From NCBI RefSeq assembly GCF_026241105.1, contig NZ_JAPFFT010000023.1, positions 1 through 64,000 of the forward strand: DNA of 64,000 nucleotides, written 5' to 3'. The stretch comes from Arthrobacter rhizophilus (GTDB taxonomy: Bacteria; Actinomycetota; Actinomycetes; Actinomycetales; Micrococcaceae). The notes below the pieces were generated by a model. It saw nothing but the letters and a program-made list of their open reading frames with translations, made no database searches and was not told where the DNA came from. The translations under genes were made by a program, and so were the position numbers. Below, piece after piece: positions 1 through 64,000 of this stretch. Within the stretch, counting starts at the first letter, position 1. Each line of letters begins with the position of its first letter.

Positions 1-42
1 ACCCCAGCCAACCGGCTCAACCAGCTGCTGCAGGCAGCCTAA
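1..42 (+). CDS. 3' end of an unidentified gene (partial)
   Basis: Frame 1 is open from the window edge and ends at a TAA at 40-42. The visible C-terminus is 13 residues, TPANRLNQLLQAA. It looks like the end of a helical protein. The gene starts outside the window and the fragment is too short to assign a family. Confidence 0.5.
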   Translation, partial: TPANRLNQLLQAA

Positions 43-120
43 ACCCGAGCGTTGCTCTGACCAGTTGACTTTGCCGGGCTCTAAACGACATTAACTGCGA
101 GTCAGTTGGGCGGGCGAGTC

Positions 121-753
121 TTAAGAGACTGGCGTGAGGCCTGTCCGGGCCATGGCCTCGGCGTAGGCGCCGTGGATGACGTCGAGGTACTCCTGCTGGC
201 GGACGGGGGAGCCGGCGAAGGAACGCCCGCCGAGTGAGCGGACCTTGAACGTCTTGAAGCCGCGGCGGTGGATACTCTGCGGGGCGGCCTTCACAAGCTG
301 GTCTGCCAAGCGGTGGGCTTCATTGCCGTGGGCTACCAGCACGGAGGTGCGCGGCACGATCGCCAACAAGCGCAGGAGCGGCTTCAGGCCTTCGGTGATG
401 TTGGCGGGAGTCAGCTTGCCCGGCTCTCCGTCCGGTTCGATCCAGGGGTACACGTTCCACGGCATCATGAGTTCCGGACGCAAGCCCAGCTGCCACTGCA
501 TGCCCAGCAGGCGGGTGGCGGCTTCCTCGTCACCCGGGACAATGAAGCCCGAGCCCTCCGTGGTGCGGGTGTTGGAGAAAAGGCTGATGATGCGGCACTC
601 GTCAACGCTGTGGACGGGGTCTACGTAAAGGACTTCGCTGCCCGGCTTCTGTTCTTTGAGGGAATCGCAAAGCCCCGTGACCTCGGCGATGTGGGGTTCG
701 AAACGTCGGTTCCAGAGTTGCTCTTCGAGTGAATCAGTCGCCAGGTCTTGCAT
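121..753 (-). CDS. uracil-DNA glycosylase superfamily-like protein
   Basis: A 210-aa soluble protein with no signal peptide. A VDP motif (about residues 44-46), NVYPW (100-104) and a strand followed by LVAHGNEAH (139-147) resemble the layout of the uracil-DNA glycosylase fold. The canonical GQDPYH water-activating motif is not recognisable, so repair activity is not shown. Relatives are annotated as uracil-DNA glycosylases in Arthrobacter, which is family recall and not a search result. The ATG at 753 has an AGGAG about 11 bases upstream. The gene is single and faces the partial gene at the window edge. It could instead be a non-catalytic member of the superfamily. Confidence 0.6.
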   Translation of the reverse strand: MQDLATDSLEEQLWNRRFEPHIAEVTGLCDSLKEQKPGSEVLYVDPVHSVDECRIISLFSNTRTTEGSGFIVPGDEEAATRLLGMQWQLGLRPELMMPWNVYPWIEPDGEPGKLTPANITEGLKPLLRLLAIVPRTSVLVAHGNEAHRLADQLVKAAPQSIHRRGFKTFKVRSLGGRSFAGSPVRQQEYLDVIHGAYAEAMARTGLTPVS

Positions 754-910
754 ATGGGCTTTGGTCTCCTACAGGTAGCGAGGCGCACTTGTCCGGCCGG
801 GAGCGGTTGGCCGCGACCGGTCGGGTTGGGTGCAGTGTTGGGGGCTGGTTAACTGTACCGGAACGGCGGCGACCTGTGGGGCGAATCCCGACTTCGTCAG
901 CGCGTTAACT

Positions 911-950
911 GAAACGGCGCCGTCTCGATTGCTCGAGACGGCGCCGTTTC
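911..950 (-). terminator. strong hairpin after the phosphoesterase gene
   Basis: A perfect 18-bp inverted repeat (911-928 with 933-950) has a 4-base loop and lies 11 bases beyond the stop codon of the minus-strand phosphoesterase. There is no good T-run, but its position and stability fit a transcription end. Confidence 0.7.
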
Positions 951-961
951 CGAAACGCCTG

Positions 962-2653
962 CTACTGCTTGTTGTCGTTCTGGTCGTCGTTTTCCTTGGT
1001 GCGGGAAACCACCGTACCGTTCGATTCGTTCAGGATGAGCTTGATGTCCCGCCCATTCTCAAAGTTGAACATCGCGTTGATGGATCCGGCTTTGGCGTCT
1101 GCCGACGAGTCGCCGATCTGGCCGGTGTGCCAGTTGTCCTCGATGAAGCGAAGGATGGAAGTCTGGTCCGTCTGGTTGTGGTCCACGAAGTTCTTCTTTG
1201 CGAAGGGTGAGATCACCACGAGCGGCTGGCGGGGGCCGGGGCCGCAACGGTCGGCATAGCCTCCGGCCATGGGCACACCCTTGTTGTACGCGTTCAGGCA
1301 CCACGCAGCGTCGTCAGTGGTGTTCGAGGAGTTCTTCACAGCAGCGGCAACGTGGTCATACCAGCCGTCCGAGTCGTCGTAGGCGAGGACGATGGCGGTG
1401 TTTTCCCAGTTCTTCGAGTTCTGGATGGCGTTGACCTGCTGCGTGATGAACTTCTGCTCGTCCAGGGGATCGGAGTAGCCGGCGTGGCCGTCCTGGTAGT
1501 TTCCCGCCTTCAGGAAGGACACGGCGGGCATGTTGTCGGAATTGACTACCTTGGCGAAGTCCGTGGTGTCGTACTGGTGGTTCGCCTGTCCGTTGCGCCC
1601 GATCTCGTCCACGCTGGCGGGGGCAAGGTGGTGCGGGTTGGACGTTGACTTGTAGTACTGGAACGGCTGGTGGTGCGGGTTGTAGTCCGTCACCTTGGCG
1701 CCTGCAATGTTGGTGTGGGTGGTCATGCAGGCTGCCGGAGTGGTGTCCGTCGCCGCCGTCGTGGGAGCGAAACCGCCCTGGAACCAGCCCCAGCTGACCC
1801 CCTTGTCATTGAGCAGGTCGCCGATGTTCTTGCCCTGCATGGCGGCGAGGTTGTTCTTGCTCGCGTGGCTCTTGTTGGAGCAGTCGTCGTAGACCGGATC
1901 CGGGTCTTCCGTCATGGTGCCGACGCCGTTGGCATCAGGGAACTTGACTGTGTAGTCGCTGCTTGCGGGCTTGACCGGCTGGCCGGTGGCAGTGAACTCC
2001 GTGACGCCGTGGGTCTGGCCGGACACCAGGTTGAGCGCGCCGGGGCTGGATGGGCCGAAGACGGTGCTGAAGTGGGAGTCGCTCATGGCGAAATTCTGGG
2101 CGTAGTTCCAGATCCCGGTGACGGTGTTGCCGTCGTAGTAGTCCATGGTGAGTCCCGGACGGCCGAACTGGCCACCAGAACAGGTATCCATGCTGGTGTT
2201 CTCGACGAACTTGTTCATCAGGCCTGCGTTGTAGGCCTTCTGCTCCGCGGTGTATTCGTGGTCCTGGTCGCATGTGATCGCCTGGGCAGGCGTCAGCCGC
2301 TGGGGCTGGACCGAGTTGGGGTTGTTAGGAGCCAGCAGCTTGTCGTGGGCGAGGGTGGCGATGTTCTTCGGGGTGCTCTTGGCTGCCGTGAACGTCGGAG
2401 CCGCTGCGCCACTGCCTTGCTGCGTTTCGCCAGCCGTGTTGGCTGCCTGCGGGTAGGTCCCGAAGTAATGGTCAAAGGAGACGTTCTCGCCGAAAATCAC
2501 CACAACGTGCTTGATGGGGGTCGCGGTTCCATTGTGGTCGTCGCTGGCCGAGGCCGGCGTCATGCCAAACCCGATCATGCCGGCAGCGATCGTCGATGCT
2601 GCGAGTGCGCTCACCCCTGCCGTTGACAGGAGACGCTTGTTGCGAAAATTCAT
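962..2653 (-). CDS. secreted phosphoesterase (phospholipase C / acid phosphatase family)
   Basis: A 563-aa exported enzyme of the bacterial phosphoesterase family (PF04185), which includes phospholipases C and acid phosphatases. A signal peptide covers about residues 1-37, with a basic start, a hydrophobic stretch and an Ala-Ser-Ala cleavage site. The metal-binding start motif is GENVSFDHYFG (55-65), a variant of the usual ENRSFDHYFG. Further family blocks are AYDDSDGWYDH and a late block around SPFAKKNFVDH and FIEDNW. It lacks the long C-terminal extension of haemolytic phospholipases C, so phosphatase or a general phosphodiesterase is as likely as lipase. It is transcribed alone, diverges from purA and ends at a strong hairpin. 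A possible PHO box lies upstream. Confidence 0.85.
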   Translation of the reverse strand: MNFRNKRLLSTAGVSALAASTIAAGMIGFGMTPASASDDHNGTATPIKHVVVIFGENVSFDHYFGTYPQAANTAGETQQGSGAAAPTFTAAKSTPKNIATLAHDKLLAPNNPNSVQPQRLTPAQAITCDQDHEYTAEQKAYNAGLMNKFVENTSMDTCSGGQFGRPGLTMDYYDGNTVTGIWNYAQNFAMSDSHFSTVFGPSSPGALNLVSGQTHGVTEFTATGQPVKPASSDYTVKFPDANGVGTMTEDPDPVYDDCSNKSHASKNNLAAMQGKNIGDLLNDKGVSWGWFQGGFAPTTAATDTTPAACMTTHTNIAGAKVTDYNPHHQPFQYYKSTSNPHHLAPASVDEIGRNGQANHQYDTTDFAKVVNSDNMPAVSFLKAGNYQDGHAGYSDPLDEQKFITQQVNAIQNSKNWENTAIVLAYDDSDGWYDHVAAAVKNSSNTTDDAAWCLNAYNKGVPMAGGYADRCGPGPRQPLVVISPFAKKNFVDHNQTDQTSILRFIEDNWHTGQIGDSSADAKAGSINAMFNFENGRDIKLILNESNGTVVSRTKENDDQNDNKQ

Positions 2654-2798
2654 GGATTTCCCTTCGGATTCACGGGCAATGCCCGGCCAACTATGCGGCC
2701 ATCAGGAGTTGGATGGGGTATGGATTCACAAAGAATGTAGCCGGTTGACTGAGGCCCGACGGCCGATTTGGAAGTTCAATGCGGACTGTTTGGAAAGA

Positions 2799-2820
2799 GT
2801 TCACATTCTGCTCACAGGGA
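2799..2820 (+). promoter_or_regulatory. possible PHO box in the phosphoesterase-purA intergenic region
   Basis: Two adjacent 11-base units, GTTCACATTCT and GCTCACAGGGA, form the head-to-tail repeat known for actinobacterial PhoP sites. A third unit-like sequence (GTTCAATGCGG) lies at 2774-2784 but out of phase. The site is about 150 bases upstream of the phosphoesterase start, within the 401-base gap to purA. Nothing else clear is seen in that gap except the purA ribosome site. Its orientation relative to the phosphoesterase is opposite, which weakens the call. Confidence 0.35.
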
Positions 2821-3054
2821 ACTTCGAGTGCGCCGTCCCTGTTTGCATGTCGCTCTCCGGACGTGTGACACCAAGACCGGGAGGCGTATCGGCTAAACTT
2901 GGCTGGTAAGAGCCCCGGAACTCTTGCTGATCCCGCCGGTGAACTTTTGCGAAAGTCTGCGGGCAGGACCGAAAAGATTCGGGGCGTTCTCATGTACGGC
3001 GCTGAGCCTTGGTGATCCCGCCAGGACCGGCCCGAAAGAATGGGGGAGGATCCC

Positions 3055-4344
3055 ATGCCCGCTATCGTGATCGTCGGAGCCCAGTGGGGCGACGAAGGCA
3101 AAGGCAAAGCAACCGACCTGCTCGGTGGCCGCGTTGACTACGTGGTCAAGCCCAACGGCGGCAACAACGCCGGGCACACCGTGGTGGTCGGCGGTGAGAA
3201 GTATGAGCTCAAGCTCCTTCCTGCCGGCATTCTGAGCCCCAACGCGATTCCGATCATCGGCAACGGCTGTGTGGTGAACCTCGAGGCGCTGTTCCAGGAG
3301 ATCGACGGACTGGAAGCCCGTGGCGCGGACACTTCCCGTTTGCGCGTCTCAGCCAATGCCCACCTCGTTGCGCCGTACCACCAGGTGTTGGACAAGGTCA
3401 CGGAGCGCTTCCTCGGCAGCCGCGCCATCGGCACCACCGGTCGAGGCATTGGCCCGGCCTACATGGACAAGGTTGCCCGCCTGGGTATCCGTGTCCAGGA
3501 TGTCTTCGACGAATCGATCCTCCGCCAGAAGGTGGAGGGCTCGCTGCGCCAGAAGAACGAGCTCCTGGTCAAGGTCTACAACCGCCGTAACGTGGTTGTG
3601 GACGAGATCGTGGAGTACTTCCTGTCCTACGCTGAACGCCTGAGGCCGCTGGTCATCGACAGCACACTGGTCCTCAACAATGCACTGGACGAGGGCAAGG
3701 TGGTCCTCATGGAAGGCGGCCAGGCCACGTTCCTGGACGTCGACCACGGCACCTACCCGTTCGTGACCTCCTCCAACCCGACTGCCGGCGGCGCGTCCGT
3801 CGGCTCGGGCATCGGACCCACCCGGATATCGCGCTCCATCGGCATCATCAAGGCCTACACCACCCGTGTTGGCGCCGGTCCGTTCCCGACTGAGCTCTTT
3901 GACGAGATGGGCATGTACCTGCAGAAGACCGGTGGCGAGTTCGGCGTGAACACCGGCCGTCCGCGCCGCTGCGGTTGGTACGACGCCGTCCTGGCCCGCC
4001 ACGCATCCCGCGTCAACGGCTTCACGGACTACTTCGTCACCAAGCTGGACGTGCTGACCGGCATCGAGCAGATCCCCGTCTGCGTGGCCTACGACGTCGA
4101 CGGCGTCCGCCACGACGAAATGCCGATGACCCAGACCGAGTTCCACCACGCGGTGCCGATCTTCGAGTACTTCGATGGCTGGACCGAGGACATCACGGGC
4201 GCTAAGACCCTGGAAGACCTCCCCGAGAACGCCCGCAACTACGTGCTGGCCCTTGAGAAGCTCTCCGGCACGCGATTCTCCGCGGTCGGCGTCGGCCCGG
4301 ACCGCGACCAGACGATCGTGGTGCACGACCTCATCGAGGACTAG
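3055..4344 (+). CDS. purA: adenylosuccinate synthase
   Basis: A 429-aa cytoplasmic enzyme that joins IMP and aspartate using GTP to make adenylosuccinate, the first step from IMP to AMP. The N-terminal WGDEGKGK motif (11-18) holds the catalytic Asp13, and NNAGHTVVV carries His41. The family block [10 protein letters not shown] is present, as are [10 protein letters not shown] and the TKLDVLTG base-binding segment. Length is typical. The ATG at 3055 is chosen over 3040 because GGGGGAGGA lies 4-5 bases before it and the protein then starts [10 protein letters not shown] as in relatives. It is monocistronic and followed by two hairpins. Confidence 0.97.
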
Positions 4345-4363
4345 CCACCAAAGCTGAATCACG

Positions 4364-4408
4364 ACGACGGCGGGCCGCCCTTTCCGGGGCGGGTCGCCGT
4401 CGTGGTTT
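4364..4408 (+). terminator. intrinsic terminator after purA
   Basis: ACGACGGCG (4364-4372) pairs with CGCCGTCGT (4395-4403), followed by GGTTTTGG. It lies 20 bases after the purA stop. Confidence 0.75.
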
Positions 4409-4499
4409 TGGCGCCTGGAAGCCCGGAAAACACCCTCCGGAAAAAACTCTCGGAATCCGCGTAACCCTTTGGGGTGCCCCGACGATTACCCCTTTGAAA

Positions 4500-4546
4500 G
4501 GCCGAGCTGAAATTTGTCCCCCATCAGGTTTCAGCTCGGCCCTTTT
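4500..4546 (+). terminator. second terminator-like hairpin, possible end of a small RNA
   Basis: A perfect 13-bp stem (4500-4512 with 4529-4541) has a 16-base loop containing CCCCC and is followed by CTTTTC. With the purA terminator already passed, it may end a separate transcript from 4410-4540. No protein-coding signal was seen in 4410-4700. Confidence 0.6.
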
Positions 4547-4711
4547 CATGTCTGAAAGGGTCTCTCGTGGACGTGCAGAGACCGGGAGGGGCGAGCCTCC
4601 GGAACTGAAAGCTGGTCCTTGGGCATCATGGGAGCAACGGTTAAGCTAGGTGAGGTTGTCCGGCCGTGAGGGGTTTCGGCCGCAACGAGGATCGCGCTTA
4701 AATCCGGACAT

Positions 4712-5293
4712 TTGTTCCCCAACGAAAGCCACCCTTCTGTGACCGACGCCTTGACCGATGCAGCCTTGCGCGCCCTCCGGGGCCGGGAGGCTGAACTGTT
4801 CAGCGCCGTCTACCAAGCCTTCGCAGGCCAGGTGCTCGGCTACCTGACAGGAAAAGGCGTCTCGGATCCGGAAGCTGTCACACAGGAGGTCTTTCTTGCC
4901 GTCCTGCCGCGGGTTGAGTCCATCACCGGTGGCGTGAGTGGCCTGCGGACATTTGTATTTTCGGTAGCCCATGCCCGGATGGTGGATGACCACCGTCGGC
5001 AAAGCAGGGCGCCGGAGCATCACGAGTTTGAACCTGATCGTGACACGCGCCAGTCGAGTTCGGCGGAGGCCGAAGCGATGGAGCGTGTGGCGCCGGGCGA
5101 AGTCATGGCGTTGTTGGATGTCCTTCGGGAAGATCAGCGGGAAGTCCTGACGCTTCGTATCGTTGCCGGCCTGACGGTGGATCAGGCAGCCGAAATCATG
5201 GGGAAAAGCCAAGGCGCAGTCAAGCAACTGCAGCGCCGGGCATTGAATGCACTCCGCGAGCACTCGGTAGTAAAGGAATACGTGGCCCCATGA
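4712..5293 (+). CDS. RNA polymerase sigma factor, sigma-70 family (ECF-type)
   Basis: A 193-aa sigma factor. Region 2 lies at about residues 30-100 (LFSAVYQAFAGQVLGYL through VFSVAHARMVDDHRR). After a Ser/Ala-rich linker, region 4 forms a helix-turn-helix around LTVDQAAEIMGKSQGAVKQL (about 152-171). That size and two-domain layout fit an extracytoplasmic-function type. The TTG at 4712 gives the longest form. A GTG at 4739 is an equally plausible start, and neither has a strong ribosome site. Its stop overlaps the next start (ATGA). By family custom, the downstream membrane protein is probably its anti-sigma factor. Confidence 0.85.
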   Translation: MFPNESHPSVTDALTDAALRALRGREAELFSAVYQAFAGQVLGYLTGKGVSDPEAVTQEVFLAVLPRVESITGGVSGLRTFVFSVAHARMVDDHRRQSRAPEHHEFEPDRDTRQSSSAEAEAMERVAPGEVMALLDVLREDQREVLTLRIVAGLTVDQAAEIMGKSQGAVKQLQRRALNALREHSVVKEYVAP

Positions 5294-6162
5294 TGCGTTG
5301 GGATTGCAAGGACATTGACCGTGACGCGATCATCCGCGAGCTCATGCTCGAGGCTGGTCTGACGGATGCTCCCGCGCTCGCGGACTCCTTGAAAGCACTG
5401 GAATCGTTTGCGTCCATGCCCGCGCCGGTCCCCGGTCCGGCGCTTGCCGCGATGCTTGCTGGTACCGCCGCGGCAGCCGGCCCCGTCGCTGAAGTTGGCA
5501 CGGCCCCCGGAATCGGGATCGCCACTGGTGACCTCACGGACGAACGTCCCGTCGACGAGCTCGGCAAGCGTCGTCAGCTGCGCAAACACCGGCCTGCGGT
5601 CATTGGTGCCGCCGTCCTGACCGCTATGGGCTTGGGCATCGGGGGCGTAGCGGCCTCGAGTTCCGGATTTAGCAAAGGAACTCCTGATTTCATGCAGTCG
5701 CTGATCTCCGGCTGGGCGCCGGGCTGGACCACCGCTCCGCCATCGTTGGTACCTCCAGCCCCCGCCGGCGATTCCCCGAAGGTCACCACACACCCGGCAC
5801 CCGTTGATCTTCCTGCTCCTGCCGCGGAGCAGGAACCCGTCATCGCAGCCGCCCCTGAAGCAGCCGTACCGCCTGCGGTTGAGCCTTCCCCGGATGCAGT
5901 GGCGCCGTCAGCCGTGGAGCCCATCGAAGCGAAGGATTCACCGTCGCAAGGAGCCGGACGGCCGGAAGTGCCGAAGACGGTGCACACCGAGCCCAAGGCC
6001 GATTCCCCAGGCGTATTCAAGCAGACGGCGGACACCTTGCCGAAGTGGGGAAGCAAGGATTTCCGGGATGGACTGCCGCAGGTCCTTCAGGACGGCAAGG
6101 CCGATCTCGCCGGAAAGTCTCAAGGCGCCTCCTTGCGGTGGCTCTTCGGACTGGCCCGCTAG
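5290..6162 (+). CDS. single-pass membrane protein, candidate anti-sigma factor
   Basis: A 290-aa protein translationally coupled to the sigma gene by an ATGA overlap. Residues 1-95 are predicted cytoplasmic, with an acidic helical start. One hydrophobic segment (about 98-117, AVIGAAVLTAMGLGIGGVAA) follows a basic HRP/RRQ stretch. The remaining 170 residues are Pro/Ala/Glu-rich and probably outside the cell. There is no zinc-finger HxxxCxxC motif, so this is not a standard ZAS anti-sigma. The role is inferred from position and topology only. A second ATG three bases later could also be the start. Confidence 0.65.
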   Translation: MMRWDCKDIDRDAIIRELMLEAGLTDAPALADSLKALESFASMPAPVPGPALAAMLAGTAAAAGPVAEVGTAPGIGIATGDLTDERPVDELGKRRQLRKHRPAVIGAAVLTAMGLGIGGVAASSSGFSKGTPDFMQSLISGWAPGWTTAPPSLVPPAPAGDSPKVTTHPAPVDLPAPAAEQEPVIAAAPEAAVPPAVEPSPDAVAPSAVEPIEAKDSPSQGAGRPEVPKTVHTEPKADSPGVFKQTADTLPKWGSKDFRDGLPQVLQDGKADLAGKSQGASLRWLFGLAR

Positions 6163-6237
6163 CTCGGCCGCACAGCCAGAATCCCAGTCAATAATTCGGC
6201 CAAGGGGCCCGCGAAACCACGGGAGTAGGCTTGGGGT

Positions 6238-6660
6238 ATGACACACGTCAACGATCCGGCAGTCATTGACCGGCTTATGCGAACAAAGGGCCGCTGGGCA
6301 ATCGTCGGGCTCAGCACGAATGAGTGGCGCTCCGCGTTCGAAGTTGCTCTCTACATTCGCGACACCATGGGCATGGAGATCGTCCCGATCAACCAAAAGG
6401 GCGAAGACGTCCACGGCGAAACTGCCTACAAGTTCCTCGCCGACGTGCCCCTCGAACAGCCGATCGACGTCGTCGACTGCTTTGTGAATTCTTCGCGCGT
6501 TGGCGGCGTGGTTGACGAGGCCATTGCGGTCGGAGCGAAAGCCGTGTGGCTCCAGCTCGGCGTGATTGATGAGGATGCCGCGGAGCGGGCCAAGGCGGCG
6601 GGTCTTGACGTGGTCATGAACGCTTGTCCGGCGCAGATGGGCTGGCGCAGCGACAACTAG
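6238..6660 (+). CDS. CoA-binding domain protein (YccU family)
   Basis: A 140-aa single-domain Rossmann protein of the CoA_binding_2 family. The nucleotide-binding strand-turn is WAIVGLS at about residues 20-26. Conserved blocks IVPINQKGE, DVVDCFVNSS, KAVWLQLGVI and the final MNACPAQ match the family, in which the last Cys is conserved. The family binds CoA but its physiological role is not known. It is probably transcribed alone. Confidence 0.85.
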   Translation: MTHVNDPAVIDRLMRTKGRWAIVGLSTNEWRSAFEVALYIRDTMGMEIVPINQKGEDVHGETAYKFLADVPLEQPIDVVDCFVNSSRVGGVVDEAIAVGAKAVWLQLGVIDEDAAERAKAAGLDVVMNACPAQMGWRSDN

Positions 6661-6730
6661 CGACGCCTCCCGTTAACCTGTTGCTGTCATAGTCCGGGGG
6701 CAATCACCCGATTTCGAGACCAGGGAACCC

Positions 6731-7579
6731 ATGTGTGACGACCACCCTTCCACTGCCAGCCGGCGCACGGCGCTCGGTCTTCTCGGGGTGTCCCTCGCGG
6801 CCGGGCTGGGGGGGTCTGCGGCTCCCGGACACCTGTCCGCAGGAAGCCCGACGGCGGTTCCCGGCAGTGCGGGGGCCGCGCCGTCGTCGTCCGCATCGCC
6901 AAGCACCGCAACGAGCCCGACGCCGGGCCCCGGTGTCCCGAAGCGGCTACGGCGCTCCTTTGTCCCGGACTTCACGCTGCCGCCCATCCAAGGTGGACTG
7001 GCTCCCGTGATCACCAAAATCCCCACCAAACATCCCGTGGTGTTCCTGACGATCGACGATGGCGTGGTCAAGTCTCCGGAAAGCGTGCGACTCCTGGCCG
7101 AGAACGATTTCCCGGCCACGCTGTTCCTGACGAGCAACACGGTCCGCGACAACCCTGCCTTCTTCAAGGCGTTCATGGCGCAGGGGAGCCTGGTCGAAAA
7201 CCATACGGTCAGCCACAACGTCAACATGACTACCCAATGGGGCTACCAGCGGCAGCTTGATGACATCACCGGCATGCAGGATTTCGCCGTCCAGCAGTAC
7301 GGCCGGAAGCCCACGTTGTTCAGGCCGCCCGGGGGTTCCTACTCAACTGCTATGAGGCAAGCCGTGGCCGCCGCCGGCCTGAAGGCGATCGTTACTTGGG
7401 AGGCCAAGGCCAACGCTGGGCGCATGGACTACCAATATGGTAATTCGCTGCGGCCTGGCGACATCGTCCTGATGCACTTCCGTCCTGAATTCGCGGCAGA
7501 TTTTGCGGCATTCCGTTCCGCGCAGGTCGCCGCCGGCCTGGAAGTCGTGCTCCTGGAGGACTTCCTGGGCGTTGCGTGA
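6731..7579 (+). CDS. exported polysaccharide deacetylase
   Basis: A 282-aa member of carbohydrate esterase family 4. The N-terminus SRRTALGLLG is a twin-arginine-type signal, followed by a low-complexity Ala/Ser/Pro linker to about residue 75. The NodB domain shows FLTIDDG (metal-binding Asp pair, about 107-113), HTVSH (HxxxH metal ligands, about 157-161) and RPPGGSYS (about 198-205). The first motif has Ile in place of the usual Phe. Likely substrates are peptidoglycan or another N-acetylated cell-wall glycan. It stands alone between two single genes. Confidence 0.85.
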   Translation: MCDDHPSTASRRTALGLLGVSLAAGLGGSAAPGHLSAGSPTAVPGSAGAAPSSSASPSTATSPTPGPGVPKRLRRSFVPDFTLPPIQGGLAPVITKIPTKHPVVFLTIDDGVVKSPESVRLLAENDFPATLFLTSNTVRDNPAFFKAFMAQGSLVENHTVSHNVNMTTQWGYQRQLDDITGMQDFAVQQYGRKPTLFRPPGGSYSTAMRQAVAAAGLKAIVTWEAKANAGRMDYQYGNSLRPGDIVLMHFRPEFAADFAAFRSAQVAAGLEVVLLEDFLGVA

Positions 7580-7605
7580 GGCAGGGTCTCCGCTAGTCTC
7601 AGTGC

Positions 7606-8007
7606 ATGGATGCTGCCACCCTTCGCCGAATCTGCCTGGGCTTCACCGGGGTTTTTGAGGACTTCCCGTTCGGCCCGGAAACATCGGTTTTCAAAGTCCG
7701 TTCGGCCGTGTCCGGGGGAGGCAAGCAGGAAGGCAAAATGTTCGCGGCCTCCGCCATGGACGATCAGAACCTTGCGGTGAGCCTCAAATGCGATCCTTCC
7801 TTGGCCGTGCAATTACGCGCGGCCCATCCGGAAATCACCGGGGCTTGGCATATGAACAAGACGCACTGGAACGGCGTGCGCTTGGACGGCGCCCTCCCGG
7901 ACGCCATGGTCCGGGACATGGTGGAGGACTCGTATGACCTAGTGGTTTCGTCGTTGAGCCGCAAGCAGCAGGAACAGTTGGGCTGGGCTCGCCTCGCCAA
8001 GGGGTAA
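7606..8007 (+). CDS. MmcQ/YjbR family protein
   Basis: A 133-aa small protein of the MmcQ/YjbR (DUF419) family with a double-wing DNA-binding-like fold. Family marks are CLGFTGVFEDFPFGPETSVF near the start, the central MDDQNLAVSLKCDP, HMNKTHWNGVRLDG and a C-terminal helix ending LVVSSLSRKQQ. DNA binding is proposed for the family but its function is not established. It follows the deacetylase by 26 bases and may be cotranscribed with it. Confidence 0.85.
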   Translation: MDAATLRRICLGFTGVFEDFPFGPETSVFKVRSAVSGGGKQEGKMFAASAMDDQNLAVSLKCDPSLAVQLRAAHPEITGAWHMNKTHWNGVRLDGALPDAMVRDMVEDSYDLVVSSLSRKQQEQLGWARLAKG

Positions 8008-8089
8008 CACGCGGACCCTGTCCTCCGCTTCGGCTAGATTGTGAGTGCACCGCACCTTCCAGCGCCCCGAAGCAATCAGGTGGAGCCAG

Positions 8090-8719
8090 ATGCTTGAACA
8101 AAAGATCCTCGATGACCTGTGGAATTTTGAGGACCCCGCACTGTCGGAAGCCCGGTTCCGCGAAGCCATGGCGGATCCCGCCTACGATCCTTTTGAACGG
8201 GCCGAGCTCGCCACCCAATTGGGCCGGGCCATCGGTCTGCAGGGCCGCTTCGAGGAGGCCGACGCCCTCCTGGACGGGATCGACGCCGAAGAGGAGCCCA
8301 CCCTTGCGGTGCGGATTCTCCTGGAACGCGGACGCTTGCTCAACTCCGCGGGCCACCCGGCCATGGCGGTTCCGCTCTTCGAGCAGGCGGCCGAATTGGG
8401 GGACCTCTTGGGCGAAGATTTCCTGGCCGTGGATGCACTTCATATGCTGGCCATCGCGGACTCCGGCCACCAGGAATCATGGACGCGAAGTGCGCTCGAG
8501 TACGCCTCCGCCGTCGAGGATCCCCGCACCAAACGGTGGATGGTTTCATTGCACAACAACCTCGGTTGGGCGCTCTACGACGACGGTCGCCGCACCGAGG
8601 CCATGGTGGAGTTCCAGCTCGCTGAGCAGTGGGCTGAGCGGGTAGGAACCGAGCAACAGCGGCAATGGGCGGGCGAGGCCGTTGCCGAGTGCGCAAAATC
8701 CTTGAATTCACGGGGCTAA
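8090..8719 (+). CDS. tetratricopeptide-like helical protein
   Basis: A 209-aa soluble protein made of helical pairs with TPR character, including ELATQLGRAIGLQGRFEEAD, ERGRLLNSAGHPAMAVPLFE and HNNLGWALYDDGRRTEAMVE. TPR arrays usually mediate protein contacts, and no catalytic motif is seen. The ATG at 8090 is preferred over a GTG at 8045 because GGTGGAG precedes it at proper spacing. No partner is evident from its neighbours. Confidence 0.7.
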   Translation: MLEQKILDDLWNFEDPALSEARFREAMADPAYDPFERAELATQLGRAIGLQGRFEEADALLDGIDAEEEPTLAVRILLERGRLLNSAGHPAMAVPLFEQAAELGDLLGEDFLAVDALHMLAIADSGHQESWTRSALEYASAVEDPRTKRWMVSLHNNLGWALYDDGRRTEAMVEFQLAEQWAERVGTEQQRQWAGEAVAECAKSLNSRG

Positions 8720-8927
8720 ACAGGCCAAACGACCCTCCGGAAGGGCATTTTCGACAGATCACATTTTGACAAAAGTTGATTGAAACTACCCTCAAATATT
8801 GCTTTTCAATCACTCGTGGTGAAGTATGTCACACGAAGGGCGCGTCGCAGCGGCGGTGCCCGGACCGATCCACTGCCGGCCCAGGCGCCGTCAGAGTCGG
8901 TACTACGAGTCTCTGGAGGGTTTTAGG

Positions 8928-10337
8928 ATGAACGTTCAGCAGCAGTCCTTTGCACGTCGTGGTTTCCTCCGCGGCGCGCTTGCCGCGGCCGTGCTTGTGC
9001 CGTTGGCCGGCTCGATGGCCTCCTGTGCAGCCGGTGGCGGCGGAGGATCCACCGGTCCTACGGGGACCGTTTCAGATGCCAACCCGTTCGGCATGGCAGA
9101 CAAGTCCACCGTTGACGCCGTGATTTTCAAGGGCGGCTATGGAATCGACTACGTTGACTTCGCGGGCAAGGGCTTCGAAAGCGCGCACGCGGGTTCCACC
9201 GCCAAGATTGCCCCCTCGACGGACATCGCGCAGGAACTCCAGCCGCGATTCGTTGGAGGCAACCCGCCGGACTTGATCGACAACTCCGGCGCCAAGGCAA
9301 TCGGCTTCAGCACCATCCTGGCCCAGCTTGAAGACCTCACCAGTGTGGTCAACGCCAAGAACCTCGAAGGCAAGGTCATCAAGGACACCCTTTATGGCGG
9401 TGTGCTTGCTCCGGGAACCTTCGAAGGCAAGCTGGCGGCCCTGAACTACGTGCTGACCGTCTACGCCATGTGGTACTCGGATGCATTCCTCAAGGACAAC
9501 GGCTGGTCCGTTCCCAAGACCTGGGACGAAATGTACGCGCTCGGCGAGCAGGCCAAGGCCAAGGGCAAGTACCTGTTTGTTTGGGGCAAGGAAGCCGCCA
9601 CCTACTACCAGGAAATGGCGATCGCTTCCGCCATCAAGGAAGGTGGACACGATGTCCGCCTGGGCCTTGAAAACCTCAAGGCAGATTGCTGGTCCCACCC
9701 GGCACTCCAAAGCGTCTTCACTGCCATGGGAAAGATCGTCAAGGCCGGGTTCTTCAAGCCCGGCGGTTCCGGCACCCAGTTCACCGCGGCGCAGGCGCAG
9801 TGGAGCAACGCCCAGGAAGCAGTGTTCTACCCGTCCGGCTCGTGGATCGAGAACGAGATGAAGGACCAGACGAAGGCCGGCTTCAAGATGACCGGCGCCC
9901 CGGTCCCCTCAGTGACCACCGGCTCCAAGCTGCCGTATACGGCACTCCACAGCGCAGCAGGCGAGCCGTTCGTGGTTCCTTCGCAAGGCAAGAACGTCGC
10001 CGGCGGCAAGGAACTGCTCCGCGTCATGCTGTCCAAGGATGCTGCCACCAACTTCGCCAAGACCAAGCTGGCCCCCACCATCGTCAAGGACACAGTTCCC
10101 GCCGATGGCTTCGGATCCACGGCTTTGGTCTCCCAGACCAAGCTGCTCGGCGATGCTGGAGACAACATCTACACCTGGAACTTCATCGACCTCTACGGCA
10201 CCAACAAGGACCAGTTGGTCGTATGGAACACGTTCCTCGACGGAAAATCCGACGTCGCAACCCTGACGTCGGACCTACAGAAGATCACCGACAAGGTCCG
10301 CAACGACAGCTCGGTCAAGAAGATTGAAGTGAAGTGA
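8928..10337 (+). CDS. ngcE: sugar ABC transporter substrate-binding lipoprotein, NgcE-like
   Basis: A 469-aa solute-binding protein with an ARRGFLRG twin-arginine signal and a lipoprotein-like Cys after SMAS. Family blocks LQPRFVGGNPPDLIDNSGA and LNYVLTVYAMWYSDAFLKDN resemble NgcE, the N-acetylglucosamine/diacetylchitobiose-binding protein of Streptomyces. The substrate assignment rests on remembered similarity. The ATG at 8928 follows GGAGGG, and the longer frame from 8826 has no ribosome site. A TTGACA at 8766 may be part of the promoter. The stop overlaps the first permease (GTGA), so the three genes form one operon. It lacks an ATPase gene and probably uses a shared MsiK-type ATPase. Confidence 0.8.
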   Translation: MNVQQQSFARRGFLRGALAAAVLVPLAGSMASCAAGGGGGSTGPTGTVSDANPFGMADKSTVDAVIFKGGYGIDYVDFAGKGFESAHAGSTAKIAPSTDIAQELQPRFVGGNPPDLIDNSGAKAIGFSTILAQLEDLTSVVNAKNLEGKVIKDTLYGGVLAPGTFEGKLAALNYVLTVYAMWYSDAFLKDNGWSVPKTWDEMYALGEQAKAKGKYLFVWGKEAATYYQEMAIASAIKEGGHDVRLGLENLKADCWSHPALQSVFTAMGKIVKAGFFKPGGSGTQFTAAQAQWSNAQEAVFYPSGSWIENEMKDQTKAGFKMTGAPVPSVTTGSKLPYTALHSAAGEPFVVPSQGKNVAGGKELLRVMLSKDAATNFAKTKLAPTIVKDTVPADGFGSTALVSQTKLLGDAGDNIYTWNFIDLYGTNKDQLVVWNTFLDGKSDVATLTSDLQKITDKVRNDSSVKKIEVK

Positions 10338-11359
10338 CTTCAGTGAAAGCAAAAACACTCCGGGTCGGCGACGGTGCGTCCGCCGTCGTCGTTCCGGACA
10401 CAGCCCCACCCGCCTACAAGAGGCGGCGCAAGCCCCTGACGTTCGACAAGATCAGCTTCTTCGTGGTCTTCCTCGGCCTGCCCCTGGCCATGTACATCCT
10501 GTTTGTGATCTCTCCGTTTGCCCAGGCGTTCTACTACTCCATGACGGACTGGAGCGGTTTCTCGCCCAACATGAATTTCACGGGTTTCCAGAACTACCAG
10601 AAGCTCTTCACGGATGACATCTTCATGAAGGCCATGGGGAACAACATCCTGCTGGTCATCTTCCTGCCGATCATCACCATCATCCTCAGCCTGGTGCTGG
10701 CAACCTTGGTGACCGTGGGAGGCAGCAGCAAGGGCCAGATCAAGGGCCTGCGCAACTCGAGCTTCTACCGGGTTGTCTCCTTCTTCCCCTACACGATTCC
10801 GGCCATTGCGATCGGCATCATGTGGGGCCAGATCTACGATCCTTCCGGAGGTCTGCTGAACGGCCTCCTCACGTCCCTGGGCATGGACCAGTTCAAGTCC
10901 TTCGCCTGGCTCGGTGACAAGAGCACCGCCATGATCGCCACGATGTTCGTGATCGTATGGGGCTTCATCGGCTTCTACATGGTGCTGTTCGTCGCCGGCA
11001 TCAAGGGCATCCCCGCAGAGCTGTTTGAGGCGGCCAGGATTGACGGGGCAGGACGTTTCCGCACTGCCGTGTCCATCACCATCCCGTTGATCCGGGACAA
11101 CATCCAGACCGCCTACATCTACATGGGCATCCTGGCGCTCGATGCGTTCGTCTACATGGCCGCCCTCAACTCGGGCGGTGGCCCGGACAACTCCACGTTG
11201 GTGATGTCCCAGCAGCTCTTCTTCACCGCTTTCACCAAGGGCCAGTTCGGCCTGGCCAGCGCCATGGGCGTTGTGCTGGCCGTAGCCACCCTGATCTTCT
11301 CCGGCCTCGTGTTCCTGGTCAACAGGCTCACGGGTGGCGACAAGGATGTGTCCCTCTGA
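10334..11359 (+). CDS. sugar ABC transporter permease (NgcF/MalF type)
   Basis: A 341-aa integral membrane protein of the binding-protein-dependent permease superfamily. Six or more hydrophobic segments follow a basic cytoplasmic N-terminus of about 45 residues. The EAA loop that contacts the ATPase is EAARIDGAGRFRTAVSITIP (about 235-254). The GTG start at 10334 overlaps the ngcE-like stop. It pairs with the next gene to form the channel of a carbohydrate importer. Confidence 0.9.
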   Translation: MTSVKAKTLRVGDGASAVVVPDTAPPAYKRRRKPLTFDKISFFVVFLGLPLAMYILFVISPFAQAFYYSMTDWSGFSPNMNFTGFQNYQKLFTDDIFMKAMGNNILLVIFLPIITIILSLVLATLVTVGGSSKGQIKGLRNSSFYRVVSFFPYTIPAIAIGIMWGQIYDPSGGLLNGLLTSLGMDQFKSFAWLGDKSTAMIATMFVIVWGFIGFYMVLFVAGIKGIPAELFEAARIDGAGRFRTAVSITIPLIRDNIQTAYIYMGILALDAFVYMAALNSGGGPDNSTLVMSQQLFFTAFTKGQFGLASAMGVVLAVATLIFSGLVFLVNRLTGGDKDVSL

Positions 11360-12252
11360 TGACTACCAAAATAGCCAGCCAGGAAATGAAATCGCTGCAC
11401 TTCACCCCCCGCAAGCCGGCCATGACCCCCGGCGACAAGGTGGTGGGCGCGGTTTCGCACACGGCCCTGACCATCTGGTCCCTCATTGTGATCCTGCCCT
11501 TGCTCTGGACTTTCATGTCCTCCTTCAAGACGTCCAGCGAGATCTTCGCCTCGCCGTTCGCCTTGCCCTCGCAGTGGCGCTTCGACAACTACATCCGCGC
11601 CTGGAGCGAAGCCGGAATCGGAAGCTACTTCCTGAATTCGGTGGTCGTGGTGGGTTCGGCGCTCGTGATCGTCATGGTCCTCGGTGCCATGTGTGCGTAC
11701 ATCCTTGCGCGTTACACCTTCCCGGGCAGCAAAGCCATTTACTACCTGATGCTGGCTGGCCTGACCTTCCCGATCTTCCTGGCCATGGTGCCGCTGTTCT
11801 TCATCATGCGGAACATCGGCCTGCTGAACACCTTGCCGGGACTCATCCTGGTGTACGTCGGCTTTGCGCTGCCGTTCACCGTCTTTTTCCTGTTCTCCTT
11901 CTTCAAGTCCCTTCCTCACGAAATCACCGAGGCGGCTGCCTTGGATGGAGCGGGTGAGTGGCGGACGTTCTTCCAAGTCATGTTGCCGATGGCCAAGCCC
12001 GGGCTCGCCTCCGTGGCCATCTTCAACTTCCTTGGCCTGTGGAACCAGTTCCTGATTCCGGTGGCGATCAATGCAGCCGGGCCGCGCGTGCTGTCCCAAG
12101 GGCTGGCTGCCTTCGCCGGCCAGATGGGTTATGCAGTGGACTTCGGCGCCTTGTTCGCGGCCGTCACGGTCACAGTGGTTCCGGTGCTGATCGTGTACGT
12201 CATCTTCCAGCGTCAGCTTCAAGGCTCCGTATCGCAGGGTACGTCAAAGTAG
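11359..12252 (+). CDS. sugar ABC transporter permease (NgcG/MalG type)
   Basis: A 297-aa permease with six predicted membrane spans. The EAA loop EAAALDGAGEWRTFFQVMLP lies about two thirds along. It starts on the last base of the preceding stop (TGATG) and is the partner subunit of the upstream permease. It ends 20 bases before an intrinsic terminator, so no ATPase gene belongs to this operon. Confidence 0.9.
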   Translation: MTTKIASQEMKSLHFTPRKPAMTPGDKVVGAVSHTALTIWSLIVILPLLWTFMSSFKTSSEIFASPFALPSQWRFDNYIRAWSEAGIGSYFLNSVVVVGSALVIVMVLGAMCAYILARYTFPGSKAIYYLMLAGLTFPIFLAMVPLFFIMRNIGLLNTLPGLILVYVGFALPFTVFFLFSFFKSLPHEITEAAALDGAGEWRTFFQVMLPMAKPGLASVAIFNFLGLWNQFLIPVAINAAGPRVLSQGLAAFAGQMGYAVDFGALFAAVTVTVVPVLIVYVIFQRQLQGSVSQGTSK

Positions 12253-12272
12253 CACAACCAAGCTAAATAGGC

Positions 12273-12320
12273 GCCCGACGGCGGTTCTCACCTTTGGTGG
12301 GGGCGCCGTCGTGCGTTTCT
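12273..12320 (+). terminator. intrinsic terminator after the sugar transporter operon
   Basis: GCCCGACGGCG (12273-12283) pairs with CGCCGTCGTGC (12304-12314) with one mismatch, followed by GTTTCT. It lies between convergent genes and could serve both. Confidence 0.7.
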
Positions 12321-12350
12321 GCCGGCTGCGCCGACGTCGCGCGGGCCGCT

Positions 12351-13208
12351 TCAGAGCCGCTGATAACGGGAGCGGAACAGGGAGAAGACCCCGTAGGCCA
12401 TGAGTCCGAGGCTGACGAACCCCAGCACCCATCCGCCAAACGGTTGTTTCAGGAAGGCCTTGAGTGCCGAGTCGAGGCCGCCTTGTTGGGAGGGGTCGTG
12501 GGCCGCTGTGGCGATCAGGATGAGCAAGCCGACGGCGCCGAGGGCCACCCCTTTCGCGCAATAGCCCGCCACGCCAAGCACCGTGAACGCATCTCCCAGG
12601 GCCCCGGACGGCTTTCCCCTCAGGTTCTTTTCGTACTTGCGTGTGATCCCCATGAAGACGTATGTGCCGGCGGCTGCCAGGAGCGCCACCCCGATGATCA
12701 CCAGGAGGACAGTGCCCGCAGTGCTGGACATGAGGTCTGCACTGGTCGTACGGGATTTCTCGCTGCTGCTGCTTGGGCGACTGAACGCAAAACTGCCGAA
12801 GGTCACCGCGGCCACAGCAAAGACGATTGCCTGCCCGGCTGCCTTGAGCCGATTCATCCAAGGCCTCGAGCTGCCACCCCCGCTCCACCCCATCACGGCG
12901 TCGCTCGCCATGTAGAGCGCGAGGGCACCGCAGGCCACTAGTCCCGCCCACAAAAGGACGACGCCGCCAGGCGTGGCAGCCATCTGGCCGACCGCACCGC
13001 TTTCGTCGGCTTGGCCGGATGCGCCCAGCGCGATCCCCAAGGCGATGATCCCGATCAGGAGGTGTATCAGCCCTAAGGCGACGAAGCCGGCCCGGGCAAC
13101 TACCCGGACGGTCCGTGAATCCTTGGCGTCATCAACCGCGTCCCCCACCGAATCGGCGCCCCGGGACACTGCATTGCCGGCCTTGTTCATATGATCGTCT
13201 GTGCCCAC
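12351..13208 (-). CDS. DUF1206 six-span membrane protein
   Basis: A 285-aa integral membrane protein built of three similar repeats of two membrane spans, each starting with a segment like VRVVARAGFVALGLIHLLIG or VAGYCAKGVALGAVGLLILI. This is the DUF1206 pattern, whose function is unknown. The N-terminal 40 residues are hydrophilic and charged. The GTG at 13208 is chosen because AAAGGAG precedes it, while an ATG at 13241 lacks a ribosome site. It is probably a single gene. Confidence 0.85.
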   Translation of the reverse strand: MGTDDHMNKAGNAVSRGADSVGDAVDDAKDSRTVRVVARAGFVALGLIHLLIGIIALGIALGASGQADESGAVGQMAATPGGVVLLWAGLVACGALALYMASDAVMGWSGGGSSRPWMNRLKAAGQAIVFAVAAVTFGSFAFSRPSSSSEKSRTTSADLMSSTAGTVLLVIIGVALLAAAGTYVFMGITRKYEKNLRGKPSGALGDAFTVLGVAGYCAKGVALGAVGLLILIATAAHDPSQQGGLDSALKAFLKQPFGGWVLGFVSLGLMAYGVFSLFRSRYQRL

Positions 13209-13291
13209 GGAGCTCCTTTTGGTCTGCCCCCATCTTGCCACTGCGGGCTCCCGGAAGGGAGGGAGGGGCGGCTACTCGATACCATGGGCGC

Positions 13292-13585
13292 ATGTGGATC
13301 GCGTGGATCGAGTTCGACATCCTCCTCGGCGAGGTGCACAGCCTGAAGGAGAAACGCTCCCTCGTGCGTCCGCTGATCGCCGAGTTGAAACGACGCTTCG
13401 AAGTCTCCGCCGCCGAAACCGGACACCTGGACCAGCATCGCCGAGCCCTCTTCGGCGCTGCCGCGGTGGCGTCGGACCGGGCGCACCTTGTGGAGGTGCT
13501 CGACGCCGTCGAACGCTTTGTTGCCGCCCGCCCCGAACTGGAGCTGCTGAGCGCCCGACGCCGGGACCTCCACAGCGAGGACTGA
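13292..13585 (+). CDS. DUF503 family protein
   Basis: A 97-aa protein of the DUF503 family, an alpha/beta ferredoxin-like fold. It opens MWIAWIEFDILLGEVHSLKE, continues KRSLVRPLIAELKRRF and has the internal pattern VSAAETGHLDQHRRA that marks the family. Function is unknown. In other bacteria relatives often sit near rbfA and infB, but not here. The internal ATG at 13292 is used because the upstream part of the frame has no family similarity. Confidence 0.85.
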   Translation: MWIAWIEFDILLGEVHSLKEKRSLVRPLIAELKRRFEVSAAETGHLDQHRRALFGAAAVASDRAHLVEVLDAVERFVAARPELELLSARRRDLHSED

Positions 13586-13590
13586 AAACA

Positions 13591-13653
13591 CAACGCGGGG
13601 TCACTTACGGCCCATCCCGAGGGGATTCTTGGGCCGTAAGTGACCCCGCGTTG
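13591..13653. repeat. perfect 24-bp inverted repeat, REP-like or bidirectional terminator
   Basis: Bases 13591-13614 are exactly complementary to 13630-13653 around a 15-base loop. The element sits six bases after the DUF503 stop and 15 bases from the purL stop, between convergent genes. The arm begins CAACGCGGGGTCACTTACGG. It can act as terminator for both genes, and its length suggests a dispersed palindromic element. Confidence 0.75.
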
Positions 13654-13667
13654 GGGGTTGCCAGGCG

Positions 13668-15986
13668 CTAGCCGAAGTACTTCGGCAGTGTGGCCTCGTG
13701 GGCTTCGCTGAGTGCGTCCAAGGACAGCTCGTCCACGCCGTTGATCTCCAACTTGCCGCTGGCAGCGTCGACTACGCCGATCCGGAGGTGGGCGAAGCCG
13801 CGGGCGGTGCACATGTCCTTGAAACGGATTTCCTCGGAGCGCGGAACGGACACGATGGCCCGGCCCTGGGTCTCGGAGAACAATGCGGTGAACAGGTCCA
13901 CGCCGTCGCGCTCCACGAGTTCGTCCAGCGCAATCCGGGCGCCGACGCCGTAGCGCAGCGAGGACTCCACCAGTGCAGCGGCAAGGCCGCCCTCGGAGAG
14001 ATCGTGCGCGGCATCGATCATGCCGTCGCGCGAAGCGTTGATGAGGATTTCGCCGAGCTGGCGCTCGATGGACAGGTCAACCTTTGGCGGCAAGCCACCG
14101 AGGTGTCCGCGCAGGTTGGACCACTCCGAACCGTCCAGCTCCGCGGCCGTGGTGCCCAGCAGGTAGATGGCCTGGCCGTCTTCCTTCCAGCCGGACGGGG
14201 TGCGGCGCGCGACGTCGTCGAGCTTGCCCAAAACGGCCACCACAGGGGAGGGGTGGATCGGCACGGTACCCGTCTGGTTGTACAGGGAGACGTTGCCGCC
14301 GGTGACAGGGACGCCCAGCTCCATGCAAGCGTCGGACAGGCCACGAATGGCCTCGGCCAGCTGCCACATGACGTCAGGGTCCTCGGGGGAACCGAAGTTC
14401 AGGCAGTCGCTGACAGCCATCGGCACGGCGCCGGAGGTGGCGACGTTGCGGTATGCCTCGGCCAGAGCCAGCTGTGCACCGTGGTACGGATCGAGGTAGG
14501 TGTAGCGGCCGTTGGCGTCGGTGGCCAGGGCCACGCCAAGGCCGGTTTCCTCGTCCACGCGGACCACTCCGGCGTCGTCCGGGAACGCCATGGCGGTGTT
14601 GCCGCCGACGTAGCGATCGTACTGCTTGGTGATCCAGGCCTTGCTGCACATGTTCGGCGAAGCAATGAGCTCGGTGACGGCGGCGGCCAGTTCCCCGGAG
14701 GTCGAGGGACGGCCGGCGTCCTGCACGGAGCCAGTGAAGGTATCGGCCTGGACGGAATCCTGCCATGAGGGGCGCGAGTACGGGCGGTCGTAGACCGGAC
14801 CGTCGTGGGCAACGGTGCGCGGGTCGACGTCGACAATGACTTCGCCTTCCCACGTGATGATGAGGCGGCCGGTATCGGTCACTTCACCCAGCCAGGAGTA
14901 CTCTACGGCCCACTTGTCCATGACCGCTTCGAAGGCGGCAATGTTCTCGGGGGTGACAACGGCCATCATGCGTTCCTGGGACTCGGACATCAGGATTTCG
15001 CCCGGGGTCAGAGTGGGGTCGCGCAGCAAGACGGAGGTCAGCTCAACCTGCATGCCGCCGTCGCCGTTGGAGGCGAGCTCGGACGTGGCGCAGGAAATGC
15101 CTGCCGCGCCGAGGTCTTGGATACCCTCAACCAGCGAACCCTTGAACAGCTCCAGGCAGCACTCGATCAGGACCTTCTCGGCGAAGGGGTCGCCCACCTG
15201 GACGGCGGGGCGCTTAGACGGCTTGGTGTCGTCGAAGGACTCCGAGGCCAGCACCGAGGCGCCGCCAATACCGTCGCCACCGGTGCGTGCACCGAACAGG
15301 ACCACCTTGTTGCCCTTGCCGGAGGCGTTGGCCAGGCGGATGTCCTCATGACGCATGACGCCGACTGCCAGCGCGTTGACCAGCGGGTTGCCCTGGTACA
15401 CGGAATCGAACACCATTTCGCCGCCGATGTTCGGCAAGCCAAGCGAGTTGCCGTAGCCGCCGATGCCAGCAACAGCGCCATGCATGACGCGGGCCGTGTC
15501 CGGGTGGTCGATGGCGCCGAAACGCAGCGGATCCATCACGGCAACCGGACGGGCGCCCATGGAGATGATGTCGCGGACAATGCCGCCAATGCCGGTTGCG
15601 GCACCCTGGTAGGGCTCCACGAACGACGGCGAGTTGTGGGACTCGATCTTGAACGTCACGGCCCAGCCGTCGCCAAGGTTGGTGACGCCGGCGTTTTCGC
15701 CAATGCCCACCAGCATGTCCTTCTTCATCTCCTCGGTCACCTTTTCGCCGAACTGGCGCAGGTGGTTCTTCGAGGACTTGTAGGAACAGTGCTCGCTCCA
15801 CATCACGGAGTACATGGCGAGCTCGGCACCGGTGGGGCGGCGGCCCAGCACCTTGACGACCTCGTCGAATTCGTTTTGCTTCAGGCCCAGTTCGGCCCAG
15901 GGGAGCTCGGTGTCCGGGGTCTTGGCTGCGTTCTCGACGGTGTCGATGTTGAACTTCTTGCCGACGGTTTCAGCTGAGGTAGTCAC
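13668..15986 (-). CDS. purL: phosphoribosylformylglycinamidine synthase subunit PurL
   Basis: A 772-aa synthetase subunit of the small PurL type. It makes FGAM from FGAR with ATP and ammonia supplied by PurQ, in complex with PurS. Family blocks include [12 protein letters not shown] near residue 65, [48 protein letters not shown] and a late [12 protein letters not shown]. Length is typical. Its start overlaps the purQ stop by four bases, and it is last in the purS-purQ-purL operon. Confidence 0.97.
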
Positions 15987-16738
15987 TGTGCGCCTCCCAC
16001 GATCTTGTTCAGGACGGAGGTGAAGAAGCCCAAGCCATCGGTGCCGTCGTTGGACTCCGGACCGAATCCGGGCTCCACCGCGTGCTCCGGGTGTGGCATG
16101 AGGCCCACCACGTTGCCGGCGGCGTTGCTGATGCCGGCGATGTCGCGGCGTGAACCGTTCGGGTTCCAGCCGACATAGCGGAACACGACGCGGCCCTCGG
16201 CCTCAAGGGCGTCCAGGGTCTTGTCGTCAGCGATGTACTGGCCGTCCTGGTTCTTCAGCGGAACCGTGATTTCCTGGTCTGCCTCGTAGTCCGAGGTCCA
16301 CGAAGTGGTGTTGTTCTCGACGCGCAGGACCTGGTCGCGGCATAAGAACTTCAGGTGGTCGTTCTTGATCATGGAGCCGGGCAGCAGGTGCGACTCGGTC
16401 AAGATCTGGAAGCCGTTGCAAATGCCCAGGACAGGGAGCTTGGCGTCGGAATTTGCTGCGTCGATGATCTTCGACATCAGCGGCGCAAATCGCGAAATGG
16501 CACCGGCGCGCAGGTAGTCGCCGTAGGAGAACCCGCCGGGAATGACCACGGCGTCCACATCTGCCAGCTCGGTGTCCGCGTGCCAGAGCGCGACGGCGGT
16601 GCCGCCTGCCAGGCGGACCGCACGGGCGGCGTCGCGGTCGTCGAGGGTGCCGGGGAAGGTGACGACGCCGATCTTGGCCCCGACCAAGTGGGGCTCGACG
16701 GCCACAGGGGCTCCGCCGATCAAAGGAAGTTCAGTCAT
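15983..16738 (-). CDS. purQ: phosphoribosylformylglycinamidine synthase subunit PurQ
   Basis: A 251-aa class I glutamine amidotransferase that feeds ammonia to PurL. The nucleophile Cys is in [13 protein letters not shown] and the His/Glu pair in [11 protein letters not shown]. The oxyanion segment is [18 protein letters not shown]. It is slightly longer than the usual 220-230 residues because of an N-terminal extension of about 20 residues ([20 protein letters not shown]) before the family start, so a shorter form is possible. It is coupled to purL and follows purS by one base. Confidence 0.96.
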
Positions 16739-16739
16739 G

Positions 16740-16991
16740 TCAGGCCTCGACGACCTCGACGTTGACGACGTCTTCGATCACCGGGTTGGACAGCAGGGTC
16801 TCGGCAGCTTCGCGGGCCTGGGCGAGGATGGCGTCGGTCACCTCGCCGTCGACGGTCAGTTCAAAGCGCTTGCCCTGGCGGACTGCGCTAAAGCTGGTGA
16901 AGCCGAGGCGGGGCAGCGCGCCCACGATGGCCTTTCCCTGCGGGTCCAGAATCTCGGGCTTGGGCATGACGTCGACGACGATCCGGGGCAT
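16740..16991 (-). CDS. purS: phosphoribosylformylglycinamidine synthase subunit PurS
   Basis: An 83-aa small subunit that bridges PurL and PurQ. It opens [20 protein letters not shown], has the family GLPRLGF-type segment as [20 protein letters not shown] and ends [13 protein letters not shown]. It is the first gene of the operon, with an AGGAGTT-like ribosome site (aggagttaccgg on the minus strand) just upstream. Confidence 0.95.
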
Positions 16992-17234
16992 CCGGTAACT
17001 CCTGTGCGTGAGCGTTGGTTAAACCTTGGTTAAAGGCTGCCGCGGAGTGCCGTCTCACGCCGGAACCGCATCCGACAGCGTTCAGCGACAGTGTTTGGAT
17101 GCAGTGTCTTACGGAATAAGGAGGGCGCTCCGCGAGCTTGCACGCCCATTCTACCGGCCAAATCGCTACATACCCTATTTGCGGAAGATCGGTGAAGGGG
17201 CCCCGCGGACCGCACCAATTCGCGGCGGCGGCCT

Positions 17235-17269
17235 GCCGCCGTCGGGGGTTTTCAATCTCCGACGGCGGC
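17235..17269. other. inverted repeat in the purS upstream region
   Basis: An 11-bp perfect stem (17235-17245 with 17259-17269) has a 13-base loop containing a T/A-rich stretch. It lies in the 315-base gap between purS and the small membrane-protein gene. A PurR site was looked for and not recognised. Apart from this hairpin and the purS ribosome site, nothing clear is seen in 16992-17306. Confidence 0.5.
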
Positions 17270-17306
17270 TCTGGCTCGCAATGGTTTGCGTCACTAGGAT
17301 TGCGGC

Positions 17307-17492
17307 ATGGCCGAAAACGCGAAGTCGATGGTTTTGCCCGTGGTCCTTGCGGCGGTTTTTGCTGGCCTGGGGAGGATGGTTTTCCAGAGGATCAAGGCAG
17401 ACCGGGCGGCCCGGGAAAACCGCATTTCGGTGCCGCCGGATGCTTCGACAAGAGCCAAAATCAGCGACGCCTTGCGAGGAATCCATTCTTAG
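17307..17492 (+). CDS. small single-span membrane protein
   Basis: A 61-aa protein starting MAENAKSMVLPVVLAAVFAG. One hydrophobic segment (about residues 8-23) precedes a basic, hydrophilic tail rich in Arg and Ala. This is the layout of a small inner-membrane protein with a cytoplasmic C-terminus. No known domain is recognised. The ATG is preceded by a weak GGATTGCGGC. It is probably transcribed alone, and its reality rests on codon use and layout. Confidence 0.55.
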   Translation: MAENAKSMVLPVVLAAVFAGLGRMVFQRIKADRAARENRISVPPDASTRAKISDALRGIHS

Positions 17493-17641
17493 CGCGGCCT
17501 GTCCGCTTGCGTGTTTGTGCGCCGCTCACATCGCGGAACCATAAACTATCCCGGCTAGACCTCGCGATGGTCCTGATGTACTTTCCATACCAACGGGCAT
17601 AAACCTTACTCTTTCGCAACTTAATTATTGGGGGAATTGGC

Positions 17642-18898
17642 TTGAAGAAATCTGCTCGCACCAGATCACGGCTCGTGGGCATCATGCTGGTGCTTGCTGT
17701 GCTGTACTCGGCACTCATTGGTCCGGTAACCGCAAGTCCAGCAATGGCCGGGACTGGGCCCGTCGGCGGCCTCACACCCATGACGCCCACGCGGATCCTG
17801 GACACACGAACGTCGTCGGGACCGGTGCCTGGCGGAGGCTCAGTCTCAATCCGGATCCCCGGGACAAATGGATTCCCCTACGGCACGCAAGCAGTCGTCC
17901 TCAACATCACAGCCACTGACGCCACTGCTGCAGGATTCCTCACGGCGCACCATTCGGGCGTCATGGCGCCGCGCACTTCCAACGTCAATTACGGGCCGGG
18001 ACAGATGGTTGCGAACCTGGCTATCGTGGAAGTCGGCGCTGATGGGCAGATCGCCATCTCCAACACTTCGACAGGAACTGTGCAGATCGTCGTTGACGCC
18101 TCGGCATATTTCGCCGCGTCCGGGCCCCAGGGCTCGCCGGGCTCCTACCAGGCTGTGGGACCCGCCAGGCTTCTCGACACTAGGACTTCGTCGGGCCCCA
18201 TCGCCGGTGGCGGAAGCGTGCCACTCCGTCTGGGAGGATCCACTGGCGTTCCGACAGACGCCTCAGCGGTGGTCGTGAACCTGACAGTGACGGAATCGAC
18301 GTCATACGGATTCATCACCGCTTATCCAAGCGGCTCCTTAAAACCCAATGTCTCGAACCAGAATTATGGGACCGGCCAGACCGTTCCGAATCTTGCCGTC
18401 GTTCCGGTAGGGCCAGATGGCACGGTGACGATTGCGAACACCTCGTCCGGAACGGCTCAGATCATTGCAGACGTTGTTGGCTTCTTCCTGCCGGGGACGC
18501 CAACAATATCCGGAGCATTCGCGAGGGTTTCGCCAGTGCGTCTTGTCGACACTCGCACGGACGGTGGTCCGGTTGTCAACGCCGGCACCGTGCCCGTTCA
18601 GGTCGTAGGCGTCAATGGAATACCGCAAAATGCAAGTGGCGTCTGGGTGAACCTCACGGTGACCGAACCGACAACCTTCGGCTACTTCATGGCGCGTGGT
18701 TATAGGGCGCCGTGGACGTTTACTTCCAATCTGAACTTTAGTGATCGGCAGACGATTGCGAATATGGCGTATGTGCCGATTGGGGCTGACGGCAAGGTAG
18801 AGATCCAAACCATCCTCAGCCAACACATGATCAACTGGACACCGGTTATGGAAACCTCGCAAGTCATCGTCGATGTCTTCGGCTACACGCTCCCCTAG
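17642..18898 (+). CDS. secreted protein with three tandem RxLDTR domains
   Basis: A 418-aa exported protein. The signal peptide runs to about residue 36 (MKKSARTRSR then a hydrophobic core to MAG). The rest is three copies of a domain of about 124 residues, opening RILDTR (about 51), RLLDTR (about 176) and RLVDTR (about 300). Each continues with a VVLNITATDAT-like strand, an N-Y-G-x-G-Q motif, NLAIV-x-VGADG-x-I and a final VIVDVFGY-like strand. Such repeats occur in actinobacterial surface proteins, often attached to hydrolases. Here there is no catalytic domain, so adhesion or wall or glycan binding is likely. The TTG start follows a GGGGGAA. Confidence 0.75.
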   Translation: MKKSARTRSRLVGIMLVLAVLYSALIGPVTASPAMAGTGPVGGLTPMTPTRILDTRTSSGPVPGGGSVSIRIPGTNGFPYGTQAVVLNITATDATAAGFLTAHHSGVMAPRTSNVNYGPGQMVANLAIVEVGADGQIAISNTSTGTVQIVVDASAYFAASGPQGSPGSYQAVGPARLLDTRTSSGPIAGGGSVPLRLGGSTGVPTDASAVVVNLTVTESTSYGFITAYPSGSLKPNVSNQNYGTGQTVPNLAVVPVGPDGTVTIANTSSGTAQIIADVVGFFLPGTPTISGAFARVSPVRLVDTRTDGGPVVNAGTVPVQVVGVNGIPQNASGVWVNLTVTEPTTFGYFMARGYRAPWTFTSNLNFSDRQTIANMAYVPIGADGKVEIQTILSQHMINWTPVMETSQVIVDVFGYTLP

Positions 18899-19045
18899 CC
18901 ACCGCCGGGCGGTGCACGATTCGGACTAATACAGTACGTACAAATGCGCTAATCTTCCGGGCAAAAGGGGCTTATTCGGGAGTAGTTTGGAATTGCTGTC
19001 AAGGAATTTCCCGGTCCAAGCAGGAGGAGCGATGACACCACGCTC

Positions 19046-19195
19046 ATGGGCGGACTCCCCAAGGTCTTGGCGCATGTCGGTGCCTGCCAGCGCTCCGAAT
19101 GCACCCACAACAACAACCTCATGTGCGCGGCCCACGACGTCCGCATCGGCCCCGGTGCAGAGGCCGCTGATTGCCTGACTTACCAACACGCCTGA
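19046..19195 (+). CDS. small DUF1540-type cysteine-rich protein
   Basis: A 49-aa protein, MGGLPKVLAHVGACQRSECT then onward to ADCLTYQHA. Its Cys pattern is C-x4-C-x7-C and, 16 residues later, a final C, with N-x-L-M-C-A-A and V-R-I. This matches the DUF1540 family, thought to bind a metal. The ATG at 19046 is 16 bases from a strong AGGAGGAG at 19022-19029. That site ideally serves an ATG at 19032 in another frame, whose product has no family similarity. Either the real start is unusual or one base has been lost after 19032. It is followed by a good terminator. Confidence 0.65.
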   Translation: MGGLPKVLAHVGACQRSECTHNNNLMCAAHDVRIGPGAEAADCLTYQHA

Positions 19196-19241
19196 GGCTC
19201 CTTTCAGTCAGCCTTCGTCATCAACATCTGAATATCCGCAC

Positions 19242-19278
19242 AGCGGGCACGTCCCCTCCCGACGGGGGCGTGCCCGCT
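19242..19278 (+). terminator. intrinsic hairpin after the DUF1540 gene
   Basis: A 15-bp stem with one G-T pair (AGCGGGCACGTCCCC with GGGGGCGTGCCCGCT) has a seven-base loop and lies 47 bases after the DUF1540 stop. It lacks a clear T-run. The remaining sequence up to the protease start (19279-19475) is AT-richer and presumably holds its promoter. No convincing -35/-10 pair was fixed. Confidence 0.65.
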
Positions 19279-19475
19279 GCCGCGTCCGGATGTATTCTGA
19301 TGCCGAATGACATGACAAAAAACGTGAAATGTGTCTTATCTCATATTCCACTATCGCTCTGTACTCTATGAATCGGCTGGGCCTCACCGGATTACAAAAC
19401 TGTCAATCGGTGTCCGTCCTTAGTTGATTGATCTTGACATGACCGCCACGATCGCCCGGAAAGGTGCAATCACTC

Positions 19476-22400
19476 GTGAATTCACAAGGAAAGAGCTTCT
19501 TTGGAAGCCGAGGGCTTCGAAAAGCTGCGGCGCTGGCCGTCGGACTACCGGTTCTGCTCTCCTCCGTGGCGTTGACACCCGCTCAAGCTGCGCCCGCTTC
19601 CCGCCCAGCGGTCTTCGGATCAACGGTTGCGGCGGTTGCCCGAAATGTCGACCCCAAGTCCTATCAAGACGGCCGATACGTCGTGGTGCTGGCAGAGAAG
19701 CCAGCAGCCACTTACGACGGCGGAACGCCCGGTTATGTGCCCACCAAACCGCAAGCGGGCAAGAAGCTCGACGTCGGCAAGACCGAAGTGAAGCAGTACC
19801 AGGCCCACTTGCAGCAGAAGCAGCAGGAAGTGGCCAAGCAGCAGAGCGTGAGCATCAATCGCGACTACACCACAGCCATCAACGGCTTCAGCGCCACTCT
19901 TTCCGCGAACCAGGCCGTCAACCTCGCGAAGAACCCAAATGTTCTCCTCGTGGCCCCGGACACCCAGTCGGCTCCTGACTACTCCACCACCGATTTCTTC
20001 AACCTCAGTGGGTCGAACGGGATTTGGAATACCCAGTTCGGCGGCCAGGACCAGGCAGGCAAGGGCACAGTGGTCGGTGTGATCGACACCGGCTACACAC
20101 CCAGCAGCAAGTTCTTCGCCGGCGATCCCGTCCAGCCGTTGGTCGGGGACCCGCAGGTGGGCGTTCCGTACCGGACGAATGACGGCAAGATCGCCATGCT
20201 GAAGGCCAACGGAGATACCTTCGTAGGTGAATGCCAGAAGGGCACCGGCAATGGGGCGGCCTTTGACGGCAGCGCCTGCAATTCCAAAGTCCTCAGTGCC
20301 CACTATTTCGCGGATGCCTTCCTGCAATCGGTTCCGCCAGCCCAACGGGCGCCCCAGGAACAGATCTCGCCTATCGACGTCGCGAGCCACGGTACGCACA
20401 CTGCCAGCACCGCCGCGGGCAACCCCGGCGTGGAGACGTTCGTGGATGGCCGCAGCTTCGGCAAGACGAGCGGTATTGCGCCGGCCGCCAAGCTTTCGAT
20501 TTACAAGATCTGCTGGGAAGACACCAACCCCAACTCGGGCGGCTGTTACAGCTCCGCGGCCATCTCGGCCATTGACCAAGCTATTGCCGACGGCGTGGAC
20601 GTCCTGAACTACTCCATTTCCGGCGCTACGGACACCACCACCGATCCCGTCTCGCTGGCATTCCTTTCTGCCGCCTCGGCGGGCATCTTCGTCGCCGCGT
20701 CTGCCGGAAACTCAGGCCCGCAGGCCAGCACCGTAAACCACGGCGCGCCCTGGATGACCACGGTTGCGGCTACCTCCTTCTCGCAGGAGCTGCAGGGAAC
20801 CGTCGAATTCGCCGATGGCAGCAAGTTCCGCGGAGCCAGCATCATGAACCGCCAGGTGAGCGGGGCCGGCGTCGTGCTCTCCGCAAACGCGGCCTCAGGC
20901 GCCGGCAACGCGGCGCTCTGTGCGCCTGGGTCCTTGGACCCGGCGAAGATCGCCGGCAAGGTAGTCGTGTGTGATCGAGGCGTGGTTGACCGCGTCGCCA
21001 AGAGCGCCGAGGTGCTCCGTGGCGGAGGTGTCGGCATGATCCTTGTGAACCTCACCAGTTCTTCGCTGGACACTGACAAGCATTCTGTTCCCACAGTCCA
21101 CGTGAATCCGCCGGCCTCGCAGGCAATCAAGGACAAAGTGGCAGCCAACCCCGGAATGACTGTTTCCCTGGTTAACCACGACACCACCGGGCTTCCGCTC
21201 GAGGCGCAGCCGCAGATCGCCGGATTCTCCTCCCGCGGCCCGCTCCTTGCCACCGATTCGGATCTGCTCAAGCCGGACGTTTCGGCTCCTGGTGTTGCCG
21301 TGCTGGCAGGTGTTTCGCCCATCGGCAGCAAGGGTGATGAATACGGATTCATGTCCGGTACATCCATGGCGTCGCCGCACATTGCAGGTTTCGGAGCCTT
21401 GATCATGGCGAAGAATCCCGACTGGTCCCCGGCAGCGGTCAAATCGGCCATGATGACCACTGCGAGTGACGTCAAGCTGGCCGATGGAAGCAAGAACCAG
21501 GACGTCTTCGCCACCGGTGCGGGAGAGATGAATCCGGCCAGCGTGCTGGAACCGGGCCTGATCTACGACGCCGGAACCGAGGACTACCTGAGCTTCATCC
21601 AGGGCACCGGCGTCGATCTCGGCAAGCCGGGACTTGGCTCTACCTTGCCTCGCGACATGAACCTCCCTTCGTTCGCCGTAGGAAACCTGGCCGGAAAGAT
21701 CGAGGTCACACGCACGGTCACGGCCCTGACTCCGGGCCAGTACCGGGCCACGGCCAACGTCCCTGGCGTTGACGTCAAGGTCACTCCGTCTGTGCTGAAC
21801 TTCAACGAGGCCGGCCAGAAGAAAACCTTCAAGGTGACCTTCGAAAACAAGAGCGCGGCCCTAGGTACATTCGCCATGGGATCCCTGAAATGGGAAGGCG
21901 CCAACAAGTCGGTGGTCTCCCCGATTGCGGTCCGCCCGCAGTCGGTGGTGGCCTCGAAGAACGTCGCCTTCACGTCCCAGCAAGGTAGTGGCTCGGGGCA
22001 GATCAACATTGTCTCCGGTACCGACTCACCCACAGCCGTGACCCTTGATGGCCTCTTGAGGGCTGTTTCCTCGGCCGCGGAGCTAGTTCCGGGTCCTGTG
22101 GCGATGACAAGCGATTCCTCGAACTTTGTGACGCCCGCCATGGTTTCCCCCGGAACTGCATTCGCGAAGTTCTCGGTGGTCTCCTCCGATCCCGCCGCGG
22201 ATTTCGATCTCTATGTGATCTCGCCGTCGGGGCACCTGTTCGCGGCTGCCACACCCAGTGCCAGCGAATCGCTCTACCTCGACAACCCGGAGCCAGGGCC
22301 ATACACAATCATCGCGAACCTGTCTGCCAGCCCCCAAAACCGGCCCACCAAGGCCAGCGTTGATGTCGCCCTACCGGACACAAACCCCGGCAAAGCGACA

Positions 22401-22814
22401 GTCACTCCCAACCCGATCCAGCTGAAGAACGGCAAGGCCGGGAAGCTCACTTTTGCGTGGAGCGGTCTTAACCCGGGCTCCTACCTCGGTCGGCTCACGT
22501 TTGCCGGTACCAGTGCTCCGACCTTTGTCTCTGTGCTGATCTCGGCGAACGGCAGCGTCTCCGTGGTGCCGAACGATGACCAAGAAGGCGAGCACGGCAA
22601 GGCAAAGCTCAAGACTGAAGAAGACTCCCATTCAGACACCGCCTTTTTTAATGGCGATTTTGCTCTGAAAAAAACACAAGCGAGCGCCCGGGGGGTTACC
22701 CCGCCGGCCGCTCTCTTGTTCTTCGCCGGACGCTCGCTCATATTTGAGCCCAAACGGGGCAACGCCCCTGCAGATGATCTGATCGAGGGTTGGGTTGGGA
22801 GGCACCGTATGTGA
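19476..22814 (+). CDS. secreted subtilisin-family (S8) serine protease with PA domain
   Basis: A protease of about 1112 aa. The signal peptide ends near residue 38 (ALTPAQA). A propeptide of the I9 inhibitor type (about 60-165) is followed by the S8 domain with the triad Asp204 (GVIDTGY), His305 (SHGTHTAS) and Ser630 (GTSMASPH). A protease-associated domain is inserted between His and Ser (about 455-550). After 660 come beta-rich Fn3-like domains. The GTG at 19476 is preferred to the GTG at 19464 because GGAAAGG precedes it. The last 55 or so residues, after a T6 tract at 22644, look non-native: one extra T would create a stop there. Two SSI-like inhibitors lie downstream on the other strand. 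Confidence 0.88.
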   Translation: MNSQGKSFFGSRGLRKAAALAVGLPVLLSSVALTPAQAAPASRPAVFGSTVAAVARNVDPKSYQDGRYVVVLAEKPAATYDGGTPGYVPTKPQAGKKLDVGKTEVKQYQAHLQQKQQEVAKQQSVSINRDYTTAINGFSATLSANQAVNLAKNPNVLLVAPDTQSAPDYSTTDFFNLSGSNGIWNTQFGGQDQAGKGTVVGVIDTGYTPSSKFFAGDPVQPLVGDPQVGVPYRTNDGKIAMLKANGDTFVGECQKGTGNGAAFDGSACNSKVLSAHYFADAFLQSVPPAQRAPQEQISPIDVASHGTHTASTAAGNPGVETFVDGRSFGKTSGIAPAAKLSIYKICWEDTNPNSGGCYSSAAISAIDQAIADGVDVLNYSISGATDTTTDPVSLAFLSAASAGIFVAASAGNSGPQASTVNHGAPWMTTVAATSFSQELQGTVEFADGSKFRGASIMNRQVSGAGVVLSANAASGAGNAALCAPGSLDPAKIAGKVVVCDRGVVDRVAKSAEVLRGGGVGMILVNLTSSSLDTDKHSVPTVHVNPPASQAIKDKVAANPGMTVSLVNHDTTGLPLEAQPQIAGFSSRGPLLATDSDLLKPDVSAPGVAVLAGVSPIGSKGDEYGFMSGTSMASPHIAGFGALIMAKNPDWSPAAVKSAMMTTASDVKLADGSKNQDVFATGAGEMNPASVLEPGLIYDAGTEDYLSFIQGTGVDLGKPGLGSTLPRDMNLPSFAVGNLAGKIEVTRTVTALTPGQYRATANVPGVDVKVTPSVLNFNEAGQKKTFKVTFENKSAALGTFAMGSLKWEGANKSVVSPIAVRPQSVVASKNVAFTSQQGSGSGQINIVSGTDSPTAVTLDGLLRAVSSAAELVPGPVAMTSDSSNFVTPAMVSPGTAFAKFSVVSSDPAADFDLYVISPSGHLFAAATPSASESLYLDNPEPGPYTIIANLSASPQNRPTKASVDVALPDTNPGKATVTPNPIQLKNGKAGKLTFAWSGLNPGSYLGRLTFAGTSAPTFVSVLISANGSVSVVPNDDQEGEHGKAKLKTEEDSHSDTAFFNGDFALKKTQASARGVTPPAALLFFAGRSLIFEPKRGNAPADDLIEGWVGRHRM

Positions 22815-22930
22815 GCGGGCGTCGGGGTGGGGAGGCACCATATGTGAGGGGGGGTCAGCCTGAGGGGCGTTATATCTGCAGGAGCGTTCCGGTTTTGTCC
22901 CCTATATGTGAGTGAGGGTCGGGTTGGGGG
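22680..22930. repeat. REP-like repeat cluster after the protease
   Basis: This stretch carries ACGCTCGCTCA, two copies of GGGAGGCACC followed by a TATGTGAG-type block, TGCAGGAGCGTT and CCTATATGTGAG. ACGCTCGCTCA and TGCAGGAGCGTT recur near 44890-45060 and 55550-55690. The protease reading frame runs into it up to 22814. Confidence 0.55.
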
Positions 22931-22938
22931 TGCCCTGC

Positions 22939-23310
22939 CTAGATGTTTCCCGTGGACCCGGAGGTTCCGCCGAGGAGTGCGGCCATGGTGCCCCAACGGG
23001 CGATCTCACAGCCGTCCGTCCGGCTGAAGCGGCTGCTGACCTCGCGTCCGCGGAACCGGCCCGTCACCACGGCCACCTGCGGACCGCCGTACTGCTGCGT
23101 GCAGATCCGGTCCGGCCGCGGTACCGGAAAAAAGATCTCTTCGCCGAATTGCTCGACGGCGGCAAGCGCCGCGCGAGCGTCCGGAAGAGTCGAGCCTTCG
23201 GAGACTTCGCCGCCCGAGCCGAGCAGGACGAACTCGTGATCCACAGCGCCTGGCGCCTCGGTCAGCGTGATCGTGAGTTCGACGTCGTACTTTCCATTGC
23301 TTGAAGTCAT
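22939..23310 (-). CDS. cytoplasmic SSI-like protease inhibitor homologue lacking the first disulfide
   Basis: A 123-aa protein whose second half (CTQQYGGPQVAVVTGRF, then SRTDGCEIARW) has the Streptomyces subtilisin inhibitor (SSI) pattern. It aligns well with the lipoprotein at 24247-24804. It has no signal peptide, and only two Cys remain. The positions of the other conserved disulfide are hydrophobic or small residues, which fits a protein that stays in the reducing cytoplasm. The ATG at 23310 overlaps the stop of the preceding gene (ATGA). Inhibitory activity is unproven, and the reactive-site loop cannot be assigned with confidence. Confidence 0.7.
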   Translation of the reverse strand: MTSSNGKYDVELTITLTEAPGAVDHEFVLLGSGGEVSEGSTLPDARAALAAVEQFGEEIFFPVPRPDRICTQQYGGPQVAVVTGRFRGREVSSRFSRTDGCEIARWGTMAALLGGTSGSTGNI

Positions 23311-24260
23311 GAGTGTCCTTTGTGAGACTGTGCCGGTACCAGGAGCTCAAGAAGCGGCCGCACTTCGTCCAGGACCCGGGTGCGGAGCTCCTGGGCTTCG
23401 GCGGCGAATGCCCGCTGATACTCAACGTACTCGGCCTTGCCTTGCGGTGTCTCGATCCTGATGGCCGGATAGCCCCATTCTTCAAGGTCGTATGGGGAGG
23501 CCTGCATGTCCATGGCCCTGATCCGCCAAGACAGTTCGAAGCAATCCATCACCAGTTCACTGGGCAGCGCCGGGGTCAGTTTGTATGCCCATTTGTAGAG
23601 GTCCATGTTGGCGTGCAGGCAACCGGGTTGCTCCATGGTCCGCTGGTTTTCCCGCGTGGGGGTGAGTTCGTTGAGTGGGGTGGCGTCCGGAGTGTAGAAA
23701 CGGAAAGCGTCGAAGTGCGAGCAGCGGATCCGGTTGTCTTCCACCACTGTGTCTGTGCCTTCGGAACCGAGCCGCAGCTTGAGGTACTCGTGACGAAGGT
23801 GGAACTTGTCCTGCCTGTAGACCATTGCCCATTCGTGCAGGCCGAAGCAGCCAAACTGGGCGGGCCGCGCGACGGTCCCCGCCAGGATGATGCCCGCGAA
23901 GCGGACGGCTTCGGTGCGGTCGGCCACGAACCGGCTTCGATCGAAGGTGACCGCGACGGTACCGTCAGGCAGGCCCGCGGCCGCCAGTTCGCCGTCGTCG
24001 AGCACTCGGTAATACTTCCACCCCGCCCGCTCCGCCGCCTTCGGGCCGGAGAGGACGACGCCGTCCCCGGGGTGCCAGCGCAGAAGCTGGCCGGGTTTCT
24101 GGGTGTAGTAGGTGAAGAGGAAATCCTCCACGGGATGCTTCTGGCCGGCGGAACGCCGGGCCAAATACGGCTTGGCGTAGCGCTCAACGCGCGCGTGGTG
24201 GGCAGCCTCCAGCGCAAGCCATTTCTCTTGCGCGAGGTGCTTTTGCCTAGGCTCCGGCAC
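23307..24260 (-). CDS. conserved protein often annotated as 3-methyladenine DNA glycosylase
   Basis: A protein of about 317 aa from the GTG at 24260, which overlaps the upstream SSI gene by 14 bases. The longer frame to 24350 lies inside that gene and is rejected. The sequence has HPVEDFLFTYYTQKPGQLLR, a central FGCFGLHEWAMVYRQ block and CLHANMDLYKWAYKLTP. Actinobacterial relatives carry the name 3-methyladenine DNA glycosylase, but I see no AlkA, Tag or MPG motif, so the function should be treated as unknown. The conserved His, Cys and Trp residues suggest an enzyme. It is sandwiched in one operon between two SSI-like genes. Confidence 0.65.
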   Translation of the reverse strand: MPEPRQKHLAQEKWLALEAAHHARVERYAKPYLARRSAGQKHPVEDFLFTYYTQKPGQLLRWHPGDGVVLSGPKAAERAGWKYYRVLDDGELAAAGLPDGTVAVTFDRSRFVADRTEAVRFAGIILAGTVARPAQFGCFGLHEWAMVYRQDKFHLRHEYLKLRLGSEGTDTVVEDNRIRCSHFDAFRFYTPDATPLNELTPTRENQRTMEQPGCLHANMDLYKWAYKLTPALPSELVMDCFELSWRIRAMDMQASPYDLEEWGYPAIRIETPQGKAEYVEYQRAFAAEAQELRTRVLDEVRPLLELLVPAQSHKGHS

Positions 24261-24804
24261 CGCTGGAACCCAGGATGTCGGCGACGGCGGCCCATGCGGC
24301 GATTTCGCAGCCGTCAGTGAGTTTGTAGGAGGATTCGACACCCACGCCATCTACGGCCCCCGTGACTGTAGCCGTCTGGGGACCGCCGTAGCGCTGGTCG
24401 CAGACCTGGTCGCCGGGACGTGGCGTGCGCGTGAGAAGGGCCGGGTTCTTCTTCAGGGCTGCGCACCCTGCGGCTGCGGTGGGGTGGTGGCTCTCCGCGG
24501 CGGGGACGCCGTCGGTGCAGACGAGGGTATAGCTTTCCGCGGCTGCAGTGGTGGACGGCTTGACGATGATGGAAAGTTCGGCTTCTCCGCGGCCGGGAGT
24601 GGTGGTGAAGGAGGGGGTCGGTTTGGTGCTGGGAGATTCCGTCTCGTCCGGTAGGAGTCCGGTGGGGCTGGGCGACGGCGTGGAGGACGTGCTGCTGCCG
24701 GGGGCCGAGCTGCTGGGCGAGCCGCTCCCGGTGCCCGGCGTGCAGGCGGCGAGCCCAGCGACAGCGAGGACAGCCAGAACGTACCGGACTATTCGCAAAC
24801 GCAT
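24247..24804 (-). CDS. SSI-family serine protease inhibitor lipoprotein
   Basis: A 185-aa protein with a lipoprotein signal (lipobox LAAC, Cys21) and a Ser/Thr/Pro-rich linker to about residue 70. The domain that follows has four Cys in the SSI arrangement: LVCTDG, AGCAAL, QVCDQRYGGPQ and TDGCEIAAW. SSI proteins block subtilisin-type proteases outside the cell. The presence of an S8 protease gene 1.4 kb away makes a protease-inhibitor relation plausible, though the genes are convergent and not cotranscribed. It is the first gene of a three-gene operon. Confidence 0.8.
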   Translation of the reverse strand: MRLRIVRYVLAVLAVAGLAACTPGTGSGSPSSSAPGSSTSSTPSPSPTGLLPDETESPSTKPTPSFTTTPGRGEAELSIIVKPSTTAAAESYTLVCTDGVPAAESHHPTAAAGCAALKKNPALLTRTPRPGDQVCDQRYGGPQTATVTGAVDGVGVESSYKLTDGCEIAAWAAVADILGSSGAGA

Positions 24805-24829
24805 GGGGATCTCCTTGATTCCTGCCAGT

Positions 24830-25336
24830 TTATCGCCCGGCGGCCGCTCCGGGGAGTTGAGTGGCCGCGATGAGCCCGGTCATCGCCCGGTGCAGTTCCG
24901 CCACTTCGGCCCGCGTGAGGTGGAGCCGCTCCATGATGGTTCCCGGCACGGCCGTTGCCTGCTGCCTGAGGGCGGCACCGGCTTCGGTAAGGGTGATAGC
25001 GAGGGCCCGCTCGTTTCCGTGGATGCGGTTGCGGGTCACGAAGCCTGCTTCTTCGAGCCGGCGCAGGATGGGCGAAAGAGTGGCCGGCTCGTGGAGGAGT
25101 GCCTCGCTGATGTCCTTGAGCGTGCGGGGACTGCGTTCCCACAGGGCCAGCATCACGAGGTATTGCGGATGTGTCAGGCCCATCTTTTCGAGCACCGGCT
25201 TGTAGACGCCCACCACGCTTCGCGATGCCACCGTCAGGGCAAAGCACAATTGACGCTCAAGCAGCAGGTCGTCTTCGGGCGGCGTGGTGGTTTCGAGGGC
25301 AATGGGTGTGCCTGCGGCAACCATGGCTTGCTCCAT
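24830..25336 (-). CDS. MarR/OhrR-family redox-sensing regulator
   Basis: A 168-aa regulator. Residues 24-50 (LLLERQLCFALTVASR then VYKPVLEKMGLTHPQYLVML) match OhrR, including the reactive Cys31 that senses organic peroxides in that group. The winged helix covers about 70-115 (LKDISEALLHEPATLSPILR and the wing after ERALAI). No ohr peroxidase gene is adjacent. Upstream, between it and the divergent small gene at 25434, lie two palindromic sites that could be its operators. It probably represses itself and the divergent gene. Confidence 0.85.
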   Translation of the reverse strand: MEQAMVAAGTPIALETTTPPEDDLLLERQLCFALTVASRSVVGVYKPVLEKMGLTHPQYLVMLALWERSPRTLKDISEALLHEPATLSPILRRLEEAGFVTRNRIHGNERALAITLTEAGAALRQQATAVPGTIMERLHLTRAEVAELHRAMTGLIAATQLPGAAAGR

Positions 25337-25370
25337 TCCGTATCGGTGACCGGGCTGTGCCGATCGATAG

Positions 25371-25397
25371 TTAGTGCACTAATTGTTAGTGTACTCT
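25371..25397. promoter_or_regulatory. tandem palindromic operators for the MarR/OhrR regulator
   Basis: TTAGTGCACTAA (25371-25382) is a perfect 12-bp palindrome. TTAGTGTACTCT (25386-25397) repeats it imperfectly 15 bases further. They lie 35-60 bases upstream of the regulator start and 37-63 bases before the divergent small gene, the expected place for a MarR-type operator. Confidence 0.65.
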
Positions 25398-25433
25398 TAA
25401 ACCACAACATCCTTTTGAGAGAGGGTAGACCAG

Positions 25434-25658
25434 GTGGCCAAAGAGACCATGACCCAGAGATTCATGCGTGCAACTGGCAAGCTGCGGATCATTTTCGGGC
25501 CGGCGCACAGCAGTTCCTTGGATCATGAAATGACCGAGGAGAACAAGCGCCTCCTCGCGCGGCGCCAGGCCGAAGCGCAGCAATGGGAGACCATTCGCAG
25601 GCCCGACGGCAGCACCTACGTGGTCCCCAAGAACCCGGAGGACAAGTCCCTCCGCTGA
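25434..25658 (+). CDS. small conserved protein, paralogue of 25868-26071
   Basis: A 74-aa hydrophilic protein with a GTG start, MAKETMTQRFMRATGKLRII. The block RFMRATGKLRIIFGPA is shared with the next small gene (GFMKVTDRLRFWFGPA), followed by an acidic middle and a C-terminal strand-like DGSTYVVPKNPED. No known domain is recognised. It diverges from the MarR/OhrR regulator across the palindromes at 25371, so it may be its target. Confidence 0.65.
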   Translation: MAKETMTQRFMRATGKLRIIFGPAHSSSLDHEMTEENKRLLARRQAEAQQWETIRRPDGSTYVVPKNPEDKSLR

Positions 25659-25711
25659 GGCCAACCGCTACCTCGCAGGTCCCCACCGGCTCCCAGCCTT
25701 CGCAAGCTCAG

Positions 25712-25771
25712 GCGGGGTCCCTCGCCGGTGTGGGCCCACGCGCGGGGTCCCTCGCCGGTGTGGGCCCACGC
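25712..25771. repeat. two tandem copies of a 30-bp unit
   Basis: A 30-base unit beginning GCGGGGTCCCTCGCCGGTGT is repeated exactly at 25712-25741 and 25742-25771, between the two small paralogous genes. The unit contains the palindrome GTGGGCCCAC. Confidence 0.85.
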
Positions 25772-25867
25772 GCCTTTTGCGGGTTCCGGGCGTAAAATTG
25801 GCCTCACTGGAACCACTCAGCTCCAACCGCACGGCTGGACCTCGCAGCGGGGAAGGAGGTGGGAATT

Positions 25868-26071
25868 GTGGGACATGCACTCGATGGCTTTATGAAGGTG
25901 ACAGATCGACTGCGTTTCTGGTTCGGCCCGGCGACGCGGGGCGACATTGATACGCCCGTAGTCCACAAGCATGACGACTTCGAAACGGCGTCCGAAGAAG
26001 ACCTGGGGCATTTCGTCGTCGAAACAGACGACCAGGGCCACCACTACGGAATCCGCAAGGAAGACTCCTGA
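25868..26071 (+). CDS. small conserved protein, paralogue of 25434-25658
   Basis: A 67-aa protein starting at the GTG at 25868, eight bases after a strong AGGAGG. A GTG at 25859 lies inside that ribosome site and is rejected. The N-terminal GFMKVTDRLRFWFGPA matches the neighbouring paralogue, and the C-terminal half is acidic (FETASEEDLGHFVVETDDQG) with an HHYGIRK end. The function is unknown. The two copies flank a 30-bp tandem duplication, so the pair may have arisen by local duplication. Confidence 0.7.
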   Translation: MGHALDGFMKVTDRLRFWFGPATRGDIDTPVVHKHDDFETASEEDLGHFVVETDDQGHHYGIRKEDS

Positions 26072-26213
26072 GGCCGCGTTGCGGCCACTAGCCGTAGGAG
26101 AACGAAAGAACCGGAGCGTGAGCCCCGGTTCTTTCGCGTCTAAGTACTTCAGATCCCGACGGCGGGTGCCCGACTGTGCGTTCCCGGCGGCGGTGCCCGA
26201 CCGCGGAGGCCGG

Positions 26214-27560
26214 CTAGCGGCCGGTGCCGCCGTAGACGGTTGCCTCGGCTTCGCCGTCGAGCTCGAACGCCTTATGGATGGCGCGCACGGCGTCGTCCAG
26301 CAGATCGGCGTGGGTGACCACGGAGATGCGGATTTCCGAGGTGGAGATCATGTTGATGTTGATGCCTGCGTCCGAAAGCGCCTTGAAGAACGTGGCGGAG
26401 ACGCCCGGGTGCGAACGCATACCGGCGCCGATCAGGGAAAGCTTGCCGACGTTTTCGTTGTACTCGATGCTTTCGAAGCCGATTTCCGGCTGCGCGGCAC
26501 GGAGGGCAGTGAGGGCGTCGGCGCCTTCCACGATTGGCAGCGTGAAGGAAATGTCGGTGCGGCCGGTGCCGTGAGTGGACACGTTCTGAACGATCATGTC
26601 GATGTTCGAGTGTGCCTTGGCGATGACCTGGAAAATTGCGGCGGCCTTGCCGGGGATGTCCGGGACGCCGACTACGGTGACCTTGGCTTCTGAACGGTCG
26701 TGTGCAACGCCGGAGATGATTGGCTGCTCCAAGGCAACTCCCTCTTGAATCGTGATCTTGTCATCGGCGCTGGGCAGGACCCAGGTGCCTTCGTTGTGGC
26801 TGAATGAGGAACGGACGTGCAGTGGCACACCAAAGCGGCGAGCATATTCCACGCAGCGCAAGTGCAGGATCTTGGCACCGGAGGCTGCCAATTCCAGCAT
26901 TTCCTCGCTGGAGATACGGTCGATCTTTTGTGCCGTCGAGACCACGCGCGGGTCCGCCGTGTAGATGCCGTCGACGTCCGTGTAGATCTCACAGACATCG
27001 GCTTCCAGTGCGGCGGCGAGAGCCACCGCAGTGGTATCGGATCCGCCGCGGCCAAGGGTGGTGATTTCCTTGGTGCTGTGGCTCATGCCCTGGAAGCCGG
27101 CCACGATGGCGATATGTCCCTTGTCCAGGGCAGTGCGGATGCGGTGGGGGTCGACGTCGATAATGCGGGCCTTGCCGTGGATGCCGTCCGTGATCATGCC
27201 GGCCTGTGAGCCTGTGAACGACTGGGCGGAGGCGCCGAACTTGTTGATGGCCATGGCCAGCAGGGCCATGGAGATGCGCTCGCCTGCGGAAAGGAGCATG
27301 TCCATTTCGCGGGCGGGAGCGGAATCGGTGACTTGGGCAGCGAGGTCCAGGAGCTCGTCCGTGGTGTCGCCCATGGCCGAAACCACCACAACAACCTCGT
27401 TGCCGGCCTTTTGTGCGTCAACCACGCGGCGGGCAACACGCTTGATGCCTTCGGCGTCGGACACCGAGGAGCCACCGAACTTCTGCACGATCAGCTGCTT
27501 CGTGATGGCAGTCTGAGCGGACAAGTCTTCGGTTTTCACATCGGTAGTGGGCAAACTCAT
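26214..27560 (-). CDS. lysC: aspartate kinase
   Basis: A 448-aa enzyme that phosphorylates aspartate, the first step towards lysine, threonine and methionine. The kinase motif is KFGGSSV (27-33), with the family block [15 protein letters not shown] and [16 protein letters not shown]. Two ACT domains occupy about residues 285-440 ([19 protein letters not shown] and [19 protein letters not shown]) and should give feedback inhibition by end products. An internal start for a beta subunit is possible, as in other actinobacteria. The asd gene that often follows is absent here. Confidence 0.96.
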
Positions 27561-27811
27561 GCGCGCACCCTCACTGCATCAATTGGGGATCATACGTTGC
27601 TTGGCCAGATAACGGCACGGCTACGTAGCTTATTTGGCCAGTTTATCGCCGGGCGCCGCGGGCAGGGGAATTGTGACCAAATCTCGGCCTTGGGGTGGAT
27701 GTCCGGCCGTTTCAGCGTGGCGTACGATCAAGAAATACGCAGCCTGAGGGCACGTGGGCTCGCAGGAAGTGAAGCGTACTTATACTGTCTGGGGGAACAG
27801 GTGAGTGGAGC

Positions 27812-28768
27812 ATGTCCATAACTGAAAGTTCAAACCTCCCGGGGAGTGTTGCCCTCGGCGTATCCGCGGTAGGCGTCTCACGCCGCTTCGGTACGGTCCA
27901 TGCAGTGGAGCACATCGATTTCCACGCGCCGGCCGGGAAGGTCACGGCGCTCATCGGTCCCAACGGGGCTGGCAAGACGACGCTCCTGCTCATGCTGGCC
28001 TCACTTCTTCGCCCCGACTCAGGGACCATCCGGATTGACGGCCTGGATCCACTCCGGGACAGCGCCGCCGTGCGGCTTCGGATCGGCTGGATGCCGGACA
28101 CCCTGGGGGTGTGGGAATCCTTGACCGCGAGGGAAATCCTGGTCCAGATGGCCCGCTTCTACCGTCTGCCCAACGCCGGTATCGGCCAGCGTGTGGACGA
28201 GCTGCTCGAACTCGTCCGCTTGGATGCACTTGCTGGCCAGCCCGCGCGGGTGCTCTCCCGGGGTCAACAGCAGCGGCTTAGCTTGGCCCGAGCCCTCATC
28301 CACGATCCCTCCGTGCTCCTTCTCGACGAGCCAGCTTCCGGCCTTGATCCGGGATCCAGGGTGGAGCTTCGGAACCTGCTGCGCCGCCTCGCGGGGGCCG
28401 GGAAAGCCGTGGTGGTTTCCTCCCACGTCCTCAGTGAGCTGGACGAAATCGCAGACGGTGCGGTGTTCGTCAACCAAGGACGCACTGTGAAACAGCAGAC
28501 CCTCGAGGAGGCGGCGCGGCAAGGCCGCCGCTACGCGATCACGGCCCTCGACAACCAGGCCCTCGCGGCAAAGCTCAGCGAGCTGAACCTGGAATATCGC
28601 GTGGAGGCAGGCCTCCATCCGTCGGTCACCTTGCTGTTGACGCACGACGACGGCGCTGCGGCCCTCCTCCGGGACCTCGTCACGGCCGGCATCGAGGTAG
28701 TTTCTTTCGCGCCGGCCGCAGGCGCCCTCGAAGAGACCTACATGAACCTGGAAACGGAGCGACGGTGA
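27812..28768 (+). CDS. ABC transporter ATP-binding protein
   Basis: A 318-aa ATPase of the ABC-2 exporter type. Walker A is GPNGAGKTT (about residues 50-58), the signature is LSRGQQQRLSLARAL, Walker B is VLLLDEPASGLDP and the H-loop is VVVSSHVLSEL. The last 90 residues form a DrrA-like C-terminal domain. It is coupled to the permease by a GTGA overlap. A -10-like TATACT at 27781 lies 31 bases before the start. The substrate is unknown. Confidence 0.92.
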   Translation: MSITESSNLPGSVALGVSAVGVSRRFGTVHAVEHIDFHAPAGKVTALIGPNGAGKTTLLLMLASLLRPDSGTIRIDGLDPLRDSAAVRLRIGWMPDTLGVWESLTAREILVQMARFYRLPNAGIGQRVDELLELVRLDALAGQPARVLSRGQQQRLSLARALIHDPSVLLLDEPASGLDPGSRVELRNLLRRLAGAGKAVVVSSHVLSELDEIADGAVFVNQGRTVKQQTLEEAARQGRRYAITALDNQALAAKLSELNLEYRVEAGLHPSVTLLLTHDDGAAALLRDLVTAGIEVVSFAPAAGALEETYMNLETERR

Positions 28769-29946
28769 GCAACGTGACTGAAACCGTGCCGGGTCCAGCG
28801 GGACCGCAGGGAACTACGGGCGGCGGGAACGCCGTCGTCGGCTATCTCAGCGGGATCCGCGACGTCGTGGTCCTTGAGATGAAACAACGGCTGCGCTCCC
28901 GCGGCTGGTACATCATGTTGGGCATCTGGTTCGTGGTCATCGCGGTAGTGACGTGGCTGACTTGGGCCGCCTGGAGCGCCTCCGCCGGAATCCAGCGTTC
29001 GATGCCCTCGTCCGGGATGTCAATGCAAAGCGGACCGGGATCCGCGATCTTCGAAGCGGTCCTGGTTTTTGTGCTGCTCTTTGCCTTGCTGGTGGCTCCG
29101 GCATTGTCCGCAAATGCCGTCAATGGGGACCGCGCCGGCGGCACGCTGGCTATCCTGCAGGTGACGTTGCTTACCCCGGGACAGATACTTTGGGGCAAGT
29201 TCCTGGCGGCGTGGCTAGCGGCACTTGCCTTCTTGGTAACCAGTATCCCGTTCCTAGTCTTCGGCCTGGTCCAGGGCGGCCTGTCTCCCGGCCACATCCT
29301 GGTGTCCCTACTCATGTTGGGAGTGGAGATCGCGATTGTCTGTGGCATCGGCGTGGGAATTTCCGCGCTCGCGGGCCGGCCGCTCTTTTCGATCGTCGTG
29401 AGCTATCTGACGGTTGCCGGCCTGGTGGTCCTGTCCCTGATCGCTTTTGGCTTGGGTATGCAGTTGACACAGGAATCCGTCATGGTGGATGAACCCGGTC
29501 CGTCCATGGCGTACATCCCGCCCTCTGCTTCCGGGGGTCCGCAGTCAATCCCTTGCAGGCCGGTGCAGCAAACAGTGTTCCATACCGAACGCGTGGCGCT
29601 GGTGCTGGCCATCAACCCGTTCGTGGTGGTGGCGGACGCCATTCCCTACCCGGAGCGGGACAGCGCGAATTCCATGCTTGGCGCCGGGATGCTCGAGGGC
29701 ATCAGCCAAGGCACACGGCAAGCACTGGCCGGCCCCAGGCTGCCGTTTTCCCCTTGTGTCGACGGGGTGTACCAGCCGCAGAACCAGCAGTTGCAGAACC
29801 AGTACCAGTACCTGCAACAGACCACACCAGTGTGGCCCCTCGGGCTGAGCATGCAGCTGGTGCTGGCAGGGTTGCTCATGTGGCTCGGGTGGCGAGCGCT
29901 ACGGACGCCTGCAAACCGGCTGGCCCGAGGCACTCGGATCGCTTAG
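28765..29946 (+). CDS. ABC-2 type transporter permease
   Basis: A 393-aa membrane protein starting with GTG on the ATPase stop. The first span (about residues 45-68, WYIMLGIWFVVIAVVTWLTW) is followed by an extracellular loop, four central spans (about 93-235), a large Pro/Gln-rich external domain with two conserved-looking Cys, and a final span before a basic tail. This is the ABC-2 layout for export of lipids, peptides or drugs. No substrate clue is present. Confidence 0.88.
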   Translation: MSNVTETVPGPAGPQGTTGGGNAVVGYLSGIRDVVVLEMKQRLRSRGWYIMLGIWFVVIAVVTWLTWAAWSASAGIQRSMPSSGMSMQSGPGSAIFEAVLVFVLLFALLVAPALSANAVNGDRAGGTLAILQVTLLTPGQILWGKFLAAWLAALAFLVTSIPFLVFGLVQGGLSPGHILVSLLMLGVEIAIVCGIGVGISALAGRPLFSIVVSYLTVAGLVVLSLIAFGLGMQLTQESVMVDEPGPSMAYIPPSASGGPQSIPCRPVQQTVFHTERVALVLAINPFVVVADAIPYPERDSANSMLGAGMLEGISQGTRQALAGPRLPFSPCVDGVYQPQNQQLQNQYQYLQQTTPVWPLGLSMQLVLAGLLMWLGWRALRTPANRLARGTRIA

Positions 29947-30029
29947 GCCGGATTTGGACTGGTCCCGCGGCGTGCAAGGGTGCGCGCAGGGAACCGCGCG
30001 AGGCCGCGTCGGTTAGCTGAAGCGGGTTT

Positions 30030-30629
30030 TTACATGAGCGCGTTGCGGCGGCCCTCGAAGGCCCTTCCGAGGGTAACTTCGTCCGCGTACTCCAGATCTC
30101 CGCCCACCGGGAGGCCGGAAGCGAGCCTGGTGACGATGATGCCGATCGACTTCAACATGCGGGCCAGGTAGGTGGCTGTCGCTTCGCCTTCAAGGTTGGG
30201 GTCGGTCGCGATGATGATTTCCTGGATGGCGCCATCGTTGAGCCTGGTGAGGAGTTCCCGGATGCGGAGCTGCTCCGGCCCGATGCCGGCGATCGGATTG
30301 ATGGCGCCGCCCAGCACGTGATAGCGGCCGCGGAAAGACCGCGTGCGTTCCACAGCCAGAACATCCTTGGATTCTTCGACAACGCAGATCACGGAGGGAT
30401 CGCGGCGCGGATCGCGGCAGATGTTGCACAGCTCCTGCTCGGTGACGTTGCCGCAGACCGTGCAGAACTTCACCCGTTCCTTGACCGTGGTGATGGCCGC
30501 GACCAGTCGCTTCATGTCCTCGGGATCGGCCTCAAGGATGTGGAAGGCAAGACGCTGCGCCGATTTTGGCCCGACGCCCGGGAGCCGGCCGAGCTCGTCG
30601 ATCAGCTCTTGTACTGCGCCTTCGTACAC
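30030..30629 (-). CDS. recR: recombination mediator RecR
   Basis: A 199-aa protein of the RecFOR pathway, which loads RecA on gapped DNA. The start [20 protein letters not shown] is the standard RecR helix-hairpin-helix. A zinc finger has Cys56, 59, 68 and 71, and a Toprim domain begins at [15 protein letters not shown]. The GTG at 30629 is chosen because it gives the family length and has GAGG five bases upstream. The frame extends to 30776 without support. It lies downstream of dnaX in the usual gene order, with a 164-base gap containing GGTTCCA repeats. Confidence 0.95.
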
Positions 30630-30793
30630 AATGTCCTCGTTCGTTCTATGCGCGCCCATTGTTGTTGTGCGGGCGTCGCGGTTTGGTGGCACCTTGCTGA
30701 GGTGCCGGAGGGTTCGCAACGGTGGTTCCATGGGGTTCCATCGGGTTCCACAGGGAATACCGCGCAATCCACGCAAGATGTTGTTTCCGGCCG

Positions 30794-33700
30794 TTAGCCG
30801 CGCATCAAGGGAGTGCCGTCCAGCGACCTTTCTTCCAGTAGCTTCCCGCCCAGAATACGCTCGACGGCGGCTCGCCCAAAGACTCCGGACTCCTCGATCG
30901 TCTCGTCGTCGGCACTCGGGATATCTTCCACCACGACGCCGGAAGCGGCTGCAGCCCGTGCCGGCGCCTTCTCGCGCCCGGCCATGGCTTCGGGACTGTT
31001 CGAAAGCCGTTGGTAGAGGCTTTGCTTCCCGGTTCCCGAAGGCGCCGATACTGGCGTTTGGGCAGTCGCTGGAACCTGGGCCGTGGACAGCGCGAGTCCT
31101 ACCGCCGAATGTCGGGTTTCGTCTCCGGGCGTTGCGGCTGCTGGCGTGGAAGCCGGTGCCGAAGCCTGCGGCTGGCTTGGAATCTGTGCGGCCGCGGGTT
31201 CATAGGCGGGACTTGCGGTTGCTGCCCCTGATGGAGGGGTTTGCCCGGAGGCTGAGTTGCCTGAAGCCCCAGCGCCAACGTTGGATTCGGTGCTGACCAC
31301 CCAAGAACCGGGTGCGTGCTCGACAGCCTTGGACCAAGGATCTTCCGGGGCCTCGGGCTTCTTCTTTACGGGAGTGGCTTGGGGTGAGCGCTTGCTTGTT
31401 GCCGCAGGGCTGCCGGTGGTCGAACCGTTCAGCCCTGGAGCCGCGGCTGGAGACATGGCGACCTGCGGAACGGCGGCTTGCGGAACGGCGGCTTGCGGAA
31501 CGGCGGCTTGCGGAACGGCGGCTTGCGGCGCGGACGTCCCTGCCGCGGGCATAGCGGCGAGGCCCAGGGGTGCCGATGGCACCCAATCCATCGGCGGTTC
31601 TTCGTCGAGCGGGGGAGCGTCCTCGTCCCGCGGGGGACCCCAATCGTCGTCCGAATACGAGTAGTCCATACCCGGGTCGGCGCTTGGGGTCGCGAGTGCA
31701 GCTGTGGCCGAAACCGGGGCGGGCACCTCCGGGGACGCGATGGCTGCCGCTGCGGGCGACACAATGGCTGCCGCTACAGCCGGCCGCTGCTCGGCGGAAA
31801 CTGGTTGGTTGGCCGGAGCGGCGTCTGGTGCCTGAGCCGGTAGTGACCCCTGAACCTGTGCGGACGCCTCGCCAATGGTCGAAGGAGCCTGCCCAGAAGT
31901 TGCCTGCCCGGAGGTTGCCGGAGCGGCGTCTGGTGCCTGCACTGCTGGTGCGGGTGCTAGGACCTGTGACGCGTCATCCTTGCCCGCTTCAGGGGCGGCA
32001 GCGGCGCTTTGCGTTGCAGGGGCAAGTCCCCATGCGCTATCCACGGCGGACGACGCTGTTGGAGAGGCGCCTCCGGTTACGGGGGGCGCCGGGTCAGCCG
32101 GTGCTTTTGGGTCTGGCTCAGAGCTACCTGAGCTGTTGCCGCCGACGACGGAGGTGATTTGGCAGTCGATGCCGATCGTTTTGTGGATGGCTTGGCGAAG
32201 GTTTTCGGCGTGGTCCGCCCGGTTGAAGGCGCTCGCAAGGCCGTCAGTGCTGAATGCCAGGGTCAGAAGTTGGCCGTCGAACTGTGCCACCTGCGCGTTG
32301 GCTCCAACCAAAGCCCAGCTGCTGCGCTTGATCTTGGTCAGCGTCTGGAGGATCTCGGGCCAAGCGCGACGGATGACCTCGACGTCGGCGCCACCGGTAG
32401 AGGGACGAGGGGCCAGCGCGGGCGCTGACGCTGATGCCCGGGTTGGCGCGGGTGCTTGGCTTGCCGCTTGTGCCGCTGCAGGTTGGGGGCGTTCCTGCTC
32501 GAGTGGCGGTGGAACCGCTGGTGCTTGGCTTGGCGCGGGTGCTTCGGCAACGGGCTGCTCGGTACGGCTCGCGGCAGGTACGGGCGTATGCGTGGCGGAT
32601 TCGGCAGCGGCACGGCTGGCCGGTTGCCTGGCCTCGTCCACGGGCCAGTCATTGGTGGACACGCGTGGCGGCGTGAGCTGGTCCCTCGACGGGTACTCGG
32701 AAACAGGCGGGGTTTCAGAAACAGGCCGGGTTTCAGCAATGGGTTGGGTTTCAGGAACCGGCCAGGCCCCGGGAACGGTCGGGGCGTCGGAAGCAGGAGC
32801 CTCAGCGACCGCCGGTACCCCGGACACTGGTGGGGTGGAAGCGGAACTGGCCGCCGCCGTCGTGCGTTCCGCTGGCCGTTCCACTTGGCGGGCAGGCGGG
32901 ACTGCGGCTACGGAGGGAACCGCGGTAACGGCAGGCGAACCTTGGGCTTCCGCCGTGGGGAGTGCCTCGCCGTAATTGAGTCGGCGTTCGACGCGGTCGA
33001 TCCGGGCGGCGATGCCACGTTCGGTCTGCTCGGAACTGGGCAGCAGGATCCGGGCGCAGAGCAGTTCGAGATGCAGCCGAGGTGAGGTGGCGCCGGTCAT
33101 TTCGGTGAGCGCGGTATTGGTGACGTCGGCGGCGCGGGAGAGTTCCGCGGCACCAAGGTTGTTGGCTTGGCTGCGCATGCGGGCAATCTGGTCCGCGGGC
33201 ATGCCACGGAGGATGGCTTGGGCGCTCTCCGGCATGGCCTGGACGATGATGAGATCGCGGAATCGCTCCAGCAAGTCCTCGACGAAGCGGCGGGGATCGT
33301 GCCCAGTTTGGATGACACGGTCCACGGCGCGGAAGACGGTGACGGAATCGGACGCGGCGATTGCCTCTACGACGTCGTCAAGCAGCGAAGCGTGCGTGTA
33401 TCCGAGAAGCGCGACGGCGAGTTCATAGTCCAGGCCGTTGGGTCCGGCACCGGCCATGAGTTGGTCCAGCACGGAGAGGGAGTCGCGCACCGAGCCGCCG
33501 CCGGCTCGGATAACGAGGGAGAGCACTCCGGGAGCAACGGGCACGTTTTCCTGTTGGCAGAGAAGCTCGAGGTACTGCATCAGGGGCTCGGGCGGCACCA
33601 GCCTGAAGGGGTAGTGGTGCGTGCGGGAGCGGATGGTGCCAATGACTTTGTCCGGCTCCGTGGTGGCGAAGATGAACTTGATGTGTTCCGGCGGCTCTTC

Positions 33701-34138
33701 AACGATCTTCAGCAGCGCGTTGAAACCCGCAGAGGTGACCATGTGGGCTTCGTCAATAATGAAGATCTTGTAGCGGTCCCGGACCGGGGCGAACGTGGCG
33801 CGCTCGCGGAGATCACGGGCATCATCCACGCCACCGTGGCTGGCGGCGTCGATCTCGATGACATCAAGGGATCCGGAGCCGCCACGAGCCAGCTCAACGC
33901 AGCTATTGCATTTGCCACAAGGTGTGTCCGTAGGGCCTTCGGCGCAGTTGAGGCAACGGGCCAGGATGCGGGCGGACGTGGTCTTTCCGCACCCGCGGGG
34001 ACCGGAGAAGAGGTAGGCGTGGTTGACGCGGTTCTTGCGCAGGGCCGTCATGAGCGGCTCCGTGACGTGTTCCTGCCCGATAACGTCCGCGAACGAATCC
34101 GGACGATATCTGCGGTAAAGAGCAGTAGTAACAGTCAC
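30794..34138 (-). CDS. dnaX: DNA polymerase III subunits gamma/tau
   Basis: An 1114-aa clamp-loader subunit. Walker A is GPRGCGKT (46-53), the zinc Cys are at about 65, 74, 77 and 80 ([11 protein letters not shown]), and the Walker B DEAH follows near 129. Domain III ends near 370. The rest is a very long Pro/Ala/Glu-rich tail, with a recognisable tau-like block near 570-660 ([20 protein letters not shown]). The tail contains four QAAVP repeats and one QVA, encoded by a 15-base tandem repeat near 31460-31530. Such length is seen in Micrococcaceae but is extreme for DnaX. Confidence 0.95.
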
Positions 34139-34174
34139 AGGGGAAACCTACCTATAGGGACTGACATTTAAATA

Positions 34175-34266
34175 AGAGACCCCTCATGCACCCGCCAGAG
34201 CCCATCTACCCTTGCTACCTTCCGGTCCTGGGGGAGTTCAACAGGATGACGCCACATGAGGGGCCG
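34175..34266 (-). ncRNA. ffs: small signal recognition particle RNA (4.5S type)
   Basis: On the minus strand the sequence contains the SRP core CAGGACCGGAAGGTAGCAAG with its GGAA loop, preceded by TGTTGAACTCCCC. The ends GGCCCCTCATG (5') and CATGAGGGGTC (3') pair to close the hairpin. A T-rich TCTCTTATTT follows. Position immediately upstream of dnaX is common in actinobacteria. The ends are approximate by a few bases. Confidence 0.9.
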
Positions 34267-34328
34267 TCGACAAGCTTACCCGAAGTTATCGAGCCCTCCG
34301 AATTCCGCGGGCAGGTCCCCTCGTGCTT

Positions 34329-34421
34329 CCTGGTTCCAGCGGACATGCCCCCTGTGAGAACCAGGGACTGGACATGTCCCCTTTGTGCCCCCTGGTTCCA
34401 GCGGACATGCCCCCTGTGAGA
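34329..34421. repeat. 62-bp-period direct repeat with GGACATG motifs
   Basis: An identical 31-base stretch starting CCTGGTTCCAGCGGACATGC occurs at 34329-34359 and 34391-34421. Around it, GGACATGTCC (34370) is palindromic, and GGACATATTGG (34433) and GGCATGTCC (34475) resemble it. The array fills the gap between the SRP RNA and the YqfO-like gene. Confidence 0.75.
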
Positions 34422-34487
34422 GCCAAGGAGTGGACATATTGGGATTATGTCCAGTGTGGGAGCGCAGGGGAGGGCATGTCCAGTGGA

Positions 34488-34811
34488 CTAGCGCCAACTG
34501 TTTACCGCCCAGGTCATAAAGGCCGGCTCCTCATAGGGGTGGGCTGAACGCAAGGCCTGCACCACGGCGTCGAGCACGTTTGCTTCGACCACGCACTCCA
34601 CCCGGACTTCCGCCACCGTCTCACCCTGTCCCACGGCTCCGATGAACGGCTGTGCTCCCGGCAATGGAGTGAAGCGTCCGGTGCCCGGGGTGGTGAAGGA
34701 ACAATGCGAATAGTCGCCGATTTTGCCGGCCCCGGCATCGCCGATGGCGACCAGCAAGCTCTCGCTGTGCGATACAGGGACGTAGACAACAAGGGCATGT
34801 AGTTGGCTCAT
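34488..34811 (-). CDS. free-standing YqfO/NIF3 insert-like (CutA/PII-like) domain protein
   Basis: A 107-aa protein, MSQLHALVVYVPVSHSESLL onward, with GKIGDYSHCSFTTPGTGRFT, then LPGAQPFIGAVGQGE and a final SAHPYEEPAFMTW. This is the PII/CutA-like domain normally inserted in NIF3-family proteins (YqfO), here alone. The conserved GDYSHCSF and HPYEEP motifs are intact. Small standalone versions are known in bacteria, with unknown role. The ATG at 34811 is used. Confidence 0.8.
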   Translation of the reverse strand: MSQLHALVVYVPVSHSESLLVAIGDAGAGKIGDYSHCSFTTPGTGRFTPLPGAQPFIGAVGQGETVAEVRVECVVEANVLDAVVQALRSAHPYEEPAFMTWAVNSWR

Positions 34812-35065
34812 GCCACCATCTTCCCAGCGGTCCGTCGAAAACAGGTCAGAGGACGGTTCTTGATCTCCATTGCCAAACCGAGGAACGGAGCGGACTATGG
34901 GTATGTACACCGATTGGGGCAATCTCAAGATTGTGAGCCGCAGGGCCTGGTTTCAGGGGCTGGACCCAGCAGCTCAACGGAGTGCCGGAGGAATGGACGC
35001 ATTGGGGGCGTCCATTTTTGCGTTTAAGGGCGCGAAAACCCCGGTCTGAGCCCCGGAAGTGCCGA

Positions 35066-35095
35066 TTGGGCGATGCCGAAAATCTCGGGTACAGT
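35066..35095 (+). promoter_or_regulatory. candidate promoter of tRNA-Ser
   Basis: TTGGGC (35066-35071) and TACAGT (35090-35095) are separated by 18 bases, with a start expected near 35102, 20 bases before the tRNA. Apart from this, 34812-35121 shows no gene. Confidence 0.5.
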
Positions 35096-35121
35096 GGAGT
35101 CTGCTTTTGATTCAGAAGCAT

Positions 35122-35206
35122 GGAGAATTCGCCTAGCGGCCTATGGCGCACGCCTGGAACGCGTGTTGGGTTAACGCCCTCGGGGGTTCAAATCCCCCAT
35201 TCTCCG
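35122..35206 (+). tRNA. tRNA-Ser (anticodon GGA)
   Basis: An 85-nt cloverleaf of class II. The acceptor GGAGAAT pairs with ATTCTCC. The anticodon loop CTGGAAC lies between ACGC and GCGT arms, giving GGA for UCC/UCU. A long variable arm (GTTGGGTTAACGCC region) and a T-loop GGTTCAAATCC follow, with discriminator G. CCA is not encoded. Confidence 0.97.
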
Positions 35207-35212
35207 CGTTTT

Positions 35213-35241
35213 GGCCCCGGTCTTTGGACCGGGGCCTTTTT
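35213..35241 (+). terminator. intrinsic terminator of tRNA-Ser
   Basis: GGCCCCGGTC pairs perfectly with GACCGGGGCC around TTTG and is followed by TTTTT. It may also end the convergent LysR gene, whose stop lies just beyond. Confidence 0.92.
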
Positions 35242-35246
35242 GCGTC

Positions 35247-36146
35247 CTACGCCCGTTCCGCGGCCACCCGCTCCAGCACTTCCCGGCATGCCAGAATCGC
35301 AGGGTGGATCCGGCCGGCGGTGCGGGTCGACGTGAACACTGTCCGCTTCGGCATTCCCGGGAGATCCAGCAGTTGGACCGGCGTAGTCCTGCCGGTCCAT
35401 ACGAGGTCCGGCATCAGGGCCACCGCGTTGCCGGACTCGATGAGCCGAATCTGCGCTTGGAGGTCGGCAGTTTCGTAGCGGACGTCGGGCTCGAATCCGG
35501 CGGAGCGGCACGCCTGCTCCGCCCAGTGCCTCGATGCCGCGCCGCGCGGTTCCATGACCCAAGGCAATGCCGCCGTGTCCGCCAGCGAGGAAATCGATTC
35601 GCCGCCCAGTCCCAGCGGGGGAGTGGCCAGCCTGATGGCGTCGCTAGTCAGGGTGGCCCGGTCCAGTCCGGGGTGGTGCGGGGCGGCGTGTCCGGGGTAT
35701 TGCTCGGCCACCACAATGTCGAAGTCGCGGGCCCAGGTTTCGTAGAGCGCTGTCTCGGGTTCGCGCTGGATCATCTCCACGCGCACCTCCGGGTACTCGC
35801 CCTTCATGATGGTGAGGAAGTCCGGCATGAGAGCCAGCGCCGCTGTTTGAAACACGGCCAGCCGGACGGTGCCTGTGACCGTGGAAAGTGATGCCGCCAG
35901 GTCCGTTTCTGCCCGCTCCAGCGTTGCCAGCAAGGCAGCCGCATGCTCCACGAGGATCTCGGCCTGCGGGGTGAGCTGCACGCGTCGCCCTGACTTTCTC
36001 AGCAGCTTCACGCCGGCTTCCTTCTCCAGCAAGGTCAGCTGCTGGGACACCGACGACGGGCTGTACTTCATTGCGTCAGCCACCTCTGCGAGCGTCCCGC
36101 GGATCTTCAATTCGTGCAGCAAGCGCAGCCTGCGGACATCCAGCAT
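35247..36146 (-). CDS. LysR-family regulator, probable putA regulator
   Basis: A 299-aa regulator starting MLDVRRLRLLHELKIRGTLA. The helix-turn-helix is GTLAEVADAMKYSPSSVSQQ (about 17-36). The remainder is the two-lobed effector domain, with VTGTVRLAVFQTAALALMPD near 90. The ATG at 36146 begins at the usual family position, and the longer frame runs across the promoter region. It diverges from putA over 124 bases, the classic LysR arrangement. As the adjacent PutA lacks a DNA-binding domain, I infer that this protein activates putA in response to proline. Confidence 0.88.
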   Translation of the reverse strand: MLDVRRLRLLHELKIRGTLAEVADAMKYSPSSVSQQLTLLEKEAGVKLLRKSGRRVQLTPQAEILVEHAAALLATLERAETDLAASLSTVTGTVRLAVFQTAALALMPDFLTIMKGEYPEVRVEMIQREPETALYETWARDFDIVVAEQYPGHAAPHHPGLDRATLTSDAIRLATPPLGLGGESISSLADTAALPWVMEPRGAASRHWAEQACRSAGFEPDVRYETADLQAQIRLIESGNAVALMPDLVWTGRTTPVQLLDLPGMPKRTVFTSTRTAGRIHPAILACREVLERVAAERA

Positions 36147-36270
36147 TTGGCTCTCCAGATGGGTCGAGAAATCTAACGAATATTGTTCAGAAAAGATCAC
36201 TTTTCCTAATCTGATTGTAGATCCATACTGATGGAAACAAAGCCCTCTCCGCACCAAAGGAACGAAGCGC

Positions 36271-39200
36271 ATGAGCACACCAACCCGGACGCAGTCCACC
36301 GCGGAATCCGGACACCTCCAGGAGCTGGCCCACGAAGCCATTCAACTGGTTCGACACTGGCTCACCGAAGCCTCGAAGGTGCCCGTTGACGTTTCCGCAC
36401 AGCGCCTCGCAGGCGTCCTGAAGGACCCGAACGGCCTGGACTTCACGGTCGGATTCGTCGACGGCGTCATCCGCCCCGAGGATCTGTCCGTCGCCGGGCG
36501 AAACCTGGCCAAGCTGGCCCCGAAGGTCCCTGCATTCCTGCCCTGGTACATGCGCGCCGCTGTGCGTACCGGCGGTGTCATGGCACCGGTCCTGCCGCAG
36601 GTGGTCATCCCGATCGCCCGCAAGGTCCTGCGCGACATGGTGGGCCACCTGATCGTGGACGCCACGGACGCCAAGCTCGGTCCCGCCATCGCCAAGATCA
36701 AGCAGAACGGCGTCCACCTGAACGTGAACCTGCTGGGCGAGGCTGTCCTGGGCGAACGCGAAGCCAGCCGCAGGCTCGAGGGAACCCTCAAGCTCCTGGG
36801 GCGTGACGACGTCGACTACGTCTCCATTAAGGAATCCTCCACGGTGGCCCCGCACTCGCTCTGGGCCTTCGACGAGGCAGTGGACCACGTGGTGGAGAAG
36901 CTCACTCCGCTCTACCGGCTGGCAGCGTCCTTCCCCAAGCCCAAGTTCATCAACCTGGACATGGAGGAATACAAGGACCTGAGCCTGACCATGGCCGTGT
37001 TCACCCGGATTCTCGACAAGCCGGAATTCAAGAACCTCGAGGCCGGCATTGTGCTTCAGGCCTACCTCCCGGACGCGCTCTCGGCCATGCAGGAACTGCA
37101 GGAGTGGGCTGCGGTCCGCCGAGCCAACGGTGGCGCTCCAATCAAGGTGCGCGTGGTCAAGGGCGCCAACCTGCCCATGGAACAGGTCCAGGCTTCCATC
37201 CAGGGCTGGCCGCTCGCCACGTGGGGCACCAAGCAGGATTCGGACACCAACTACAAGCGCGTACTCAACTACGCCCTCACCCCCGAACACATCGATGCGG
37301 TGCGAATCGGCGTCGCCGGCCACAACCTCTTCGACGTGGCGTTCGCCTGGCTCCTGGCCAAAGAGCGCGGCATCGCCGCGCAGGGGCAAGGAGCGATTGA
37401 GTTCGAGATGCTCCTCGGCATGGCCACAGGCCAGGCCACGGCCGTCCGCAAAGACGTCGGCAGCCTGCTTTTGTACACGCCGGTGGTGCACCCGGGCGAG
37501 TTCGACGTCGCGATCGCCTACCTGATCCGCCGCCTCGAAGAAGGCGCCAGCCAGGACAACTTCATGTCTGCGGTGTTCGAACTCAGCGAGAACGAAGCGC
37601 TGTTCGAACGCGAGAAGCAGCGTTTCCTCGCCTCGCTCGCTGTGCTGGACGACGCCGTTCCGGCCCCCAACCGCACGCAGGACCGCAACAAGCCCGCGCC
37701 CTCCACTCCGGCAGAGGGCTTCGCCAATACCCCGGACACGGATCCCGCATTGCCCGCGAACCGCGCGTGGGGCCGCGACATCCTGAAGCGCATCCCGGGC
37801 TCCACGGCCGGCAACGCGATTGTCGACGCCAGCAAGGTCAGGGACGCCCAAGAACTGGACCGCATCATCGCCACGGCCGTGGAGCACGGCAAGGCTTGGG
37901 GCGCCATGCCGGCCGCCGAGCGCGCAGCCATCCTGCACCGGGCCGGCGACCTCCTGGAAACCCGCCGCGCCGAGCTTCTTGAGGTCATGGCTTCCGAGAC
38001 CGGCAAGACGATCGAACAGGGCGACCCCGAAGTCAGCGAAGCAATCGACTTCGCGCACTACTACGCAGAGCGCGCCAAGGACCTGGAAACGGTCGACGGC
38101 GCCACGTTCGTCCCAGCGAACCTCACCGTCGTGACTCCGCCATGGAACTTCCCGGTGGCGATTCCCGCGGGCTCCACGCTGGCGGCACTCGCGGCGGGAT
38201 CCGCCGTCGTGATCAAACCCGCAAAGCAGGCGCGCCGCTCCGGTTCCGTCATGGTGGACGCGCTGTGGGAGGCCGGCGTGCCGCGCGAAGTGCTGGCGCT
38301 TGTGCAGCTCGAAGAACGCGAGCTGGGCACCCAGCTGGTCTCACACCCCAGCGTTGACCGCGTGATCCTTACCGGCGGTTACGAGACCGCTGAGCTCTTC
38401 CGCTCCTTCCGGCAGGACCTCCCGCTGCTCGCCGAGACCTCGGGCAAGAACGCCATCATCGTCACCCCGCACGCGGACCTTGACCTGGCTGCGAAGGACG
38501 TCGTCTACTCGGCCTTCGGACACGCCGGACAGAAGTGCTCCGCGGCTTCCCTAGTGATCCTCGTCGGTTCCGTTGCCACCTCGGAGCGCTTCCACAACCA
38601 GCTCGTTGATGCTGCCCGCTCGCTCAAGGTGGGCTACCCGGAGCAGGCCACTACCCAGATGGGGCCGATCATCGAGCCGGCCAACGGTAAGCTCCTCAAC
38701 GCCCTGACCACCCTCGGCGACGGCGAAACCTGGGCCGTGAAGCCGGAGAAGCTGGACGAGACCGGCCGCCTGTGGTCCCCGGGCATCCGGTTCGGCGTCA
38801 AGCGCGGCTCGTACTTCCATTTGACTGAGTTCTTCGGCCCGGTCCTGGGCGTCATGACCGCGGCCACCCTGGAAGAAGCCATCGCCATCCAGAACGAGAT
38901 CGAATACGGCCTCACCGCCGGGCTGCACTCGCTCGATTCCGATGAAATGGGCGTCTGGCTGGACACCATCCAGGCCGGCAACCTGTACGTAAACCGCGGC
39001 ATCACTGGCGCGATCGTCCAACGGCAGCCTTTCGGCGGCTGGAAGAAGTCGGCCGTGGGCGCGGGCACCAAAGCCGGTGGACCCAACTACCTGGTGGGCC
39101 TGGGCAATTGGCTCCCTGCCGAGCCTGGCGCCAAGCGCGGTGCCACGCTCAAGGGTGCGGCAGCGTCGATCCTGGCCGCAGCCAAGGCCGCAGGGCCGCT

Positions 39201-39741
39201 GGTTGAAGCCAGCGAAGCAGAGGCCCTGCAGAAGGCGCTCTTCAGCGACGCCGCAGCCTGGGCCACGGAGTTCGGCACCCGCAAGGACGTCTCCGGACTG
39301 AGCGCCGAGCGCAACGTCTTCGGGTACAGGGCCCTCCCCGTGACCGTCCGCTTGTCCGAGGGCGCGAAGCTCGTGGACTTGCTTCGTGTCGTAGCAGCCG
39401 GAGCAGTGGCGGGGTCGGCACTGACAGTGTCCTCCGCCGTCGAGCTTCCCGAATCCGTTGTTGCAGCCTTCGCCGGACTGGGCGTCAGCACCCGGATCCA
39501 GAACGACGCCGAATGGCTGGCTTTCGCGGCAGGCATCGAAGGTGGCCGCATCCGCCTGATAGGCGGGGACAGCAGTGCGCTGAGCGCCGCGACCGGAGGA
39601 CGTCCCGACGTCGCGATCTACCACGGCACGGTGACCCCGGCTGGACGCATTGAGATGCTGCCGTTCCTGCACGAACAGGCCATCAGCATCACTGCGCACC
39701 GCTTCGGCACGCCGAACCACCTGTCAGACGCGTTGATCTAG
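36271..39741 (+). CDS. putA: bifunctional proline dehydrogenase / glutamate semialdehyde dehydrogenase
   Basis: An 1156-aa enzyme oxidising proline to glutamate. The FAD-dependent proline dehydrogenase barrel covers about residues 60-470 (VVKGANLPMEQVQ, RIGVAGHNLFDVAFA). The NAD-dependent aldehyde dehydrogenase follows at about 520-1010, with VTPPWNFPVAIPAGS, catalytic Glu722 (LLAETSGKNAI) and Cys756 (GHAGQKCSAA). The last 130 residues form an extra C-terminal domain. The N-terminal ribbon-helix-helix repressor domain of E. coli PutA is absent. It is single and ends at a good terminator. Confidence 0.93.
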   Translation: MSTPTRTQSTAESGHLQELAHEAIQLVRHWLTEASKVPVDVSAQRLAGVLKDPNGLDFTVGFVDGVIRPEDLSVAGRNLAKLAPKVPAFLPWYMRAAVRTGGVMAPVLPQVVIPIARKVLRDMVGHLIVDATDAKLGPAIAKIKQNGVHLNVNLLGEAVLGEREASRRLEGTLKLLGRDDVDYVSIKESSTVAPHSLWAFDEAVDHVVEKLTPLYRLAASFPKPKFINLDMEEYKDLSLTMAVFTRILDKPEFKNLEAGIVLQAYLPDALSAMQELQEWAAVRRANGGAPIKVRVVKGANLPMEQVQASIQGWPLATWGTKQDSDTNYKRVLNYALTPEHIDAVRIGVAGHNLFDVAFAWLLAKERGIAAQGQGAIEFEMLLGMATGQATAVRKDVGSLLLYTPVVHPGEFDVAIAYLIRRLEEGASQDNFMSAVFELSENEALFEREKQRFLASLAVLDDAVPAPNRTQDRNKPAPSTPAEGFANTPDTDPALPANRAWGRDILKRIPGSTAGNAIVDASKVRDAQELDRIIATAVEHGKAWGAMPAAERAAILHRAGDLLETRRAELLEVMASETGKTIEQGDPEVSEAIDFAHYYAERAKDLETVDGATFVPANLTVVTPPWNFPVAIPAGSTLAALAAGSAVVIKPAKQARRSGSVMVDALWEAGVPREVLALVQLEERELGTQLVSHPSVDRVILTGGYETAELFRSFRQDLPLLAETSGKNAIIVTPHADLDLAAKDVVYSAFGHAGQKCSAASLVILVGSVATSERFHNQLVDAARSLKVGYPEQATTQMGPIIEPANGKLLNALTTLGDGETWAVKPEKLDETGRLWSPGIRFGVKRGSYFHLTEFFGPVLGVMTAATLEEAIAIQNEIEYGLTAGLHSLDSDEMGVWLDTIQAGNLYVNRGITGAIVQRQPFGGWKKSAVGAGTKAGGPNYLVGLGNWLPAEPGAKRGATLKGAAASILAAAKAAGPLVEASEAEALQKALFSDAAAWATEFGTRKDVSGLSAERNVFGYRALPVTVRLSEGAKLVDLLRVVAAGAVAGSALTVSSAVELPESVVAAFAGLGVSTRIQNDAEWLAFAAGIEGGRIRLIGGDSSALSAATGGRPDVAIYHGTVTPAGRIEMLPFLHEQAISITAHRFGTPNHLSDALI

Positions 39742-39751
39742 CGATTCATCG

Positions 39752-39796
39752 AAGAAGCCCGGCGGTACGGCCACAAGCCGCTCGGCCGGGCTTCTT
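39752..39796. terminator. bidirectional terminator between putA and the DUF2236 gene
   Basis: AAGAAGCCCGGC (39752-39763) is fully complementary to GCCGGGCTTCTT (39785-39796). It gives a T-run on either strand between two convergent genes. Confidence 0.85.
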
Positions 39797-39801
39797 TGCG
39801 T

Positions 39802-40746
39802 CTATGCCTCGTAGCCCAGGCGCCGCAACCGTTGCCGGGCGGCCTGCTCACTGGGGCCGCTGCGGCCCAAAGTCAGGCGCACGACGGCGAGGACCGCCCG
39901 GGCAGCGAGGACCGAAGGGAGCGGGATGGGGCCGAAATGGGCCTTTTCCAAGCCCAAGAGCTCCCGATACCTGGGCTCCAAGCTCGCCACGGCGGCCGCA
40001 AACAGAATCCGATAGCCGGGTTGAAGCGACGCTTTCAGCGGGGGATTCCGGATGAAATCGACGGTTTCCTTGAGCCGCTCGTCCGCGCGGAGATGGCCGG
40101 AGGCGTACCACTGGTCCATTTCCGATCTCACTTCGGCAAGGCTCAAGGGAGGGTCCTGGACGCCCATCAAGCGGCCTGCCTGCGCCCACTCGCGGACGTA
40201 GGCGTCGGCGCCACCGGGGACTGTTCCACCCCAGATCCGGTGCGCCGTCACGAAGGAATCCGCGTAGGCAACGTGTACCCAGCGGAGAAGTTCGGGATCG
40301 TTGGCTGAATACTCGCGGGTGTGGCCGTGGGCATCCACGTAGCTGCCCTTGACGGAGTCGTGGACCCTGCGAACGAAGTGGGTGGCCGTGTGGGCCGCAT
40401 CCATGGAGCCGTAGCTCACGGTGAAGATCCAGCGGATGGTATTTGCCAGCCGGCCGAGGGGATCCGTTTTGAAGCCTGAATGGTCGTACACGCCTGCCAA
40501 GGCGCCGGGGTGCAGGGACTGCATGAGCAGCACGCGGATTCCCCCAACGATCGTGGACATGGACCCGTGGACGGCCCAGACGGCCGAGCCTGGAAGGTGG
40601 TATCCGGCGTCGTTCCCGTCCGCAAGCTGCAACACCCAGTCGGGCGTGGACTGCGGGTGACCCGTGAAAGTCATCCGCAGTTCCGATTGCCACTTCTTCA
40701 GGAAGTTGCCCATGGTCCATTGTGACGCAGCGTCGCGTTCGCGCAA
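39802..40746 (-). CDS. DUF2236 / MpaB-type oxygenase family protein
   Basis: A 314-aa all-helical protein of the DUF2236 family, to which the fungal MpaB oxygenase and the rubber oxygenase Lcp are related. Family marks are MQSLHPGALAGVYDHSGF, AAHTATHFVRRVHDSVKG and WVHVAYADSFVTAHR, with several His that may bind haem. No substrate is indicated. The ATG at 40746 gives an N-terminus with no signal peptide, and an internal ATG at 40713 (MGNFLKK) is an alternative. Confidence 0.8.
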   Translation of the reverse strand: MRERDAASQWTMGNFLKKWQSELRMTFTGHPQSTPDWVLQLADGNDAGYHLPGSAVWAVHGSMSTIVGGIRVLLMQSLHPGALAGVYDHSGFKTDPLGRLANTIRWIFTVSYGSMDAAHTATHFVRRVHDSVKGSYVDAHGHTREYSANDPELLRWVHVAYADSFVTAHRIWGGTVPGGADAYVREWAQAGRLMGVQDPPLSLAEVRSEMDQWYASGHLRADERLKETVDFIRNPPLKASLQPGYRILFAAAVASLEPRYRELLGLEKAHFGPIPLPSVLAARAVLAVVRLTLGRSGPSEQAARQRLRRLGYEA

Positions 40747-40820
40747 GCGGTCGACCAGTACGCGGAAGGGCGTAGGCCCGCTGCGGGAACAGCGGGCCCA
40801 CGCCCTTCGATCGAGTCCAG

Positions 40821-42287
40821 TTAGGCTGCGGGCTGCTCAGCCAGTGCCCGACGGCGCCGCGCCGGGGACGCTGCCACCAGCAGGGCCGCGATTGCCACGG
40901 CAGCGCTTAGGACCAAACCGGGCCGGTACTGATCGAGCATCGCCGCGGCGCTGACGGTGCTGCTTGTGCCTTCGGCCCCGCCGTGGCCGCTGACGAGGGC
41001 GGTGGTTACGGCAAGAACCAGGGCCGCGCCAACTTGCGTGCTGGTTTGGATCAGTCCGGCGGCCAGCCCTTGCTCCGAATCCCGGATTCCAGCGGTGGCT
41101 TGGACGTTGATGGACGGGAAGGCCAAGGCGAAGCCAATACCCAGCAGGATGACCGAGGGAAGGATGTCCAGGACGTAATTGGGTGAGGTTCCAACCCGGA
41201 GGAACAGGACGTAGCCCAGGCCCATGGCGGTCAGGCCGGTGAGGATGAGCTTCGGGGCCCCGAATTTCTCAATGAACCTGTCAGCAAAGGGGGCGCTCGT
41301 TGCGACCAGGAGTCCGGTGGGAAGCAAGGCAAGCGCCATGCCCAGGGGAGACCAGCCCAACACCGACTGAAGGTACATGGTGAGGATGAACTGGAAACTC
41401 AAGTAGGAACCGAACAGGCCAACCGCACTCAGGTTGGCGCGGGCAACCCAGCCCTCACGAAGAATGCCGAAGCGAATGAGAGGGTGCTTGACGCGGTTTT
41501 CGATGACGGCGAAGGCTGCCAGCACGGCGGCAGAGATGGCAAATCCGGCGATTGTTGCCACAGATCCCCAGCCCTTCTCCGGAGCTGAAACCAAGGTGTA
41601 CACCAGGCCAAGCATGCCCAGCGCGAGGGTGACCGCACCCCAGACGTCGTGGCCGCTCTCTTCCGCGGACGGCTTGTCCCGCGGGATGAACAGCATGCCG
41701 AGGAGCACCACCGCGACGGCGATCGGCACCGATACGAGGAAGGTCCAGCGCCAGCTCAGGCTGGTCATGAGCCCGCCAACAACCAACCCGAGCGAGAATC
41801 CGCTCGCGCCGAACGTCGTGAAGATGGATAGCGCCTTGTTGCGCTCCCGGCCTTCAGCGAAGTTGGTGGTGATGATGGAGAACCCGGTAGGGGCCGTGAA
41901 CGCCGCGGCCAGGCCCTTGACGAAGCGCGTGGCGATCAGGATGGTGGGATCGTCCACCAGCCCGCCGAGGAGGGACGCCGCGGCGAACACGGTCAAGGCG
42001 ATCAGGAAGATCCGACGCCGGCCCAACAGGTCTGCGAGCCGGCCACCCAGGAGCAGCAGGCTCCCGTAACCGAGGACATAAGCGGAAACGATCCACTGCA
42101 GGGAATCGGTTCCGAGATGGAGTTCGTGGCCGATGGACGGAAGGGCTACGCCCACCATGGACACGTCAAGGCCGTCGAGGGCCAGGACCGTGCACACCAC
42201 CATCAGCAGCAGCCACTGGGCCCTGGTCCAGCGGACGGCTGTGTGGAGCTGTTCGGCAGATCGAGTGAGGGTGCTTGGTGAAGTCAT
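40821..42287 (-). CDS. MFS transporter, DHA2 drug-efflux type
   Basis: A 488-aa membrane protein with about 14 spans. The early motif LDVSMVGVALPSIGHEL and the loop GGRLADLLGRRRIFL are typical of the DHA2 drug:proton antiporters, as are WRWTFLVSVPIAVAVVLLG and the late FALAFPSINVQATAGI. It is probably a multidrug or toxic-compound exporter. It diverges from a MarR regulator across a palindromic site, suggesting substrate-induced derepression. Confidence 0.9.
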   Translation of the reverse strand: MTSPSTLTRSAEQLHTAVRWTRAQWLLLMVVCTVLALDGLDVSMVGVALPSIGHELHLGTDSLQWIVSAYVLGYGSLLLLGGRLADLLGRRRIFLIALTVFAAASLLGGLVDDPTILIATRFVKGLAAAFTAPTGFSIITTNFAEGRERNKALSIFTTFGASGFSLGLVVGGLMTSLSWRWTFLVSVPIAVAVVLLGMLFIPRDKPSAEESGHDVWGAVTLALGMLGLVYTLVSAPEKGWGSVATIAGFAISAAVLAAFAVIENRVKHPLIRFGILREGWVARANLSAVGLFGSYLSFQFILTMYLQSVLGWSPLGMALALLPTGLLVATSAPFADRFIEKFGAPKLILTGLTAMGLGYVLFLRVGTSPNYVLDILPSVILLGIGFALAFPSINVQATAGIRDSEQGLAAGLIQTSTQVGAALVLAVTTALVSGHGGAEGTSSTVSAAAMLDQYRPGLVLSAAVAIAALLVAASPARRRRALAEQPAA

Positions 42288-42300
42288 GGCTTCAATCTAT

Positions 42301-42312
42301 ATGACACGTCAT
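42301..42312. promoter_or_regulatory. palindromic site between MFS and MarR genes
   Basis: ATGAC-AC-GTCAT is an inverted repeat 14 bases upstream of the MFS start. A further ATGACGTGG lies at 42343. These are candidate operators for the MarR protein encoded divergently. Confidence 0.5.
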
Positions 42313-42383
42313 TCAATGACAAGGAATATGACCGGGAATCTTATGACGTGGACTTTAATTCGGCTTTCGACTAGAATCGGCCC

Positions 42384-42764
42384 ATGGCAACAACGCAGGA
42401 TCGCCAGCTGGTTGAGCAATGGCGCAGCATCCAGAATTCGTACTTCCGCACCGCGGCGGCGATTGACCGCGCCCTCGAAGCCAAGTTCGACATCGGCCTG
42501 AACGAATTCGAAATCCTCGACCTCGTTGCGGAAAGCGTTGACTCTGCCTGCCGCATGAAGGCATTGGGGGAGCGGACTCCCATGACCCAGAGTGCCGTCT
42601 CCAAAGTTGTTGACCGGCTGGAGAAAGCCGGGCTCGTATCCCGTCAAACCTGCTCGGATGACCGCCGCTCGCTGTACCTCGAGCTGACCGACGCCGGGCG
42701 CGCACTGCATTCGGATGCCGCCGTCGAGCACCGCGCGTTGCTGAAGGAGAACCTCGGCGAGTAG
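42384..42764 (+). CDS. MarR-family regulator
   Basis: A 126-aa regulator, shorter than the usual 140-150. The winged helix is present: RTPMTQSAVSKVVDRLEKAG as recognition region, then the wing DDRRSLYLELTDAGR. The N-terminal dimer helices start QDRQLVEQWRSIQN. It diverges from the MFS exporter and most likely represses it and itself. The C-terminal dimer helix appears truncated by about one turn compared with relatives. Confidence 0.85.
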   Translation: MATTQDRQLVEQWRSIQNSYFRTAAAIDRALEAKFDIGLNEFEILDLVAESVDSACRMKALGERTPMTQSAVSKVVDRLEKAGLVSRQTCSDDRRSLYLELTDAGRALHSDAAVEHRALLKENLGE

Positions 42765-42895
42765 CCCGGCAGCGTCCGGCGAGTGTTCCGCCGGGCGGCC
42801 AAGTATGAAGTCGAGTGTTCCCATTCGATTTCATAGCCGCAACAATGGGACAAGCGTGCCCGTACTGGGGATGAGCGCCCGTCTCAGGAGCGGCT

Positions 42896-44266
42896 GTGGG
42901 AAAGCATCATGAGTCTGGCCAGATCGTCGATCTGGTGCTATCTAGAAAATTCGGCCGGGTCCTTTCGGCTTGCTTCCTCGCTGTCTTGGTGACGTTTGCT
43001 TTTGGCTTCCAGGGCCCACGCCCGGGCGGGCAATCGGCCGAGGGATCGTTGGCCACGGGCCAAGTAGAACCCGGCATGCTCCCCACCGATGGCGGCACCT
43101 CCGGAGCGCCAAGGGCTGGAGTTCAAAGCCCGTCCTCGGCTCCCGTTCCTGCAGGTGACAAAGCCACGGTGTCCTTTGAACGCTCCCCGGTCCAGACCCT
43201 CGACAAGAACGGGGTCGGCAATCTCAACGTCGCTTCGAGTTCCCTTGACCGGCCCGCCGCAGGGAAACTCTACGCTCCCCTTGAAGTCCTGGTTCCGAGC
43301 TCTCCCTTCGGGTTGAGGATCGACCCCTTCACAGGCCTGCCCGGGGAGTTCCATTGGGGCCAGGACTTCGCCGCGGCCTGCGGCGCACTCGTTTACGCGG
43401 CCGATTCCGGTGTGGTCCGCGCTGTGGGCTGGCACCCGTGGGGCGGCGGCAACCGTGTGGAAATCGACCACGGAAACGGCCTGGTCACCACGTACAACCA
43501 CCTGCAAGGGATCGCGGTGGCCAAGGGGCAATCGGTCCGGGTGGGCGAGGTAATCGCCAGGGTGGGAACCACGGGGTCCTCTACAGGATGCCACCTGCAC
43601 TTCGAGACGATCCTCAACGGCGTCTATGCCAACCCGATGAACTGGACTTTCTTGCCGACCAAGCAGGTTGACCCGCTCGGGGACCTTGCCATGGTCAGCT
43701 ACCAGCCGGGTTCCGCAACGGCGACCTCGGCGGGGTCCGTCTGGTCCATCCCCGGCAGGCCCCCCGAGGAGTTAGTGACCGGCGGGGTGCAGGAGGCGAA
43801 GGTCGTGCCGCCGAGCCCGTCTGCTGCGGCCACAGCGACCCCGACGGCGTCACCCACCGGTAGTCCGACGGCGACGCCGACAGCGACGCCAACCGTGACG
43901 CCGACGCCGAGCGTGACGCCGAGGCCCTCAGGGACGCAAAGCACAACGAATCCGCCAAGCTCTACCCCCACGCCAAGCAAGACGCAGAGCAGCACACCGA
44001 GCCAACCGCCGTCGCAAGCTCCCGTGGTGACGCAGACGCCCACGGTGACCGTCCCGCCCACCACGACCGTCCCGCCCACCACGACCGTCCCGCCCGCCGT
44101 GACCGTGCCGCCTACGGTGGCGCCGCCGTCGAGCGTTCCCGCTCCGGTGCCCACGGTGACTCACACCCAATCAACGCCGCCAGCGCCACCACTTGCCCCG
44201 CCGGCTCCCACCAGCCCCACGCCGTCGGCTACCTCCAAGCCAGCCACGCCGGTCACCAAACCGTAG
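42896..44266 (+). CDS. secreted M23 peptidase with Pro/Thr-rich tail
   Basis: A 456-aa cell-wall endopeptidase of the LytM/M23 family. The GTG start follows AGGAG by five bases. A membrane or signal segment lies at about 22-40. The catalytic domain spans about 120-260, with His153 and Asp157 (HWGQD) and His233/His235 (CHLHF) as zinc ligands and catalytic base. From about 300 to the end the chain is almost only Pro, Thr, Ser, Ala and Val, with repeated VPPTTT units, suited to crossing the cell wall. No anchor motif follows. Confidence 0.88.
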   Translation: MGKHHESGQIVDLVLSRKFGRVLSACFLAVLVTFAFGFQGPRPGGQSAEGSLATGQVEPGMLPTDGGTSGAPRAGVQSPSSAPVPAGDKATVSFERSPVQTLDKNGVGNLNVASSSLDRPAAGKLYAPLEVLVPSSPFGLRIDPFTGLPGEFHWGQDFAAACGALVYAADSGVVRAVGWHPWGGGNRVEIDHGNGLVTTYNHLQGIAVAKGQSVRVGEVIARVGTTGSSTGCHLHFETILNGVYANPMNWTFLPTKQVDPLGDLAMVSYQPGSATATSAGSVWSIPGRPPEELVTGGVQEAKVVPPSPSAAATATPTASPTGSPTATPTATPTVTPTPSVTPRPSGTQSTTNPPSSTPTPSKTQSSTPSQPPSQAPVVTQTPTVTVPPTTTVPPTTTVPPAVTVPPTVAPPSSVPAPVPTVTHTQSTPPAPPLAPPAPTSPTPSATSKPATPVTKP

Positions 44267-44362
44267 AGTTCGCTGCCTATCCTGAACCACGTCCCACCAC
44301 CTGCCGGGCGTAGACTCGAATGCGGCAGTTTGCCAAGTTCGACGTCGTAAGGAAGCTATTCA

Positions 44363-44848
44363 ATGTCCGCGCTCTACAGCATCCCCCTGACGTTCAACGA
44401 CGGCTCCCAGACCGACTTTGGGCGTTTCGAGGGCAAAGCCGTGTTGGTAGTCAACGTGGCTTCCAAATGTGGTTTCACGCGCCAGTACTCGGGACTTGAG
44501 GAGCTCTACGGCAAATACCGTGACCGCGGATTCGAGATCCTGGGCGTGCCGTGTAATCAGTTCGGCGGCCAGGAAAGGGGTTCCGACGCCGAGATCGCGG
44601 ATTTCTGCCAACGCAACTTTGGAGTGTCCTTTCCGCTTTCCAGCAAGTCCAACGTCCGTGGCAAGCAGCAGCATCCCCTGTATGCCGAACTGACCAAGAC
44701 GGCGGACGGTTCTAAGCCGCAGAAGGTCAAGTGGAACTTCGAAAAGTTCCTCGTGAGCCGCGAAGGCGAGGTGCTCGCCCGCTTCCCTTCCACCGTCGAG
44801 CCTGATTCCGAAAAGCTGATCGAAGCCCTCGAAACGGCCCTCGACTAG
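44363..44848 (+). CDS. glutathione peroxidase family thiol peroxidase
   Basis: A 161-aa enzyme reducing peroxides. The active-site Cys36 is in VNVASKCGFT. Gln70 is in NQFGGQE and Trp is in KWNFEKFLV, completing the family tetrad. It has Cys instead of selenocysteine, and Cys64 (GVPCNQF) is also present. Actinobacteria lack glutathione, so thioredoxin or mycothiol-linked partners are the likely reductants, which is an inference. It is a single gene. Confidence 0.92.
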   Translation: MSALYSIPLTFNDGSQTDFGRFEGKAVLVVNVASKCGFTRQYSGLEELYGKYRDRGFEILGVPCNQFGGQERGSDAEIADFCQRNFGVSFPLSSKSNVRGKQQHPLYAELTKTADGSKPQKVKWNFEKFLVSREGEVLARFPSTVEPDSEKLIEALETALD

Positions 44849-44892
44849 GCCTTCTGGGGAGACTCCCGGGTGACGCCCGCGGCACTAACCCC

Positions 44893-45060
44893 AAACGCTC
44901 GCTCACCTTTGTTGGTCTTTGGGCGGACGCTCGCTCGCCTTTGTCGCTCTTTGGGCGGACGCTCGCTCACTTGACGACCGCAGTGAGCGAGCGTTCGGGA
45001 AGAGTCTCCGCAAAGGTGCAGGAGCGTTTGTGAAAACTGCCCCAAAAGTGAGCGGGCATC
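44893..45060. repeat. REP-like repeat cluster between glutathione peroxidase and P450 genes
   Basis: It holds three copies of ACGCTCGCTC(A/G)C, two of them preceded by TTTGGGCGG, then a 12-bp hairpin (44959-44970 with 44983-44994) and GGTGCAGGAGCGTT. The hairpin may end both convergent transcripts. Confidence 0.7.
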
Positions 45061-45064
45061 GAAG

Positions 45065-46282
45065 CTATGCCGCCGTTATGCGCAGCGGGAGGGAGCGCCA
45101 TCCCCGGAGAGTGTTGTGGAGGTACGGCAAGGGCTCGCCCACCAGCTCGATACTCCTAATTCGCTTGGCCATGGCCGTGAAGAGCACGTCCATCTCAAGC
45201 CGGGAAATCGGCTGGCCCACGCATTGGTGGATACCCATGCCGAAGGCGAGGTGGCCGCCGGCGTTGCGGTCGATCATGAATTCGTCGGCCGTGGCTCCCC
45301 AATGTGCGGCATCCCGGTTGGCCGAGCCCATGAAGAGCAGTACCTTGGCTCCTGCCGCCAGTGGGATGCCCCGGAACACAGTGTCCGTTGCAACGGTCCG
45401 GAAGAAGGACTGGAACGGCGATTCATACCGGAGCGCTTCGTCGATCGCGAACTTGGCCAGCCGGGGATTGGCGTGCAAGCTGGCCCACTGCTCCGGGTGC
45501 GCCGCCAAAGCCTGCAACGTGTTCCCGATCGAGAACACTGTGGTATCCAAGCCGGCGGAGAGCATGGCCCGTACTAGCAGGGCTGCCTGTTCGGGCGTGA
45601 TCTCGCCGCGGTCCGCGAATTCCCAGATCTGGGCTCCCATGCCATCCGGGGAGAGGTTTTCCCGGGCGCAATTGTCCATGACCCAGTGGTGGGTGGGTTC
45701 GCCTTTTTCGAAGAACTCGCGGGACCGTTCGTCGTCGGGCCCGAAGGAGCTGAAGTTCATGGCTCCGTGCGGGAGCAGATTGGATTCGCGGCCTTCGCGA
45801 GGGATTCCGACGGCGTCGCCAAAGACGCGGATGGGAAACAACTCGGCGAGGTCCGTGACGCCGTCGAAAGTTTCCCGCTCGATGAGGCTGTCCACGAGCT
45901 CCTCGGCGAACTCCTCAAACCGGGCCCTCAGGGAGCGCACTCCGCGGGGAGAAATGACACCCGCCATTGCTGCGCGCATGGGTCCGTGGACGGGGGGATC
46001 AGATTCCAGGATGCCTTGCGGACGCCAAGCGGGCTCGTGGTGCAGATTCTTGGGGCCCACGCCAGCACTTGAGATGAATGTGCGGTAGTCCTCCAGGATC
46101 TCCTTGCATTCCTCGAAACGGGCGAAGGCCAGGACCCCGTATTTCTCAAGCCACACTGCGGGTCCGGCCGCCCGCATGCGTTCGAACAGGGGATACGGAT
46201 TGGTGAGGCTCCTGTCCGTGTAGGGATCGTCCTGCAGACCAGAGAGTACGGGAATGGTTTGCGGGGGAGTGCTGAGTGACAT
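45065..46282 (-). CDS. cytochrome P450
   Basis: A 405-aa soluble bacterial P450. The oxygen-binding helix has SAGLDTT. The K-helix ExxR is EALRYES, and the haem-binding loop is FGMGIHQCVGQPISRLE with Cys354. Length is typical of class I enzymes, which need a separate electron donor. The reductase at 48958 is the obvious candidate. The ATG at 46282 is chosen over 46294 because TGAGG lies six bases upstream. It diverges from the IclR gene. The substrate is unknown; hydroxylation or O/N-demethylation is possible. Confidence 0.92.
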   Translation of the reverse strand: MSLSTPPQTIPVLSGLQDDPYTDRSLTNPYPLFERMRAAGPAVWLEKYGVLAFARFEECKEILEDYRTFISSAGVGPKNLHHEPAWRPQGILESDPPVHGPMRAAMAGVISPRGVRSLRARFEEFAEELVDSLIERETFDGVTDLAELFPIRVFGDAVGIPREGRESNLLPHGAMNFSSFGPDDERSREFFEKGEPTHHWVMDNCARENLSPDGMGAQIWEFADRGEITPEQAALLVRAMLSAGLDTTVFSIGNTLQALAAHPEQWASLHANPRLAKFAIDEALRYESPFQSFFRTVATDTVFRGIPLAAGAKVLLFMGSANRDAAHWGATADEFMIDRNAGGHLAFGMGIHQCVGQPISRLEMDVLFTAMAKRIRSIELVGEPLPYLHNTLRGWRSLPLRITAA

Positions 46283-46403
46283 CGTGGGCCTCATTACCGT
46301 CGATTTTTGCTGAGATCCAATCTGCGGGCCAACCCTGCAAAGGGCCGGACAAGCGGATTCGTGGCATCAAAGTATCGGTCTCAAAGAGCAACGGTTAAAC
46401 ATC

Positions 46404-46422
46404 ATTCTCACTCTGTGGGAAT
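46404..46422. promoter_or_regulatory. candidate IclR operator between P450 and IclR genes
   Basis: ATTCTCAC-TCT-GTGGGAAT is a 19-base near-palindrome with 7 of 8 arm positions complementary. It is centred 95 bases before the IclR start and 131 before the P450 start, so it could control both directions. Confidence 0.5.
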
Positions 46423-46507
46423 CTGGTTTGTCGCAAAGCATTGCCGCCCTGCACGATCAGTTCGTGACCCGCGACGCAGGGTGATCGATCCAGAAAGGAG
46501 GCACACC

Positions 46508-47299
46508 GTGGCAACCCACACTTCATTTGAACGGGGCCTCATGATCCTCTCGGAAATCGCAGACAGCGGAGATGCCACCGTGGAGGGGGTGGCGCTCAAG
46601 CTGGGCATTCCCGTGAGCACCACCTATCGCTACTTTCGCCAGCTTCGAGAGCGTGGATTCGTCCAGGAGGACGCGGGCATCTATCGGCCGGGGCACGCGC
46701 TGTTGGCCTTGTCCGGACGGCACCTGACGCAGAGCCATCTCGCCGAAGTTGGCACGGCTGTGCTAAAAAGCATCGTGGATGCCGTGGGCGAAACCGCCGT
46801 GATGGTGATCCGGGTGGGTACGCAGGCCATGTGCCTGCGCCGCGCGGAACCGGACAAGGCCTTCAAATACACTTTCGCCGTCAATGAGCTCCTGCCGCTG
46901 ACGGCGGGCGCCGGCCCCCGGACGCTGCTCGCGTGGGCGCCGTCCGACGTCGTACGCCAAGTGCTCGACGGCGACCTTCCGCGCTTCACTGAAAACTCGC
47001 CGTCCGCGGAGCAGATTCTGCTCAGCCTGGCGCAGATCCGATCTTCCGGCTGGGCAGTGTCCCGGGGCGAGCTGGATCCAGGCGCCGTCTCGGTTGCCGT
47101 GCCAGTGATGTTCGACGGCGAGGCCGTATGCGCGCTCAACGTGGCCGGCCCGGAGAACCGCTGCGGGTCCCGGGCCTGGCTGAATTCGACTTTGAAGACA
47201 ATGAACGAGGCAGCGGAGAACCTGGCGGCGTCGCTAGGTTCGCTCGCAAGCCGCAGAACAACCCGAGAGGTAAGCGATGACGCTCGAAACTCTGCTTGA
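46508..47299 (+). CDS. IclR-family regulator of the catabolic island
   Basis: A 263-aa regulator. The GTG at 46508 is six bases after AAAGGAGG, and the longer frame to 46307 covers the promoter. The N-terminal winged helix is TSFERGLMILSEIADSGDAT then GIPVSTTYRYFRQLRERGFV. The effector domain spans about 80-250 (LLPLTAGAGPRTLLAW, SRGELDPGAVSVAVPV). The coding end overlaps the lyase start by 23 bases, so the three genes are cotranscribed. IclR proteins usually sense the pathway substrate. Confidence 0.9.
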   Translation: MATHTSFERGLMILSEIADSGDATVEGVALKLGIPVSTTYRYFRQLRERGFVQEDAGIYRPGHALLALSGRHLTQSHLAEVGTAVLKSIVDAVGETAVMVIRVGTQAMCLRRAEPDKAFKYTFAVNELLPLTAGAGPRTLLAWAPSDVVRQVLDGDLPRFTENSPSAEQILLSLAQIRSSGWAVSRGELDPGAVSVAVPVMFDGEAVCALNVAGPENRCGSRAWLNSTLKTMNEAAENLAASLGSLASRRTTREVSDDARNSA

Positions 47300-48977
47300 T
47301 ACAGCACCGGTGGTCCTGGGGACGCACCGTGCAACCCTGCAGGATCTGATCCAGGTTGCGCGCCACCGGCGTCCCGTCGTGGTGGATGAGCAAGCCTTGG
47401 CGCGGATGAAGCCCAGCCAGGACTGGCTGGACGCCGTCATGGATGACATGCGGGCCGGGAAGGAAACGGCGCCGATCTACAGCATCAATACCGGCTTTGG
47501 TTCCCTCGCCGGCCGCAAGGCCTTCGACGAGCCGTCCGACGCCGCCGAGCTCTCCCGGCGCCTGGTCCTCTCCAACGCTGCCGGCGTCGGCCGCTATGTG
47601 GACGAAGAGGTGGTGCGGGCAACCATGTTCATCCGCATCGTCAGCCTGACGCAGGGCTACTCCGGCGTGCGGGCGGACATCGTGAAGACCCTCGCCGAGA
47701 TGCTCAACCGCGGCGTGTACCCGGCTATCCCTGAATACGGTTCCCTGGGCGCTTCCGGCGACCTCATCCCGTTGGCCCACGTGGCGATTGTCATGTCGCG
47801 CTCCTACACTGGCGAGGACGAGGAACTCGACTCCGGCGAGGCCTTTGTGGACGGTGCCGTGGTGTCCGGGATCGCGGCCATGGCTCACGCGGGAATCGAA
47901 CGGCTGCCGCTGGGCGCCAAGGACGGCCTAGCCCTTTTGAACGGCACTTCTTTCTCCTGCGCCCAGGCTGCGCTGGCCTTGTTCGACGCCCAGAACCTCC
48001 TCGAAACTGCCCAGATCACCGCGGCCATGACCATCGAGGCACTTCTGGGTTTCGGCGATGCTTTCATTGACGAGCTCCACCAAGCCCGCGGCCAGCGTGG
48101 CCAGATCGAGGTGGCTGCGCGGTTGCGCGAGCTCCTCTCCGGCAGCGGGTTGGTGGACGGCGACGCCGGACGGGACCCTGTGCGGCAGCCGCCCCAAGAC
48201 GCATACTCGCTGCGGTGCATTCCGCAGGTTTTCGGCCCGGTCAAGGACACTTTAGGGTTCGCGGCCGGCATCATCGACAACGAGATCAATGCCGCCACGG
48301 ACAACCCCCTGATCTTCCCGTCGCTGCCTTCCACCCGCACGCTCAAGGCGGTCTCGGGCGGCAATTTCCACGCCGAGTACGTAGCGTTCGCGGCAGACTT
48401 CATCTCGATTGTGGTCACCGAAATCGGCAACATCACGGAGCGCCGGCTCTTCAGGCTCGACGACGGCACCCTCAACCGGGGCCTTCCGGACATGCTCGTT
48501 GCCAGCGAACAGATCGGTATGGACTGCGGCTACATGCTGCCCCAGTATCTTGCCGCCGCCTTGGTATCCGACTGCAAGACCCTCGCGCACCCGGACAGCG
48601 TGGACTCAATCCCGACGTGCGCCAACCAGGAAGACCACGTGTCCATGGCCAACAACGCCGGGCGGCATGCACGCCAGATTGTCACCAACATCGAGTCTGT
48701 AGTGGCCGTGGAGCTGCTGATGGCTGCGCAGGCCTTGGAACTACGGATGGGCATGTCCGCCACGGCCGGGGCAAAACCTGCCGCTGCGAGCCTGGCCGCA
48801 CTGGCCCTCCTGCGTTCCACCGCGGCGGCCGACGGCCGGGCAATCGACCACATTAGGCAGGACGTTGTCCTGTATCCGCGGCTACGCAAAGCCGGGGAAT
48901 TGGTCCACGCCGGCGCCGTGGTGGCCGCCGTGAACGCCGCGATCGGCGGAGGCAGCGATGACGCTCCAGGCCACTGA
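47277..48977 (+). CDS. HAL/PAL-family aromatic amino-acid ammonia-lyase, atypical
   Basis: A 566-aa MIO enzyme that removes ammonia from an aromatic amino acid to leave the enoate. The self-cyclising triad Ala159-Ser160-Gly161 is in GASGDLIPLAH. Other catalytic segments are kept: YSINTGFG (Tyr68), LLNGTSFS, QDAYSLRCIPQV and CANQEDHVSM. The histidase substrate ligand, His83 in Pseudomonas putida HAL within LSHAAG, is Asn100 here (LSNAAG). It is longer than HAL (about 510) by an N-terminal segment and a C-terminal stretch. No hutU, hutI or hutG is nearby. It is coupled to the IclR gene and overlaps the reductase gene by 20 bases. Confidence 0.88.
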   Translation: MTLETLLDTAPVVLGTHRATLQDLIQVARHRRPVVVDEQALARMKPSQDWLDAVMDDMRAGKETAPIYSINTGFGSLAGRKAFDEPSDAAELSRRLVLSNAAGVGRYVDEEVVRATMFIRIVSLTQGYSGVRADIVKTLAEMLNRGVYPAIPEYGSLGASGDLIPLAHVAIVMSRSYTGEDEELDSGEAFVDGAVVSGIAAMAHAGIERLPLGAKDGLALLNGTSFSCAQAALALFDAQNLLETAQITAAMTIEALLGFGDAFIDELHQARGQRGQIEVAARLRELLSGSGLVDGDAGRDPVRQPPQDAYSLRCIPQVFGPVKDTLGFAAGIIDNEINAATDNPLIFPSLPSTRTLKAVSGGNFHAEYVAFAADFISIVVTEIGNITERRLFRLDDGTLNRGLPDMLVASEQIGMDCGYMLPQYLAAALVSDCKTLAHPDSVDSIPTCANQEDHVSMANNAGRHARQIVTNIESVVAVELLMAAQALELRMGMSATAGAKPAAASLAALALLRSTAAADGRAIDHIRQDVVLYPRLRKAGELVHAGAVVAAVNAAIGGGSDDAPGH

Positions 48978-50025
48978 TGCAGTCAACCCGGGCACTGCGG
49001 TGCTCGCCGCAAAAGGCTTTTTCCAGCTAACGGTCAGCGAGCTCCGGAGGGAGGCGGACGGCATCGTTTCGGTGATTCTCAAGGATCCCGACGGCGGTGC
49101 ACTGCCGGTATGGGAGCCGGGCGCCCACATCGATGTGCTGTTTTCCAACGGAATGCTGCGCCAATACTCGTTGTGCTCTGAGCCTGCGGATCGGTTCGCG
49201 TGGCGTGTCGCGGTGTTGCGTGAGCAACCCAGCCGGGGCGGCTCGAGCTTTGTCCATGAGGTGTTGCGGGCCGGGGATGTCCTCGATGTCCGGGGCCCCA
49301 AGAACAATTTCCGGGGCACAGCGGGTTCGGGGGAGAAGGTCTTCATCGCCGCCGGGATCGGAATCACGCCCCTGCTGCCGATGATCCGCGCAGCGAAGAT
49401 GACCGGTGAGCCCTGGAGACTGCTGTATTTGGGGTCCAAACCCCATTCCATGGCTTTCCTGGACGAGATCACCGGTCTTGACCCCGATGGGACCAAAACC
49501 AGGATCCATGCCAAAGAGGTTTCCGGCCCCCTGGACCTGGCGGAGTACCTTCGCAGCGAGGGACTCGCGGCGGACTCAACGGTCTACGCCTGCGGCCCGC
49601 CGCGGTTGCTCAGCGAGCTCCGCTCGGCCCACGAGGCCGGCGCGGTTCCGCAGCTGCTCTTTGAGGACTTCGGTCGCGACGAGCCCGACGCCGGGACTGG
49701 CCCAGGCGGTTCCGTCCCCGCCGGTTCCGGTCAGGAATTCGGGGACGCCGCCCGCGAGAACTTGCCTTTCGTGGTTGAAACCGCTGACGGAATTGAAATT
49801 GAGGTTGCGGAAAACGAGACAATTCTCGATGCCCTGCAGCGATCAGGAGTTCCCGCGTTGAATTCCTGCCGAAAAGGAACGTGTGGGACGTGTGAAACGC
49901 TAGTTCTAGCTGGAATTCCAGATCATCGTGATGAAATTCTCAGTGACGAAGAACGTGCCGCAAATGAAACAATGATGATTTGTGTTTCACGCTGCCGCGG
50001 GGAGAGGTTGGTGCTGGAACTCTAA
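48958..50025 (+). CDS. PDR/VanB-type flavin and 2Fe-2S oxidoreductase
   Basis: A 355-aa electron-transfer protein. The flavin site is RQYSLCSE (about 63-70), the NAD site GIGITPLLPMI (about 135-145) and the YACGPPRLL loop follows. The C-terminal plant-type ferredoxin has Cys304, 309, 312 and 342. This order (flavin, NAD, 2Fe-2S) is that of phthalate dioxygenase reductase and of the reductase part of CYP116B P450s. It probably feeds the P450 at 45065. The ferredoxin domain is encoded by unusually AT-rich DNA (24 G/C of 60 at 49921-49980). A linker of about 25 Gly/Ser/Pro-rich residues precedes it. Confidence 0.9.
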   Translation: MTLQATDAVNPGTAVLAAKGFFQLTVSELRREADGIVSVILKDPDGGALPVWEPGAHIDVLFSNGMLRQYSLCSEPADRFAWRVAVLREQPSRGGSSFVHEVLRAGDVLDVRGPKNNFRGTAGSGEKVFIAAGIGITPLLPMIRAAKMTGEPWRLLYLGSKPHSMAFLDEITGLDPDGTKTRIHAKEVSGPLDLAEYLRSEGLAADSTVYACGPPRLLSELRSAHEAGAVPQLLFEDFGRDEPDAGTGPGGSVPAGSGQEFGDAARENLPFVVETADGIEIEVAENETILDALQRSGVPALNSCRKGTCGTCETLVLAGIPDHRDEILSDEERAANETMMICVSRCRGERLVLEL

Positions 50026-50156
50026 GCCAAGAAGCGGTGGGTTCCCTGTGTTTGCAGGATGGGTGGGCCCATGCTCGTTCTCCAGTGAGGGGCCATCTGC
50101 CCGCCTTGGGGCCGGGAATTCAACGTTTTGCGATTTAGCCTGCGCATTTTCAAATG

Positions 50157-50182
50157 CCGGATCCGATACTCTTCGGACCCGG
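50157..50182 (+). terminator. hairpin in the AT-rich gap before the amino-acid transporter
   Basis: CCGGATCCGA pairs with TCGGACCCGG (one mismatch) around TACTCT and is followed by TATTTGTCATTT. The 323-base gap 50026-50348 is markedly AT-rich (22 G/C of 60 at 50161-50220) and presumably also holds the transporter promoter. Confidence 0.55.
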
Positions 50183-50348
50183 TATTTGTCATTTAAGATT
50201 ACTTTTGATTTCACGTTGAATGGCTATTGTGATGCGCGCAATTCGTCTCTATGCTGATCCAAGATCGCGCAGATTCTTTCTGAATTTCCAATCCGGCAGC
50301 AGTCGTCCCGTAGTTCGCATGGAGCCGTAAGAACCCAAGGAGCACGCA

Positions 50349-51257
50349 TTGAATATTTCTGAATTTTCCCTCCGTAAGCCGGCCCTCGCGGCCATTGCAC
50401 TCGCCGCCGTCGTAGGACTTACCGCTTGTGGCGGTTCGGCCAGTGCGGGTGGGGACGCAAGCGCGGCGGCAAATGCGGCAAAGGCGCCGCTCTTCAGCCA
50501 GTTGCCCAAAGAGATCCAGGGCGCGGGCACCATCAAGGTGGCCAGCAACGTTGAGTACCTTCCGTTCGAGTCCATTGACAAGGACGGAAAGACCATTGTA
50601 GGGATCGACCGTGAGCTCGCGGACGCCATCGAGAAGAAGCTCGGCGTTACCCTCGCCTTCGACAACATCGCTTTTGACGCGATCATCCCGGGCCTGGCGT
50701 CCGGCCGCTATGACATGGGCATGTCCGCGATGTCGGACACTCCCGAGCGCCAGAAGCAGGTCAGCTTCCTGGACTACTTCTCGGCAGGCGCGGGCATCAT
50801 GACCACCAAGACCAACCCGCACAATGTGAAGTCGCTGGATGATCTGTGCGGCGCAAAGGTGGGCATCGTCAAGGGCACCACCGAGGATGCCGACGCCGCG
50901 GCCCAGTCCAGCAAGTGCCAGGCCGCGGGGAAGGAGCAGCTCGCCATCACCATCTATGCCGGGCAGAACCAGGCAGTACTGGCGCTGCAGAGCGGACGGG
51001 TGGACGCCTTCCTGCTTGATACGACGTCAGGTTCCGTGGTTGCCGCCGAGAGCAACGGTGACTTGGTGATGGGCAAGCCGTACCAAGAGGGATTCTTCGG
51101 CATCGTGTTCCCCAAGGACAGCACGGACCTGATCAACGTGGTGCAGAAGGCCATGGAGCAGATCAAGGCAGACGGTACCTATAAGTCGATCCTTACCAAG
51201 TACAAGATGGATGACCACGTCATTGAGAAGTTCACTGTCAACGGAGCCACCAAATGA
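50349..51257 (+). CDS. amino-acid ABC transporter substrate-binding lipoprotein
   Basis: A 302-aa binding protein of the polar amino-acid family (SBP family 3). The TTG start follows AAGGAG. The lipoprotein signal ends LAAVVGLTAC (Cys27). Ligand-domain motifs include IKVASNVEYLPFESIDKDGK and GIDRELADAIEKKLGV, then ASGRYDMGMSAMSDTPERQK. It has an extra Cys pair (DLCGAKVG and SSKCQAAG) that may form a disulfide. Its stop overlaps the permease start. The substrate is likely the amino acid or analogue degraded by the island. Confidence 0.92.
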   Translation: MNISEFSLRKPALAAIALAAVVGLTACGGSASAGGDASAAANAAKAPLFSQLPKEIQGAGTIKVASNVEYLPFESIDKDGKTIVGIDRELADAIEKKLGVTLAFDNIAFDAIIPGLASGRYDMGMSAMSDTPERQKQVSFLDYFSAGAGIMTTKTNPHNVKSLDDLCGAKVGIVKGTTEDADAAAQSSKCQAAGKEQLAITIYAGQNQAVLALQSGRVDAFLLDTTSGSVVAAESNGDLVMGKPYQEGFFGIVFPKDSTDLINVVQKAMEQIKADGTYKSILTKYKMDDHVIEKFTVNGATK

Positions 51258-52234
51258 CCCTGTACACGGCTACGGAGGAGGAGCAGAACCTCTCGATCGT
51301 CCCTGCCCGCTACCGCGGGCGCTGGGTTATGGCAGGGGTGGTGGTCCTTGGCGTAGCGCTCATGGCCTATGGCATGGTCACCAACCAACGGTTCCAGTGG
51401 GGCACGGTGGGAGAATACCTGTTCGCCGCTCCGGTGCTGGCCGGCTTGGGCAATACGCTGATGCTGACCGCCGTTTCGATGGCCATCGGCATTGTCCTGG
51501 GAATCGCTGTGGCTGTGTGCCGCCTGTCCCCGAACCCCATACTTTCCTCCGCTGCGTGGGCCTACTCCTGGTTCTTCCGCGGCACCCCGCTCATGGTCCA
51601 ACTCCTGTTCTGGTTCTTCATGGCGGCGTTGGTCCCGAAGCTGGTGCTGGGCGTTCCCTTCGGCCCCAGCTTCTTCGAGATCTCCACGAATACCCTGATC
51701 TCCCCGTTCACTGCGGCCATCTTGGGCCTGAGCCTCAACGAAGGCGCGTACATGGGTGAGATTGTCCGCTCCGGCATCCGGGCCATCCCGGTGGGCCAGA
51801 CCGAGGCAGCCAAGGCAATGGGAATGACGAGGCTGCAGACCATGCGCCGCGTCATCCTCCCGCAGGCCATGCGTGTCATCATCCCGCCCACCGGCAATGA
51901 GACCATCGGCATGCTCAAGTACACCTCGCTGGTGATCGTCATCGGCTATAGCGAACTCTTGACATCGGTTTCGATCATCTACTCGCGCACGTTCCAGACC
52001 ATTCCGCTGCTGATCGTGGCGGCACTTTGGTACCTGGCTGTCACAGCAGTCCTGTCCGTAGGCCAGTACTACGTGGAACGGCACTTCGAACGGGGCTTCA
52101 CACCACTGAAAGCCGCCAAAGCACTCCCGAAAACCGCGGCGAACGTCCTGTTGAAGGCCGGTCTCCCGCCGGCGTCGAGCGCCTCTTTGGCGATGCCAAG
52201 CGGATCCGCAGAAGAACTGGAGAAGGTCAAGTGA
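51254..52234 (+). CDS. amino-acid ABC transporter permease (HisM/GlnP type)
   Basis: A 326-aa permease with a cytoplasmic N-terminus of about 20 residues and five or six spans. Family blocks are [40 protein letters not shown] and the EAA loop [20 protein letters not shown]. It is a single permease gene and so probably works as a homodimer. It is linked by ATGA to the binding protein and by GTGA to the ATPase. The long C-terminal tail after the last span is soluble. Confidence 0.93.
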
Positions 52235-52998
52235 AGGAACCAATCGTACGGGCGCGGGACATCCGCAAGTCGTTCGGCCATCTTGAGGTCCTCAAAGGCA
52301 TCAGCCTGGATATCAATGCGGGCGAGGTCGCGTGCCTGCTGGGGCCGTCAGGCTCGGGAAAGAGCACGTTCCTCCGTTGTATGAACCACTTGGAAAAGAT
52401 CGACGGTGGCCAGCTTTGGGTCCAGGGTGAACGGATCGGGTACCGGCGCTCCGGGAACAAGCTCCACGAGCTCAAGGAGCACGAGACCGCGAAGCAACGC
52501 GCCTCGATCGGCATGGTCTTCCAGCAGTTCAACCTCTTTCCACACCGCACCGCCTTGGAAAACGTGATCGAAGGTCCCACCGTGGTCCAGCGCGTCCCGA
52601 AGGAGCAGGCCGTCGAGGAAGGCCGGCAGTTGTTGGCACGCGTCGGCCTCGCGGACAAGGCGGACCACTACCCGGGCCAGCTCTCGGGCGGCCAGCAGCA
52701 ACGGGTGGCGATCGCACGCTCGTTGGCGCTCAAGCCTTCGGTCATGCTTTTCGACGAGCCCACCTCGGCGCTGGATCCAGAGCTCGTGGGCGAGGTGCTG
52801 GACGTGATGCGCTCGCTGGCGGACTCAGGCATGACGATGATTGTGGTCACCCATGAGATGGGCTTCGCCAAGGAAGTCGGCAACGTGGTCCACTTCATGG
52901 CCGACGGGCAGCTCGTGGAAAGCGGCGATCCGCACCAAGTCCTCGAAGACCCGCGCGAGCCGCGGACCCAGGCATTCCTGTCCAAGGTCCTTGCATGA
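52231..52998 (+). CDS. amino-acid ABC transporter ATP-binding protein
   Basis: A 255-aa ATPase of the GlnQ/HisP group. Walker A is GPSGSGKST, the Q-loop is FQQFNLFPH, the signature is [15 protein letters not shown], Walker B is [13 protein letters not shown] and the H-loop is VTHEMGFA. The GTG at 52231 sits on the permease stop; the longer frame to 52027 lies inside the permease gene and is rejected. Its own stop overlaps the next start (ATGA), tying the importer to the fusion enzyme. Confidence 0.95.
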
Positions 52999-55526
52999 GC
53001 AGTCCGGCACAGTTGGGGGCGTTGCTGACGGGCCCTGAAGTGGAGCGCACTGTCGAGAGCCCGACGGCGGTCCCTGCCGTCGCCGTCGAACTCCAGCAGG
53101 CGCTGGGTGGCAAGGTCGCCGTCGATACTGCCGCCCGCACTGCCCGTTCACATGACCGTTCGCACCTTCCATCAGGGCTGCCGGACGCCGTCGTGCGTCC
53201 CTCCTCCACGGAAGATGTTGCGACAGCGGTGCGGATCTGCGCCGCGCACGGCGTGGCGGTGGTACCGATCGGGGCCGGAACAGGGCTCGAAGGAGGTGCC
53301 AACGCCCGGGCCGGGGTGGTCACGATCGACCTTTCAGGGATGACCGGAATCCCTCGCCTTAGCCCGGCGGATCTGGATGTCACGGTTCAGGCCGGAGTGA
53401 TGAAGAGCGCCCTCAACGCGGAGCTGGATCCCTATGGCCTGTTCTTCCCTGTGGGCCCGGGCGTTGACGCCAGCGTCGGTGGCATGTGCTCCACGCGCGC
53501 CAGCGGCACCACGGCCGTCCGCTATGGGACGATGCGGGAAAGCGTCTTGGGCCTGACGGTGGTTCTTGCCAACGGCGAAATTGTGCGCACGGGCGGCCGG
53601 GCGAGGAAATCCGCGGCCGGTTACGACCTCACGCATCTCTTCGTCGGCGCGGAGGGCACGCTCGGGATCATTACCGAGGTGACGCTCCGCGTCTACGGCC
53701 AACCGCAAGCGGTCTCGGCCGCCGTGTGCGGCTTTCCTTCGATCGAGGCGGCTTCCCTGGTGGTGCAGGAAGCCATCCAAGCGGGGATTCCGTTGGCTCG
53801 TGTGGAGTTGCTGGATGACGCTACCATTGCCGCCGTCAACGCCTACTCCGCGCTGGAATTGCCCGGAACTGCCAGCTTGCTGTTCGAGTTCCACGGGACT
53901 CCACGTGCAGTGGAGGAGCAGGCGGGACAAATCCGGGCTATCGCCGTCAGGCACGGTGGCAGCGGCTTCGAATTCGCCACGGAGGCGACGGACCGCCAGC
54001 GGCTATGGCAGGCCCGGCACGATGTCCTGCCGGCTTGCCAGGCCCTCGTGGACGGCGCGCACACCTGGTCGACGGATGTGTGCGTACCCATCTCACGGCT
54101 TGCCGAATGCATCGCCGCCACCAAGGAGGACATCGTGGCCTCGGGACTGGTTGCCCCGATTGCCGGGCATGCGGGCGACGGAAATTTCCATCTTGCCATT
54201 GTCCTCAAACCCGGGGACGACGATGCCTTGGCAGAGGCCTCGGCCCTGAACCGGCGGCTCGTGGCCCGTGCCCTCTCGATGGGAGGCACCTGCACGGGCG
54301 AGCACGGCATCGGTGCAGGCAAAATGGATTCACTCCGCGCCGAACATCCCGCCGGCGTGGCAATCATGGCCGCCATTAAGGCAGCCTTGGACCCGGGCAA
54401 CTTGATGAACCCCGGCAAGGTCCTGGCTCCCGACCCTGCTTCCCGGTACGTTTCGCAGACTCCCGTGGGCCAGTCGGCGCGTCCCGCGCCTCGACCCGAG
54501 ATCGCCGCGCTCCCGAGCTACTCCCGGGCCTCAGGCTTGGGCGGCGTCACCTGGGTGGCGTCTTCAAACGAGTCTTCCGTGCCGCCGTCGTCCGCCGTCC
54601 AGAACGCCATGGCCGCGGCGGCCGCCGGGCTGAACCGCTACCCGAGCCTCTTTGGCGACGAACTGGTGGCAGTGATCGCACGGCGGTTAGGGCTCGCGGA
54701 TGAGCAAGTGATGGTGGGGGCGGGCTCCTTGTCCCTTCTCCAGCAGTTGCTCACGGCGTACACCGGGCCGGGCACCGAGGTGGTTCATGCCTGGCGCAGC
54801 TACGAGGCATATCCCATTCTGGTGACCGTGGCAGGGGCGTCAAGCGTTCGGGTGGCGCTCGACGCCGGGCTCGGGCATCGGCTGGACGCCATGGCGGACG
54901 CGATCACAGAGCGCACGAAAGCGCTGATTGTCTGCAACCCGAACAACCCCACCGGAACCGTGATCCGGCACGATGAACTGGTTCGTTTCCTCAGCCATGT
55001 ACCCGGAAACGTGCTGGTGGTGCTCGATGAGGCCTACCGCGAATTCACCCAACCGGAAGAGGACGAAGTAGCCCTGCTGGAAACGTTCCCCAATGTGGTG
55101 GTCCTTCGGACATTCTCCAAGGCCTACGGGCTCGCCGGCGCGCGGGTTGGTTACCTGACGGCGACTCCGGAAATTGTTGGCAATCTGCGGAGGTCGGCAC
55201 TGCCGTTCGGCCTGAGCAGGGTGGCCGAGGCCGGGGCTGTCTCAGCCTGGGCCGAAGAGGAACTCCTGCACGCCACTGTCTCGGCAGTTGTCGCCGAACG
55301 GGAATTCCTGGCCGGGGAACTGCGGAGACGGGGCCTGGAGGTGCCGGAAAGCGGTGGGAACTTCTTGTGGATCGCGATGGAGCAGGCGCGGGAATTGGAG
55401 CAAGCGTGTGTTCTCCACGGCGTTTCCGTCCGGGCGTTCGACGGCGAAGGGGTGCGTGTGACCGTCGGCGGACGTGGGGCGTCGCGGGCCGTCCTCGCAG
55501 CGGTGGACTCGTTTCTCCGGCGGTGA
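52995..55526 (+). CDS. fusion of FAD-linked 2-hydroxyacid oxidase and HisC/Pat-type aminotransferase
   Basis: An 843-aa protein in one uninterrupted frame. Residues about 45-480 are a glycolate/D-lactate dehydrogenase-type flavoenzyme ([80 protein letters not shown]). A linker of about 30 residues follows. Residues about 515-843 are a fold-type I aminotransferase of the histidinol-phosphate/aromatic group ([22 protein letters not shown] Lys709 in [16 protein letters not shown]). The last gene of the transporter operon, it could convert a 2-hydroxy acid to a keto acid and then to an amino acid without releasing the intermediate. Such a fusion is unfamiliar to me. Confidence 0.9.
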
Positions 55527-55549
55527 GGAAGAGTGGATGGTGCCGCAAC

Positions 55550-55690
55550 CGCCGTCGCTCGCTCACTTTCAGTGCCCTTTCCGCTGACGCTCGCTCACCT
55601 CTGCCGCCAAAATTGGCGACGCTCCTTCACCTTGGTGAAGGAGCGTTGGGTGGGATGCGCATGAAGGTGCAGGAGCGTTGGGTGAGTGAG
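55550..55690. repeat. REP-like repeat cluster after the fusion gene
   Basis: It contains CGCTCGCTCAC twice, AAGGAGCGTTGGGTG and AAGGTGCAGGAGCGTTGGGT. The last two share GGAGCGTTGGGTG, and a self-complementary TCCTTCACCTTGGTGAAGGA lies between. The motifs are shared with the clusters near 22700-22930 and 44893-45060. Confidence 0.7.
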
Positions 55691-55747
55691 TAATTTTCCA
55701 ACATTCCGTCCGCAAGTTACCCTGCGTTAGCCTTTTGTCTGGTTGGA

Positions 55748-56746
55748 TTGGGTTTATTGGGGCAGACACTGGAGGCGCCGTCTCCTACCGACCCGAAGGT
55801 AGTAATGGAGCTCATCGAGGCCGAATATCCTCGGCCAGGACACATCCTTCTGCACCTTAGCGACTCCCATCTGGTGGGAGGGTCGGAACCCCTGTACGGC
55901 GCGGTTGATAGCGAAGCCCATCTCCGGCAACTCTTTTCGGAAGTCCATGCGTCAAAGGTCCGTCCAGACGCCGTGATCTTCACGGGTGACTTGGCCGATC
56001 AAGGCGAGCCGGACGCTTACGCCAAACTCCGGGCGATCGTCGAGCCTGCCTGCCACGAGATGGGTGCTCGCGTGATCTGGGCCATCGGAAACCATGATGA
56101 CCGCGCGAATTTCCGCGCGGGCCTGTTCGACCAGAACGGCAATGACGCCCCGGTGGATCACAGCTACTTCGTCAATGGGCTGCGGATCATCACGCTGGAC
56201 ACTTCCGTGCCTGGCTTCCATCACGGTGAATTGAGCCAGAGCCAGCTCGACTGGTTGGCGTCGGAACTCGCAACCCCTGCCCCGGACGGCACCATTCTTG
56301 CCCTTCACCACCCGCCGGTTCCAAGCGTCCTTGACCTTGCCATCCTCGTGGAGTTGCGCGGCCAAGCGGCGTTGGCCGAGGTGGTCCGCAATTCCGATGT
56401 CCGTTCCATCCTGGGCGGCCATCTGCATTACTCCACCACAGCCACATTTGCTGGCGTTCCCGTGTCAGTGGCTTCCGCGAGCTGCTACACGCAGGACCTC
56501 AACGTTCCTCAGGGCGGTACCAGGGGACGGGATGGAGCGCAAGCCTTCAACCTGGTGCACGTCTACGAGCAAACGATTGTGCACTCGGTGGTGCCGTTGG
56601 GCAAGTCACCGACTGTGGGCGAGTACGTCAGCCCGGAGGGCACCAGGCGCCGGCTCGCCGAAGCAGGCATCCGGATTCCCCAGCGGCCTACCCACGAACG
56701 TGGTGTCAGGGTGGACGCGAAGCGCCCGGAGATGACGCGGCGCTAG
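55748..56746 (+). CDS. metallophosphoesterase, CpdA-like cyclic-nucleotide phosphodiesterase
   Basis: A 332-aa calcineurin-like enzyme. Metal motifs are HLSDSHLVG (Asp/His), [31 protein letters not shown] and [11 protein letters not shown], which match class III cAMP phosphodiesterases such as CpdA and Rv0805. The TTG at 55748 gives a short leader before MELIEAEYP; an ATG at 55805 is an alternative start. A hydrolytic role on cyclic nucleotides is likely but other phosphodiesters are possible. It is a single gene convergent with the Stealth gene. Confidence 0.88.
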
Positions 56747-56750
56747 CGGG

Positions 56751-58334
56751 CTACTTCTCCCACGGAGCTTTGACCGGGAAGTACTTCTCCATGAAGTCCG
56801 TCACGAGGCCGGCCCGTTCGTCGGCAGCCACCTCCGGGAAGCTGCCGTCGTTAAGGCAGAAGAAGTCCACGTTGCGTTTCGCCAGCAGCGTCGGCAAGTA
56901 ATGCAGCCCGGACCACAGCGTGGTGTCAACGTACCGGACTTTCGCGGCCGTCTGCGTCACTGCACGCCCGGTGAGCAGCGAATAGTAGTGGTAGAACGAG
57001 TTGGTCACGGAGATGTTGTCCGCCGCGCGGAACCTGCTGGCTGCCGTCTTGGTGAACTCGGCCGGAAACTCGTGCTCCATCTCGGCGATCACACTGCGGC
57101 GCAACGGAGCGGCGGTGTGCTCCAAATGGCGGGTGGTGATGCGACCGAACCGCTCCCAGAGGAGCTTCCTGTTGACGCGTGCGGCGTTCTCGAAGCCGCT
57201 GCGTTCGGCGTCGTTCTCTCCCAGTCCAATCCGGGTGGAGGCCTCGATGAACTTGGTGATTCCGCCGGGAGTGAAGAACATGTCCGGCGCTACGGGGCGG
57301 CCGAAGAACATGTCGTCGTTGGAATACAGGAAGTGCTCGGACAAGTCCTCAATGTGGTGCAGTTGGGATTCCACGGCCTGCGAGTTATGCGTTGGCAGTA
57401 CTGAGGTGTCCTTGAAGAACTCCTCGCTGCGCATGATCCTCACGTCCGGGTGTTCGGCCAGCCACTCCGGCGCGGGGGAGTCAGTGGCGATGTAGATCCG
57501 GCGAATCCAGGGCGCATACATGTACACGGAGCGCAGGGCGTATTTGAGCTCGTTAATTTGCCGGAAGCGGGCCTCGTGGGCGTCACCCTCCCCAAGGACG
57601 ACGTCCTTCATCTGCTCGCGGCGGGCCGCGATGTAGGCGGGGTCGTTGCCGTCCACCCACGAAAAGACGATGTCGACGTCGAAGTCGATGTCGCTCGCGT
57701 GGTCCGCGAACATGTTCTCGATGGTTGGCCAGCTCAGCCCGTGGCGATTCACTGTGCCCCGGACGGCGTCCTGGCGCAGCATGGTTCGCCGGGTCAGCGA
57801 GTTCTCTACGGGCAACACGAGTTGATCGCCGTCGAATTCCCACAATTCCAGTTGTACGCCGAGGGAGGGTCCGTAGGTCAACCCGCCTCCAGGTTCCACG
57901 CGTGGACGGAAGAGCCTGAAGATCCGGGCCTTTCGGTTGCTGGAGAGCTCGCCGTCCGCCACCAGCAGCGTGGATTTCTTCCGGGCATCAACGGTCATGG
58001 AGTAGAACGGTTCGTTCCGGAAGGCGGTGACCAAAGCCTGGCGCAGCTTCTTCCGGAGCTTCCAATCTACTGCGATCACTGGCCGATGATCGTTGCCGCG
58101 GACCAGGATGAAATCCAGTCCCGCCGCGTCCAACGCAGCGCGAATGAAGAGGAGATCTTCGACCATTACTTGCTGCGGAGTGCGGTTCTGGTTCAGCAAG
58201 CTGTATCGGCCACGATGGCGGATGACGTCGGCGCGGTGCTTGAGGCGCGCGTCGACGGCGGGCGACGTCGGTTCCGGAACGACCGCGTCGTCGTCCGAGG
58301 GGGGACTACCGAAGTAAATCGCTTGCTGGTCCAT
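56751..58334 (-). CDS. Stealth-family sugar-phosphate transferase
   Basis: A 527-aa protein of the Stealth group, relatives of GlcNAc-1-phosphotransferase that build phosphodiester-linked wall or capsule polysaccharides. Conserved regions: DIVFSWVDGNDPAY (CR1), RQINELKYALRSVYMYAPWI with IYIATDSPAPEWL and FLYSNDDMFFG (CR2), and CR3/CR4 in the last 170 residues (GLHYLPTLLAKRN). The first 200 residues are an extra N-terminal region. The ATG at 58334 is used; the longer frame overlaps the HAD gene and is a shadow. It follows the HAD gene by 43 bases in the same direction. Confidence 0.88.
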   Translation of the reverse strand: MDQQAIYFGSPPSDDDAVVPEPTSPAVDARLKHRADVIRHRGRYSLLNQNRTPQQVMVEDLLFIRAALDAAGLDFILVRGNDHRPVIAVDWKLRKKLRQALVTAFRNEPFYSMTVDARKKSTLLVADGELSSNRKARIFRLFRPRVEPGGGLTYGPSLGVQLELWEFDGDQLVLPVENSLTRRTMLRQDAVRGTVNRHGLSWPTIENMFADHASDIDFDVDIVFSWVDGNDPAYIAARREQMKDVVLGEGDAHEARFRQINELKYALRSVYMYAPWIRRIYIATDSPAPEWLAEHPDVRIMRSEEFFKDTSVLPTHNSQAVESQLHHIEDLSEHFLYSNDDMFFGRPVAPDMFFTPGGITKFIEASTRIGLGENDAERSGFENAARVNRKLLWERFGRITTRHLEHTAAPLRRSVIAEMEHEFPAEFTKTAASRFRAADNISVTNSFYHYYSLLTGRAVTQTAAKVRYVDTTLWSGLHYLPTLLAKRNVDFFCLNDGSFPEVAADERAGLVTDFMEKYFPVKAPWEK

Positions 58335-58377
58335 GACTGTGATGGCTTTTCTCCGAAGGGTTGTGGGAAGCGTGGAC

Positions 58378-59289
58378 TCAGCCCACCAAGGCTTCACGCC
58401 AGCTGCGCAGGAATGCGCCGCCGGCGTCGTCGTGAATGACGTCCTCGCCCAGGCCGAGGTCTGTGGCTGTAAGAACATCGTAGGGCTTGTTGGGCACACC
58501 GTCTGCGGGACGGACGTCGATGTGCTTGACGCTGTGGTCATTGTGGTGGAGCCAATCAGCCATCGCGTAGTCGGTGCGCGAATCGCCCACTGTGCGCCAA
58601 GCCTGCGGGGTGATTCCTTGGGCCGCGAGCAGTTCCACCGCGCGGCTGGCGCCGAGATCCTTGCCGAGCCGGATGGACTCGATGTCCGTGGAGATGATGG
58701 TGGGATCCAGGCGGTAGTCAGCGGCGTCGTCGGACCCTGGTGCGTGGTGGTCGAGGAGCGCGGCAGAGAGTCCGTGCCGGCCCATGAGTTCCAATGCGTC
58801 GGCGTCGAAGAGCTTCTGCTCGGCCAGGTAGTCGTCGCTTGAGACGTCCAGATGCTGCTCCACGGACACCATGGCCCTCTTGGTCTCATCGAAGAACATG
58901 TGCGTTGCGTAGTCCTCCGCCACCATGCGGCGGACGTCGTCGCCGTACGCTTTCGGAACAGCGAGTTCAGGGTCCACGTGGATCGGGCCGGGGCCGCCCG
59001 AGGTGTAGCTGAACCACACGGCGCCTTTTTCGCAGATCGCGTGGACAACAGTTCCTGCGGGCATCCCGGCGGCGATCATGGGGGCCATGACCTGCTCGCG
59101 GATGAAAGCGTCGGAACGGCCGGTGTTGAAAATGACCGGAATGCCTGCGGACGCCAAACTGACAAGATCGGCGATGATTTCCGGCTTCACGTCGCGCGTC
59201 ACGGGACTCGCGACGGGGCCGTCGACGTCGAGGAGGAGTGCGAGGGCGGGAGCAGCCGAGTGCGCGGTGCCTGGCATTGGAGCAGTCAT
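58378..59289 (-). CDS. HAD-superfamily phosphatase
   Basis: A 303-aa hydrolase. The nucleophile motif is LLDVDGPV (Asp21 and Asp23), motif II is FNTGRSD (about 54-60) and motif IV is VGDSRTDYAMADW (about 230). The C2-type cap between them places it near Cof or sucrose/trehalose-phosphate phosphatases. Operon position before the Stealth gene suggests it handles a sugar phosphate related to that polymer, which is an inference. A second ATG at 59277 is possible. Confidence 0.85.
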   Translation of the reverse strand: MTAPMPGTAHSAAPALALLLDVDGPVASPVTRDVKPEIIADLVSLASAGIPVIFNTGRSDAFIREQVMAPMIAAGMPAGTVVHAICEKGAVWFSYTSGGPGPIHVDPELAVPKAYGDDVRRMVAEDYATHMFFDETKRAMVSVEQHLDVSSDDYLAEQKLFDADALELMGRHGLSAALLDHHAPGSDDAADYRLDPTIISTDIESIRLGKDLGASRAVELLAAQGITPQAWRTVGDSRTDYAMADWLHHNDHSVKHIDVRPADGVPNKPYDVLTATDLGLGEDVIHDDAGGAFLRSWREALVG

Positions 59290-59475
59290 GATCCCATTCT
59301 GTCAGTCCCGCGTCTCTGTCAGTCCCGCGTCACGGCGGCAGCGGTGTGACGGCCGACGGCGGCAGAGGGCTCCGCTTGCGGGGTACCGGCCGTCTACGGT
59401 TACCATTTGGCCACAACATTGGTGGGAGTGTTCCTGTAAGTTCCCTTGGACGTCTTACTTCTTTAGGCTTGCAAA

Positions 59476-59775
59476 GTGATCTTCAAAGCTGTGGGCGAGG
59501 GACGCCCGTACCCCGACCATGGTTTTTCCACGCCCAAGGACTGGGCCTCGTTGCCGCCGCGTCCTGTCCGGCTCGATGAACTTGTCACCACCAAGCGCAC
59601 GCTCGACCTGGAAGCATTGTTGGCCGAGGACTCAACCTTTTTCGGGGATCTCTTCCCGCACGTGGTGCAGTACCAAGGCGTGCTGTACCTGGAAGACGGA
59701 CTTCACCGTGCCGTCCGTACCGCCCTCCACCAACGCACGGCCATTCACGCCCGGGTGCTGGTGATAGATGGTTAA
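59476..59775 (+). CDS. small ParB/Srx-like protein
   Basis: A 99-aa protein with a GTG start. The middle, ALLAEDSTFFGDLFPHVVQY then LYLEDGLHRAVRTALHQR and ARVLVIDG, resembles the DG-H-R pocket of the ParB/sulfiredoxin fold, but without the rest of ParB. Related genes in Arthrobacter are sometimes labelled as VapB-type antitoxins, for which I see no support and no toxin. It overlaps the LytR_C gene by eight bases, so they are cotranscribed. The function is unknown. Confidence 0.6.
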   Translation: MIFKAVGEGRPYPDHGFSTPKDWASLPPRPVRLDELVTTKRTLDLEALLAEDSTFFGDLFPHVVQYQGVLYLEDGLHRAVRTALHQRTAIHARVLVIDG

Positions 59776-60493
59776 CGAGACACTCCCGGAAGAGCAGGTG
59801 GACGTGCCCCAGAATGCGGCTCCGAAGAAGTCCCGGAGACGGCCAAAAGACGTGACACGCCTGCACGGGCATCGCATTGTCACCGGGCCCGAACTACGGG
59901 CCACTTTTGCCGAGACTCCCGGGCCTGAAGACCATCCCGGGTGGTTCAGCCGCCGCCTCTTGCACGGCATCGTCCTCGTGCTGCTTGTAGGAGTGATCGT
60001 TGCCGGGGTGGTGGGCGCCTGGGCAGTCATGAACGGCGTGATCCGCTTCCCCACGGCCGTCGCCAGCAAGGCGCCGGCGACCCTGTGCCCGACGACCGTC
60101 TTCGACTACATGCCCAACAACAAGGTCAAAGTCAATGTCTACAATGCCGCTGGCAAGGCTGGTTTGGCGAAGAGCGTGGCTGACCAATTGAAGGCCCGGG
60201 GATACGACCTTGGGAGCGTCGACAACACCACCACTAGCTACACCGGATCGGCGGTAGTTGTTTCGGGATCCGGTGGCCAAGCGGCAGCGTTCAACATCCA
60301 ACGGAACATTGCGGGCACCGACTACTTCCAGGACCAACGCACGGATGCCTCCGTGGACCTCATCCTTGCCCCCGGTTTCTCGGCTTTGGTGTCGCCGGAA
60401 CTAGTGGACAATACTCCGGGCAAACTCAGTTGTCCCCGCGAAGACCAACGGATTGCGGACAATTCGAAGCTGCCGGTGATACCGAAGTCTTGA
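59768..60493 (+). CDS. membrane protein with LytR C-terminal domain
   Basis: A 241-aa protein. A basic cytoplasmic N-terminus of about 70 residues leads to one span (about 74-97, LLHGIVLVLLVGVIVAGVVG). Outside lies a LytR_C domain (about 120-205: VKVNVYNAAGKAGLAKSVAD, then DLGSVDNTTTSYTGSAVVV and DYFQDQRTDASVDLIL). This domain accompanies LCP enzymes that attach polymers to the wall. Here there is no LCP catalytic domain, so it is a wall-associated accessory protein. Confidence 0.85.
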   Translation: MVNETLPEEQVDVPQNAAPKKSRRRPKDVTRLHGHRIVTGPELRATFAETPGPEDHPGWFSRRLLHGIVLVLLVGVIVAGVVGAWAVMNGVIRFPTAVASKAPATLCPTTVFDYMPNNKVKVNVYNAAGKAGLAKSVADQLKARGYDLGSVDNTTTSYTGSAVVVSGSGGQAAAFNIQRNIAGTDYFQDQRTDASVDLILAPGFSALVSPELVDNTPGKLSCPREDQRIADNSKLPVIPKS

Positions 60494-60516
60494 CGTAATC
60501 GGCCCCGGCGGGAGTG

Positions 60517-61158
60517 TCACGCCAGACGTGCGGGCCGGCCGTCGTCGTCGAACCTTGCTCCCGCGCCCAACTGGATGAACCGCACGGTCTGGACCAGCCG
60601 CTCTTCAAGCCCACCCGGCTCCGCCCCGTTTGCCGTGTTGCCCCGCGCCGCGCTGGAGGAGAGGGTTCCGTGAATGAGCCTGGCGAGCTGCGAGACGTCG
60701 GTGGGCGGAAGGTAGCCTGCTGTGATTCCGTCGCGCAGGATGTCCTGGAGGAGCAGGTTGAGTTCGCCCACATGATCCGCCAATTTCGCAAAGGAAGCGG
60801 GGGAGAGGACAGCCGCCATCGCGGGGCCCGGTGGGAGGTGCCGGCGGCTCAGGTCTTCCACTTGGGCCCGTACGTACAGTGCCAGGCGGTCCACCGGGTT
60901 CCGCAGGGCAGCGAGGGCTTCGCGCAGGTCGCCCAGGAAGCGTTCGGTCTCGTGCAAGGCGTACGCGATCAGGAGCTGTTCCATGTCGGCGTAGTAGTTG
61001 TACACCGCGGTCCGGCCGACGCCGGCGTGCCGCGCGACGTCGGTCATGGTCAACCCGGGCAAGCCGTGGGTAAAGAGCAGCTCGCCGAAAGCAGTCAGGA
61101 TCCGGCGTCGGGTTTCAGCGCGTTGCGCCGCGTTGTTGGCGGCCGTAATCCTGGGCAT
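60517..61158 (-). CDS. TetR-family regulator
   Basis: A 213-aa regulator. The N-terminal DNA-binding domain (about 15-62) has AETRRRILTAFGELLFTHGL and LTMTDVARHAGVGRTAVYNY. The remaining helices form the ligand domain without recognisable motif. It is convergent with the LytR_C gene and lies 60 bases from the DsbA-like gene on the same strand. The target is unknown. Confidence 0.88.
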   Translation of the reverse strand: MPRITAANNAAQRAETRRRILTAFGELLFTHGLPGLTMTDVARHAGVGRTAVYNYYADMEQLLIAYALHETERFLGDLREALAALRNPVDRLALYVRAQVEDLSRRHLPPGPAMAAVLSPASFAKLADHVGELNLLLQDILRDGITAGYLPPTDVSQLARLIHGTLSSSAARGNTANGAEPGGLEERLVQTVRFIQLGAGARFDDDGRPARLA

Positions 61159-61218
61159 ACAGACACTTTACAGTGATCTGTCAGCAAAGCTGGGTGCGTG
61201 CGGCGCGAGCGGAGATGC

Positions 61219-61917
61219 TTAGATTGCGCAGCCGTCCGGACCGCAGGCTTTGGCGTCGGAGCTCCCGACGGCGACCAGCGGATTGGCTTCCTGCCATGCC
61301 TGGGTGAGGGCCTGGGTGAAGACCTCGGCGGGCTGTGCGCCGGAGAGGCCATACTTGCGGTCGATGACGAAGAAGGGTACGCCCGTGACACCGAGCATCC
61401 GGGCTTCGGCGATGTCACCGCGGACGTCCTCTGCGTACTTGTCCGTGCTGAACAATTCCGCGACTTCGGCTTCCGGCAGGCCCAAGTCACTACCAAGCAG
61501 GGTCAGGTATTCCTGGCTTCCAATGTCCTTGCCGTGCTCGAAATGGTCGCTCAGGAGCAGCTCTTTGGCTTCGTCCTGCTTGCCATGCGCTGCTGCGAGG
61601 TGGATGAGACGGTGCGCGGTGAAGCTATTGGCCACCACGACGTCCTCGAAGCGGTAGTTGAGTCCCTCGCCTTTGCCTTGCAAGGCGACGTGATCGAACA
61701 TTTGGCTGACCTGCGCGGGATCCATGCCCTTGCGCTTGCTGAGGTAATCGAGCTCGGTGCCGTCGTAGTGTTCGGGGATGCTCGGGTCCAGCTGGTAGCT
61801 GCGCCACTGGATTTCAACCGAGTCGCGGTGCGGGAATTCGGAGAGGGCCGTTTCGAACCGGCGCTTTCCGATGTAGCACCACGGGCAAGCGACGTCTGAC
61901 CAGATCTCAATCTTCAT
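61219..61917 (-). CDS. DsbA-family oxidoreductase (FrnE-like)
   Basis: A 232-aa cytoplasmic thioredoxin-fold protein with CPWC active site (Cys11, Cys14) in MKIEIWSDVACPWCYIGKRR. The helical insert typical of FrnE follows (YLSKRKGMDPAQVSQMFDHV), then the cis-Pro segment GVTGVPFFVID. The ATG at 61917 is preferred because relatives start there. The GTG at 61977 adds 20 poorly conserved residues. The C-terminal CGPDGC is a second Cys pair. FrnE-type proteins act in disulfide exchange or stress resistance. Confidence 0.88.
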   Translation of the reverse strand: MKIEIWSDVACPWCYIGKRRFETALSEFPHRDSVEIQWRSYQLDPSIPEHYDGTELDYLSKRKGMDPAQVSQMFDHVALQGKGEGLNYRFEDVVVANSFTAHRLIHLAAAHGKQDEAKELLLSDHFEHGKDIGSQEYLTLLGSDLGLPEAEVAELFSTDKYAEDVRGDIAEARMLGVTGVPFFVIDRKYGLSGAQPAEVFTQALTQAWQEANPLVAVGSSDAKACGPDGCAI

Positions 61918-62097
61918 GATGGCGACAACCGGGGAGCCAGGCCCGTCATTCCCGGATCGGTCTGTTGGACTGGTCACAGCACGGCATTCGCGACGCGGAA
62001 AATGGTGTGCGATGCGGAAACGGGATGGCGCTACGAGAATCCAAGTATCGCTGGGAATTCCCGGTGTCGAAGAGAACGACCCGCGTCGGAGCGCGTC

Positions 62098-62628
62098 CTA
62101 GAGCGCCCGCTCCATCACGAAATCATGTTCCACGGCATCGCCCAGGCGGAACGACTTGGTCCCGACCTTCCTGAATCCGCTCTTCTCGTAGAAACGGATC
62201 GCCTTGGCATTCTGGCTGTTGACGCCAAGCCACACGCCCGCCACGCCAGTCCCGGCAGCGCGGTCCAGGGTGGCCTTCATGAGCTCCGCGGCAGCACCCA
62301 GGCCGTGGTGTTCAGGATGGACGTAGCATTTGCTCAATTCCGTGGAAGGGGTCAGCGTCAGGGCCGATGCGACGTCGGTATCGCTCGCTGGGCGGGCGAC
62401 GAGCATGCTGTAGCCGCGGAGTTCGCCGGCGGCGTCGATGGCCAGGATGGTGATGTCCGGATCGGCGAGGTACTCCGTGAACTTCGCCGCGCTGAGGGTT
62501 TTGCCCAGGTGCGTGGCGATGTCCTCGGGCGAGGATCCCGGCGGGCAGGCGAGCGGAAAGGTGACGGCGGCAAGCTCCGCCAGCCGTCCGGCGTCGTCCG
62601 CTGTTGCTTCACGGATTGTCTGGCTCAT
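62098..62628 (-). CDS. GNAT-family N-acetyltransferase
   Basis: A 176-aa acetyl-CoA-dependent transferase. The CoA loop follows SKCYVHPEHHGLGAAAELMK (about 102-121), with the later GVNSQNAKAIRFYEKSGFRK as motif B. The N-terminus begins IREATADDAGRLAELAA. The substrate is unknown. It is a single gene, 62753-side neighbour being on the same strand but separated by a hairpin. Confidence 0.9.
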   Translation of the reverse strand: MSQTIREATADDAGRLAELAAVTFPLACPPGSSPEDIATHLGKTLSAAKFTEYLADPDITILAIDAAGELRGYSMLVARPASDTDVASALTLTPSTELSKCYVHPEHHGLGAAAELMKATLDRAAGTGVAGVWLGVNSQNAKAIRFYEKSGFRKVGTKSFRLGDAVEHDFVMERAL

Positions 62629-62656
62629 GCGGTCCTCTCAGGAATGCAGGCGCTGA

Positions 62657-62688
62657 AATGCCCCTCAAGACTGATCTTAAGGGGCATT
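62657..62688 (-). terminator. terminator after the MHS transporter
   Basis: AATGCCCCTCAAGA (62657-62670) and TCTTAAGGGGCATT (62675-62688) pair with one mismatch around CTGA. It lies 65 bases beyond the transporter stop. Confidence 0.75.
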
Positions 62689-62752
62689 CCAGCCAAGGAT
62701 TACGACGGCGGTGGCCCACCGAACCGTTCCGCTTCCGGGAGCGCCGGGGTGC

Positions 62753-64000
62753 TTATGCCTGGGCTTCCTGGAGCAGGCGAAGGTCCTCTTCCGGCTGTGG
62801 ATCCCTGCCCAAGGCGAGGCCGACAATGGTCACGACTGCCGTGGCCAGCAAGTACCCGGCGATCAGGAGCCAGCTGCCGGAAGCGGCGTAGAGGGCCGTG
62901 AAGATCAACGGGGCCACAGCTCCGCCGACTACTCCCGCTACGGTGTAGGCCAGGGAACTGCCGGCGTAGCGGAGCCTGGCCGGGAACTGCTCGGTGATGA
63001 AGGCTGCCTGCGGGCCGTACATGAATGCGTGCAGTCCCAGGCCGACCACGACGCCCAAAGTCAAGACCAGGACGGAACGTGACTGGATCATGAGGAAGAA
63101 CAGCGGGATGTACACCGCGGTGGCCGCAGCGGTGATGCCGTAGACCAGCCGGCGATTGAACCGGTCCGTGACGGCTCCAGAGGCCGGGATCAGGATCAGT
63201 TGGAAGGCCGAGCCCACCAAGACGGCGCCCAGCACGTTGCCGGTGGTCATACCCAGCTCCTTGGTGGCATAGACAGCGACGAACACGGTGAATAGGGAGT
63301 ACAAGACGTCGGGGCAGATCCGGCACAGCGCCGCGGCAAGAAGGGGACGGACCTGGGTGGTGAGGACCTCCTTGATGGGAGCCTTGGGCCGCTCGCCCGT
63401 GGCTTCGATGGCCTTGAATACCGGGGTTTCCTCTAGCTTGAGCCGGATGACCAGGCCGAAGGCAACCAGGATGGCGGAGCTGAGGAAGGCCACGCGCCAG
63501 CCCCATGCGATGAAGGCTTCGTTGCTCATGACCGCAGCCAGGACGGCAAGGGCGCCGTTGGCGAGCAGGTTGCCGGCGGGCGGGCCGATCTGGGCTGCGG
63601 AAGACCAGAATCCGCGCTTGTTGGGATTGGCGTATTCGCTGGACAGGAGCACGGCGCCGCCCCATTCGCCACCTACGCCAATGCCCTGGATCAAGCGGAG
63701 GAGGACCAGGATGATCGTGGCTCCAATGCCGATGGTGTGGTAATCCGGTAGAGCGCCGATCAGGACCGTGGCCGCACCGATGAGTACGAGGGTGATGACC
63801 AGGACATTTTTGCGTCCGATCTTGTCCCCGAGCCGGCCAAAGACGACGCCGCCGATGGGCCGGGCAAGGTAACCCACCGCGAAGGCCGAGAACGAGAGCA
63901 GGAGGCCTGTGTATTCATCGTTGCCGGGGAAGAAGATCTTGGGGAAGACGAGCGCTGAGGCAACGGAGTAGATGGCGAAGTCGTAGTACTCCAGGGAGGT
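62753..64000 (-). CDS. MFS metabolite:H+ symporter (MHS family), 5' end missing
   Basis: The frame is open to the window edge: residues TSLEYYDFAIYSVASALVFP are read from 64000, matching the MHS signature LEWYDF. So the GTG near 63877 is internal and not the start. About 415 residues are present, with nine or more spans, the loop GRLGDKIGRKNVLVI and RLIQGIGVGGEWGGAVLLSS. These are the marks of ProP/ShiA-like symporters for organic acids, betaines or shikimate. The substrate is unknown and the first 20 or so residues lie outside. Confidence 0.9.
   Translation of the reverse strand, partial: TSLEYYDFAIYSVASALVFPKIFFPGNDEYTGLLLSFSAFAVGYLARPIGGVVFGRLGDKIGRKNVLVITLVLIGAATVLIGALPDYHTIGIGATIILVLLRLIQGIGVGGEWGGAVLLSSEYANPNKRGFWSSAAQIGPPAGNLLANGALAVLAAVMSNEAFIAWGWRVAFLSSAILVAFGLVIRLKLEETPVFKAIEATGERPKAPIKEVLTTQVRPLLAAALCRICPDVLYSLFTVFVAVYATKELGMTTGNVLGAVLVGSAFQLILIPASGAVTDRFNRRLVYGITAAATAVYIPLFFLMIQSRSVLVLTLGVVVGLGLHAFMYGPQAAFITEQFPARLRYAGSSLAYTVAGVVGGAVAPLIFTALYAASGSWLLIAGYLLATAVVTIVGLALGRDPQPEEDLRLLQEAQA

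Follow-up and report, generated by a model that had tools for sequence, protein, structure and literature searches.

Pseudomonas reportedly degrades imidazolyllactate through imidazolylpyruvate and histidine, a route attributed to Coote and Hassall (about 1969 to 1973) and said to use an NADP-linked dehydrogenase and the L form. Methylated imidazolelactate occurs in animals. Flavin-linked dehydrogenases of the LDHD type hand electrons to a respiratory acceptor, running towards the oxo acid, and the CYP199 enzymes known to us have benzoate substrates, not imidazoles. In the available portions of the literature, imidazolelactate or imidazolelactic acid is mentioned for plasma, urine and honey. 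The available text of PMC11432326 cites work (also cited in PMC11591506 and PMC9960084) in which N-tau-methylhistidine is a substrate of histidine ammonia-lyase (HAL). The accessible part of PMC11530827 describes O-demethylation by the CYP199 family, further N-demethylation of para-substituted benzoates by CYP199A4, and planar aromatic acids as the substrates of CYP199A enzymes. For the Paracoccus yeei plasmid pLM20P5, the authors, in the text available, see separate histidine and vanillate modules (PMC4447125).

The window analysed here, a 64,000-nucleotide stretch of Arthrobacter rhizophilus DNA, encodes a dehydrogenase and an aminotransferase as one protein. A single open frame of 843 codons (ATG start, TGA stop, zero internal stops) specifies the Pfam domains FAD_binding_4, FAD-oxidase_C and Aminotran_1_2 in that order (Table 1), bearing out the claim of an earlier note, made from the sequence alone, that one frame holds both enzymes. 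The first two domains lie at residues 63-200 (124 bits, cut-off 26.4) and 237-476 (211 bits, cut-off 21.2). Among the matches listed, the best solved relative of this flavin half is D-lactate dehydrogenase 8jdc (420 bits, residues 31-477), and the next different molecule is glycolate oxidase (245 bits); the glycolate oxidase GlcD equivalog TIGR00387 was not reached (310.1 bits against a cut-off of 567.9). Two stretches, GHAGDGNFH starting at residue 391 and TGEHGIG at residue 434, resemble the metal/active-site motifs of D-2-hydroxy-acid dehydrogenases, and H392, H399, E436 and H437 are nearly invariant in our alignment (A1). Together, these features support the assignment of a putative FAD-linked D-2-hydroxy-acid dehydrogenase of the LDHD kind.

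Table 1. Features of the fusion gene and its operon (positions in the window)
Feature	Position	Strand	Basis or remark
CYP199-like cytochrome P450, divergent from operon	45065..46294	-	PF00067; 9g9q, 4dnz
IclR-family regulator	46481..47299	+	start set from G455 homologue
HAL-B, second histidine ammonia-lyase-like enzyme	47277..48977	+	PF00221, 530.5 bits
Flavin/2Fe-2S reductase	48958..50025	+	PF00111; PaaE/BenC-type matches below cut-off
ABC solute-binding protein, amino-acid type	50349..51257	+	PF00497
ABC permease, polar amino acid type	51254..52234	+	PF00528; TIGR01726 above cut-off
ABC ATPase, GlnQ-like	52231..52998	+	start set from G455 homologue
Fusion protein, 843 aa	52995..55526	+	open frame; fused orthologues in G557 and G529/AZCC_0090
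Flavin half, FAD_binding_4 + FAD-oxidase_C	53181..54422	+	Pfam, structure match, motifs
Linker, residues 478-499	54426..54491	+	weakly constrained
Aminotransferase half, residues 500-843, PLP lysine K709	54492..55523	+	Pfam, NF002878, 4r2n, motifs, tree

The third domain (Aminotran_1_2, residues 526-824) scores 152 bits against a cut-off of 19.7, and its PLP lysine (codon 55119-55121) stands in a motif beginning at residue 706. This half reaches the HisC2/Pat-like subfamily NF002878 (PRK03321; 390.7 bits against the curated cut-off of 374), does not reach the HisC equivalog TIGR01141 (258.3 bits, cut-off 276.55), and scores 229 bits with 4r2n, a putative phenylalanine aminotransferase, among the matches listed. 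The Pfam, NF002878 and motif results thus support the earlier description of a D-2-hydroxyacid-type flavoenzyme joined to a HisC/Pat-type aminotransferase. The flavin half stops with the residues NPGKVL at 477 and aminotransferase homology begins at about 499-500, which leaves a linker of about 22 residues, shorter than the roughly 30 first proposed. Among the three fused genes compared, the linker is gap-free with a dN/dS of 0.5-1.2 over 22 codons, and the corresponding values are 0.12-0.14 for the flavin half and 0.19-0.24 for the aminotransferase half; both halves are under purifying selection. No solved chain covering both halves was found among the matches listed (60 of 152 solved-structure matches), nor was a bifunctional enzyme with these three domains described in the literature titles and abstract openings searched, a coverage lying mostly outside subscription journals. 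An AlphaFold model built from a 21-row alignment has a mean pLDDT of 63.6; the flavin half is mostly well modelled, and the aminotransferase half is largely below 60, because few alignment rows cover it.

The surroundings of the fusion gene, i.e., a second HAL in the operon and hut-linked relatives elsewhere, are the most informative clue to its function. Four of 206 genus genomes match at E 1e-95, and in all four the gene order is the same: a P450 gene facing away from genes for an IclR regulator, HAL-B, a reductase, the solute-binding protein, permease and ATPase of an ABC transporter, the dehydrogenase and the aminotransferase. The reductase gene as called overlaps that of HAL-B by 20 bases, and the start codon of the fusion shares 4 bases with the end of the ATPase gene; a scan for promoters and terminators gave signals at or below chance. 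The reductase is likely the electron donor of the P450. HAL-B scores above the cut-off of the HutH subfamily PRK09367 (536.7 bits, cut-off 524) and below that of the HutH equivalog TIGR01225 (517.1 bits, cut-off 539.15), and reaches 338, 296 and 261 bits with the models for tyrosine aminomutase, TAL and PAL, respectively. A canonical HutH is present as well. At the position of His83 in P. putida HAL, all five HAL-B sequences have Asn and the 13 other HALs aligned have His, in an alignment with four of the five HAL-B rows from one genus and more divergent HAL-type matches left out; HutH from five Rhodobacterales clusters keeps this His. According to the available text of PMC11432326, His83-type mutants of P. 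putida HAL are still active on histidine, and in a Geobacillus HAL, putting Leu in place of this His removed all activity on histidine; since P. putida mutants of this sort act on histidine, the Asn of HAL-B need not mean another substrate. With the threshold set at E 1e-130, the HAL-B of the window itself was the only match among 396 genomes from the phylum, a result that carries no information on its spread.

Relatives of the fusion outside the genus extend this connection to histidine. In a 44-row aminotransferase tree, a single clade (100/100) unites the four genus sequences with Specibacter and two further genomes (G170 and G211) and excludes the sampled Pat and HisC rows; this tree and the flavin tree are midpoint-rooted, and both carry long-branch warnings. 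Each of the seven sampled members of the clade has a histidine ammonia-lyase no more than about 9 kb away: a HAL gene abuts the G170 member, the G211 member is about 8.4 kb from matches to HutH, HutU, HutF and HutI, and Specibacter has HAL, HutU, HutI and HutF in the same cluster as its pair. As a control, none of 77 other LDHD-type loci had HutH/HutU or an aminotransferase in the surrounding DNA examined. Several candidates were set aside. The Acidobacteria match L042, listed for residues 23-812, covers the flavin half only, and we treat G041 as a separate case, since its adjacent aminotransferase and GlcD-like genes come in the opposite order and sit on long branches away from the clade. G106 has a flavin gene of 50% identity, 19 kb of sequence in which no hut query found a match, and a kinship with Specibacter in the flavin tree of only 90/80 on a long branch.

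Seven Rhodobacterales pairs form clades of their own in both trees. Six lie near hut genes, one of them (Gemmobacter aquatilis, L022; HutH/HutU-negative) counted only through a hutF-like match at the edge of the DNA; hut genes are absent from the stretch viewed in the seventh, Paracoccus methylovorus. A VanA-type (demethylase-type) Rieske oxygenase and its reductase stand beside all seven pairs. A glutathione-dependent formaldehyde dehydrogenase occurs in three of the seven clusters, and in none of the DNA viewed for the other four; the aberrant Gemmobacter fulvus cluster, kept outside the count owing to its reversed pair and very divergent flavin gene, has one too. The Rhodobacterales aminotransferases are only 30-35% identical to that of the fusion, so their context is an analogy.

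A methyl group is also suggested by the P450, which occupies the same place in the four genus genomes and scores 381 bits with 9g9q and 351 bits with CYP199A4 (4dnz) among solved relatives; it is probably a demethylase. By the numbering of the available text of PMC11530827, the carboxylate-binding Arg84 of PbdA is kept, Ser87 is replaced by Gly and Ser237 by Ala, and the position of Val288 holds Phe; the Ser87 reading is less sure owing to a one-residue gap two residues away. One urocanase each was found in G000, G455 and G557, none of them inside this operon, and therefore a methylated urocanate would need prior demethylation. G529 gave no urocanase match, perhaps through an assembly gap. Specibacter has no close CYP199 (best 30% identity) and no close Rieske protein (best 30%, partial), so demethylation would not be general to such pairs. 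Near the Specibacter pair there is an S-(hydroxymethyl)mycothiol dehydrogenase gene (L023 4052-5140; 671 bits, cut-off 512.9), separated from the transporter genes by about 2.2 kb that include an IclR gene and another frame; this may be a link to formaldehyde, or chance.

We consider it rather likely that the fusion turns a D-2-hydroxy acid into an L-amino acid in two steps, within a catabolic operon of the histidine type. The ABC transporter would import the substrate, and the LDHD-like flavoenzyme, judged by its family, would oxidize imidazole D-lactate, plain or N-methylated, to imidazolepyruvate; the imidazolelactate is probably N-methylated. The PLP half, by family and tree, would then aminate imidazolepyruvate, with glutamate as the probable amino donor, and so yield L-histidine or N-methyl-L-histidine. 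HAL-B would strip ammonia to give urocanate or methylurocanate, and, either ahead of the lyase step or following it, the P450 and operon reductase would take off the N-methyl group, releasing formaldehyde. Degradation would then be completed by the standard Hut enzymes, whose genes lie outside this operon, elsewhere in the genome. We infer the substrate, its methylation and the order of the last two enzymes from these relationships. Joining the enzymes would afford a 1:1 ratio and proximity; the pathway does not need it. More tentatively, and with somewhat less than even confidence, we propose a hitherto unrecognized route for N-methylated imidazole D-lactates, in which a single gene cluster handles hydroxy acid, methyl group and histidine skeleton, assembled independently at least twice (with a P450 in Arthrobacter and a Rieske oxygenase in Rhodobacterales), and with its first two enzymes fused in some Arthrobacter.

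The substrate might instead be unmethylated, D-imidazolelactate giving L-histidine directly, with the P450 and reductase serving a purpose unrelated to a methyl group, e.g., hydroxylation of a co-occurring aromatic acid. HAL-B retains the equivalents of Y53, N195, Y280, R283, F329, M382 and E414, and Specibacter has the same pair beside HAL, HutU, HutI and HutF without a close CYP199 or Rieske protein, both in keeping with such a scheme; yet the P450 and reductase remain with the operon in four of four genomes, the reductase and HAL-B genes overlap, a second HAL would be redundant beside the canonical HutH, and HAL-B has Asn in place of a His whose replacement by Leu removes the histidine activity of the Geobacillus, albeit not the P. 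putida, enzyme (available text of PMC11432326). On balance, we deem this unlikely. A different chemistry, with D-phenyllactate or a methoxylated relative converted to a Phe/Tyr-type amino acid and then a cinnamate for O-demethylation or para-hydroxylation by the CYP199, would suit both the Pat-like affinities of the aminotransferase (NF002878 and 4r2n) and the planar aromatic acids of CYP199A enzymes (PMC11530827, as available). It appears doubtful at best, as the lyase scores higher with the two HutH models (537 and 517 bits) than with those for aminomutase, TAL and PAL, its Specibacter relative sits in a hut cluster, members of the aminotransferase clade keep company with HAL and hut genes, and two carboxylate-binding serines of the benzoate-specific PbdA read as Gly and Ala in the P450. 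Flow in the opposite direction, with L-histidine transaminated and imidazolepyruvate reduced to imidazolelactate, draws on the general reversibility of the aminotransferase step; as flavin-linked LDHD-type enzymes are respiratory oxidases, and as the uptake transporter, lyase and hut linkage indicate catabolism, we hold it to be very improbable, and with it the "or the reverse" that the earlier note had allowed for.

The fusion itself calls for a separate explanation from that of the pathway. Orthologues in G557 and G529 (each 839 aa; 91% and 89% identity, respectively) are fused; across 19.9 kb, the contigs of G529 and Arthrobacter sp. AZCC_0090 show no difference, so both names denote one genome. 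In the fourth matching genome, G455, the halves are adjacent, unfused and in different frames, which is what an assembly or sequencing artefact might have joined elsewhere; since independent genomes carry the same fusion, with no stop or frameshift near codons 480-515 in any of the three, the artefact reading is already refuted and its probability negligible. The G455 aminotransferase frame starts, as read by eye, at TTG, or else at an ATG that follows a AGGACAGG-like site and lies 71 bases before the stop of the flavin frame. In Specibacter, the two genes are separate with a 4-base overlap, and the split genes of both genomes keep the same operon order. G455 branches first in the aminotransferase tree (the other three joined at 96/72) and is placed among the fused rows in the flavin tree (85/72); with the two trees in disagreement, it may have kept an unfused ancestral arrangement or have split afterwards. 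There is an even chance that the fusion is a passive accident, a frame change having merged neighboring genes without gain, as the split homologues, the nearly unconstrained linker and the restriction to three of 206 genus genomes (at E 1e-95) suggest; this would sit equally well with the proposed catabolic function. Against an accident, three strains whose synonymous sites have diverged by 20-25% in each half all retain the fusion. The joined form is a local elaboration of a unit of two genes, and channelling need not be invoked. The earlier coupling of hydroxy acid and amino acid through a shared 2-oxo acid remains plausible; that fusion by itself implies channelling is not supported, given that G455 and Specibacter keep the operon order with the two genes split, and given the short, nearly unconstrained linker.

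Ultimately, this locus offers candidate genes for bacterial use of imidazolelactate and probably of methylimidazolelactate, and its fused and unfused close relatives constitute a natural experiment on the benefit of joining consecutive enzymes. Like the Pseudomonas route, the proposed one would run from hydroxy acid to oxo acid, histidine and urocanate; unlike it, the Arthrobacter enzyme would be flavin-linked, of the D type and fused to its aminotransferase. The flavin half aligns with LDHD/mitochondrial-type D-lactate dehydrogenase (8jdc) and retains its motifs, and differs from it in the attached aminotransferase and the histidine-type operon; the aminotransferase half passes the HisC2/Pat-type cut-off with the PLP lysine and other motifs retained, and is set apart by its HAL-linked clade and its score below the HisC equivalog cut-off. 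HAL-B may be of the kind that acts on N-tau-methylhistidine (work cited in the available text of PMC11432326). The P450 resembles the PbdAB and CYP199A4 benzoate demethylases in score and in having a reductase gene at hand, and departs from PbdA at three of the positions compared. Finally, pLM20P5 likewise brings together D-lactate dehydrogenase-like, HisC-like, VanAB-like and hut genes, although there the pair is not fused and its kinship with the fusion is distant; our proposal would offer one reading for marine and soil plasmid hut clusters with genes labelled "D-lactate dehydrogenase", "HisC" and "vanillate demethylase".

The gene at 52995-55526 on the forward strand is a stop-free frame encoding 843 residues, in which three Pfam domains lie far above cut-off (see table), and fused orthologues occur in two further genomes of the genus, G557 (91% identity to the window protein) and G529 (89%), confirming the single-frame fusion of flavoenzyme and aminotransferase proposed in the earlier note. 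Among the matches listed, the nearest solved structure for the flavin half is mitochondrial D-lactate dehydrogenase (420 bits, residues 31-477), and the top solved match for the aminotransferase half is 4r2n, a putative phenylalanine aminotransferase (229 bits, residues 499-828). The two activities and their order, as predicted from family membership, are sound; the channelling of a 2-keto acid that the fusion had been taken to imply is unsupported. When the three fused genes are compared, the flavin half has a dN/dS of 0.12-0.14, the aminotransferase half 0.19-0.24, and the linker, which is gap-free, 0.5-1.2. Downstream, the reverse-strand frame at 56751-59048 contains the stretch FSWVDGNDP, which may be that of Stealth-type sugar-phosphate transferases.

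Features of the fusion protein (residue numbering)
Feature	Residues	Remark
FAD_binding_4	63-200	Pfam, far above cut-off
FAD-oxidase_C	237-476	Pfam, far above cut-off
GHAGDGNFH	391	flavin-half motif, present
TGEHGIG	434	flavin-half motif, present
Linker	478-499	22 codons
Aminotran_1_2	526-824	Pfam, far above cut-off
NPNNPTG	648	aminotransferase-half motif, present
LDEAY	677	aminotransferase-half motif, present
PLP-lysine motif	from 706	PLP lysine = 709
GVRVTVG	819	aminotransferase-half motif, present

The fusion seems to have arisen locally, within a single genus. With a threshold of E 1e-95, which would miss genomes with a more divergent pair, 4 of 206 genus genomes gave a match, i.e., the window's, G557, G529 (whose contig shows no difference from the Arthrobacter sp. 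AZCC_0090 contig over 19.9 kb) and G455, in which the halves (87% and 81%) are unfused and adjoin in different frames with a 95-base overlap, counted from the first possible start. The window's was the sole fusion among the matches listed, best first, for 396 genomes of the order (E 1e-60 or better), and likewise among those listed for 396 genomes of the phylum (E 1e-100 or better). Genome contigs yielded at least 80 loci; among those listed, one held a full-length fusion (AZCC_0090) and two held separate frames (Gemmobacter aquatilis and Specibacter cremeus, the latter with a four-base overlap), with no aminotransferase found in the remaining 77 of 80. Thirteen plasmid records had one place spanning at least 80% of the query, and the seven examined (H1-H6, H8) each carried two genes.

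Gene order is the same in all four genus genomes: a divergent P450, IclR, HAL-B (a second histidine ammonia-lyase-like enzyme), reductase, solute-binding protein, permease, ATPase, dehydrogenase and aminotransferase. A urocanase and a second, canonical histidine ammonia-lyase (HAL) adjoin on another contig of the window genome. In Specibacter, IclR, transporter and pair lie beside HutF, HutI, HutU and a HAL 70% identical to HAL-B, with additional HAL and urocanase matches elsewhere in the genome; in all, the genome has three HAL-type and three urocanase matches (C2, C33, C61, C78; one pair, on C2, divergent), possibly serving other histidine derivatives. We infer the substrate class of the pair from this context, with a control behind it: HutH/HutU or aminotransferase occurred at 0 of 77 other listed dehydrogenase-type genome-contig loci, 52 of which have at least 8 kb on either side, and the same test on the remaining loci was positive for both at AZCC_0090 and Specibacter and for aminotransferase only at G. 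aquatilis. In a 44-row aminotransferase tree, the four genus rows, Specibacter, G170 and G211 formed one clade (100/100 support), separate from the order's Pat rows, the window genome's Pat-like and HisC rows, and the Rhodobacterales rows. A HAL lies near all seven members, including G170, where its gene abuts the aminotransferase gene, and G211, where HutH, HutU, HutF and HutI matches start ~8.4 kb away; both genomes were chosen as the order's best other aminotransferase matches, not by neighbourhood.

In Rhodobacterales, a dehydrogenase gene followed by an aminotransferase gene also occurs, on six plasmids and in G. aquatilis (46-51% identity to the flavin half and 30-35% to the aminotransferase half), in 7/7 cases accompanied by a VanA-type Rieske oxygenase with its reductase, a LysR regulator and a peptide-type solute-binding protein. 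Rhodobacterales and Arthrobacter rows form separate clades in both trees, a separation that suggests repeated pairing of a D-hydroxy-acid dehydrogenase with a HisC-like aminotransferase next to hut genes. Hut genes are annotated near the pair in Paracoccus yeei pLM20P5, Leisingera, Pseudohalocynthiibacter, P. seriniphilus and Mameliella; the stretch examined of P. methylovorus has none, and the DNA examined of G. aquatilis has a hutF-like match only, at its edge, with HutH/HutU not found. Leisingera, Pseudohalocynthiibacter and P. seriniphilus each have an annotated formaldehyde dehydrogenase of the glutathione type; none is annotated in the DNA examined of P. yeei, P. methylovorus and Mameliella (plasmid gene tables being incomplete), and G. 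aquatilis gave no match. Within the Pseudohalocynthiibacter hut/oxygenase cluster, a DSD1-family PLP enzyme (13759-14898) may act on a D-amino or hydroxy-amino acid. In Gemmobacter fulvus the pair is reversed, the flavin gene divergent, and hut genes lie ~25-30 kb away with formaldehyde dehydrogenase, gfa and methylaspartate-pathway genes; on its plasmid p2 (1-10997), hutH/G/U, then formaldehyde dehydrogenase, gfa and methylaspartate mutase/ammonia-lyase genes, resemble a histidine-to-glutamate-to-mesaconate route that also disposes of formaldehyde.

The presence of two demethylase-type oxygenases, unrelated to each other, next to two-gene units of the same kind would fit one substrate class, N-methylimidazole acids; the methylated form is suggested less strongly than the class itself, and the link is not general, since Specibacter has no close version of either oxygenase. 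Bit scores of the window P450 are 381 with PbdA (9g9q) and 351 with CYP199A4, both para-methoxybenzoate O-demethylases, the latter also N-demethylating para-substituted benzoates at lower rates (PMC11530827). Aligned with PbdA (PbdA numbering), it retains Arg84 and Arg236; because Ser87, Ser237 and Val288 align with Gly, Ala and Phe, its substrate is likely another acid. For the one Rhodobacterales oxygenase searched, the nearest solved structure with a named substrate is dicamba O-demethylase (144 bits); Rieske protein 7qwt, without one, scores 154 bits, and N-demethylase matches are weak (NdmA 59 bits, NdmB 53 bits). The His83 position is Asn in 5/5 HAL-B vs His in 13/13 other aligned HALs, more divergent HAL-type matches lying outside the alignment. 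The equivalent His-to-Leu change abolished histidine activity in Geobacillus HAL, similar P. putida mutants retained some activity, and the substrates cited for HAL include N-tau-methylhistidine (PMC11432326). Since a single urocanase is present in each of G000 (the window genome), G455 and G557, with no match in G529, methyl removal must precede urocanase if HAL-B yields methylurocanate.

The small plasmid pLM20P5 carries the pair, a VanAB-like oxygenase, a deacylase, an ABC transporter and hut genes together (5064-25386). Its histidine and vanillate modules were published as separate (PMC4447125); pair, oxygenase and hut genes there probably form one pathway, and the 'vanillate demethylase' may therefore be misnamed.
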